37,386 nucleotides of DNA from Marinifilum sp. D737 (GTDB lineage Bacteria; Bacteroidota; Bacteroidia; Bacteroidales; Marinifilaceae), in the NCBI RefSeq assembly GCF_026672275.1, contig NZ_JANQCD010000041.1:1-37386 (forward strand). The letters are read 5' to 3'. Each line of letters opens with the position of its first letter. The first letter of the stretch is position 1. The translations under genes were made by a program, and so were the position numbers. This document shows positions 1-37,386 of this stretch, one piece after another. The notes under the pieces are model-generated. The model did no database searches. It was not told the DNA's origin and saw nothing but the letters and a program-made list of their open reading frames with translations.

Positions 1-66
1 AATGCCGCATATGTCATCGGAATTGAGAATTTTAATTTTTTCTTCTTCTGTTAGTTTTATGTCCAT
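1..66 (-). CDS. Partial CDS, N-terminus of a probable JAB/RadC-like domain protein
   Basis: Only the first 22 codons are inside the window; the gene runs off the left edge. The start ATG is at 66-64. The peptide begins MDIKLTEEEKIKILNSDDIC. From memory of the family, this acidic 'LTEEEKIKILNSDD' opening is typical of short RadC-like JAB-domain proteins common in accessory regions of Bacteroidota, whose biochemical role is not established. The catalytic JAB motif (HxH...D) would lie outside the window, so the assignment is tentative. An upstream ATG at about 91 is out of frame. The gene has the same orientation as the next four genes. Confidence 0.45.
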   Translation of the reverse strand, partial: MDIKLTEEEKIKILNSDDICGI

Positions 67-189
67 AAGGTAAATGTAAGACTTTTTTCATAATCACAGG
101 TGGATGTTTTTTTGATTGTGCCTAAGGGTTCACCAGGTAGCCCAAGTATGCAATGAGCGATAGTGCAAGCTCGGATCTCTACCATTGGT

Positions 190-239
190 TAGAAAAGGAT
201 TCTGCTAGGCAGAGCATGAGCTACAAACTTGCGCTATCA
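190..239. repeat. 50 bp direct repeat, copy A (island repeat)
   Basis: This copy matches 915-964 at 48 of 50 positions. It contains a small palindrome (TCTGC-TAG-GCAGA, 201-213) and ends ACTTGCGCTATC. The sequence GATAGTGCAAG at about 160-170 is nearly the reverse complement of that end, so the whole of about 157-239 can fold as a long imperfect hairpin. Weaker similarity to the second copy continues left to about 172. A shorter relative of the right end is at 3242-3264. The two copies lie in direct orientation on either side of the gene at 316-810. Confidence 0.85.
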
Positions 240-315
240 GGGGTTTCTTAATTGCACTAAACTTTCGGCCTCCGTATCAAGGCCCCTGAAATTTAGCTTT
301 TATTACTACATGTTT

Positions 316-810
316 TTAATCAAGGAGATTCCGATATGATTCAATGTCTGTTGTCGTAAATTCCAATGTTTCAGATCGTCTTAATTTGGTGTGTTTATTA
401 TTCAAATCTTTTCGAATCGCTAATATAAACTCAGCAAAATATTTGAGGGATCTTATGCTATCTTCCTTTGATTGTTTTTCAAAATTAGTCCTAAAAAAAT
501 ATTGCATCATTTTATTATAAGAGTGTACCATTTCGTCTGAACCATAAATAACAAGATCAAATGCGGCTCTTTTATAGTCTACTGTTGTAATTGAATTAAC
601 TGCTTTTTCTTCTTCTTTTTTTGTTTTTGTGGGAGTTAATAAAACGATAAAAGGATCTAACAATTTTTTATAGGTTTCTAACCTCTTTTCTCTTGCTCTT
701 TCTTCTACTGCTTGTAAATTCTCATTTCTAGTTTTTAGAAACCAAGTCAATAATCCACCAATAGTAATTAGTATAGGGGAAATAAGAGCTAGTATTAGTT
801 TGTATTCCAT
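316..810 (-). CDS. Hypothetical membrane-anchored protein, 164 aa
   Basis: I do not recognise a named function. The first 24 residues form one hydrophobic helix (ILALISPILITIGGLLTWFL) followed by a basic, charged, probably coiled segment (residues 28-50, rich in E, R and K). This predicts a single N-terminal anchor with a cytosolic helical domain. A central motif 'YKRAAFDLVIYGSDEMVHSY' (residues 79-98) resembles, from memory, an unnamed family scattered through bacterial accessory islands. The layout recalls the protein at 25659-26183 (anchor, then basic helical domain), but I see no alignable motif between them. The gene stands alone, bracketed by the direct repeats at 190-239 and 915-964. 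Confidence 0.75.
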   Translation of the reverse strand: MEYKLILALISPILITIGGLLTWFLKTRNENLQAVEERAREKRLETYKKLLDPFIVLLTPTKTKKEEEKAVNSITTVDYKRAAFDLVIYGSDEMVHSYNKMMQYFFRTNFEKQSKEDSIRSLKYFAEFILAIRKDLNNKHTKLRRSETLEFTTTDIESYRNLLD

Positions 811-914
811 TTTATAGATTTAAGTTTCTTTTCAAATAATAGGTTTAAATGATTCATAATGTGCTTTATTCCCTCTGCTGATTCTAACTTGTAGCTTGGA
901 CCGTTGCTATTGAG

Positions 915-964
915 TAGAAAAGCATTCTGCTAGGCAGAGCATGAGCTAAAAACTTGCGCTATCA
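915..964. repeat. 50 bp direct repeat, copy B; overlaps the 3' end of the next gene
   Basis: This copy matches 190-239 with two mismatches. On the minus strand it enters the 3' end of the gene at 946-1686 and provides the last residues (DSASF) and the TAG stop at 948-946. Its left flank (about 890-914, with CTTGTAGCTTGG) resembles the AGCTTGTAGCTTGG repeats at 5723-5760. Confidence 0.85.
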
Positions 965-1686
965 TGGGGATATTCTATTAAGTAGCTTAGAAATTCATCC
1001 CCGAAATTTGTAATTGTCACAGAAGATTTTTGATGATCACCGTCCACTAAATAGGCAGATTTATCTTTATAATCTTCTAATCCCGCTCCTAAGCTGATAA
1101 GTCCTTTTATTTCTAAATCATTGCAATAAGCTTTGAATTCGTAATTATCCAAATGAAAAGAATTTTCATAGTTTTTAAAATTATTAAAAAACCTATCATA
1201 AGATTCAATTTCTTTTAGTCTATTCCCAAATCGTTGAATATATCTTAGAATAATTATTTGAACACTTGTTATTTCGCTTACAAATTGGATAAATAGTCGA
1301 TTTTTGCTTGATTCAAAATCTGCACTTTTGATAATTGCATCTAAATACACTTCTGCTAATAAGCTTCTCTTTTCATCCGACTTTAATTTTAAGGTAGTTT
1401 CAAAAAAGGTTCTCGTAAAATCAAAAAAATCATCAGATTCAAGGTATTCTTTCAATATAAAATCTTCATTTCCAAATGAATTAATCTTCTGATTCAATAA
1501 TTCAACTGATTTATTAATTCTGTCTTGTTGGATTCTATTGGGAATGTCAAAGATCAGCTCATTTATCATTGTACCAATGTATGGAATTCCACCTATTAGT
1601 CCTTTGGTTATACCAGTCCTTGTTTCCTTAAGCTCAGGTCTTGAACTTAATATTTCGGATGGTAATTTAGAATATTCAACTTTCAT
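946..1686 (-). CDS. Hypothetical protein, 246 aa, glycine-rich hydrophobic N-terminal segment and winged-helix-like C-terminus
   Basis: No named family is recognised with confidence. Residues 25-47 (ITKGLIGGIPYIGTMINELI and on) form a glycine-rich amphipathic or membrane-inserting stretch followed by an 'RIQQDRINKSVELLNQKI' helix; this N-terminal pattern recurs in hypothetical proteins of bacterial accessory islands. Residues about 190-240 (LEIKGLIS...VTITNFGDEFLSYL) look like the end of a winged helix, with a wing strand followed by 'FG..FL'. The final five residues, DSASF, and the stop codon are encoded by the repeat at 915-964, so the original C-terminus has probably been replaced or trimmed. 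It is not operonic with its neighbours: 95 bp of imperfect palindrome lie upstream. Confidence 0.7.
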   Translation of the reverse strand: MKVEYSKLPSEILSSRPELKETRTGITKGLIGGIPYIGTMINELIFDIPNRIQQDRINKSVELLNQKINSFGNEDFILKEYLESDDFFDFTRTFFETTLKLKSDEKRSLLAEVYLDAIIKSADFESSKNRLFIQFVSEITSVQIIILRYIQRFGNRLKEIESYDRFFNNFKNYENSFHLDNYEFKAYCNDLEIKGLISLGAGLEDYKDKSAYLVDGDHQKSSVTITNFGDEFLSYLIEYPHDSASF

Positions 1687-1699
1687 TTTCTTAATTATA

Positions 1700-1778
1700 G
1701 CTAACGGCTCGAATATGGGGCGTTTGGCATTTCAAATTTACCATTATCCGCCAGATGACCTATATTTATTGTTAGGGC
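1700..1778 (-). repeat. Imperfect palindrome with attC-like architecture
   Basis: Read on the minus strand, the element begins CCCTAAC (1777-1771) just after the stop of the 417-residue gene and ends GTTAGC (1705-1700) just before the next gene. CTAAC and GTTAG pair. After spacers of 5 and 7 nt a second block pairs imperfectly: minus-strand ATATAGGTCATCTGGC (1765-1750) faces the complement of plus-strand ATATGGGGCGTTTGGC (1713-1728). Two short paired blocks separated by unequal spacers recall integron attC sites, but neither outer box fits the RYYYAAC/GTTRRRY consensus perfectly. No integrase is in the window. Confidence 0.45.
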
Positions 1779-1781
1779 ACG

Positions 1782-3035
1782 TTATTTATTGTCTGTTTTA
1801 ATACCTGAAAACTTAGAAATAGATTCTATCAATCTTTTCTCAATATCCATCTCCATATTTGCTAATTTGAGTTTCAATTTATAATCATCATTAGTATGTG
1901 GTTCAGTGTAGATCCGTTGAAAACCATCTAATACAAAATCGAGTATTTTATTTATTCTTTCATCTTTATTAAATTTTTCATGCTCAGTTAGAAGTTGAAT
2001 ATGATGTTTAATCGACATTGCAAGAGTAGTCTTAAAGCTATATTTATCATGTAGTTTCTTCGTCTGTGAGTATTGTGAAGAACAGAAATATAAGTAATAA
2101 ACGATTGGCGATGCAATTAAAAATCTCACATAGAAATTTATGTCAAATGTGTGATTTTCGATATCCCATTTATACAACCATAACTGACCTACAAACATTA
2201 TAATTATCACAACTAAAAGGACAACTGTTGTAATGAAAATTCGTTTTTCCCAATGTACCAATGATTCTTTTAAATGCTTACGTCTTTTATCAAACTCTCC
2301 ACTTAAACCAGTTTCAGCCGCTATTTCATAAATTTCTTGTATATCACTTAATAGTTTTTCGCTATCAGATTTTATAGTTCTTATATTCTCAAACTCTGTA
2401 TTTGATTTTATCAAAAGTTCTGAAATTACTTTTTCATTTTTTTGACTTTGAATAAATAGTTTGTTTAAATTATCATGAGTTTTTAAGATTTTCTTATCAA
2501 GTTCTGAAACATGAGCATTTATTTCATTAATCTTAGAGTTTTTGTTTGTTGAATTTTGAAACAGTTTTCTAATAGAACTATCAATTACAGTAAGCTCTCT
2601 ATTAGATTTACGTAATTCAGATGCAAACTTTTTGACTTCGTCATATTGAGTTTTTGATGATTCTTTTATTTTTAGTATCTCATTCTTAAATTGAGTGCCT
2701 TGTTTTAATCTTGCACGAAATCCAGTGTTCTCATCCTCAACTTTATTTAATAACGGGACATACTTTTTTTCATAAAAGTTATTTACCTGAGTTAACAACC
2801 GTGAAACTTTATCTCTTTCTGAGCGAAATTTCGCAATTGCAACCTCTGTCGAATGTGCAAGTCGCTTAAGAGTTGTGTTTATCTTTTTTGTTTCAGTAGA
2901 ATTGTCCTCATGTTGTTTCAGAATGCTTTTTGATTCATTTAGATTAGCTTCAATAATCTGAAAACTTGCCTTAATCTCCTCTACAATCTTATTGGCTTCA
3001 TCTCGCTTTGATTTAAGTGTGTCATTTGTTGCCAT
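1782..3035 (-). CDS. Coiled-coil protein with two membrane segments, 417 aa
   Basis: Function unknown. Residues 1-260 are highly charged and almost free of proline and glycine, as expected for a long helical coiled coil. A short 'ETGLSGEFDKRRKHL' linker (241-255) precedes two hydrophobic segments at about 266-288 and 299-320. A C-terminal cytosolic helical domain (325-417) follows. The order coiled coil, GL(S/A)G.F-type linker, paired membrane helices and helical tail is, from memory, seen in other uncharacterised bacterial island proteins and would suit a membrane-anchored sensor or effector. The start ATG at 3035 is preceded on the same strand by GTTAGGG (3079-3073), which is the exact reverse complement of CCCTAAC just after the stop. 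The 619-residue nuclease gene lies upstream but 277 bp away with a terminator between. Confidence 0.75.
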   Translation of the reverse strand: MATNDTLKSKRDEANKIVEEIKASFQIIEANLNESKSILKQHEDNSTETKKINTTLKRLAHSTEVAIAKFRSERDKVSRLLTQVNNFYEKKYVPLLNKVEDENTGFRARLKQGTQFKNEILKIKESSKTQYDEVKKFASELRKSNRELTVIDSSIRKLFQNSTNKNSKINEINAHVSELDKKILKTHDNLNKLFIQSQKNEKVISELLIKSNTEFENIRTIKSDSEKLLSDIQEIYEIAAETGLSGEFDKRRKHLKESLVHWEKRIFITTVVLLVVIIIMFVGQLWLYKWDIENHTFDINFYVRFLIASPIVYYLYFCSSQYSQTKKLHDKYSFKTTLAMSIKHHIQLLTEHEKFNKDERINKILDFVLDGFQRIYTEPHTNDDYKLKLKLANMEMDIEKRLIESISKFSGIKTDNK

Positions 3036-3203
3036 TATATATTTATTTTATGAGAATGTCTATGTGTATGTTCCCTAACGTAAAAGTGTTTTATCTTTTC
3101 GTTTTTTAAAATTAACAAAACATTATTAAGAGAGTTTAATTTTCTTCACAGAATAATTCCAAATAAAGGATAAAACATGCTTGGACAATGCCGCAGGTCT
3201 ATG

Positions 3204-3231
3204 GGCATTTATAGCTTAACGAAATAAAAGA
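3204..3231. repeat. 28 bp perfect direct repeat, copy 1 (3' side of the nuclease gene)
   Basis: It is identical over 28 bp to 5328-5355 and in the same orientation. The two copies bracket the nuclease gene at 3313-5172 (spacing 2124 bp). On the minus strand each copy contains CGTTAAGC, which includes a perfect GTTRRRY heptamer. A short relative of the 50 bp island repeat (ACTTGCGTTATCAGG, from 3242) follows directly. Confidence 0.85.
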
Positions 3232-3282
3232 TAAATTACCCACTTGCGTTATCAGGAGTGCTTAGGTCTCATAAAAAAAGAA

Positions 3283-3307
3283 AAAGCGAAGCCAAATGCT
3301 TCGCTTT
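3283..3307 (-). terminator. Intrinsic terminator of the nuclease gene
   Basis: A perfect 10 bp stem (AAAGCGAAGC / GCTTCGCTTT) with a 5 nt loop lies just downstream of the stop codon at 3313. On the minus strand it runs into a T-rich tract (3282-3272). Confidence 0.85.
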
Positions 3308-3312
3308 AGTGA

Positions 3313-5172
3313 TTAATTCTTTTTAGCCATCGCCTTTAATATTCGTTCCTCTTTTATAAGTACATCTTTCATTAATAGCTGATAAGGAAATTGTTTGTGT
3401 TTTGAATTCTTAAATCCTTCAAGAATATTTCCCATAGAACTGGCTGTAATAAGTGATAGGTTTATTTCAAATTCCAAATCACATTCGTTTATAAAATCAT
3501 CGCTAAATTCCGGAGCTACTAAAAGTGATTTAACAACATTGTATCCACTATTTTTAGCAACATCAACATAGGATTTCATTTGTCTTGAAACCGAGCTAAA
3601 TTTGTTGTATCCGCTTTCTTTTACTGTTTTACACTCAACAATAATTACATCTTCATTACCCAGATTTAAAACTAAATCCATTTTGTTTTTTGCATTGTTA
3701 AGCTTTTTCTTCAATGTTTCATCAACATTAAAACCAAGTTTTTCAAAAATGGTTTTAGTGATATCTTCGAACTTAAGACCTAATTCGCTCTCTTTAATAG
3801 TTATTCCATTCTCTCTTAATAATTCCAAATTTCTGTAACCAATAGCCTCGTAATTTTCAATCATCAAGTTTTCTGCATCTTTATATGCATCTAAAATATT
3901 TAAAACAAGATCTCCTCTGGATTTTAGGCCTTTGATGTTAACAAATTCTTTAAGTTCGTCTGCATTCAATATATCTAAGATGTCTCTTGGCTTAATATTA
4001 TAATCCAGAAGAGTAGAACTATTTATCACGGTTTCCTCTGGCATTTCAAACTTCTTGAGGAATGTTTTTCTAAACGATTTTAACTCTTCCATTAAATCAA
4101 TTAGCAACCTCTCATAACCTTCTATTGAAATACCAACTTTTTCATCTTTCTCCTGTTCTTTAAAGAATAATATTAAGTTACCGACTTTATCTTCAAGAGT
4201 TGTTCCTCTTAATGACGATTCAACTTTCAATCCATTTTCCCATAATTCATTTACGAATTTTTTCTTCTCAGTTAAAGTAACTCCATCCTTATAAATTTCC
4301 GTTTTTAATAAGTTTGTAAATGAAATTCCACTCGTGATTATGCGATTAACTTTTTCATCATAATCTAATTCTTTAATATTGATATTGCGTTTTCTACAAA
4401 CCAGATTTAGTTGTGGTTCCTTAAATGTTTTCAATACTCTTCTATAATATTTATCTGCAATCTCTTTTTGTCTCATTTCTCTTAATACTGCAACAACCTC
4501 ATCCGCAACATAAACCAAATTGTTTTTTCTTGAATAAAAGATTACTCCAATATTTTTTAGAAATGTTATAATAGAGTCAATATCTAATTTTTCAGGTGGT
4601 ATCGTTAAGTAATTTATCAACTTAACTTCTTCTTGTGATAACTCTAATGCATTAGCTAAAGTCAGAAGTATAGATAGTTCGTCATCCGTTATTTTTGCAT
4701 CTCGATTATTTTCTCCATCATTTATATAGGCTGTTTCAACACATGCCCTATAAATCTGATAATCTCTTTTTAACAAATCAGGAATTTCAGACTTTTCAGC
4801 CTCTAATTGAGTTTTAAGATTTCTCGTTCTCTCTTTAATTACTTTTAGTTCTTTTTCATACAATCGAGCTAACCAATCCTGCTTTAATATACAATTACCA
4901 TCCTTAATGATTATATCAATTAAAATATCGAGCTGTGAAGTTGTATTAACAAATTCCGACTTTACAGTTTCAGCAAATTCCGATTTGACCAGATCAAATA
5001 CTTTCGAAATATTTAAACTGTCTACATTCTTTAAATCATTACTACTATCAGATAAAATTTGATCTATCTCTTTAGCATTTTTAGGGTTTGAAGATTTGAT
5101 ATTATCAATGATCTTAAGGAAAGAATTTTTCTCTAACGAATTTACAAGGTCTAATATTTTTACAAGTTTCAT
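3313..5172 (-). CDS. SAP-like and PD-(D/E)XK nuclease domain protein, 619 aa
   Basis: The C-terminal part (about 465-580) has the signature of a restriction-endonuclease-like (Mrr-type) core: E469 in an opening helix, D499 (KMD), E513-x-K515 (IVECK) and Q531 in the following helix. Upstream at 397-430 is a SAP-like helix-turn-helix (ADELKEFVNIKGLKSRGDLV), and a weaker copy is at about 247-283 (PQLNLVCRKRNIN). Both are candidate DNA-binding modules. Residues 160-200 form an acidic helical segment, and the first 130 residues are helical and charged. I infer a DNA-binding nuclease, perhaps for defence or repair; no helicase or methylase is adjacent. The gene is monocistronic, with its own terminator, and is bracketed by 28 bp direct repeats. 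The start at 5172 is the first ATG of a long open frame and is not preceded by an evident Shine-Dalgarno. Confidence 0.8.
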   Translation of the reverse strand: MKLVKILDLVNSLEKNSFLKIIDNIKSSNPKNAKEIDQILSDSSNDLKNVDSLNISKVFDLVKSEFAETVKSEFVNTTSQLDILIDIIIKDGNCILKQDWLARLYEKELKVIKERTRNLKTQLEAEKSEIPDLLKRDYQIYRACVETAYINDGENNRDAKITDDELSILLTLANALELSQEEVKLINYLTIPPEKLDIDSIITFLKNIGVIFYSRKNNLVYVADEVVAVLREMRQKEIADKYYRRVLKTFKEPQLNLVCRKRNINIKELDYDEKVNRIITSGISFTNLLKTEIYKDGVTLTEKKKFVNELWENGLKVESSLRGTTLEDKVGNLILFFKEQEKDEKVGISIEGYERLLIDLMEELKSFRKTFLKKFEMPEETVINSSTLLDYNIKPRDILDILNADELKEFVNIKGLKSRGDLVLNILDAYKDAENLMIENYEAIGYRNLELLRENGITIKESELGLKFEDITKTIFEKLGFNVDETLKKKLNNAKNKMDLVLNLGNEDVIIVECKTVKESGYNKFSSVSRQMKSYVDVAKNSGYNVVKSLLVAPEFSDDFINECDLEFEINLSLITASSMGNILEGFKNSKHKQFPYQLLMKDVLIKEERILKAMAKKN

Positions 5173-5327
5173 TTAGGTATATTTAAGTAACACATTAGTA
5201 AAACTCACATGCAAAAAGTTGATTAGAAAATAAGAAATTGTAGGGGTAATTTATTGCAATGTGACAATGAACTTCTAATCTACAAAACAATAAAGTGCAA
5301 TCAAAGAATTCCTATGATTAATTTACA

Positions 5328-5355
5328 GGCATTTATAGCTTAACGAAATAAAAGA
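5328..5355. repeat. 28 bp perfect direct repeat, copy 2 (5' side of the nuclease gene)
   Basis: Identical to 3204-3231 and 156 bp upstream of the nuclease start. Just before it, at 5277-5294, an 18 bp stretch (AATCTACAAAACAATAAA) recurs at 11183-11200, so this spacer is built from dispersed repeats. Confidence 0.85.
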
Positions 5356-5512
5356 CAGCCCTCTCCTTTAACTCTTATTACAAGAGCAAGCAATCATACC
5401 ATTGTGAATATCCAACTGCATTGCCGATTGACGAGAGCTTATTTTTGTCGCGAAAATGGCTTTACCCATTGACAACAGGAATAGGTCCTCGTTTTTTTTA
5501 CTACATACAATT

Positions 5513-5536
5513 AGAGCCGCATTATTGTGCGGCTCT
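5513..5536 (+). terminator. Hairpin with T-tract, orphan plus-strand terminator
   Basis: A 9 bp perfect stem (AGAGCCGCA / TGCGGCTCT) with a 6 nt loop is followed on the plus strand by TTGTTTTT. No plus-strand gene that it could serve is visible to the left, so it may be a remnant of a lost gene or a dispersed repeat. Confidence 0.5.
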
Positions 5537-5554
5537 TTGTTTTTAATGGGTAGA

Positions 5555-5605
5555 CTGAAAGCTGAAAGCGAAAAGCTGAAAGCGAAAAGCTGAAAGCGAA
5601 AAGCT
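5555..5605. repeat. 14 bp tandem repeat, three full units
   Basis: GCTGAAAGCGAAAA is repeated exactly at 5561, 5575 and 5589, with partial units at both ends. There is no spacer structure, so this is a simple tandem repeat and not a CRISPR. It is expected to vary in copy number by slippage. Confidence 0.95.
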
Positions 5606-5645
5606 ATTCCTTGTGGCTGGAAGCTTGGAATTCTTACCCCCCTAT

Positions 5646-5778
5646 TCCCGAAAGCTTTTGGGACCACCTGAAAGGGGGAATTGGGGCGCTGCAAATAAAT
5701 GCTGATTGCTGATTGCTTTTCCTGTAGCTTGTAACTTGCAGCTTGTAGCTTGTAGCTTGGTCCCGAAAGCTTTCGGGA
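5646..5778. repeat. Two related palindromes around a 7 bp tandem repeat
   Basis: TCCCGAAAGCTTTCGGGA at 5761-5778 is a perfect 18 bp palindrome; 5646-5663 is the same sequence with one change. Between them, 5723-5757 holds five tandem 7-mers of the form TGTAGCT (third and fourth bases vary). AGCTTGTAGCTTG recurs at about 13670 and near 895. This is repeat-derived spacer DNA downstream of the serine hydrolase. Confidence 0.85.
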
Positions 5779-5794
5779 TTGGAACTTGGAACCC

Positions 5795-7363
5795 TTACTC
5801 CTCAACCCTCTTCAAATCCAGATCCTGAAAGTCGAAACTGAAATCGATATTTGGGGAGATTCCTTTCATTTTTAGGCTTTGTGCTTTTCCTTCCTCATCG
5901 AGGGCAAACATGGCAAAGGCATCGCAATTCATATCGCGGTAAGCCCATTTCACAGCAAAACTATTGGCCTTGTAATAATGCATTTTTCCGGTAAGCTTAG
6001 GCGAGTGCAGGGATCGCATCCACAATTCACCATCCTTCTCGTACACTTCCATTTTCCCAAACCACTTGTCGCGATACAAACCAATGTAGTCATCCTTGTT
6101 TATGGCTGCCTCTTTGGCAAGATCAACGGTATGCCAAACGGCATTCACAACCGAATCAACCTTGTTTTGCGTTCCCTTAAGACGTTCCGCTGCAAAGGCA
6201 TTCCAGTCGGTTGGTGTGGCTTCTATGTATGAATCGATAATGGCTTGTGGCATCATGTAGTAGGCATATCCACCAGGCAGCGTGTTTGTTAAAACTGCAA
6301 TCCCTACATTCAGTTCCGGAATCAATACGGTTTTAGACAGCATTCCTGGCAATCCCCCGGTATGACTGATGATGGTATATCCTTTGTAATCTTCAATCAC
6401 CCAACCCAAGCCGTAAGCTTTGTAATGGTTCTTGTATTTGCCACTTCCTTTGGCCGAGAAATTTAGCATGGTGTGGGCTCTCCACATGTTGTTTTGGTTC
6501 TGTGATGAAAACAATGGCTCATCTTCCCCATACTTTCCGCCATTCAAATGCATCAGCAACCATTGGTTCAAATCATTTACACTGGCGTAAATGCCACCTG
6601 CAGCATCCATTAATGGATTGGTGTAGGCATCAACAATTTCCAAGTCGCCATACTCCGATGAGTGTGGCAATGCTACATTATCCTTGTTTTTAATTCTTTT
6701 GAACGATCCGGCAGAAGCATTCATTTGCAGTGGTTCCATAATTTTCTTCTCTACAAATTCTGCCCAGCTCATGCCACTCAATCTATGTATGATTTCTCCC
6801 GCTACGATGTACAGTAAATTGTCGTAATCGTACTTGGTACGAAAATCAGATACTGGTGTTTGGTGCTGAAAACTATTCAAGATATCATCAATGGTGAAAT
6901 CGCTGCCATCGGGGAAGATCATCAAGTCACCTGCACCCAACCCCAGTCCACTGCGGTGGCACAGCAAATCTTCCACTGTAAAATTATCGCGCACATAGGA
7001 ATTGTACATGGTAAACTCAGGAATGTGCTTTACCACCTTGTCTTTCCACGATAGTTTTCCCTCATCTACCAATATGGCCAAGGCTGCAGCGGTAAATGAC
7101 TTGCTGTTGGAAGCTATGGCGAACAGGGTATTCTCATCCACAGCTTGTTTGCTTTCAATGGATCTTACTCCATAACCTTTGGCGTGTACTACTTCTCCAT
7201 TGTGAACTACCGATACGGCAAATCCAGCCAATGGAAAGGATTCTAATGTTTTGCCGGCAAGTGAATCAATCTGTGTTGAGCTTAATCCCTGGGCATTGGC
7301 AATGCTACTACTAAGGCAAAATAAGAATAAGAGCAGACTGCTGAATCGTTTTGTTTTAAACAT
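5795..7363 (-). CDS. Secreted serine hydrolase, class C beta-lactamase/penicillin-binding family, 522 aa
   Basis: Residues 1-24 form a signal peptide ending ANA, so the enzyme acts in the periplasm or beyond. The beta-lactamase-like fold covers about 28-375 and shows all three family motifs: S85-x-x-K88 (SNSK) with the nucleophile, Y180-D-N182, and H334-T-G (SHTGG), which replaces the KTG of classical enzymes. Residues 400-522 form a C-terminal beta-rich domain like DUF3471. Such proteins are mostly esterases or D-amino acid peptidases acting on cell wall or small esters; true beta-lactam resistance is not implied. The substrate cannot be told from the sequence. No operon partner is visible: repeats lie downstream and a gene-free stretch upstream. 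Confidence 0.9.
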   Translation of the reverse strand: MFKTKRFSSLLLFLFCLSSSIANAQGLSSTQIDSLAGKTLESFPLAGFAVSVVHNGEVVHAKGYGVRSIESKQAVDENTLFAIASNSKSFTAAALAILVDEGKLSWKDKVVKHIPEFTMYNSYVRDNFTVEDLLCHRSGLGLGAGDLMIFPDGSDFTIDDILNSFQHQTPVSDFRTKYDYDNLLYIVAGEIIHRLSGMSWAEFVEKKIMEPLQMNASAGSFKRIKNKDNVALPHSSEYGDLEIVDAYTNPLMDAAGGIYASVNDLNQWLLMHLNGGKYGEDEPLFSSQNQNNMWRAHTMLNFSAKGSGKYKNHYKAYGLGWVIEDYKGYTIISHTGGLPGMLSKTVLIPELNVGIAVLTNTLPGGYAYYMMPQAIIDSYIEATPTDWNAFAAERLKGTQNKVDSVVNAVWHTVDLAKEAAINKDDYIGLYRDKWFGKMEVYEKDGELWMRSLHSPKLTGKMHYYKANSFAVKWAYRDMNCDAFAMFALDEEGKAQSLKMKGISPNIDFSFDFQDLDLKRVEE

Positions 7364-8006
7364 GTCAATTTAGTTTAAGGTTCGATTTGGTGGTGTTTTG
7401 GAATTCTTGGGTTTCCTAACTGTAATATCCGGTAATTTACATCTACAGAAATCTAATCAATCATTTTGCAATGGTTCTGAATCATCCTTTCATTCACAAA
7501 CCTACATTGTTCCTTCTAATTTGAAATTAAATTTTGACTATACTTTTTTACAATTTTCATTTTCATAATGTACAAATCCTTTAATTCAATATAAGTCTAA
7601 TTACTTAAAATCATATCCTATTAATACCGGTATAATTCCATTACTTCAATATTCCGACAGCAACCAAAAGCCAATTTATGCTTTTATGTTTATCGTATCG
7701 AGAAAATTCTAACCACTAGCACCATAAAAAACACTTCCTTCTTTTGAAATAATTACCACCAGATTCCAGTTTCATTCTTCCCTAAACTTTGAAAACATTT
7801 CATTGGTTCTCTTGTGACTTCACTTCTATGTTATCGAAAGAAACACATTGTTCAAGTTAGTGTATATAAAATCTCAAAGATGACACCTTTAATATTTTAA
7901 AGTTGGGAACAGTTGCACCACCCTCATTATACTTACTCTATAACACTTTGAAAGATTTAACACAAGAATATGAATTTCAATACAATCTGTTTATACAATT
8001 AAAATA
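7364..8006. other. Gene-free, AT-rich stretch
   Basis: About 640 bp with no convincing open frame, RNA gene or terminator that I can see. It should hold the promoter of the serine hydrolase at its left end and the 3' untranslated region of the lipoprotein gene at its right end. A short palindrome (ATACCGGTAT, around 7625) is the only symmetry noticed. It may be a decayed gene. Confidence 0.5.
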
Positions 8007-9017
8007 TCAAACTTCACCTCTTTCAATTTCTTCACCATCAATTTCCGATAGTAAGATATAATAATCACCAAGTAATTCATATGACTCATTTCCTGAAACC
8101 TGATCATATATTGTCTTCTTCTTTTTATAGGTGATCTTCATAATGTTATCTTGCTCATTGATAATATTAATATTTGTAAAAATTATATTATTTTGATCTG
8201 TTGTCTCGGGTGCCAGATCAATCATTTTTTCAAAATCAATTTCGTAATCTCTTAAGTTTAAATTCCTAATAGAGAATTTTCTTCCAGTGTAATACTCAAG
8301 TTCATTATTATAATATCCCATAGTACCACCAATACAATACATTATCGCATGACTATTTAGAAAACAATATGGTTCATAACCTTCAATTCCTCTTTGTTCC
8401 CCATCTCTTGTATCTCTATCCCATAAAAGCATTCCATCTCTTGTAAGTGCATAATAGGTAAATACAGTTCCTCCATCAATCCAATCTGCACTTTCTATAA
8501 AATAAGAATCTCGTATTTGAGTTAAATTTTTAAATTCACTGGAAGGATTCTTTGATTTCAATCCATATAATTGTTTACCAGTTTCATAGTCAAGAAGAAT
8601 CAAAGATGTACCAAAATGATGTGTTACGGAACTCGGATCTTCCTCGTTGGTAAGGTAACACTGCAAGAATAATCGTCCCTCATTAATCAATAAATTCGAA
8701 GAATGATTACAGTGAGAAAAAGCATAATTACCAATTAATTCGCTAGCAAGTTCAAAGGTATACACCTCTTCTCCACTTCTTTTATATTTAGCAAACCAAG
8801 CGTGACCATTTTTTCTTCCATAAGCCAATTTATAATCGTCCAACTCCACCACATTAACTACATGATCGATTAAATCTGCATTGGTAGGTTTTATTCCATG
8901 CAAATCAAATATTTCTTGCTGTGCAACATCATTTTTTGCAATATCATCATCTGAGCTACTACAAGCTATTAGAAATAAACCAAACGTAATTAGACTTATT
9001 AAAAATGATTTTTTCAT
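8007..9017 (-). CDS. Hypothetical lipoprotein, 336 aa
   Basis: The N-terminus is a lipoprotein signal: two lysines, a hydrophobic core, and a lipobox ending at C19 (FLIAC), followed by SSSDDD. The acidic run after the cysteine fits the surface-export signal described for Bacteroidota lipoproteins, so the protein may sit on the outside of the outer membrane (inference). The body is rich in alternating beta strands with repeated '.LLDYETGKQLYG' and 'ALTRDGMLLWDRDTR' phrases, which suggests a beta-propeller of the PQQ-like kind. No catalytic motif is recognised. It is a single gene, and no close neighbour suggests a role. Confidence 0.75.
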   Translation of the reverse strand: MKKSFLISLITFGLFLIACSSSDDDIAKNDVAQQEIFDLHGIKPTNADLIDHVVNVVELDDYKLAYGRKNGHAWFAKYKRSGEEVYTFELASELIGNYAFSHCNHSSNLLINEGRLFLQCYLTNEEDPSSVTHHFGTSLILLDYETGKQLYGLKSKNPSSEFKNLTQIRDSYFIESADWIDGGTVFTYYALTRDGMLLWDRDTRDGEQRGIEGYEPYCFLNSHAIMYCIGGTMGYYNNELEYYTGRKFSIRNLNLRDYEIDFEKMIDLAPETTDQNNIIFTNINIINEQDNIMKITYKKKKTIYDQVSGNESYELLGDYYILLSEIDGEEIERGEV

Positions 9018-9301
9018 CTCTTTAATTTTGAATTGTTAGTTATGTTATTTATCGTATTATATTCAAACTCAATTATAAAACACGCCTATTTCTCAATAAT
9101 TCTTAAATTATTAAAGAATATACGCAATAAAAATACAAAACAATAATTCTTAACCAAAAGAAGGTCATATTATTATTATTATAAATACTGCAAAATAAAA
9201 TAACTCTTAAAATATGACAAAAACAGACTATTTACTAAATGTAATATCATTGTCATTATGAGTTTTACCTAAAAATGAAAGCAAGCTGCACCAATCCAAT
9301 T

Positions 9302-9499
9302 TTATGCTTCTTTTTTGGGTCTGAATTTATTCCAAATACTTTCTATCAGGAATCCAATTCCAACTCCTAAAAAGAAACCTGCCAAAAAGTTCATGATTTC
9401 CTCATCAACAAGGATGTATCCTTCTTTTAATAATAATTTCGACAAAATACCCAATGCGATAAATAAGGGTGAAATGATTAGTTTGTTTTTGATTTTCAT
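9302..9499 (-). CDS. Small two-helix membrane protein, 65 aa
   Basis: Two hydrophobic segments (about 8-24 and 37-54) with a short acidic loop (VDEEIMN) between them and a basic tail (KFRPKKEA). The glycine-rich second helix (AGFFLGVGIGFLIESI) suits helix packing. The start codon lies only 2 bp after the stop of the MutS-like gene, so the two are almost certainly co-transcribed and probably translationally coupled. Function unknown; it could be a partner of the membrane-tethered ATPase. Confidence 0.7.
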   Translation of the reverse strand: MKIKNKLIISPLFIALGILSKLLLKEGYILVDEEIMNFLAGFFLGVGIGFLIESIWNKFRPKKEA

Positions 9500-9501
9500 G
9501 A

Positions 9502-11100
9502 CTAAGAATATTGCTTATTTAATGTTAGTTGATCCAGTTCTTTTGAAATGGCAATTGCTTCATCTATAACATCGCCGGGGTATTCGTTAATCTCAAGAAT
9601 TCGAATTGCATTTCTATTCTTCAGTTTCCCAGGCTTCAATTTGTAATCAAAATCCACCTTATTCTCATTCACAACTTCACTAAAGTGATACAATTCATAT
9701 TCATCTGTCAAGAGATCGGTAAGCTCGATATCGTGAGTGGATACGAATACAAAATTTTTATTCTTGCTTAAGGCTGAAAGAACAGCTTTCCCGGCTGATA
9801 TCCTCTCAACGGTATTGGTTCCTTTGAAAATTTCATCCAACAAAAACAGGTTTGCCTTACCGCTGGAGGCATTGTCAATCATCTCCTTAATGGTCAAAAC
9901 TTCCTCAAAATAATAGCTTCTGTCATTTATTAGGTCATCATTAATTCGGATGGCAGAATAAATTCGCAAACGAGGAAAAGTCATTGCTTCTGCAAAACAG
10001 GTATTAAGGGTCAAGCCGCATATCACATTCAGACCAATGGTTCTGATGAATGATGTTTTTCCAGACATATTTGAACCTGTCAGTAGAATGGACTTCTCAT
10101 TCACCTTAATGGTATTGGATATGCAATTGGGGATTAGTGGATGATAAACTTTTTCGGCTCTGATTTCAGACTTGTTAATTGAAGGGATACAATAAATATT
10201 GCTTCCTTTTCTTAAGGAAGCTATGGAAATCAGGGCATCTATTTCGCCAACAAAGCAATAAACACTTTCAATTTCTTTTCTTTTGGTATCCAATCGTTTT
10301 AAAATGCCAAACAGTAACAATGGTTCCAGGAGAAAAGCAATCTTAATCAGTTCCAGTATTCCCCAAAATACGGCTTCAAATTCACTTTGCAGATTGGCCT
10401 CTAATCGAAAGAAGGACATTCTGTTTCGAACCTGCTTTAACACTTGAATTGAGCTTTTAAGATCGGGATCAATTGGTTTGAATTCCTCTTCTTTAAACAG
10501 CTTGGCGGCAATATTATTCAATTTTAAAAGTTGCGGAATTGATCCCAGGTATTTGTATAGATTCCTTTTGTTCCAATAATGAAATACGATGTTGACAATG
10601 AAAGCTCCAAAAAACACAAAGAACATTTTGGCATTAAAAGGAATCATTAATAAGGACAACAAACTGGTAAAGGATAACAGACGAACTATAAAAAACCACC
10701 TGGGAGCTTGCTCATATTCTCCTTGAAATAAAGAGGCAATATAATAGGCTTCCGTCTTGTTGAGTGCATCAAGCTGTAACTGAGTATTAAGTCTAAACCG
10801 TTCATCTTGCAAAAGCTTTTGAATCAAATGCTCTTTGAACTCAAGCGCTTCCGATTGGGCAGGGATGTTTCTTAATTTATTGTACAAATACTGCTGGCCA
10901 ACTTTCGAATTCGTCCGATCCAGAAACATGAATAGTTCTTCAAAATCCAGATCATTGCAGGTCTTATCGGATAGAATATGAAAGGACTCGCCATTGCTCT
11001 TATTTTTAAAATAACTTTTAATCGAATCAAAATAGAATGGATCATTTTTTAACGCTCCAAATGACTCTTTTAATATCTCTGTTTTTTTCTTTTTTCGCAT
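9502..11100 (-). CDS. Membrane-tethered MutS-family ATPase, 532 aa
   Basis: The C-terminal half is a MutS-type ABC ATPase: Walker A TGSNMSGKTS (341-350), the family 'INDDL..DRSYYFEE' stretch (about 387-400), Walker B LFLLDE (418-423) and the H-loop STHD (454-457). The N-terminal mismatch-recognition domain of MutS is absent. Instead there are hydrophobic segments at about 135-152, 158-175 and 246-267, within what would be the lever/core region. Proteins of this build are known in Bacteroidota only as 'MutS-related', with no defined role. Mismatch repair is unlikely given the membrane segments. It heads a two-gene unit with the 65-residue membrane protein. Confidence 0.85.
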   Translation of the reverse strand: MRKKKKTEILKESFGALKNDPFYFDSIKSYFKNKSNGESFHILSDKTCNDLDFEELFMFLDRTNSKVGQQYLYNKLRNIPAQSEALEFKEHLIQKLLQDERFRLNTQLQLDALNKTEAYYIASLFQGEYEQAPRWFFIVRLLSFTSLLSLLMIPFNAKMFFVFFGAFIVNIVFHYWNKRNLYKYLGSIPQLLKLNNIAAKLFKEEEFKPIDPDLKSSIQVLKQVRNRMSFFRLEANLQSEFEAVFWGILELIKIAFLLEPLLLFGILKRLDTKRKEIESVYCFVGEIDALISIASLRKGSNIYCIPSINKSEIRAEKVYHPLIPNCISNTIKVNEKSILLTGSNMSGKTSFIRTIGLNVICGLTLNTCFAEAMTFPRLRIYSAIRINDDLINDRSYYFEEVLTIKEMIDNASSGKANLFLLDEIFKGTNTVERISAGKAVLSALSKNKNFVFVSTHDIELTDLLTDEYELYHFSEVVNENKVDFDYKLKPGKLKNRNAIRILEINEYPGDVIDEAIAISKELDQLTLNKQYS

Positions 11101-11272
11101 GATTGTATCTCTTGCTTTCCTGGATTAGAACCTATAAAATATCTACAATTAAAAATATTGTCTTCTTAGGTTTAAGTTCATGAATCTACAAAACAATAAA
11201 ATACAAACAAAGAAACTCATGGCTTAATTTGGCGCGTTATTCTTTAATATAATGCCAGCAAGTATATACAAG

Positions 11273-11298
11273 CAGAGGCAGCATGAATGCCGCCTCTG
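11273..11298 (-). terminator. Hairpin after the HD hydrolase gene, possible weak terminator
   Basis: CAGAGGC pairs with GCCTCTG, and the stem continues as GCAT/ATGC after one mismatch. It lies 20 bp past the stop at 11318. The following minus-strand sequence is not a clean T-tract, so termination is uncertain. Confidence 0.45.
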
Positions 11299-11317
11299 GA
11301 AAAATTATTTATACCTT

Positions 11318-11971
11318 TTACAACTGTCCTTCCCACTCTCTGTAAAACTGATTCAGATATTGCTCCATAAACTGATGACGCTGTTCGGCCAGGGCTTTGC
11401 CTGCTTTGGTATTCATTCTGTCTTTTAAGAGCAATAGTTTTTCGTAAAAATGATTGATGGTTGGAGCGCTTGAATTTTTGTACTCCTCCTTTGTCATGTT
11501 TAAATTGGGTTCTATTTCAGGATTGTAAATTTCGCGATTTTTATGTCCACCATAATTAAAGGTACGAGCAATACCTATGGCACCAATGGCATCCATTCTA
11601 TCCGCATCCTGTATTACATCCAATTCCAGAGATTTGAACTTTTGAGCCTCTTTTCCTCCTTTAAAAGAAATATTGCTGATGATCTGCTCCACATGAACAA
11701 TCACATCTTCATCTGTCTCTACCGATGATAGAAATTCCCTCGCCTTTTTTGGGCCTACACTCTCATCGCCATTGTGGAATTTTGAGTCGGCAATATCATG
11801 AAGCAAGGCACCCAACTCAACAACAAACAGATCTACTTTTTCATCTTCTGCCAAATGTTTAGCCGTTTTCCACACCCTGTAAATGTGCCACCAATCGTGA
11901 CCTCCTTCGGCATTAGCCAATGTTTGCTTTACAAATTCTACGGTTTGATTTATGATTTGCTCTTTGTTCAT
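11318..11971 (-). CDS. HD-domain phosphohydrolase, 217 aa
   Basis: The metal-binding residues of the HD superfamily are present in order: H25 in 'GGHDWWHIYRV', H58-D59 in 'GALLHDIAD' and D122 in 'VIQDADRMDAIG'. Length and motif spacing match the YedJ/YpgQ group of small soluble HD proteins, for which nucleotide phosphohydrolase or pyrophosphatase activity is reported for some members. The physiological substrate cannot be inferred. It is transcribed alone; the next gene downstream (MutS-like) is 217 bp away with dispersed repeats between. Confidence 0.9.
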   Translation of the reverse strand: MNKEQIINQTVEFVKQTLANAEGGHDWWHIYRVWKTAKHLAEDEKVDLFVVELGALLHDIADSKFHNGDESVGPKKAREFLSSVETDEDVIVHVEQIISNISFKGGKEAQKFKSLELDVIQDADRMDAIGAIGIARTFNYGGHKNREIYNPEIEPNLNMTKEEYKNSSAPTINHFYEKLLLLKDRMNTKAGKALAEQRHQFMEQYLNQFYREWEGQL

Positions 11972-12117
11972 GTTCTTATTCTTAAATTTTAGGAGTGTGA
12001 AATTAATTATTTTAGACGTAGATTTATTAACCTGAGTTCAGTTTAAAATATTGTCACAGTTTACACTGGTGAAAGAGCTATACTAACATTCAGCAGACAA
12101 GATGATCAAACAAAAAA

Positions 12118-12148
12118 AAAGAACCTTTGCCAATTGCAAAAGTTCTTT
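12118..12148 (-). terminator. Strong intrinsic terminator of the four-gene operon, start of a dispersed repeat
   Basis: On the minus strand a 13 bp stem (AAAGAACTTTTGC / GCAAAGGTTCTTT, one G-U) with a 5 nt loop is followed by nine T residues. It lies 60 bp beyond the stop of the zinc-ribbon gene. Together with 12149-12200 (CTTTGTG.. phrases) it forms a repeat that also occurs twice at 37193-37386, where the stem keeps pairing despite base changes. Confidence 0.9.
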
Positions 12149-12208
12149 GTGTTTCTTCGTGAAATACTTCTTTACCCTTTGTGGTTAAATTTTTATTCTG
12201 AAGCCAAA

Positions 12209-12451
12209 TTAATAGCCAATTCCTGCGGCCATAATGTTGTTAGGATCGAAAGCGTGACAAGGTGTTACACCATGTACCATATCGCATTTAGGGCAATGTC
12301 CTTCGAATTCTTCCATGGTAAAAGTTTCCTTACAACCATGACATTCGATATCCATAGGCATTGGCATCAATTGCTCTGCAAAGCCCATCATTCTAATTTT
12401 ATCAACTACTTGTTTTCCGTTTTCAAAGCTTCCTGCGCATCCGTCATGCAT
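12209..12451 (-). CDS. Small zinc-ribbon protein, 80 aa, last gene of the operon
   Basis: Two CxxC pairs, C37-H-G-C40 and C53-P-K-C56, form a typical rubredoxin-like zinc ribbon. Additional thiols are C5 near the start (HDGCAG) and C65-H66 (TPCHAF). A methionine-rich linker (MMGFAEQLMPMPM, 21-33) lies between. I know no named family. The gene has an unusually good Shine-Dalgarno (AGGAGG, 12464-12459) for a Bacteroidota gene, just after a 10 bp stem hairpin at 12474-12505. This suggests that it is translated at its own level within the operon. The role could be metal delivery or protein-protein contact; this is inference from the cysteines and from the cysteine-rich GTPase upstream. Confidence 0.8.
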   Translation of the reverse strand: MHDGCAGSFENGKQVVDKIRMMGFAEQLMPMPMDIECHGCKETFTMEEFEGHCPKCDMVHGVTPCHAFDPNNIMAAGIGY

Positions 12452-12473
12452 AATTATTTCCTCCTGATTAGTT

Positions 12474-12505
12474 GGTTTTGGTCAATAGTAAGCAAGACCA
12501 AAACC
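12474..12505 (-). promoter_or_regulatory. Intercistronic hairpin upstream of the zinc-ribbon gene
   Basis: A perfect 10 bp stem (GGTTTTGGTC / GACCAAAACC) with a 12 nt loop ends about 9 bp before the AGGAGG ribosome site. There is no T-tract, so it is more likely an mRNA processing or stability element than a terminator. Confidence 0.6.
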
Positions 12506-12552
12506 TTTATAATGATTTCTATTATTAATTCTTAATTACCAATTGATAATTG

Positions 12553-13581
12553 CTAAAAACCTATGTCTTCCTGTCGAATAATTTCACCATGACGAAGACG
12601 AGTTCTCATGTTTTGAATCACATTGTCCATTCTTTCCAATTCCGAAAGAAGGTTCTGCTCATCGCCACTGGTATCAATTACTTTATGAATTCCTCCGTTT
12701 TTGATTACAATTCTTCTGTCTCCCATTAATGCCAAAATAGGATCGTGAGTTGCCATCAATACAATTTTCTCCTCACCTACCAACAGTTCCAAAGCTTTCT
12801 TACGATCGATACCTGCATTTTCAATCTCATCAATCAAAATAATTGGTGATTTACTTAGAATCGCAGTATCAGCAATCATTAATGCTCTCGATTGTCCTCC
12901 ACTCAAGCTGGTAATCGGAGTATCCAAACTGAACTTCTCTCCTGCCAAATTATTAGCTTGTTCAAATATCTTGTTGATTACACCTTCAACATTCTCAACC
13001 AATCGGCTTTGAGCATGTAATTCTATAAACTCATAAACCGAAAGGTCCATTACAAAGTTCATGTTCTGAGACAACTGAGCCACCAATTTATGTCCTGAAG
13101 TCACTCGCCATTTTTTATCGCCTTTCTCGCCATTTACCAATATGGTTCTGGAAGTTGGCGTATCATTTTGTGCTACCCATTCAATATCTGCCAACAATCT
13201 ACTTTTTCCCGAACCTGTTGGACCAACAATACAAACAATTTCACTTTTGTTGATAGTCAACTCTTCGAATTGCTCCTTCTCGCCTGATTTATTGGTTCCA
13301 GGCAAAAGCGTAATGCTATTTACGCCCTCATCCTCATCTTCGCCAAGGAAAGCCAACATTTGGCTAATGTATTCGACCATGGATTCCATTACCTGAGCTT
13401 TATCCATTGCACGATTTTCCTTTTCCTCTTCATCATCCAAAATGTTCAGAAAATCATCCAACTTTTCGTTGATTTGCCCATCAACCTCCAAGGTGTTTTC
13501 TTCGAAAAATCCAGGAAGAAAAGGATACTGCTCAAATAGATCGGCAATTGTTTTTTGTTGTATATCTTGTGTTGTGATCAT
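12553..13581 (-). CDS. Soluble ABC-type ATPase with N-terminal DUF1858-like domain, 342 aa
   Basis: Residues about 100-310 form a complete ABC ATPase: Walker A GPTGSGKS (120-127), signature LSGGQ (226-230), Walker B IILIDE (247-252), and H-loop ATHD (277-280). Residues 1-50 (TTQDIQQKTIADLFEQYPFL...) resemble the DUF1858/ScdA N-terminal helical domain, also seen at the start of the substrate-binding-like protein of this operon, but without the usual cysteine. Residues 50-90 are very acidic (DDEEEKEN, GEDEDEG). No permease gene lies nearby and the protein has no membrane segment. It is therefore probably not a classical transporter subunit. It may instead drive a conformational or assembly step, as SufC-like or AtwA-like ATPases do (analogy only). 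It is followed 101 bp later by the zinc-ribbon gene. Confidence 0.85.
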   Translation of the reverse strand: MITTQDIQQKTIADLFEQYPFLPGFFEENTLEVDGQINEKLDDFLNILDDEEEKENRAMDKAQVMESMVEYISQMLAFLGEDEDEGVNSITLLPGTNKSGEKEQFEELTINKSEIVCIVGPTGSGKSRLLADIEWVAQNDTPTSRTILVNGEKGDKKWRVTSGHKLVAQLSQNMNFVMDLSVYEFIELHAQSRLVENVEGVINKIFEQANNLAGEKFSLDTPITSLSGGQSRALMIADTAILSKSPIILIDEIENAGIDRKKALELLVGEEKIVLMATHDPILALMGDRRIVIKNGGIHKVIDTSGDEQNLLSELERMDNVIQNMRTRLRHGEIIRQEDIGF

Positions 13582-13600
13582 GTTGTTGCTTTTTTAATCC

Positions 13601-13648
13601 ACCAACTTAAGCTGGTCGTTATTGATTTCCTCCAGTTAAAACTGGAGG
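13601..13648. repeat. Pair of REP-like hairpins between two operon genes
   Basis: ACCAACTTAAGCTGGT (13601-13616) and CCTCCAGTTAAAACTGGAGG (13629-13648) are two adjacent palindromes with 8 and 9 bp arms. In the first, the one mismatch is a G-U pair in minus-strand RNA. They fill the 107 bp gap between the GTPase and ATPase genes, next to an AGCTTGTAGCTTG repeat at about 13670. They could affect relative expression of the two genes. Confidence 0.75.
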
Positions 13649-13688
13649 CTATTCATATCGATATCTTGAAGCTTGTAGCTTGATACTT

Positions 13689-14396
13689 TTAGCTTTTTTT
13701 CTTTTTATCTTCCATGTCAATTTTTCGAACATTACCCATTTGGTAACTCTCTCCAATTCTGGTTTCACCCAAACAGTATGAACAAAGAGCCGATGGCATT
13801 GAGAATCGAAGTTTTTCACCAACCAATGTTTTTACCTCAACTTTTTCGTCGTACAGTAAAGTACTTAATTCGTATGCTCCCTGACCGGTTAAACCGTTTA
13901 CATGCATAATGCTTGCACCAGGATTTACCGTATTTACTCTGGAAGCAAAAACCTCACGTTCGGCCTGCGATACAATATCACCCTTGGTAATAATTACGAT
14001 ATCGGCAGATTTCAACATTGGTCCAATTTTCTTTGGTGTATTGATACCACTCAAATTATCGATTACACAAACAGCAGTTACACTTTTCACATATGGAGAA
14101 CAACGATTACACAATCCGGCACTTTCAGTGATTAAAATATCCAAGCCTTCTTTAATTCCCCACTGGGTAACTTCCTCGATATTACTTACAAAATAGTGAT
14201 CAGGGCAAAGTGATCCTGACAATCCTTTCTTCACTTTAACACCCGCTTTTTCGTATAAAATATCATCATCGGTATAAAGGCAATCGAATTTTACGACTCC
14301 TACCTCCAAACCACGTTTCTGGAAAGAATCGATGGTCTTTAAAATCACTGCTGTTTTTCCCGATGAAGGAGGTCCCGATACTGTAACTAAGTTCAT
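13689..14396 (-). CDS. Cysteine-rich HypB/UreG-like P-loop GTPase, 235 aa
   Basis: The N-terminal P-loop GPPSSGKTA (8-16) and the general SIMIBI-type layout, with a TKGD guanine-specificity motif (137-140), place it with the CobW/HypB/UreG metallochaperone GTPases. Candidate metal ligands stand out: C64-P-D-H67, C96-N-R-C99 immediately after the switch-like 'LLITESAG' stretch, and C205-S-Y-C208 near the C-terminus. Paired cysteines at the position after 'ESAG' match where HypB and UreG carry their nickel-binding cysteines. I infer a role in metal or metallocluster delivery. No hydrogenase, urease or CO dehydrogenase gene is in the window, so the target is unknown. The start is 34 bp after the stop of the preceding gene, which makes an operon almost certain. 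Confidence 0.85.
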   Translation of the reverse strand: MNLVTVSGPPSSGKTAVILKTIDSFQKRGLEVGVVKFDCLYTDDDILYEKAGVKVKKGLSGSLCPDHYFVSNIEEVTQWGIKEGLDILITESAGLCNRCSPYVKSVTAVCVIDNLSGINTPKKIGPMLKSADIVIITKGDIVSQAEREVFASRVNTVNPGASIMHVNGLTGQGAYELSTLLYDEKVEVKTLVGEKLRFSMPSALCSYCLGETRIGESYQMGNVRKIDMEDKKKKS

Positions 14397-14430
14397 ATGT
14401 TGTGTTGTTTATTCTGTTAGTGTTTAATAA

Positions 14431-15720
14431 TTAATCGTTGTTCGGACTATAGCTTAGAGGTCCCAGATTTGCAAACGACTCATCCTGTATGGATTTTTTA
14501 AAGATAGTTTCACATTTTGTAATTAACGAACCGATATCGTTGTTATTGATATAATCCCAACCTAACCACATAAATTTATTTTCTTCTGGTAATCTGTTGT
14601 CAACATTCGGATTGATACTTGGGAACAGTCCCTGGTGAGAAAGAATCTCTCCAACACCTTCCGAAGCAAAGAAGTCGATAACTGCTTGTGTCTTATCCAA
14701 TCTATCTTCTTTGGTCAACATGAATATCGGACTGATAATTGCACCATCCTCAGGCCAAACTGCAATCATAGGGCCTCCAACCTTAACCATTTTTGTAAAG
14801 AAATAAGGCATAATTGTAATGGCTGGCTTTTCATTCTTTTTGGTATGCGATTTTACCATTTGCGATGGGTGCATACTCTCCAGTAAACAAGCACCCAATC
14901 CTTTTACACCTTCTTCACCATAAGCCTTGTAGATATGCAACAACATGGAGTTGAACAAATCGAAATCGCTAATTGGTAAACTTACACTTCTTTTGAATTC
15001 CGGCTTAAAGATATCTGCCCAGGTGCGAGGTACAGGTCTATCACCCAATTCCGCTGTATTCACCAAAAATACCGCAGGCACAACTCCAATCATAGAATAA
15101 TGTCCTTCCGGGTCTTTCAAACAAATCTCATCATTATCGAAATCTTTATTCAATCGGTCAAAGCCTGTGCTATCCTTAAACACTCCCTGCTTTTTGAATT
15201 TACCCATCAATTTTTCATCGAAGAACAAATCAAAACCAGCAGAAATAAAAATATCAGCTAAATTATCGGTATTCTCCTGGTTAATTACATCATCAATTAA
15301 CCAATCCAATCCCATCGAAGCTGCTTTTAAATCATATACAATTTCATTATTGTATTTTTTCTCATAGTCAGCAATAAAAGAATCGATACCTTCCACCAAA
15401 GGCACTCGAACCGGACAAGGCAATAATCCTTGAACATGAACCGAATCTTCTTTTTTCTCTTTTGTCTTCTGATTTAAGTCGCCATCAACCTGTCCACGAT
15501 TTGAATCAATACCTTCTATCAGTAAGGCAGTAAAAGTCTCCACATTCAATTTCTTCATCTTTAAAGCCATCTCCAGGGAAAGGGATTTTCCAAAAAGAGC
15601 TCTTTTCTTTTCATCCTCCAATTGCTTGAATCCGTTCGAAACAAAAATTTTTACTGTCTCAGGATATTTAGTACAAATATCAAGCAAACTATCTGTGGTA
15701 TTAAAATATTGATTCTCCAT
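14431..15720 (-). CDS. Cytosolic substrate-binding-protein-like protein with N-terminal DUF1858-like domain, 429 aa
   Basis: Start chosen at the ATG at 15720 (MENQYFN), which lies just after the inferred promoter; the open frame extends upstream without a credible start. Residues 9-70 (DSLLDICTKYPETVKIFVSN...) resemble the DUF1858/ScdA N-terminal domain. Residues about 98-400 have the order and phrases of a type-2 periplasmic binding protein of the iron/thiamine/molybdate group (GLLPCPVRVPLVEGIDSFI, then 'GVVPAVFLVNTAELGDRPVPRTWADIFKPEFK'). There is no signal peptide or lipobox, so the protein should stay in the cytosol, which is abnormal for this fold. C102 in 'LPCPVR' is a candidate ligand. 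As first gene of the operon with the GTPase, ATPase and zinc ribbon, it may bind a metal, oxyanion or cofactor precursor inside the cell. Confidence 0.85.
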   Translation of the reverse strand: MENQYFNTTDSLLDICTKYPETVKIFVSNGFKQLEDEKKRALFGKSLSLEMALKMKKLNVETFTALLIEGIDSNRGQVDGDLNQKTKEKKEDSVHVQGLLPCPVRVPLVEGIDSFIADYEKKYNNEIVYDLKAASMGLDWLIDDVINQENTDNLADIFISAGFDLFFDEKLMGKFKKQGVFKDSTGFDRLNKDFDNDEICLKDPEGHYSMIGVVPAVFLVNTAELGDRPVPRTWADIFKPEFKRSVSLPISDFDLFNSMLLHIYKAYGEEGVKGLGACLLESMHPSQMVKSHTKKNEKPAITIMPYFFTKMVKVGGPMIAVWPEDGAIISPIFMLTKEDRLDKTQAVIDFFASEGVGEILSHQGLFPSINPNVDNRLPEENKFMWLGWDYINNNDIGSLITKCETIFKKSIQDESFANLGPLSYSPNND

Positions 15721-15751
15721 TGTGAAACCGATTTTTATTGATTTTCTATTG

Positions 15752-15759
15752 CAAATGTA
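15752..15759 (-). promoter_or_regulatory. -7 promoter box of the four-gene operon
   Basis: Minus-strand TACATTTG matches the Bacteroidota -7 consensus TAnnTTTG exactly and lies 32 bp before the chosen start codon. I see no good -33 TTTG at the usual 19-21 bp, which would fit a promoter that needs an activator. Confidence 0.55.
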
Positions 15760-15780
15760 TGGCCTCCAACAAAGAAAAAT

Positions 15781-15796
15781 TGTAACCGATGTTACA
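15781..15796. promoter_or_regulatory. Fnr-type palindromic operator
   Basis: TGTAACCGATGTTACA is a perfect 6-4-6 inverted repeat (TGTAAC-N4-GTTACA). The 4 nt spacing is that of Fnr/Dnr-class Crp-family sites. Its centre lies about 33 bp upstream of the -7 box centre, so about 40 bp upstream of the inferred transcription start, a usual class II activator position. It lies between the divergent operon and the gene starting at 15991 and could act on both. Confidence 0.65.
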
Positions 15797-15990
15797 CTAT
15801 ATGATTTTTTACTGCAAAACATTCAGAATTTACAATTTATCCCAAACATTTTTAACTGATTAACGTATCGTTTTTAATGATGAATCATTTTAAATTACTG
15901 ATTAAAGTTACTAGATTTGATTTTTTAAAGTATATTTATATCAAGATTCAATAGAAATATTTTCTTGTTTTTAAAGAAAAATTGTCGCTC

Positions 15991-18294
15991 ATGACATATC
16001 AAAGGCACATATTCCTCTCTTTCTCATCGAAGATATATTCCATCTTTATAATATTACTTTTGCCATTTTCCTTGTTTGCCCAAGATGACGAAAATGATAT
16101 TGACGTTGTTGAAATCATTGCCGATTATGAAGCGATGTACTGCTCAGCCACCAACGGAGAAGTTCTTCCGATTCAGGAAGTAAGTCTTTCTATTAAAGGA
16201 CCTAAAGACAAAAAGTGGTTTGCCAGTTATTCCATAAACAATAGTCCTGCAATAATTCTTAATGGCAACAAGGTTATAGAGTTTTCGGAATATGATTTTT
16301 CCTTATTCCTAAGAAACTTAAGTGGTAAAATTCAAGATTATACCATTGAGTTAAAAAAAGCTTGGTTAGAAGATTTAACTCCATTAAAAATTCCAGACGA
16401 TTCACGCTCTGCTACAATTCAAATATTACCCTTACCAGGTCCTGAATTCAATGATTACCATCCAAAGGCAAAAACAGGTTCGACTCAAAAATATAGTGCA
16501 AAAATTGGTAAAAACTCAACCTACCAGCTTGTATTGCCAGATGGTGCCATATTACACGAAAATACTACCAATATTAAATCTACTACAAAAGACATTAATT
16601 TAAAAATAGAATGGCCTAAAACCGAAGGTGCAGGCATTTTCAAATTGATTGAAACAGATGTTTTTGGCTGTAACAGCGACACCATTTATGCAGGAATTGA
16701 ATTTGTAAAAAGCTTTAAGGTGGATTTGGGCGAAACCAAAAACATTTGCCAGGGAGGGTATTGCGAATTGAATGCAGAAATGGATTTACCTTCTAATTAT
16801 TCTTTCCAATGGGAGAATGGAGAAACAACAAAATCGATTCGTGTAAGTGAACCTGGAATCTATAAATTGATGGTAACCGACTTGGCTGACCAACAAAAAG
16901 TAAGTGCATCGGTAGAAGTTAAAGTTCAAAATGCTCCCCAAATATTGATTGATGATTTGCTTGTACTCCAAAACAAAAAGCAGAAAATTGATATCTATGA
17001 GGAGAATTGCACATACCTGTGGTCTGATGGATCTACCAATAGTTCAATTGTCCTTTCTGAGAGCGGACAATATTCAGTTACCAAGACTTCGGAATATGGC
17101 TGTTCCAGTACTAAGGAATTTAAGGCTAAACTTGAGGAGGAAATTTTTAAAATTGAATTGCCGGAAGTTATTCACATGTGTGGTAATGAAAAAATGGTAC
17201 TTAGTCCTAGCTTGTCTATTGATCAGCAATATCAATACAAATGGAATACAGGCTCAGAAGAACCTGAAATAACAATTGAAACCGAAGGAAAATATTCAGT
17301 AACTGTAGCTGATCCTGATGGTTTTGAGAAAACAGCAAGCACTATCATTCAATATCATCCTAACCCAATTGTCGATTTAGGTCCTGATTTCGTTCTTTGG
17401 GAAGGAGAAACTACTACTTTAAATGCCGAGAATCCAGGAGCCAGTTATGTTTGGAATAATGGTGCGACAAGTCAAACAATCCAGGCAAATAGCGGTGGTA
17501 TATATGTGGTCGAAGTTTCAGATCAGTATGGTTGCTCGAACAAAGACACTTTACATATAGATTATAAGGCAGGTCAAAAATTCGGAGTGTTCCTTGGAGA
17601 AGATCAAAGCATTTGTGAAGGAGACTCAGTATATGTAATGGTACAGATTGAAGGGAATCCTGTAGCTCCTCTCTCTTTCAAATGGACTGGATTACAAAGT
17701 GAGGCTCCCGAAGTATATCTTAAAAAGCAAGGTCAATTCTGTGTAGAAGTAACTGATGCAAATGGCAATAAAGAATCTGATTGCATCGAAATAAAAACTA
17801 AAGAAGTTCCCAATGTTGATCTGGGGCAAGATTTGGTATCCTATCCCAATAAAGGAATAATTTTGGATGCTGGCACACCAAATTGCTTCTATACCTGGTC
17901 AACCGGTGAAATAACACAAAAGATTTCGGTCAACTCAGAAGGAGAATATTGGGTAAAAGTTACAAATGAGCACAATTGTACAGCACGAGATACAATTTCA
18001 GTAGGGTTTCTGGAGGATTATCCATTTGTAGGCTTACCCAAAGCCTTTTCTCCAAATGGCGATGGTCACAATGATAAATTATTCATTTACGGCAAAGACA
18101 TCAAAGATGCTACCCTGGTAATATACAATCGCTTAGGACAAAAAATATTTGAAACCAACAACATCAATATAGGTTGGGACGGCTCATACAAAGGGGAATT
18201 ACAAGATATTGACGTATATGTTTATATATTAGAGGTAACTTATCCTGATGGCAAAAAAATCCTAAAAAAAGGCAATGTTGCTTTGCTACGTTAA
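15991..18294 (+). CDS. Secreted protein with Ig/PKD-like repeats and type-B T9SS C-terminal sorting domain, 767 aa
   Basis: Start taken at the ATG at 15991; a TTG nine bases upstream is in frame but less likely. Residues 1-31 form a signal peptide ending in LFAQ. The body is a series of beta-sandwich repeats of about 80-90 residues, each with a Y-x-W-x-x-G core (SFQWENGE, TYLWSDGS, YKWNTGSE, SYVWNNGA, FYTWSTGE) and a closing 'G.Y.V.V.D..GC' strand. The C-terminus from about residue 680 (AFSPNGDGHNDKLFI ... ILKKGNVALLR) is the CHU_C/gliding-motility-type type-B sorting domain, so the protein is exported by the type IX system to the cell surface or medium. It probably acts as an adhesin or structural surface protein; no enzyme domain is seen. 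Confidence 0.9.
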   Translation: MTYQRHIFLSFSSKIYSIFIILLLPFSLFAQDDENDIDVVEIIADYEAMYCSATNGEVLPIQEVSLSIKGPKDKKWFASYSINNSPAIILNGNKVIEFSEYDFSLFLRNLSGKIQDYTIELKKAWLEDLTPLKIPDDSRSATIQILPLPGPEFNDYHPKAKTGSTQKYSAKIGKNSTYQLVLPDGAILHENTTNIKSTTKDINLKIEWPKTEGAGIFKLIETDVFGCNSDTIYAGIEFVKSFKVDLGETKNICQGGYCELNAEMDLPSNYSFQWENGETTKSIRVSEPGIYKLMVTDLADQQKVSASVEVKVQNAPQILIDDLLVLQNKKQKIDIYEENCTYLWSDGSTNSSIVLSESGQYSVTKTSEYGCSSTKEFKAKLEEEIFKIELPEVIHMCGNEKMVLSPSLSIDQQYQYKWNTGSEEPEITIETEGKYSVTVADPDGFEKTASTIIQYHPNPIVDLGPDFVLWEGETTTLNAENPGASYVWNNGATSQTIQANSGGIYVVEVSDQYGCSNKDTLHIDYKAGQKFGVFLGEDQSICEGDSVYVMVQIEGNPVAPLSFKWTGLQSEAPEVYLKKQGQFCVEVTDANGNKESDCIEIKTKEVPNVDLGQDLVSYPNKGIILDAGTPNCFYTWSTGEITQKISVNSEGEYWVKVTNEHNCTARDTISVGFLEDYPFVGLPKAFSPNGDGHNDKLFIYGKDIKDATLVIYNRLGQKIFETNNINIGWDGSYKGELQDIDVYVYILEVTYPDGKKILKKGNVALLR

Positions 18295-18327
18295 TTTCCA
18301 AAAAATGATTTTATAATTCTAATTAAG

Positions 18328-18361
18328 TTGTGTAAATTAGTTCATTACTAACCTTACACAA
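18328..18361. promoter_or_regulatory. 34 bp inverted repeat just upstream of the ABC exporter genes
   Basis: TTGTGTAA (18328-18335) and TTACACAA (18354-18361) are perfect 8 bp arms. Inside them TTAGT and ACTAA form a second 5 bp arm pair with a 5 nt loop. The element ends 5 bp before the ATG at 18367. It could be a repressor operator or, as RNA, a hairpin that covers the ribosome-binding region. It lacks a T-tract, so it is not a normal terminator of the gene before it. Confidence 0.6.
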
Positions 18362-18366
18362 ACCTT

Positions 18367-19293
18367 ATGCTTGTTGCAAAAAACTTATCAAAATCTTACA
18401 AAGAAGTTAAGGCTCTTACAGATGTAAACCTGAACATTAAAAAAGGTGAATTATATGGTATGCTTGGGCCCAATGGAGCTGGTAAAACCACTACCATTAG
18501 TATTTTAAGTTCTCTGCTAAAGCCTGATGACGGCAAAATATTCTACGAAGAGAAATCTCTGTATCAGAATCTATCTGAATGCAAAAAGTTAATTGGTGTT
18601 GTACCTCAAGAAATTGCATTGTATGAAGATTTAACAGCTTCAGAGAATCTTAAATTTTGGGGGACCATGTATGGAATCAAAGGCCAACAACTCCAAAATA
18701 AAAGTGATGAATTATTGGAGTTTCTTGGTCTGGCTGATAGAAAAAATCACAAAATAAAAACCTATTCCGGTGGTATGAAGCGTAGAATTAATATTGCCGC
18801 TGCTTTACTTCACGACCCCAAAATCGTATTTATGGATGAGCCTACTGTGGGGATAGATCCGCAAAGTAGAAATTTGATTTTTGAAGTGATTGAAGAACTC
18901 CATTCTCGTGGCTTAACCATGATCTATACCACTCATTATATGGAAGAGGCTGAACGTTTGTGCGATAGAATTGGCATTATTGATGAAGGAAGGATTATAG
19001 CAGAAGGAAGTTTGGATGAGTTGAAAGCCAATTCTTCCATTAAAGAGGAGATTCATTTAAAATATTCCAATCCCAATAAAAATGGTTTAGAACAATTAAC
19101 CGATCGATACAATGGACAACTTCTCGTGAATCAAGATCATTTAATTCTATCCTCATCGCAGGCTAATGCAGACTTGCCAGAGTTAATTCAGCTATGTTCA
19201 CAATCTGAACTCCTACTTGATAAGATTGACATCAGAAGTCTGAGCTTGGAAAGCATTTTTCTTGAATTAACCGGTAAATCATTACGCGACTAA
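18367..19293 (+). CDS. ABC transporter ATP-binding protein, ABC-2 exporter type, 308 aa
   Basis: Complete ABC ATPase: Walker A GPNGAGKTT (34-42), signature YSGGM (133-137), Walker B IVFMDEPT (153-160) followed by VGIDPQSR, and H-loop TTHYMEEAE. The YSGGMKRR form and a C-terminal extension of about 80 residues are usual in the CcmA/NatA/DrrA group, which pairs with an ABC-2 permease to export drugs, lipids or ions. The permease gene starts 27 bp downstream, so the two form an operon. The substrate is not evident. Confidence 0.95.
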   Translation: MLVAKNLSKSYKEVKALTDVNLNIKKGELYGMLGPNGAGKTTTISILSSLLKPDDGKIFYEEKSLYQNLSECKKLIGVVPQEIALYEDLTASENLKFWGTMYGIKGQQLQNKSDELLEFLGLADRKNHKIKTYSGGMKRRINIAAALLHDPKIVFMDEPTVGIDPQSRNLIFEVIEELHSRGLTMIYTTHYMEEAERLCDRIGIIDEGRIIAEGSLDELKANSSIKEEIHLKYSNPNKNGLEQLTDRYNGQLLVNQDHLILSSSQANADLPELIQLCSQSELLLDKIDIRSLSLESIFLELTGKSLRD

Positions 19294-19320
19294 TCTCTAT
19301 CCATTCTAAAACCTAGCAAC

Positions 19321-20556
19321 ATGTTTACAATCGCATTAAAAGATATCAAGCAATATTTTAAAGATAAAACTGCAGTATTTCTCTCTCTACTCTTACCCAT
19401 CGCATTAATTACCATTTTTGCCCTGATGTATGGTGGGATTGGAAAATCGGGAAAATCGAGACCTATAAACTTACTGTTTACTGATCAAGACAAAACCGAT
19501 CTTTCTCAAGAAGTTTTCTCAAAATTGGACGCTGAAGAAGGTCTAAAGTTAGAACCTAAAAGCTATGAAGAAGCCGAAACCCTAATCAAAAAAGGAAAAA
19601 GAACTGCTGTTTTGGTATTGTACAAAGGCTTTCAGGATTCTGTTGAAGCTGGAAAAAAGATACCCATGGAATTGTTTTACGATGAAGCCAAAGAGATAGA
19701 AATGGGATTATTGCAGCAAGCTTTATGGTCGAACCTTTTTGGAGTAACCATGAAAAAAGGCATAAAAGGCAAAGTAAATACCTGGATTAAAGATAAAAAC
19801 CCAGATCTATCTGATTCTGAAATAGAAGATATACAAGCTCAGGTAGCAGAACAATTCGAAGGATTCAACAATTCGGAAGAGCAATCGGAAATTGAGGAGA
19901 ATTCAGAACTTCCAATGACAGCACTTGTTGGTGAAAAGAAAAATGGAAATCTTGGGCTTGTGCAAGCCATTGCTGGGATTGCAATCATGATGTTGCTATT
20001 CAGTGTGTCAGCCAGTGGCGCATCCTTATTAAAAGAAAAGGAAGATGGTACATTTCGTCGATTATTAATTGCTCCTGTTAGTCCTTCTGGAATTCTGTAT
20101 GGCAAAATGCTGTCAACACTATTTATGGCTGTACTGCAATTGAGCGTAATGTTCCTCTACTCCTGGTTGGTTTTGGGTTTAGATATTTTCATTAACCTTC
20201 CCGCACTTATTCTAATGATTCTATGTGCAGCCATTGCATGCTCGAGTTTCGGAATATTTATGGCATCGGTATGCAAAAGCAGAAAACAAGTAGAAAGTTT
20301 ATCAACTCTTATTATTCTTGTGATTTCGGCTATAGGCGGAAGTATGATGCCTCTTTTCTTTATGCCTGCCATCATGAAAAAACTAGCGGTAATTTCGGTA
20401 AACTACTGGGCCATGGAAGGATTCTTTGATATTTTCTGGAGACAACTACCACTTATCGATATTCTACCAAAAATGATAATTCTATTGGGAATTGCTACTG
20501 TTCTTACCACCATTTCGGTAATCAGTTTCAGAAGAAATTTATTGAAGATGGTATAG
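19321..20556 (+). CDS. ABC-2 type exporter permease, 411 aa
   Basis: The topology is that of the ABC2_membrane_3 family (YhgE/DrrB-like): one N-terminal membrane helix (about 17-40), an extracytoplasmic domain of about 170 residues, then five to six hydrophobic helices from about 218 to the end, interrupted by the cytosolic coupling loop 'LLKEKEDGTFRRLLIAPVSPSGILYGK'. The external domain includes a glutamate-rich stretch (EGFNNSEEQSEIEENSE, around 180-196). It pairs with the ATPase encoded just upstream to form a half-size exporter. The same arrangement often precedes multidrug or lipid-export functions, but the cargo cannot be assigned. Confidence 0.93.
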   Translation: MFTIALKDIKQYFKDKTAVFLSLLLPIALITIFALMYGGIGKSGKSRPINLLFTDQDKTDLSQEVFSKLDAEEGLKLEPKSYEEAETLIKKGKRTAVLVLYKGFQDSVEAGKKIPMELFYDEAKEIEMGLLQQALWSNLFGVTMKKGIKGKVNTWIKDKNPDLSDSEIEDIQAQVAEQFEGFNNSEEQSEIEENSELPMTALVGEKKNGNLGLVQAIAGIAIMMLLFSVSASGASLLKEKEDGTFRRLLIAPVSPSGILYGKMLSTLFMAVLQLSVMFLYSWLVLGLDIFINLPALILMILCAAIACSSFGIFMASVCKSRKQVESLSTLIILVISAIGGSMMPLFFMPAIMKKLAVISVNYWAMEGFFDIFWRQLPLIDILPKMIILLGIATVLTTISVISFRRNLLKMV

Positions 20557-20560
20557 GTAG

Positions 20561-20592
20561 TGAATGAGTGAATGGGTGAATGGGTGAAAGGT
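20561..20592. repeat. 8 bp tandem repeat after the permease gene
   Basis: Four units of TGAATGGG type (TGAATGAG, TGAATGGG, TGAATGGG, TGAAAGGT) follow the permease stop codon by a few bases. This is a simple-sequence tract with no clear role. Confidence 0.85.
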
Positions 20593-20710
20593 TTGCTTGA
20601 AGAAATTAGGATACTCATTGACTTTTTAAAATAAGATAAATCCATCTTTTATTCTTTGAAGATTGACCAGAAACCCGTATCATTGAGAAAATAATAATTG
20701 ACACAATAAA

Positions 20711-21382
20711 ATGCTATTTCAACAACTCTCTCAATCACCCGTTTTTAGGGGCATTACTCCAGAAGAGATGGAGTCTCTTTTACAGGGTGCACAGTATAAA
20801 ATTAAGAAATATTCGAAAGGTGATATGGTAGCTTTTCGTGAAGATCGCTGCGAAAACCTAATGATTGTAATGAAAGGCAGTGTAAAAGGAGAAATGCTCG
20901 ATCCTTCAGGAAAAAGTATAAAAATTGAAGACATCATGGCTCCCTACCCTATTGCCTCCGCTTTTTTGTTCGGACAAAGAAATCAGTTTCCGGTAAATGT
21001 AACGGCAAATGAGGATGTAGAAATCTTCTCTTTGGCAAAAGAATCGGTTGTTGATTTGTTTCAGAAGAATAAAGTATTCCTTATTAATTATCTCAATCTA
21101 ATTTCAAATCGAAGTCAGTTTTTAGCCAACAAACTGATGTTTTTAAATTTTAAAACCATTAAAGGCAAATTGGCAAACTACATTTTAAAATTGGCTGCCC
21201 CAGACAAAGAACAAGTTACTCTACCAAAATCACAATCAGAAATGGCACAGTTTTTTGGAGTAACTCGCCCATCCTTTGCCAGAAGTTTAAAAGAAATGGA
21301 ACAGGAAGGATTAATTGAGACGCATCGAAGAGATATTAAAATCTTAAATAGACAACAACTTATCCGACTTCTTCAGCAATAG
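20711..21382 (+). CDS. Crp/Fnr-family transcriptional regulator, 223 aa
   Basis: Residues about 10-120 form a cyclic-nucleotide-binding-type beta-roll (ENLMIVMKGSVKGEM..., then 'VEIFSLAKESVVDLF'). A long dimer helix follows (about 125-150), then a winged HTH with recognition helix 'FFGVTRPSFARSLKEMEQEGLI' (about 186-207). There is no N-terminal cysteine cluster for an Fnr-type iron-sulfur centre. It therefore belongs to the group that includes ArcR/HcpR-like regulators rather than true Fnr; heme or another ligand is possible. The gene is 204 bp upstream of a flavodiiron protein gene in the same direction. It is the only Crp/Fnr gene in the window and so a candidate to bind the palindrome at 15781-15796. 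Confidence 0.92.
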   Translation: MLFQQLSQSPVFRGITPEEMESLLQGAQYKIKKYSKGDMVAFREDRCENLMIVMKGSVKGEMLDPSGKSIKIEDIMAPYPIASAFLFGQRNQFPVNVTANEDVEIFSLAKESVVDLFQKNKVFLINYLNLISNRSQFLANKLMFLNFKTIKGKLANYILKLAAPDKEQVTLPKSQSEMAQFFGVTRPSFARSLKEMEQEGLIETHRRDIKILNRQQLIRLLQQ

Positions 21383-21586
21383 GTCATTTTTTTTCAAGAA
21401 CATGTTGTTTTCTGATTTAAGAAAAAAATTAATTCTTAATTTTGTGGGCTGAAAACAAGGCTTCTCTTTATTTGTTTTTAAAATAAGAGAATTGCTTCGT
21501 CTTTCAACTTTTTGATTCTCGGAACCATACGATTTTCAAAAAGATTTTAAAGTCTGAAAATGCAAAATATTTCAAAACAATAAGAA

Positions 21587-22786
21587 ATGCACAATAAAAA
21601 CAACATTACTGAGAAGATTTATTGGGTAGGAACAAATGACCGTAGAACCCATATTTTTGAGAACTACTGGCCATTGCCAAAGGGTGTTGCTTATAACTCA
21701 TATGTAATTGTAGATGAGAAGGTAGCCATTGTTGACACAGTTGAAAAAGGTACAATGGATGAATACCTTGACAATATCGAGGAAGTACTTGATGGTCGTA
21801 AGGCAGATTACCTAATTGTGAATCATATGGAACCTGATCACTCTGGTTCTATTCGTTCGTTGGTAGAGCGCTATCCAGAAATGAAAATTGTTGGAAACAA
21901 GAAAACCTTCCCTATGTTGGAGCGTTATTACGGTGTTAAAGACAATTTAATGGAAGTTAGAGAAGGTGATAGCATCGATTTGGGTGAGCACAAACTGAAT
22001 TTCTACATGGTTCCTATGTTACACTGGCCAGAAACTATGGTAACATTCGAATCAAACAATGGAATCCTATTCTCGGGTGATGCTTTTGGTGCTTTCGGTA
22101 CTCTTGATGGTGGTATTTTCGACGACGAGCTTGATTTAGATTACCTTGAAGAAGAAATTAGCCGTTACTATTCAAATATTGTTGGTAAATATGGTCGTCC
22201 AACTCAAAATGCATTGAAAAAGTTAGGTGGTTTAGAGATCAAAATGATCTGTGCTACTCACGGTCCGATCTGGAGAACTCACATTGCTGATATTGTTGCC
22301 AAATACGACAAGTGGAGCCAGTACAAAACTGATGAAGGATGTGTAATCGTTTATTCATCGATGTATGGTAACACAGAGAAAATGGCTGATAACATTGCGC
22401 GTCATTTGGTAAGAAAAGGAATCAAGAAAATCCGTATTCACGATTCATCAAAAACTCACCCATCATACATCATCAATGATATTTTCAGATATCGTGGGGT
22501 AATTTTGGGTAGTTGCGCATACAATGGTGATGTTTTCCCAACCATGGAAACTTTAATCAACGAATTAGAGCACATGGGAGTTAAAGATCATGTACTTGGT
22601 GTATTCGGATCTAAATCGTGGGGAGGCGGTGGCCTTAAGCGTTTGAATAAATTTGCTGAAAACATTAAATGGGAAACCATCGAAGTTACTCCTGAAGCAT
22701 TATGTGCTCCAGGACAAGAAGATTTCGATCAGTGTGAAGCTTTAGCAGATGGTATGGCAAAACGTTTAAAAGAATTATATTCGTAA
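21587..22786 (+). CDS. fprA: A-type flavoprotein (flavodiiron protein), 399 aa
   Basis: Residues 1-245 are a metallo-beta-lactamase-like domain with the diiron ligands H80-x-E82-x-D84 (NHMEPDH), H146, D165 (FSGDAFG) and H225 (CATHGP). Residues 252-395 are a flavodoxin-like FMN domain beginning 'VIVYSSMYGNTEKMA'. This two-domain form reduces O2 to water or NO to N2O in the cytosol of anaerobes, taking electrons from rubredoxin or a related donor. There is no rubredoxin or flavin reductase fusion and no rubredoxin gene next to it. A Crp/Fnr regulator gene lies directly upstream, which fits a role in oxygen or nitrosative stress. A terminator follows at 22810. Confidence 0.95.
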   Translation: MHNKNNITEKIYWVGTNDRRTHIFENYWPLPKGVAYNSYVIVDEKVAIVDTVEKGTMDEYLDNIEEVLDGRKADYLIVNHMEPDHSGSIRSLVERYPEMKIVGNKKTFPMLERYYGVKDNLMEVREGDSIDLGEHKLNFYMVPMLHWPETMVTFESNNGILFSGDAFGAFGTLDGGIFDDELDLDYLEEEISRYYSNIVGKYGRPTQNALKKLGGLEIKMICATHGPIWRTHIADIVAKYDKWSQYKTDEGCVIVYSSMYGNTEKMADNIARHLVRKGIKKIRIHDSSKTHPSYIINDIFRYRGVILGSCAYNGDVFPTMETLINELEHMGVKDHVLGVFGSKSWGGGGLKRLNKFAENIKWETIEVTPEALCAPGQEDFDQCEALADGMAKRLKELYS

Positions 22787-22809
22787 GTAAATCAATACCA
22801 GATATACAA

Positions 22810-22835
22810 AACTCCTCCAAAATTTTGGAGGAGTT
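22810..22835 (+). terminator. Bidirectional terminator between convergent genes
   Basis: A perfect 26 bp palindrome (AACTCCTCC AAAATTTT GGAGGAGTT) is followed on the plus strand by seven T residues and on the minus strand by TTTTG. It lies 24 bp after the flavodiiron gene and 9 bp from the end of the convergent barrel gene. Confidence 0.9.
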
Positions 22836-22843
22836 TTTTTGTT

Positions 22844-23491
22844 TTAAAACTGTGGTTGATAAATAAAACCAACTTGCATTCGCATCGAATTGTAATTGTC
22901 AGAAATATCAATCGTTGAACTTATTTCTGCAAACATGTACCTTCTTATTTTAATTCGAACACCCGCTGTTGGTACAAACCATGCATTATAATTTAGAAAC
23001 TTTTGTCTTTCATGATATCTATAATCAGTATATTCATCATCATCATCAGATGGATTTATTGCATGATCTATGAGTGACAAAAAATCCGTTCCAACGCCCA
23101 GGAAAGGCTGTACATCACCTTTTATCACATAATACTTTATGTGCAACAACCAAAGGAATTGTTGATTATTGAAATCAACTCGATTGGCTTTGGAATCATT
23201 TAATATTTCATCCCAAAACCTTAAATTAAATTCTGTTCCAAAGTAAAACTTTCCATCATTCCACCCCATATTCAGACTGTAAACCTGACCAAAGCTGGCT
23301 ATTTTTCTTGTATTCCCTATTGTCCAGTTCGGTCCTGCATGAAAGCCAATTTCAAACTCTGTTATCAAATCAAGATCTACTTTATTTTTACTCGTACTTT
23401 TTGAATATTGATAGTATTTCTCTTGCGATTGCGATGTTAGCCAGCAAAACATTAACAGAACCAACAGAAGACTATTTTTTTGATAAAACAT
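22844..23491 (-). CDS. Outer-membrane beta-barrel protein, 215 aa (paralogue 2)
   Basis: A signal peptide (residues 1-22, ending TSQSQ) is followed by alternating hydrophobic/polar strands typical of a small eight-strand outer-membrane barrel ('FEIGFHAGPNWTIG', 'GKFYFGTEFNLRFW', 'VQPFLGVGTDFLS', ending in an aromatic F). An acidic loop (NPSDDDDEYTDY, about 147-158) could bind cations. It is clearly homologous along its full length to the protein of the next gene upstream, from which it is separated by 12 bp. The pair is a tandem duplication in one operon. Function unknown; possibly a porin-like or structural barrel. Confidence 0.85.
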   Translation of the reverse strand: MFYQKNSLLLVLLMFCWLTSQSQEKYYQYSKSTSKNKVDLDLITEFEIGFHAGPNWTIGNTRKIASFGQVYSLNMGWNDGKFYFGTEFNLRFWDEILNDSKANRVDFNNQQFLWLLHIKYYVIKGDVQPFLGVGTDFLSLIDHAINPSDDDDEYTDYRYHERQKFLNYNAWFVPTAGVRIKIRRYMFAEISSTIDISDNYNSMRMQVGFIYQPQF

Positions 23492-23503
23492 ACCATTAAT
23501 GAA

Positions 23504-24148
23504 TTAAAAAACAATACCTACTTGTAATCGTGTATAGCTATAATTTCTAGACAAATCGGCACTTAGGCCTACATTACCACATAAATCTTTACCCATTTTC
23601 CATCTCAAACCAAAACTTGGAACAAACCATGTATTATAGTTATTTTCTTCTTCATAATAACTGGAATGGTAACAGTCTTCTTCTTCATCTTCCGCTGTTA
23701 ATATGGCTTCACCAAAACTTATCAAATCTGTTCCACAACCAATATACGGCTGCACATTTCCTTCCCCTAAAAACAGCTTCGTTTGCACTAACCATAGAAA
23801 GTTTGTTTCATTAAAATTCAATTCTTTAGCTTCAGGCATTTCCTGGTAATCTTTCCAACTGGTAATACTAAACTCCGTACCAAAATATACTCTACCATTA
23901 TTGGTCCCAAGATTCATACTAAAGGCATTTCCTCGTCTTGCAAAGTCCTTTGTATCTCCCGAAGTCCATGCAGGGCCATAGTGGAATCCCACCTCAAAAT
24001 TATCTCCTTTTGATTCTACTTTTCCAGTTTGATCGGTTAATTTTTCGGATGTTTTTTGTCTATCGTAAGAATGATAAACATGTTGTGCCATTAAAAAATT
24101 GCTTGTCAATAAGACAATCAGTAAGGATGATAAGCTTTTGTGTTTCAT
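23504..24148 (-). CDS. Outer-membrane beta-barrel protein, 214 aa (paralogue 1)
   Basis: The signal peptide (residues 1-21, ending LMAQ) and strand pattern match the gene immediately downstream; shared phrases include 'FE.GFH.GP.WT.G.T', 'FSMNLG.N.G..YFGTEF', 'FLWL', 'VQP..G.GTD' and 'NTWFVP..G.R'. The equivalent acidic loop here is TAEDEEEDCYH (about 146-156) and includes a cysteine. It is first in the two-gene unit. No family name is recognised beyond outer-membrane barrel. Confidence 0.85.
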   Translation of the reverse strand: MKHKSLSSLLIVLLTSNFLMAQHVYHSYDRQKTSEKLTDQTGKVESKGDNFEVGFHYGPAWTSGDTKDFARRGNAFSMNLGTNNGRVYFGTEFSITSWKDYQEMPEAKELNFNETNFLWLVQTKLFLGEGNVQPYIGCGTDLISFGEAILTAEDEEEDCYHSSYYEEENNYNTWFVPSFGLRWKMGKDLCGNVGLSADLSRNYSYTRLQVGIVF

Positions 24149-24245
24149 GATTGTAGTTTATTGCTAAACCATTTTAATTATGCACTCCCCTACCTATCAT
24201 TTTATTTTTTATGATTTTTTAACAATTAATTATTGACACAAAAAA

Positions 24246-24268
24246 AGCCAGTACAAAATGTACTGGCT
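24246..24268 (-). terminator. Intrinsic terminator of the aminotransferase gene
   Basis: AGCCAGTAC pairs with GTACTGGCT around a 5 nt loop. On the minus strand it is followed by TTTTTTGTG. It lies 22 bp past the stop of the gene at 24290. Confidence 0.9.
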
Positions 24269-24289
24269 TCATCATATATGCTTATGATA

Positions 24290-25483
24290 CTATTTCAAAT
24301 TCTCTATTGCTGATTTAATTCTTCGAATCGCCTCTGCCATTTGCTCTTCGCTGGTAGCATAAGATAATCGCAAACATTCAGGAGCTCCAAAAGCTTCACC
24401 TGTTACGGTTGCAACATTTGCCGTCTCCAATAGATACAAACTCAAATCCGTAGCATTATTTATGCTTACGCTACCATTTGATTTTCCAAACAACTGGCTC
24501 ACCTGTGGAAACAGGTAAAAAGCACCTTTCGGTTCACGAATTTCAAAACCAGGTATTTCTTTAAGCTGCAACAAGGCTAAATCCCTTCGCTTCTTAAAAG
24601 CTGTTCTCATGGATACAACACTCGACTGATCACCATCTAAAGCTGCAACAGAAGCCATCTGAGCAATAGAAGAAGCTCCGGAAGTCATCTGGCCTTGTAG
24701 TTTACCACATGCTTTTGCAATCCATAAGGGAGCGGCAATATATCCAATTCGCCATCCGGTCATTGCGTATCCTTTCGAAACACCATTGATCACAACAACA
24801 CGATCTTTCATATCGTCAAATTGTGCCATACTTTCGTGAGAACCTACGTAATTGATGTGCTCATAAATTTCATCAGACATGATTACGATGTCCGGATACT
24901 TTGCAAAAACATCAGCAAGAGCACGCAACTCTTCCTTCGAATACAGGCTGCCCGTTGGATTACTTGGTGAACTGAACAAAAATGCCTTGGTTTTAGAAGT
25001 AATCGCCTTTTCAAGCTGATCAGGAGTAATTTTAAAGTCCTGCTCAATGCTCGTTGGAATAAAGACACTTGTTCCTTCAGCAAGTTTTACAATTTCACTG
25101 TAACTTACCCAAAATGGCGAAGGAATGATTACCTCATCTCCTTTGTTCACAATGCTCATCATGGCATTGGCAATTGACTGTTTCGCTCCGTTTGATACTA
25201 CAATTTGATCTGTTGTGTAATCTAATCCATTTTCACGTTTTAACTTATTTACAACAGCCTGACGCAACTCAAGAAACCCAGGTACTGGCGAATAATGTGA
25301 ATAATTATCATCTATTGCCTTCTGCGCTGCTTTCTTGATATGATCAGGGGTGTCAAAATCAGGTTCGCCAACACTCAGGTTAATCACATCGATTCCCTGA
25401 GCTTTCATTTCTCTACTTTTCTGTGACATAGCAAGCGTTGGAGATAATTCCATCGCTGCAATACGGTCCGAAACTTTCAACAT
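24290..25483 (-). CDS. Class I pyridoxal-phosphate aminotransferase, aspartate type, 397 aa
   Basis: The family residues are present: SNGAKQSI (97-104) for phosphate binding, N175 in 'SPSNPTG', D204 in 'MSDEIYEH', the Schiff-base lysine K237 in 'NGVSKGYAMTGWRIGY', R245, and a C-terminal substrate arginine in 'PECLRLSYATS'. Sequence style and length match the subgroup I-gamma aspartate (or aspartate/prephenate) aminotransferases. It would move an amino group between aspartate and 2-oxoglutarate in the cytosol. It is a single gene with its own terminator. Prephenate activity cannot be excluded. Confidence 0.95.
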   Translation of the reverse strand: MLKVSDRIAAMELSPTLAMSQKSREMKAQGIDVINLSVGEPDFDTPDHIKKAAQKAIDDNYSHYSPVPGFLELRQAVVNKLKRENGLDYTTDQIVVSNGAKQSIANAMMSIVNKGDEVIIPSPFWVSYSEIVKLAEGTSVFIPTSIEQDFKITPDQLEKAITSKTKAFLFSSPSNPTGSLYSKEELRALADVFAKYPDIVIMSDEIYEHINYVGSHESMAQFDDMKDRVVVINGVSKGYAMTGWRIGYIAAPLWIAKACGKLQGQMTSGASSIAQMASVAALDGDQSSVVSMRTAFKKRRDLALLQLKEIPGFEIREPKGAFYLFPQVSQLFGKSNGSVSINNATDLSLYLLETANVATVTGEAFGAPECLRLSYATSEEQMAEAIRRIKSAIENLK

Positions 25484-25658
25484 TCTAAATTTAATTTAGG
25501 GATTTAAAAATTTGGTTAATACTTTTGTTAAAATAATGTCCCCCTGTAAACAAAATATAGTGGTTTTTACAAAATTTTGCTTACTGCATGTAAAGATACT
25601 GTTTTTAAACACACAGGGGATGAACTAAAAACAAAATTTTAAACTAAAACCTAAAAAA

Positions 25659-26183
25659 ATGACAGGTATTCTTGAGATAAGTAAATATATATTGCCATCC
25701 TTGGTTGTTTTTGCAACGGCGTACTTCGTAATAAAAGCATTTTTTAAAAGAGATGAACAAAAAAGAAAACAAGAAATCTTTCTAAACAACCAAAAAGAAA
25801 TCACGCCCATTCGATTACAAGCCTATGAACGATTAATTATCTTTTTAGAGAGAATGCATCCTGAATCCTTAATCGTACGTGAGAATGTTGTGGGCTTGAA
25901 CAATCAGCAATTACAACAAAAATTGGTTGCTGCCATTAGAACAGAATTCGAACACAATTTATCACAACAAATGTATGTTTCTGGTGAATTGTGGAAACAA
26001 ATAAAAGCTGCAAAGGAAAATATTATTCAACTTATCAATTCGGAGGCATCACAATTGATTCCAACCGACTCCTCTCTTGGATTGAGTAAGGCCGTTATTG
26101 AATCGCATATGCAGATTCAGAATCCTGAAATTGACAAATCCATAGCAAGTTTAAAAAACGAAGTGGGCACAATTTGGAATTAA
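25659..26183 (+). CDS. DUF7935-like membrane-anchored protein, 174 aa
   Basis: An N-terminal membrane helix (about 7-29, ILEISKYILPSLVVFATAYF) is followed by a basic segment (KAFFKRDEQKRKQE) and a soluble helical domain with 'EITPIRLQAYERLIIFLERMHPESLI' and 'EFEHNLSQQMYVS.ELW'. From memory this is a family conserved across Bacteroidota and often found beside core genes (DUF7935), without a known function. It lies just upstream of the DEAD-box helicase, but that gene has its own promoter. The two are therefore neighbours rather than a certain operon. Confidence 0.8.
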   Translation: MTGILEISKYILPSLVVFATAYFVIKAFFKRDEQKRKQEIFLNNQKEITPIRLQAYERLIIFLERMHPESLIVRENVVGLNNQQLQQKLVAAIRTEFEHNLSQQMYVSGELWKQIKAAKENIIQLINSEASQLIPTDSSLGLSKAVIESHMQIQNPEIDKSIASLKNEVGTIWN

Positions 26184-26233
26184 GACATTGATATACAATG
26201 AGTAATTTATTAAATACATTTCCACATTAACAA

Positions 26234-26266
26234 TTTCATGCATTCGCTAAAAATTCCCTATTTTTG
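26234..26266 (+). promoter_or_regulatory. Bacteroidota-type promoter of the helicase gene
   Basis: TATTTTTG at 26259-26266 is an exact TAnnTTTG -7 box. TTTC at 26234-26237, 21 bp upstream, is one change from the TTTG -33 box. The box ends 26 bp before the start codon. Confidence 0.6.
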
Positions 26267-26292
26267 CGGAACTTTTTAAAAAAATTTGAGCA

Positions 26293-27612
26293 ATGATTTC
26301 ATTTGACGATATCAAACTAAGTAAGCAAATTAGAATGGCTTTGGATGAAGCCGGATTTGAAAAACCTACTGAAATTCAACACCAGGTATTTTCTCCTGTT
26401 CGTTCGGGAAAAGATATTATTGGTATTGCACAAACCGGTACTGGTAAAACTTTGGCTTACTTGATGCCAATATTGATGAAATTGAACTTTGCAAAAGGAA
26501 TGGATCCTCGTGCATTGATCGTTGTTCCAACCCGAGAGTTGGTTTTGCAGGTTTGTGAAACCATTGAGTTGTTAACTCCTTATATGGATATTCGCACTTT
26601 GGGAATTTATGGTGGTGTAAATATCAATACTCAGAAAGAAAAGGTTTATGATGGTGTAGATATTTTGGTTGCGACTCCTGGTCGATTGATGGATATATAC
26701 ATGACAAGAGTTTTGAAGATGTCTCAAGTTAGAACTTTGGTAATTGACGAAGCTGACAAAATGATGGATCTTGGATTCATGCCTCAATTGAATGCCATTT
26801 TTGATATCTTACCAGAAAAGCATCAAAACCTATTGTTCTCAGCAACTTTTTCGGATACAGTGGCTAAAATGTCGGATGACTTCTTATTTCTACCGGAAAG
26901 AATTGAAGTTGCTCCACAGGCAACAACCGTAAAGAACATACATCAAATTCAGTATCGTGTTCCTAACATTTTAAGTAAGGTGAACTTGTTAAAGCACCTA
27001 TTGGAGGACAAAGAAGAATTCAACAAGGTGATGGTTTTTACGGAAACCAAGAAAAATGCTGACCGAATTGTAGACAGATTAGAAGAAATTCTTGGGGAAG
27101 AACTAAGTGTGATTCACTCCAACAAAGCTCAAAATACTCGTATCAATGCTTTGAATGCTTTTAAAGAAGGCAGAGCAAGGGTTATGGTTTCTTCGGATGT
27201 TGCAGCTCGTGGTATCGATATTGAAGATGTGAGTCATGTAATCAACTTTGATATTCCTACCAACTATGTAGAGTATGTTCACCGTGTAGGTAGAACTGGT
27301 CGTGCGGAAAAAGAAGGTACCGCAATTAGCTTTGTAAATGAAGGCGAAGAAGAATTGATGGAAAAAATCGAAGATTTGATTCGCAAGCCTGTTTCTCTTG
27401 AATCTGTTCCTTTAGACGTTGAGATCACTTCACAACTTTTGGAAGATGAGAAAAAGCAAACTAGAAATATCAAGGTAAAAAATACGATTAGACGTGATAC
27501 CGGAGCCTTCCATCAGAAAAAAGCCAAGAACATGAAAACTCCTTCAGGTTCGAAAGGCCGACAAAAGCAATTAGAAGCTCAAAAGAGAAATAAAAAGAAA
27601 AGACGTAAATAA
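26293..27612 (+). CDS. DEAD-box RNA helicase, 439 aa
   Basis: All helicase motifs are in order: Q motif (GFEKPTEIQHQVF), motif I AQTGTGKT, Ia PTRELVLQV, Ib TPGRLMD, motif II DEAD, motif III SAT, motif V ARGIDIEDV, and motif VI HRVGRTGRA. The core ends at about residue 375, and a lysine/arginine-rich tail of about 60 residues follows, as in RhlE-type helicases. It unwinds RNA in the cytosol, with likely roles in ribosome assembly or cold adaptation. It has its own promoter just upstream. Confidence 0.95.
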   Translation: MISFDDIKLSKQIRMALDEAGFEKPTEIQHQVFSPVRSGKDIIGIAQTGTGKTLAYLMPILMKLNFAKGMDPRALIVVPTRELVLQVCETIELLTPYMDIRTLGIYGGVNINTQKEKVYDGVDILVATPGRLMDIYMTRVLKMSQVRTLVIDEADKMMDLGFMPQLNAIFDILPEKHQNLLFSATFSDTVAKMSDDFLFLPERIEVAPQATTVKNIHQIQYRVPNILSKVNLLKHLLEDKEEFNKVMVFTETKKNADRIVDRLEEILGEELSVIHSNKAQNTRINALNAFKEGRARVMVSSDVAARGIDIEDVSHVINFDIPTNYVEYVHRVGRTGRAEKEGTAISFVNEGEEELMEKIEDLIRKPVSLESVPLDVEITSQLLEDEKKQTRNIKVKNTIRRDTGAFHQKKAKNMKTPSGSKGRQKQLEAQKRNKKKRRK

Positions 27613-27624
27613 TCTCCTATAAAT

Positions 27625-27670
27625 GATTTTTGTATTTCGAAAATTCCATTTCTATCGGAATACAAAAATC
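27625..27670 (+). terminator. Possible terminator hairpin after the helicase gene
   Basis: A 12 bp perfect stem (GATTTTTGTATT / AATACAAAAATC) with a 22 nt loop begins 13 bp after the stop codon. There is no strong T-tract, only a pyrimidine-rich run (27679-27702), so the terminator call is tentative. Confidence 0.4.
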
Positions 27671-27808
27671 TTATAAGCTTCTCCCCCTCTCTTTTTCTAT
27701 AGGAAACATCTATATTCCTATAAGTTATGCATGATTCTTTGTTAAGATTTGAATTGCTATACTTACATTTTAATTGTAAATTACAGCAAACCCCTAGTCT
27801 TTACTATC

Positions 27809-30800
27809 ATGCTATTCAGGTCTCCCCTCTTAAGTAGAATATTAAATTGGATAAATAGTCTACCTATTAAATCAAAACTAATTTTATTACTAACTGCAAT
27901 CAATCTGTTTGCTATTCTTGCCATTACATTCATTACTCTAAATGGTGCGGATTTACTGAAAAACAGCTTACTCACCAATCTTGAGAACAGCTTTCAGCAA
28001 AACAAACGATCCTATCAAGAATTATCACACAAAGCCATACAGAATCATATTAATGAACTCGATCTGGAATATCAAAAGTACATTGAACATTACGGAAATA
28101 ACATAGCCAATGAAATTGCTCAGTTTTTATACCAACGCGATGACGATCTTCTGCTGTTGGCAAAACTTCCTCTTTCAAATAAAACTTTTGAAAACTTCTT
28201 AAATCAGAGAACCTCACAAATTCGTATTCAAGGTGAATATTTCTATGATGAAATTTTTCACAAGTGGAAAATCAAATCAACACCTCCTCAAAAATCTGAT
28301 ACAATTCCTATTCCCCTGGAACAAAATAAACACTTTTTCAATTACAATCCTCCCTACAGCATTAACACTCGTGAAATTCCTATATACAGGGAAATTAGCT
28401 TCTTCGACCTGTCGGGACAAGAAAAAATAAAGTTTGGGAACATATCAAACAGCTTGAATAATATCCGTTACAAGAAAAATACCTACATCCAATCGGAGAA
28501 CTATTTTAGTGCAATACAAAATCTAAAAAAAGGTGAAATTTACATTAGTCAGCTTATTGGTGCTTACGTTGGCTCACGTATTCGTGGGATTTACAATAAA
28601 GAGAATGCAATAAAAGCAGGAGAAGATTTTAATCCTGAAAAATCTGCTTTCGCAGGAATTGAAAATCCAAAAGGAAGAAGATTTGAAGGCATTATTCGCC
28701 TGGTAACTCCCTATTATCAAAACAACAATAAGATAGGCTATATTTCTATTGCACTCAATCACCGACACATCCAAGAATTTACAGATTACACATCTCCCAT
28801 AATGGGTGAAAAAAGGGATATTCCAAATTCAGAAACTGCCAATTACTGTTATATTTGGAGCAATGAAGGACTGATAGTTAGCCATCCCAAAAACTACTAC
28901 ATCATGGGCTACGATCCACAAACAGGGAAACGAGTTGCTCCTTGGATGGATCATGAATTATATGAAAATTGGAAAGCTTCTAAAATTACCGACGCATATA
29001 CGTTCCTGGCAAGTATCCCAAAATGGCAGAATCCAAAACAGTTGAAAAAGCCATCCAAAAAACAGCAAGTTGATTCTGCCCAAATGGGACTCGACATGCG
29101 CTACTCAAAGGAGCCAATGTGGACAGGATATGGGCTGTTCCAAATAACAAAAAATGGAGGTTCAGGCTCCTATCAATATTACTGGGACAAAAAATGGAAA
29201 CTAACCGCTGTCTCTCCCATACCATACTACACGGGGAGATATGCAAAATCAAAACGTGGTTTTGGAATTGTTTGTCTTGGCGCCGATGTAAAAGAATTTC
29301 ACAAAGCAGCTATCGCTACAGAACAAAAGACCGATGAAATAATTGCTAAGGGGAATGAATCTATGAATCAAAGTTTAGATCAAAGTAGAAACTACATTCT
29401 TAATTTTGCAGTAAGTACCAAGAAAAATTTCGGCCTGATAGCAGCAATTGTATTCATACTTGTTATTCTTGTTTCTATAGGTATTTCGGTTTACCTGAGC
29501 TCGAAACTGGAAAACCTAATCGTTGGAACCAAAGAGTTTGGGAAAGAGAACTTTAGCTACAGAATTCCTCATAAATCAAGAGATGAAATTGGCATATTGG
29601 AAGCTGCTTTTAATTTAATGGCTGACAAGTTGCAAGCCATATATAACAAACAAAAACAAACCCAAAAGAATCTAATTGAACAAAATGCTAAGTTAGAATA
29701 CACAAGCTATTTCCTAAATCAGTTGAAAGAACACTCCCCAGATGCCATACTTGTACATTGCCCAGACGGAGAAATACAATCCATAAACAAGACTTGTGAA
29801 GATTTATTGGGCTATTCTAAAGAGGAAATTCTTGAGGTAAATATTCAAACACTAAGCACTCCTCCTTATTCACAAGAAGAGGCCTTGGAAAAAATAAAAA
29901 CTGCTCTGAATAGAGGAGGAAATGAATTCGAATGGTGTCTTCAGAGTAAATCAGGCAAAAAAATCCCAAGCATTGTTAGAATGAGAAAAATCGTGGTTGA
30001 AAACGAAGACTACGTTCTTTCCTTTATTACCGATATCAGAAAACGTAAAAAAGCTGAAGCTGAATTAGCAAAAGCACATCGTCAATTGACAGACATCATC
30101 GAATTTTTACCTGATGCCACTTTTGTAATTGACAAGGAAAAAAAAGTGATTGCCTGGAATCGTGCTTTGGAAGATATGACATTCATTTCGAAATCTGATA
30201 TGCTAGGCAAAGGAAACTATGAGTATTCTATTCCTTTTTATGGTACGCGCCGTCCTATACTTATTGACCTGATAGGTAATGATGATTCAGCACTAAAAGA
30301 CAAGTACAATAATGTAAGTGAAAAAGGCCAATACATAATGGGTGAAGTATATGTACCTTCCTTATATGGTGGAAAAGGTGCTACAGTAAGAGTAACAGCC
30401 TCACCTCTAATCAATGAAAAAGGTAAAATGTATGGAGCCATTGAATCGGTTAGAGACATATCACATTTAAAAGAAGCAGAGGAAAATTTAAAAAAATCTG
30501 AAGAAAAATTTAGAACAATTTTCGATCAGGGAGTGCTGGGAATTTTTCAAACTACATTGGATGGAAAATTTATCAACATCAATAAAGCTCTTGCCAAAAT
30601 GATAGGCTATGATCATCCTGAAGAAGTTCTCTCTTCTGCTAATAAAAAAACTCATGAAATATATCTTTATCCTGAGCGAAGAAAATTAATCATTGATAAA
30701 TTAATGAAGGTTGGTAAGTTAACAACCTATTCAGAGAAACTCAGAAGAAAAACAGGTGAAATATGGACAGGAAATATCAATGCCCGATTGGTAAGAGATT

Positions 30801-31600
30801 CCTTTCAAAACCCTCTTTATTTAGAAGGTTTTATTGAAGATGTTACAGCCCTAAAAGAGTATGAAGAGCAACTGATTAAAGCAAAGCATAAAGCGGAAGA
30901 GAGTGACAGGCTAAAATCAGCCTTTCTGGCAAACATGAGTCACGAAATCAGAACTCCTCTTAATGGTATTCTTGGATTTTCGAGTCTTTTAACCTCCGAC
31001 AATCTAATGCCTGAGAAAAAAGATAAATTTATTAATATCATTAACCAAAACAGCAACCAGCTAGTTCGAATTATCAATGATATTCTGGATTTTTCAAAGA
31101 TTGAGATAGGTCAACTTGTAATTAATAAAACCAAATTTAATGTAGCTGATCTGCTTACTGAAATTTATACTGCCTCCTTAGAGCTACTAAAAGAAAAAAA
31201 CAAAAGTCATTTACAATTCATTCTTGATCTTAAGCCTGAACTTACCGAAACACAAATCAACTCTGATAGAGTTCGAATCAAACAAATCCTTTCAAATATT
31301 GTAGAAAATGCGATCAAGTTCACCTTAGAGGGATCAATCTCTTTTGGATTTGATATAAAGGAAAATACAGGCATCCAGTTTTTTGTACAAGATACGGGAA
31401 TCGGTATCCCTTCCGATATGAGCAAGGAGATCTTTGGTAGATTCAGGCAGGTAGAAGAAGATCACACCCGAAACTACGGTGGCACAGGTTTGGGTTTATC
31501 CATTTCAAAAGAGCTGTCGAAGTTATTGGGAGGCAAAATTTGGTTCGAATCGACACATAATGAAGGTACTATATTTTACGTACTCATTCCAATCAAATAA
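27809..31600 (+). CDS. Sensor histidine kinase with extracytoplasmic sensor, HAMP and three PAS domains, 1263 aa
   Basis: Start chosen at the ATG at 27809 (MLFRSPLLSR); an in-frame TTG 60 bp upstream would add an unlikely leader. Membrane helices are at about 23-46 and 540-560, enclosing an unusually large extracytoplasmic region of about 490 residues with Cache-like phrases. HAMP follows (about 560-612), then PAS domains at about 635-755, 760-885 and 900-1020. HisKA has H1045 in 'NMSHEIRTPLNG', and HATPase_c has N box NAIKFT, DTGIGIP and GGTGLGLSI. It ends after the kinase domain with no receiver domain, and no response regulator gene is nearby, so its partner must be encoded elsewhere. The ligand is unknown. 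Confidence 0.9.
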   Translation: MLFRSPLLSRILNWINSLPIKSKLILLLTAINLFAILAITFITLNGADLLKNSLLTNLENSFQQNKRSYQELSHKAIQNHINELDLEYQKYIEHYGNNIANEIAQFLYQRDDDLLLLAKLPLSNKTFENFLNQRTSQIRIQGEYFYDEIFHKWKIKSTPPQKSDTIPIPLEQNKHFFNYNPPYSINTREIPIYREISFFDLSGQEKIKFGNISNSLNNIRYKKNTYIQSENYFSAIQNLKKGEIYISQLIGAYVGSRIRGIYNKENAIKAGEDFNPEKSAFAGIENPKGRRFEGIIRLVTPYYQNNNKIGYISIALNHRHIQEFTDYTSPIMGEKRDIPNSETANYCYIWSNEGLIVSHPKNYYIMGYDPQTGKRVAPWMDHELYENWKASKITDAYTFLASIPKWQNPKQLKKPSKKQQVDSAQMGLDMRYSKEPMWTGYGLFQITKNGGSGSYQYYWDKKWKLTAVSPIPYYTGRYAKSKRGFGIVCLGADVKEFHKAAIATEQKTDEIIAKGNESMNQSLDQSRNYILNFAVSTKKNFGLIAAIVFILVILVSIGISVYLSSKLENLIVGTKEFGKENFSYRIPHKSRDEIGILEAAFNLMADKLQAIYNKQKQTQKNLIEQNAKLEYTSYFLNQLKEHSPDAILVHCPDGEIQSINKTCEDLLGYSKEEILEVNIQTLSTPPYSQEEALEKIKTALNRGGNEFEWCLQSKSGKKIPSIVRMRKIVVENEDYVLSFITDIRKRKKAEAELAKAHRQLTDIIEFLPDATFVIDKEKKVIAWNRALEDMTFISKSDMLGKGNYEYSIPFYGTRRPILIDLIGNDDSALKDKYNNVSEKGQYIMGEVYVPSLYGGKGATVRVTASPLINEKGKMYGAIESVRDISHLKEAEENLKKSEEKFRTIFDQGVLGIFQTTLDGKFININKALAKMIGYDHPEEVLSSANKKTHEIYLYPERRKLIIDKLMKVGKLTTYSEKLRRKTGEIWTGNINARLVRDSFQNPLYLEGFIEDVTALKEYEEQLIKAKHKAEESDRLKSAFLANMSHEIRTPLNGILGFSSLLTSDNLMPEKKDKFINIINQNSNQLVRIINDILDFSKIEIGQLVINKTKFNVADLLTEIYTASLELLKEKNKSHLQFILDLKPELTETQINSDRVRIKQILSNIVENAIKFTLEGSISFGFDIKENTGIQFFVQDTGIGIPSDMSKEIFGRFRQVEEDHTRNYGGTGLGLSISKELSKLLGGKIWFESTHNEGTIFYVLIPIK

Positions 31601-31633
31601 AATGATAATGCAAGTCTCGAATAAACAAAAAAA

Positions 31634-31660
31634 ACAGCCGGACTTTACAAGTCCGGCTGT
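31634..31660 (-). terminator. Intrinsic terminator of htpG
   Basis: A perfect 12 bp stem (ACAGCCGGACTT / AAGTCCGGCTGT) with a 3 nt loop is followed on the minus strand by a run of eight T residues. It lies between the convergent kinase and htpG genes and may also slow plus-strand transcription. Confidence 0.92.
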
Positions 31661-31683
31661 TACTATATATGAGATGATATTTC

Positions 31684-33735
31684 TTATTTAATCATATCAA
31701 CGCTACGCTTCACAAATTTAGCAAGCTCCTCACCCTTTAACATGTTGTTAGCCAACAATGCAAGGTCAATCAACTGTTTTACCAATTGGTTGTCTTTACC
31801 AAACTCATTTAGTAAACCTTCTTTCTCTGCATTTACCTCGGTAATTTGCTTCTGAATGTCAGTCATTTTATCCTTTTCCTCCTGAGGAACTTCTTCTTCT
31901 TTCTTGTCTTTCTTCAAAGCTTCCAAAGCATCTCTCTCTTCGAAAAGTGGAGTCAGCTTTGCTGAAACATCCGTAAGCTTATCACTTAGCTTCGCATCCT
32001 TATCTTTCAAAATGGTGCCCACCAATTCGTGATCGGTATTTACAACCAAATTGTATGAATCTGGCATTTCACCATAGAATCCCATTCCAGCATTCATAGC
32101 AGCCATGTCTTTCATACGACGCATAAACTCAGCCTGAGTAATCATTAATGGTTGTGCTTCCTCTCCTAAGGATTCGAAAGTAACCATATAATTCACTCCT
32201 TCGGTTGGCAATTGCGAGTTGAATACAGGAATCAAATCCGTTTTTTCTTCTTCTGATAATTTCGATTCTTTTACTTCATCTTTTTGGATCAACTTGTCAA
32301 CTACATCAGAATCAACACGAACATATTTCTTGTTGGTATCTTTCTGCTCCAGGTGGTTGATAATGTGATTGTCTAGCTGACTATCCATCAACAATACATC
32401 ATATCCTTTAGCTTTGGCAGCCTCAACATACGAGAACTGAGCATCCATATCGGTTGCATAAAGGTTAATGATATTGTTGTCTTTATCAGTTTGATTTTCC
32501 TTGATGATTGCTTCGTACTCTTCCAAAGTGAAGTACTTTCCTTCAGTATTCTTGATCAAGAAGAATTTCTTGGCTCTGTCGAAGAATTTTTCTTCAGTCA
32601 ACATTCCGTATTCAACAAACATGCGAAGATCATCCCATTTGCTTTCAAACTCGGTACGATCTTTCTTGAAAATGTCCATCAAGCTATCAGCCACTTTTTT
32701 GGTAATGTGATTCGAAATTTTCTTCACATTTCCGTCTGACTGCAAGTAAGAACGAGATACGTTCAATGGAATATCTGGTGAGTCGATCACACCGTGTAGT
32801 AAAGTCAAGAATTCAGGAACGATTCCTTCTACCGAATCAGTAACAAAAACCTGGTTGCAGAACAACTGAATTTTGTTCTTCTGAATTTCTACACTGTTCT
32901 TGATTTTTGGGAAATATAGAATTCCTGTTAGGTTGAAAGGATAATCAACATTTAAATGAATGTGGAACAATGGATCCTCACCCATTGGGTACAACTGCTT
33001 GTAGAAATCTCCGTAATCTTCTTCTTTCAAATCGGCTGGCTTCTTCGTCCAAGCTGGGTTTGTATCATTGATTACATTATCTTCATTTGTTTCTTCTTCC
33101 TTACCATCTTTCCACTCTTTCTTTTTACCGAAAGCAATCTCTATTGGTAAGAATTTACAGTACTTGTTCAACAATTCCTGAATACGGCTTTCTTCCAAAA
33201 AGTCTTTTTCTTCTTCAGAAACATGCATTACAATATCAGTACCTCTTTCTGCCTTCTCAACTTCTTCAAGTGTGTATTCCGGATTCCCTTCACAGCTCCA
33301 TTTCACTGCTTTCGCACCTTCCTTATGAGAAAGGGTTACAATATCTACTTTATCAGATATCATGAATGAAGAGTAGAACCCTAAACCAAAGTGACCAATA
33401 ATGGCATTCGCCTGATCTTTGTATTTATCAAGGAATTCCTCTGCTCCAGAGAATGCAATTTGGTTGATATATTTTTCGATCTCTTCCTGAGTCATACCAA
33501 TACCACTATCGGAAATGGTAATGGTTTTAGCTTCTTTATCAATGTTCACACGAACAGTCAGGTCACCCAATTCTCCTTGGAATTCGCCAGTTGAAGCTAA
33601 AGTTTTCAACTTTTGAGTTGCATCTACTGCATTGGATACAATCTCTCTCAAAAAGATATCATGATCCGAATACAAGAATTTTTTAATAATCGGAAACAGA
33701 TCGTTACTGGTAACACCAATTTTTCCTGTTGACAT
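31684..33735 (-). CDS. htpG: Molecular chaperone HtpG (Hsp90 family), 683 aa
   Basis: The N-terminal GHKL ATPase domain carries 'FLREIVSNAVDAT' (E and N of the ATP site), 'DSGIGMT' and 'GHFGLGFYSSFM'. Middle-domain phrases 'SRSYLQSD' and 'FESKWDDLRMFVEYGM' are typical of Bacteroidota HtpG. An acidic, lysine-rich insertion lies near residues 595-635. The C-terminus lacks the eukaryotic MEEVD tail, as expected. It acts as a cytosolic dimeric chaperone. It is a single gene, ended by the terminator at 31634. I found no convincing heat-shock operator in the upstream region. Confidence 0.97.
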   Translation of the reverse strand: MSTGKIGVTSNDLFPIIKKFLYSDHDIFLREIVSNAVDATQKLKTLASTGEFQGELGDLTVRVNIDKEAKTITISDSGIGMTQEEIEKYINQIAFSGAEEFLDKYKDQANAIIGHFGLGFYSSFMISDKVDIVTLSHKEGAKAVKWSCEGNPEYTLEEVEKAERGTDIVMHVSEEEKDFLEESRIQELLNKYCKFLPIEIAFGKKKEWKDGKEEETNEDNVINDTNPAWTKKPADLKEEDYGDFYKQLYPMGEDPLFHIHLNVDYPFNLTGILYFPKIKNSVEIQKNKIQLFCNQVFVTDSVEGIVPEFLTLLHGVIDSPDIPLNVSRSYLQSDGNVKKISNHITKKVADSLMDIFKKDRTEFESKWDDLRMFVEYGMLTEEKFFDRAKKFFLIKNTEGKYFTLEEYEAIIKENQTDKDNNIINLYATDMDAQFSYVEAAKAKGYDVLLMDSQLDNHIINHLEQKDTNKKYVRVDSDVVDKLIQKDEVKESKLSEEEKTDLIPVFNSQLPTEGVNYMVTFESLGEEAQPLMITQAEFMRRMKDMAAMNAGMGFYGEMPDSYNLVVNTDHELVGTILKDKDAKLSDKLTDVSAKLTPLFEERDALEALKKDKKEEEVPQEEKDKMTDIQKQITEVNAEKEGLLNEFGKDNQLVKQLIDLALLANNMLKGEELAKFVKRSVDMIK

Positions 33736-33952
33736 AGTTATATTGTTTTTAAAGATTAATTTTCAATTTTACTCTTGCCTTTAGTCAAAGCCTGTGCCAT
33801 TACAATAATTATGACATTAAGACAGGAAAGATGAAAAAAATGCAGAATTCTGTCAGCTTTGTCTAATAAAAACGTGCAAAAACTTCATTTTTTCTAATAT
33901 CATCAAAATTCATGATTGATTTTTATGAATTAACTAGCCAAACATATATTTC

Positions 33953-34115
33953 GGTACGCTGTACCACTTTCCATAATATTTTCTAATGGCTACAAATATT
34001 TTCGGTGCTCTGCACCATACAAAAGTTCAATTAAAAGAGATAAAATAAGCAGCAGATCTGCGAAATATTTGTAGAATTAATAAGCTAAAATAGTATCTAG
34101 GTGCAGAGCACCGAA
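33953..34115. repeat. REP-like cluster of three related hairpins
   Basis: Three small palindromes share one design: GGTAC-GCT-GTACC (33953-33965), GGTGC-TCT-GCACC (34004-34016) and GGTGC-AGA-GCACC (34100-34112). Each is flanked by TTCG or its complement. The second and third, with flanks, are an exact 16 bp inverted repeat (34001-34016 with 34100-34115). A further 11 bp inverted pair lies inside (TACAAATATTT 33991-34001 with AAATATTTGTA 34063-34073). The rest of the 660 bp gap between htpG and the next gene (33736-34397) shows nothing else I recognise. Confidence 0.8.
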
Positions 34116-34397
34116 ATCTGTTATTTGTTGCAAGTTATTTCTTGTCATTACATACCACCAAAGCTGTTAAAAAAACATAAAACTTCTTAAACCGTTTAAT
34201 AAAAATCTATAGTTTTCATAAATTCACATTTAACTTGATTATTTATATTATTAATCCTAATAAATAATCTATTATCTAATAAATTCATTTTTAATAATAT
34301 CTAATGCGTGTTTCTATTCATTCAAACACCATAAATATGATAGAACTGTAACAATAAACCTACTAAACCGTCACACATTTATTAAACAAAGCCAAAC

Positions 34398-37028
34398 ATG
34401 ACAAAAATTTACACTATCATTCTCTTCTTCCTGATTTCTTTATCGGGATATTCTCAGAAAATTAGCGGTAAGATCACAGATTTAGAAGGAAAACCCATTC
34501 CTTTTGCCAACATTTACATCAAAGAGCTGGCAACCGGCACCACATCAAATATCGATGGAGAGTATTATATGGATCTTGCAAAAGGAACATGGAACTTACA
34601 TTACCGATATCTCGGGTATCAGACCAAAGAGGTTGTGGTTAACATGACAGAAAACGACCTGAACATGGATGTTGCCCTGGCTCCTCAAACCTACCAGCTA
34701 AAAGAGGTTAAGGTACTGGCCAGTGGCGAAGATCCTGCTTACTATGTAATGCGTAAAGCCATTGCAATGGGCGATTATTACACCAAACAGGTTAGCGAAT
34801 ACAACAATATGGTTTACCTGAAAGGATCGGGAAAAGTAACCAGCGTACCCCGATTATTTAAAAAGAAACTCGCAGAAGAAGGCATTACCGCAGGCAAAAC
34901 TTTCGTAACCGAAAACATTTCAAAAATTCACTTCGAATTGCCTGATAAGGTGAAGGAAGAGGTTATCTCCATACGTTCATCTGGTTTGGGCGAGCAAGCT
35001 GATCCTATGCAGTTTATTACTGCCAACTTGTACAATACCAAAGATGACGGATTCATCTCTCCGCTCGATAAAACTGCTTTTGCAGTGTACCGTTTCGAGC
35101 TTGAATCTGTTTTTGAAGATCAAGGACGAATGATCAACAAAATTAAGGTAACACCCAGAAGAAAAGGGAAAGATTTGTTTCGCGGTTACATCAATATTGC
35201 CGAAAACTACTGGAACATTCACTCTGCCGATTTAAAATTGAATTTACCAATGACCGATGTGCACATGCATCAATTGTATGCTCCGGTAAAAGAAGAGGTT
35301 TGGATGCCGGTAAGTTTCGATTTCAACATCAAATTTAAAGGCATGGGCTTCGGGTTGGAAGGCATGTATGTTGCCTCAATTAAAGATTATCAGATTACTT
35401 TAAATCCTGATTTGGATCATGATTACCTTAAAAAACTGGACATCTCGAAAAAGCAGGAAGAAGCACAAGTGGCAGAATTGGGCAATCAGGAATCGAAAGT
35501 ATTATCGGTAAAAGAACAAAAGCGCAAGCAAGAAATTCAAACGCTTCTGGAAAAGGATGATATGAGCAATTCAGAAATGCGCAAATTGGCTCGCCTAATG
35601 GAAAAGGATACCGAAAAACCTAAAAAGGAAAAGGTGCGAGAGCCATTGGAAATCAAAATTGAAAAGGTAAAAATGGCCAAGGATGCCAAAGACAAAGACT
35701 CCTTGTATTGGGCAGAAATGCGCCCGATTCCTTTATCGGCAGATGAAAAAATTAGTTTCGAGAAAAAGGACTCCATGGAAATTGTTCGTAATTCTCCAGA
35801 GTATAAGGATTCGGTTAGAATTGCCAATCGCAAATTTAAATTCAATCACCTACTTTTTGGTAAAACATACAAATACAAAGAATCGAACTCAAATTTCACT
35901 ACTCCAGGATTGTTAAGTTTCGATAAAGTATCATACAATACCGTTCAGGGATTTACTTTTAATGCACCATTTCGATATACCAAATCCGACACTTTGGGGC
36001 ATTTGTTCACTTTAAGTCCGGATTTCACCTATGCATTTTCAAGGGAACATCTCGATTATTCCTTAAGCACATATTATCGTTACAACGGATTAAAACGATC
36101 CTACATCGGTTTTGGTTTGGGAAGCAAAGCTGTCGATTTTAATGGAAAAACGGGTATCGATCCACTTCTGAATGCCATCAGTTCATTGTATTTTAAAGAC
36201 AATTACATGAAACTGTACGATAAAAACTATATCAACATTTGGCACAATACCGATTTGGCAAATGGCTTAAGATTATCTGCACGTGTTGAATATGCAAATC
36301 GAAAGCAGTTGTACAATACCAACTCATGGTACATTTCCGATCCTGATGATAATGAATATACCATCAATATTCCTGAGGGAGTTGATCCTTTATTGGTACA
36401 GGATAACAAATCATTTAGTGTTGAAGCAAAATTGGAATACACCCCCCGACACAGATATTCTATCGAAAAAGGTGTAAAACGAATGACCTGGTATCACAAT
36501 CAACCAACCTTTGGCTTAAGATACAAACAAGCCATTAAAGATGTTTTCGATTCGGAGGCCGATTACTCCTTGCTAGAAGCCTCGATAAGACAAGAGTTTG
36601 AAACCGGATTTAATGATAGATTATCCTATAACATAAAAGCCGGAAGCTTTCTAACTAGTGACAACATGCACTTTTCGGATTTTAAACACTTTAATACCAG
36701 CAAGCCTACTGTAATGTTGGGCGGTGGTTTAAACACTTTCCGTTTGTTGGATTATTATCAGCATTCAACCACCGAAGATTATCTTGAGGCTCACCTGCAA
36801 TATGAGTCTGACCGATTCTTACTGAAACGCTTGCCAATTTTGAACAATTCATTGGCCATTCAGGAAAGAGTATTTGCCAACTACCTAACTCACGAAAACA
36901 AGAAGAACTATTGGGAAGTGGGTTACGGATTGTCGCAAATCTTCCTTTTTATGGATGTTGAAGTCGTTTGGAGTTTCGATGGCAAGCATCACAGAGATAC
37001 TGGTGTGAAATTGAAATTTAATTTTTAA
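34398..37028 (+). CDS. Outer-membrane DUF5686-type protein with N-terminal carboxypeptidase-regulatory-like domain, 876 aa
   Basis: The signal peptide (1-20, ending GYSQ) is followed by a carboxypeptidase-regulatory-like beta sandwich (about 22-105; 'ISGKITDLEGKPIPFANIYIKELATGTTSNIDGEY' pattern), the same domain that opens many SusC/TonB-linked proteins. The remainder matches DUF5686 in layout: a mixed segment (110-340), a charged helical insert (345-470, with 'KKPKKEKVREPLEIKIEK'-like runs), and a C-terminal barrel-like region ending in an aromatic F (KLKFNF). There is no TonB-plug domain. It probably sits in the outer membrane, with the charged insert in the periplasm. The function of the family is unknown. 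It is a single gene with a terminator at 37051. Confidence 0.88.
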   Translation: MTKIYTIILFFLISLSGYSQKISGKITDLEGKPIPFANIYIKELATGTTSNIDGEYYMDLAKGTWNLHYRYLGYQTKEVVVNMTENDLNMDVALAPQTYQLKEVKVLASGEDPAYYVMRKAIAMGDYYTKQVSEYNNMVYLKGSGKVTSVPRLFKKKLAEEGITAGKTFVTENISKIHFELPDKVKEEVISIRSSGLGEQADPMQFITANLYNTKDDGFISPLDKTAFAVYRFELESVFEDQGRMINKIKVTPRRKGKDLFRGYINIAENYWNIHSADLKLNLPMTDVHMHQLYAPVKEEVWMPVSFDFNIKFKGMGFGLEGMYVASIKDYQITLNPDLDHDYLKKLDISKKQEEAQVAELGNQESKVLSVKEQKRKQEIQTLLEKDDMSNSEMRKLARLMEKDTEKPKKEKVREPLEIKIEKVKMAKDAKDKDSLYWAEMRPIPLSADEKISFEKKDSMEIVRNSPEYKDSVRIANRKFKFNHLLFGKTYKYKESNSNFTTPGLLSFDKVSYNTVQGFTFNAPFRYTKSDTLGHLFTLSPDFTYAFSREHLDYSLSTYYRYNGLKRSYIGFGLGSKAVDFNGKTGIDPLLNAISSLYFKDNYMKLYDKNYINIWHNTDLANGLRLSARVEYANRKQLYNTNSWYISDPDDNEYTINIPEGVDPLLVQDNKSFSVEAKLEYTPRHRYSIEKGVKRMTWYHNQPTFGLRYKQAIKDVFDSEADYSLLEASIRQEFETGFNDRLSYNIKAGSFLTSDNMHFSDFKHFNTSKPTVMLGGGLNTFRLLDYYQHSTTEDYLEAHLQYESDRFLLKRLPILNNSLAIQERVFANYLTHENKKNYWEVGYGLSQIFLFMDVEVVWSFDGKHHRDTGVKLKFNF

Positions 37029-37050
37029 AAACAATTCAAGAATATCATTA

Positions 37051-37089
37051 AGAAAGCCTGTCAATATCACAAATTCTGACAGGCTTTCT
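37051..37089 (+). terminator. Intrinsic terminator of the DUF5686-type gene
   Basis: AGAAAGCCTGTCA (37051-37063) pairs perfectly with TGACAGGCTTTCT (37077-37089) around a 13 nt loop, followed by TTTG on the plus strand. It begins 22 bp after the stop codon. Confidence 0.85.
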
Positions 37090-37153
37090 TTTGCAGTCAT
37101 CCTCCGACTATTAGCGCCATGTAATATCGGGGTATGACTAAATTATAAACTTA

Positions 37154-37386
37154 ATTGATACCCTCACTTTGAGTGAGAGCATCAAAACAAAAAAAGAGCC
37201 CTTGTCATTAGCAAAAGCCCTTTGTGATTCTTTGTGAAATCCTTCGTTTCCCTTTGTGATAGATTTTTCTTTGCAGATATAAAATTGATAACCTCACTTT
37301 GAGTGAGAGCATCAAAACAAAAAAAGAGCCCTTGCCATTAGCAAAAGCCCTTTGTGTTTCTTTGTGAAATCCTTCGTTTCCCTTTG
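37154..37386 (-). repeat. 130 bp tandem repeat carrying two minus-strand terminators
   Basis: Unit 1 (37154-37283) and unit 2 (37284 to the window end) are nearly identical over the shared 103 bp. Each holds a CTCACT-TTG-AGTGAG hairpin (37163-37177 and 37293-37307) and a 31 nt terminator hairpin (37193-37223 and 37323-37353). On the minus strand the latter reads AAAGGGCTTTTGC, loop, GCAAGGGCTCTTT (unit 2) and runs into a T-tract. They should terminate a minus-strand gene that lies beyond the right edge. The adjoining CTTTGTG-rich phrase is shared with 12149-12200. Confidence 0.85.

Follow-up and report, generated by a model that had tools for sequence, protein, structure and literature searches.

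A four-gene operon of Marinifilum sp. D737 encodes a binding-protein-like (SBP-like) protein, a UreG/HypB-like GTPase, a soluble ABC ATPase and a zinc ribbon, and it carries the same DNA switch as hcp, which encodes hybrid cluster protein (Hcp), suggesting that this set builds or repairs Hcp or an enzyme of its kind. Hcp is a nitric oxide reductase that shields anaerobes from nitric oxide. With a probability of about 0.5, the operon would encode a cytosolic, GTP-/ATP-driven metal-loading or cluster-repair machine of the HcpR regulon that serves Hcp either directly or via iron supply.

Organization and conservation of the operon

The window (the whole 37,386-nt stretch that was analysed) contains the four minus-strand genes reported in a preliminary description of this DNA; all four are real, in the order SBP-like, GTPase, ABC ATPase and zinc ribbon, with the intervening gaps short as claimed (34, 107 and 101 bp, respectively; Table 1). 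The mechanical open reading frame of the SBP-like gene extends to 15822, and an internal ATG was taken as its start because the median length is 410-429 aa in the three SBP clusters of the clade. At the downstream end, the single hairpin followed by a T run was recovered and the strength attributed to it was not, since the hairpin scan expects 2.0 such matches by chance; a terminator here is plausible, not significant. In the promoter-like region, sigma-70-like matches occur at chance level (14 found versus 14.6 expected), and the real upstream signal of the operon is the palindrome at 15781-15796. The 107-bp gap was also considered as a dispersed repeat, and this was rejected, as the rest of the genome has just two matches to it, both weak and partial.

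Table 1. Features of the operon and its surroundings, in window coordinates
Feature	Position	Strand	Description
Terminator-like hairpin	12118..12148	-	Followed by T run; hairpin scan
Zinc ribbon, 80 aa	12209..12451	-	MHDGC start, CxxC...CPxC, TPCHAFD motif
Soluble ABC ATPase, 342 aa	12553..13581	-	Full catalytic motifs, N-terminal DUF1858-like helical domain
Gap between GTPase and ABC genes	13582..13688	-	107 bp, two short inverted repeats, by eye
UreG/HypB-like SIMIBI GTPase, 235 aa	13689..14396	-	CobW/HypB/UreG Pfam match, Cys motifs
SBP-like protein, 429 aa, cytosolic	14431..15720	-	N-terminal DUF1858 and SBP_bac_6 fold (FbpA/FutA/AfuA type)
Palindrome TGTAACATCGGTTACA	15781..15796	-	Exact HcpR2-type, 61-76 bp upstream of SBP-like gene
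Crp/Fnr regulator, HcpR2-like	20711..21382	+	Recognition helix TRPSFAR, read by eye against CRP helix

A check of co-occurrence and gene order bore out the grouping, as homologs adjoin one another in other genomes. Among 80 named loci fetched, from many phyla, the order SBP-GTPase-ABC was kept in 72 and the GTPase and ABC genes were adjacent in 77. In annotated cases, where some genomes were counted twice, the ABC gene directly followed the GTPase gene in 116/119 and the SBP gene preceded the GTPase gene in 96/119. This order is far beyond chance. The GTPases of the 62 kept loci outside Marinifilaceae are 77-84% identical to the window copy, and one scan found 407 stretches encoding a GTPase relative; the gene set is highly conserved and widespread.

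A predicted HcpR2 operator precedes the operon and hcp

Within the palindrome, the HcpR2 consensus GTAACnnnnGTTAC, taken from the part of Rodionov 2005 (PMC1274295) that was consulted, is matched exactly at 15782-15795, a predicted operator. The longer form TGTAACN4GTTACA occurs at exactly two sites in the 5.08-Mb genome, one before the operon (C66:15781) and the other at C86:54825, some 140 bp ahead of hcp (match at 54980-56614), and its reversed control has no match genome-wide. In 5/7 genomes scanned, exact GTAACN4GTTAC lies ahead of the operon and also ahead of an hcp; this short motif is not enriched genome-wide by itself (31 sites in the seven genomes versus 44 for the reversed control). 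When one mismatch was permitted, a site was located near 45/100 SBP starts versus 1% of shuffles, near 9/29 hcp genes and near 0/118 internal GTPase genes. Exact sites lie near 30/100 SBP starts, 13 of these outside Marinifilaceae.

A gene for an HcpR2-like Crp/Fnr regulator lies 4.9 kb from the operon, and its product has, as read by eye, R and P at both specificity positions, the HcpR2 signature according to the same portion of PMC1274295. Across the window's clade, a Crp/Fnr gene was present within 3.5 kb in 12/79 loci, nine of them with an RPS helix. An Rrf2-type regulator is encoded upstream of the operon in 16/79 loci, none of which (0/16) has an HcpR site with up to one mismatch. Membership of the operon in the HcpR (nitric oxide, nitrosative-stress) regulon (hcp, frdX) is strongly predicted; the two have in common the operator, the regulator type and hcp as fellow member. 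The HcpR-regulon papers PMC1274295, PMC12915319 and PMC5701242 do not mention the operon in the main text consulted, supplements aside, and the word 'GTPase' is absent from their main texts; two 'GTP-binding' mentions in PMC5701242 refer, by context, to other genes.

Association with hcp

The preliminary description had envisaged a recurrent fifth gene encoding a metalloenzyme. The best candidate is hcp, found on the same strand at most 4 kb downstream in 15/79 loci; no hcp was found in 10/48 operon-carrying genomes (of unstated completeness). Other recurrent neighbours, in the window's clade outside Marinifilaceae, encode regulators, a cupin and a small ferredoxin. The remaining shared neighbours appeared to reflect local synteny within a single lineage.

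In two evenly drawn sets, with all clades pooled, every genome with the GTPase also has hcp: 11/11 in the first, composed of Bacteroidota with hcp in 45/198, and 42/42 in the second, with hcp in 131/148 (hypergeometric p of 3e-8 and 0.002, respectively, uncorrected for kinship). Counted by genus, the first set gives 4/4 versus 6/103. Of the 11 Bacteroidota GTPases, ten share 63-67% identity with the query; four of those ten are in the tree, where they fall in the clade with linked importers (see below) and outside the window's clade. At the cut-offs used, the GTPase is absent from 34/45 hcp-positive Bacteroidota and from 89/131 hcp-positive genomes of the second set, indicating that the operon is not generally needed for Hcp. 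Both Aminicenantes tested were without hcp, yet the gene is present in 29/80 genomes sampled from that class.

The carriers without detectable hcp, together with the operator common to the operon and hcp, would also fit a set that restores iron, or some other metal, to a broad range of iron-sulfur proteins after nitric oxide damage, Hcp being a co-regulated nitric oxide remover. In addition, DUF1858 proteins occur in other nitrogen-oxide systems, and E. coli regulates YtfE/RIC together with Hcp. We consider such general repair somewhat unlikely, because hcp is the sole metalloenzyme gene seen recurring beside the operon, the long site precedes no third gene in this genome, and the ScdA_N and hemerythrin domains of RIC/YtfE/ScdA repair proteins were not found in the scanned proteins, the search of the ABC ATPase covering the 25 top-ranked of its 26 Pfam families.

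The SBP-like protein and membrane partners

The SBP-like protein matches SBP_bac_6 (E 4e-83) and DUF1858 (E 2e-15), and its C102-P103 is invariant in 42 aligned relatives. That it lacks a signal peptide, as first described, was corroborated by a simple hydropathy scan, which detected no hydrophobic stretch in the first 45 residues of the window copy or in those of 78/78 relatives of 395-430 aa. The fold is common to FbpA, FutA, AfuA and P5PA (TM about 0.6-0.7 by target length), whereas the SBP-like protein is cytosolic with DUF1858 added, and the likeness is one of fold alone. FbpA holds iron through Tyr-Tyr/His/Glu ligands. No further DUF1858 match was found elsewhere in the Marinifilum sp. 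D737 genome. TIGR03980 (hybrid cluster protein-associated redox disulfide domain) is a DUF1858-type domain like that of the SBP, and its name points to Hcp; of eight SBP N-termini tested, three gave matches, all below cut-off, and that of the window copy gave none.

There is no permease gene within the operon. In the window's clade a protein with at least five TM segments is encoded in the directon at 7/79 loci, and these seven vary by locus (UppP, MFS-, DMT-, MATE-, antiporter- and exporter-like, as judged by eye without family search), with no recurrent membrane partner or importer beside the operon. For this clade, then, a permease is no constant partner of the ABC ATPase. The permease-less description does not extend to the family as a whole, because members of a sister clade have their GTPase-ABC-(SBP) genes beside FecCD-type importers. 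One sister locus (L155) encodes a FecCD permease, a Peripla_BP_2 protein, a methyltransferase and a TonB-receptor plug protein, another (L144) encodes DUF4213/DUF364, and the outer-branch GTPase loci L134, L139 and L148 lie near SsuA-family binding proteins that score below the family cut-off. This importer linkage suggests a wider metal role.

The same loci favour a set that takes metal off an imported chelate or traffics it onward, the importer being encoded elsewhere and the nitric oxide link reflecting a need for fresh metal. We judge this distinctly unlikely for the window's clade, given that no importer recurs beside the operon and that none in this genome is preceded by another copy of the long palindrome. 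An ordinary ABC importer, with an unlinked permease and a binding protein that has lost its signal, would account for the SBP and ABC folds and is very unlikely: neither a permease in the operon nor an exported SBP was found, the 78 SBP relatives tested are likewise without signal peptide, the ABC protein has an extra N-terminal DUF1858-like domain, and a GTPase gene adjoins the ABC gene with the near constancy (116/119) noted above.

GTPase, zinc ribbon and ABC ATPase

The GTPase matches CobW/HypB/UreG (PF02492) at E 2e-13, with 50.9 bits against a gathering cut-off of 20.7. Its three cysteine-containing candidate metal sites, already noted in the preliminary description, proved unchanged in 29/29 aligned sequences; the invariant residues are C39, C64-P-D-H67, C96, C99, C110, C205 and C208, seven cysteines in all. 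CPDH and GLCxRC each occur in 120/120 GTPases and CSYC in 119/120. CPDH aligns with the CPH of UreG, with one Asp extra, and is a predicted metal site. RecA matches of the GTPase profile were sums of weak repeats, not relatives. With UreG and HypB the GTPase has in common the SIMIBI core, a Cys-Pro-(Asp)-His motif at the same place and a small zinc-ribbon partner. However, it adds an invariant CxxC and the C-terminal CSYC, it falls below both NCBIfam equivalog cut-offs (hypB 48.6 of 121.2 bits, ureG 27.1 of 204.2), it is paired with an SBP and with an ABC ATPase, and no nickel enzyme was seen recurring alongside.

The last protein is indeed a zinc ribbon, with a sub-threshold HypA match (PF01155 19.5 of 28.9, E 0.001; TIGR00100 18.1 of 88.1) whose alignment covers just the zinc-ribbon part; a PDB search with its profile gave no match better than E 0.11. 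HypA proteins start with MHD or MHE. The similar start of the zinc ribbon, from which 6/30 aligned copies depart with other residues before the His, and the likeness of the GTPase to UreG and HypB are consistent with maturation of a nickel enzyme (CODH, hydrogenase or urease) by HypA/HypB-like parts. This is very unlikely, as the HypB, UreG and HypA equivalog cut-offs were not reached, the regulon points to Hcp, and no CODH was found in 13/26 genomes tested, Marinifilum sp. D737 among them. Hcp and CODH are homologs. For this reason, and because clade B CODH is linked with NitT/TauT transporters in the consulted part of Inoue 2019, CODH was weighed as a client; it was rejected for the window operon, whose genome has no CODH match, and none was seen, by eye and coordinates, beside the operon in the fetched sister- and outer-clade loci.

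The ABC ATPase matches ABC_tran (E 3e-17). Foldseek places it just among general ABC domains, that of SmsC included, and a PDB search with its profile returned nothing at E 1e-15. SufC of the SUF system is likewise a cytosolic ABC ATPase without a membrane partner. Unlike SufC, the operon's ATPase carries its own DUF1858-like domain, and no SufB/SufD-like domain was found in the operon proteins by Pfam, neighbours being judged by cluster and by eye.

Proposed mechanism

The notion of an intracellular metal- or cofactor-loading machine fits these findings, which give it Hcp as a candidate client and HcpR as its predicted regulon. Iron is the likeliest candidate for the metal: the hybrid cluster is an iron cluster, and the folds closest to that of the SBP include ferric-binding proteins.

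In our model, nitric oxide or a related signal would cause an HcpR2-type regulator to bind the palindromes seen in the genome, turning on the operon and hcp. The cytosolic SBP-like protein, to judge from its predicted fold, may hold a metal or metal complex in its cleft, and the ABC ATPase probably docks with it via the DUF1858-type domains matched in both, ATP hydrolysis then opening or closing the SBP or the client. The zinc ribbon, with its weak likeness to HypA, could be an adaptor as HypA is for HypB. The GTPase would take the metal at its CPDH/CxxC motif, and GTP hydrolysis would release it into the apo- or NO-damaged enzyme, as UreG and HypB do. A narrower version is a tentative possibility: a dedicated assembly and repair machine for the Hcp hybrid cluster, in which an SBP and an ABC ATPase derived from membrane transport have become a metal-transfer device that needs no membrane, work together with the UreG-like GTPase and the zinc ribbon resembling HypA, and have spread horizontally among anaerobes.

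The literature searched (without supplements, subscription papers and preprints) yielded no described pathway with this set, as had been claimed, and no described factor for assembly or repair of the hybrid cluster; the gene set is undescribed in the consulted parts of PMC1274295, PMC12915319, PMC5701242, PMC10434189, PMC6344411, PMC6006190, PMC9052748, PMC8593673, PMC6710368 and PMC6282519. If the operon serves Hcp, the origin and repair of the hybrid cluster become testable. The operon would then be an example of transport parts (binding protein and ABC ATPase) that function away from any membrane, and it would add another SIMIBI-NTPase maturation route to those for nickel enzymes and CODH. 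CooC for Ni-CODH, in the portion of PMC6006190 consulted, is also a SIMIBI NTPase encoded beside a prismane-fold enzyme, as in the linkage of the operon with hcp; CooC is a MinD-type ATPase, whereas the NTPase of the operon is a GTPase of the UreG/HypB type, with Hcp as the enzyme.

Gene order and spread of the operon

Open reading frames and Pfam domains in the window, which lies on contig C66 of the 5.08-Mb, Marinifilum-like genome G000, confirmed the four genes of the preliminary description, their order and the absence of a permease. The GTPase sequence is identical to that in named Marinifilum records. The substrate-binding-protein-like (SBP) product was also correctly said to lack a signal peptide, its N-terminus being a DUF1858 domain instead. 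GTPase relatives were sought in 84,980 species genomes, giving 407 coding stretches, and the best 80 of the 407 (77-100% identity to the window's GTPase) were retained from Bacteroidota, Spirochaetota, Bacillota, Fusobacteriota, Cloacimonadota, Acidobacteriota, Aminicenantes, Campylobacterota and others. The genes are neighbours elsewhere too: SBP-GTPase-ABC order was found in 72 and GTPase-ABC order in 77 of these 80 loci. A pattern search detected a zinc ribbon starting MHxGx in the window and 54 of the 80 loci; some copies begin differently.

In a tree of 58 GTPase sequences, with several long branches and an uncertain inner order, the window's clade (clade A) contained 35 rows (support 97/97) and a second clade 10 rows (98/92), with the remainder on outer branches. 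The intermixing of phyla within clade A points to probable horizontal transfer. In a sample of 198 genomes from the same phylum as the window, the GTPase was present in 11, namely G000 and ten others at 63-67% identity to its protein. The operon is real and widespread, and apparently undescribed; a literature search found no experiment on it.

Features in the window
Feature	Position	Strand	Remarks
MutS-domain-V protein gene	9502-11100	minus	532 aa; under MutS1 and MutS2 cut-offs; some likeness to KamC reactivase ATPase model
Four-gene operon	12118-15796	minus	
GTPase-ABC gap	13582-13688		two short inverted repeats; gap near zero in many loci of other phyla
SBP-like gene start	15720	minus	most likely, rather than 15822, because relatives' cluster medians are 410-429 aa
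HcpR2-type site	15781-15796		TGTAACATCGGTTACA; reference motif from PMC1274295
ABC ATPase gene and 411-aa partner	18367-20556		directly upstream of HcpR2-like gene; order of the three kept in 11/18 Marinifilaceae loci (contig edges included)
HcpR2-like Crp/Fnr gene	20711-21382	plus	

Features of the encoded proteins

The closest solved relatives of the GTPase were UreG (E 5e-10) and HypB (E 1e-8), with scores under both family cut-offs. Residues C39, C64, P65, D66, H67, C96, C99, C110, C205 and C208 were invariant in 29 of 29 aligned sequences, and the invariant CPDH aligned with the CPH of UreG; judging from this motif, the GTPase probably binds metal. The start of HypA binds nickel, and the MHD/MHE start of the zinc ribbon resembles it, although 6 of 30 copies differ before the His; invariant residues in these 30 include H2, G4, C5, C37, C53, C56 and C65. 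The Walker A lysine, LSGGQ, Walker B DE and H-loop His of the ABC ATPase were invariant in 35 aligned sequences, so ATP hydrolysis should be expected.

The AlphaFold2 model of the SBP (pLDDT 87) gave P5PA, FutA, FbpA, AfuA and PotD as best folds. Residues 1-88 of the ABC ATPase matched the SBP's DUF1858 domain (hhalign probability 89.5, E 2e-6 in local mode; 59.8 in global mode), and these N-terminal domains share a predicted helix pattern in the two models. Direct DUF1858 matches were weak and confined to 3 of 6 ABC N-termini tested, the window's own not among them.

A predicted shared HcpR operator

Rodionov et al. (2005, PMC1274295) gave the HcpR2 motif as GTAACnnnnGTTAC; what marks HcpR2 is a Pro in the second specificity position. 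A whole-genome scan of G000 found TGTAACN4GTTACA in two places only, before the operon and about 140 bp before the sole match to hcp (hybrid cluster protein, a nitric oxide reductase); the reversed control gave 0 matches. A shorter motif gave 7 sites in G000 against 17 for its reversed control, and 31 against 44 across seven genomes, so the short form by itself is not enriched. Exact short sites preceded both hcp and the operon in five of the seven (G000, G231, G211, G214, G234); G244 had one before the operon and none before hcp, and G206 had one before hcp, its operon promoter falling off the contig.

With at most one mismatch, and over all loci with enough upstream sequence, the motif occurred before 45 of 100 SBP genes, compared with 1% of single-base shuffles, and upstream of 9/29 hcp genes and 0/118 internal GTPase genes. 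The 30 exact SBP-upstream sites comprised 17 from Marinifilaceae (window included) and 13 from elsewhere. Common HcpR control of the operon and hcp is well supported as a sequence-based prediction.

Association with hcp and proposed function

The sole metalloenzyme gene seen to recur beside the operon was hcp (20/80 loci by clustering). It lay downstream in the same orientation, no more than 4 kb away, in 15 of 79 loci, 20 of the 79 having less than 4 kb of downstream sequence. All 11 GTPase genomes of the Bacteroidota set carried hcp (background 45/198), as did all 42 in the order of Tepidibacter genome G223 (131/148); the hypergeometric p values, 3e-8 and 0.002, ignore kinship and the counts combine all GTPase clades. 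Among 48 searchable genomes of the 80 fetched loci, hcp was detected in 38 at E up to 1e-50 (37 exceeding the family cut-off) and not in 10, including both Aminicenantes tested; it occurred in 29/80 genomes drawn from their class.

DUF1858 proteins are present in other nitrogen-oxide systems (bsl7085, Bradyrhizobium; DrpB, Thermus), and TIGR03980, a family named after Hcp, weakly matched three SBP N-termini; both point towards Hcp and nitrogen oxides. The loading proposed earlier had no particular metalloenzyme in view and can now be narrowed to the HcpR/Hcp nitrosative-stress system. Here the SBP would carry metal, the ABC ATPase would drive it via the matched DUF1858 domains, and Hcp would be the putative client. 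The GTPase was not found in most hcp-bearing genomes (34/45 in the Bacteroidota set, 89/131 in the G223-order set), which excludes a universal role in Hcp maturation. Its importance may be limited to particular conditions of metal or NO, or the operon may serve other clusters.

Genomic settings

The clade A layout is (HcpR-like Crp/Fnr or Rrf2 regulator)-SBP-GTPase-ABC-zinc ribbon-(hcp). A permease always encoded alongside, which would have spoken against the preliminary description, is absent from this clade but present in clade C, where the GTPase, ABC and SBP genes adjoin importer genes. Family tests identified a FecCD permease, a Peripla_BP_2 protein, a methyltransferase and a TonB-receptor plug protein in one clade C locus (L155) and DUF4213/DUF364 in another (L144); importer genes in the remaining loci were judged from size and by eye. 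The link of this clade to importers suggests that the genes have a wider role in metal handling, and the clade's gene set may be a pathway that takes up metal chelates and unloads them. Clade C-type loci inside or beside FecCD-type importer operons are L155-L158 (Bacteroidota) and L134, L135 and L149-L152 (order of G223), and the methyltransferase and TonB-receptor-like protein apparently recur in further ones.

On outer branches, most of the fetched loci have GTPase-ABC-SBP running divergently from a Crp/Fnr gene. In the L139-L148 operons there, mostly so arranged, the ABC protein is shorter, at about 240-270 aa; L144, within this range, is instead the importer-linked locus named above. L134, L139 and L148 are close to SsuA-family binding proteins (scores below the family cut-off), the latter two near SsuA-family transporter genes. 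In Cloacimonadota-type loci (L042, L033, L035, L044, L050, L053, L069) a small cupin gene (about 112 aa) lies upstream of the SBP gene, and several have a 61-aa ferredoxin farther downstream.
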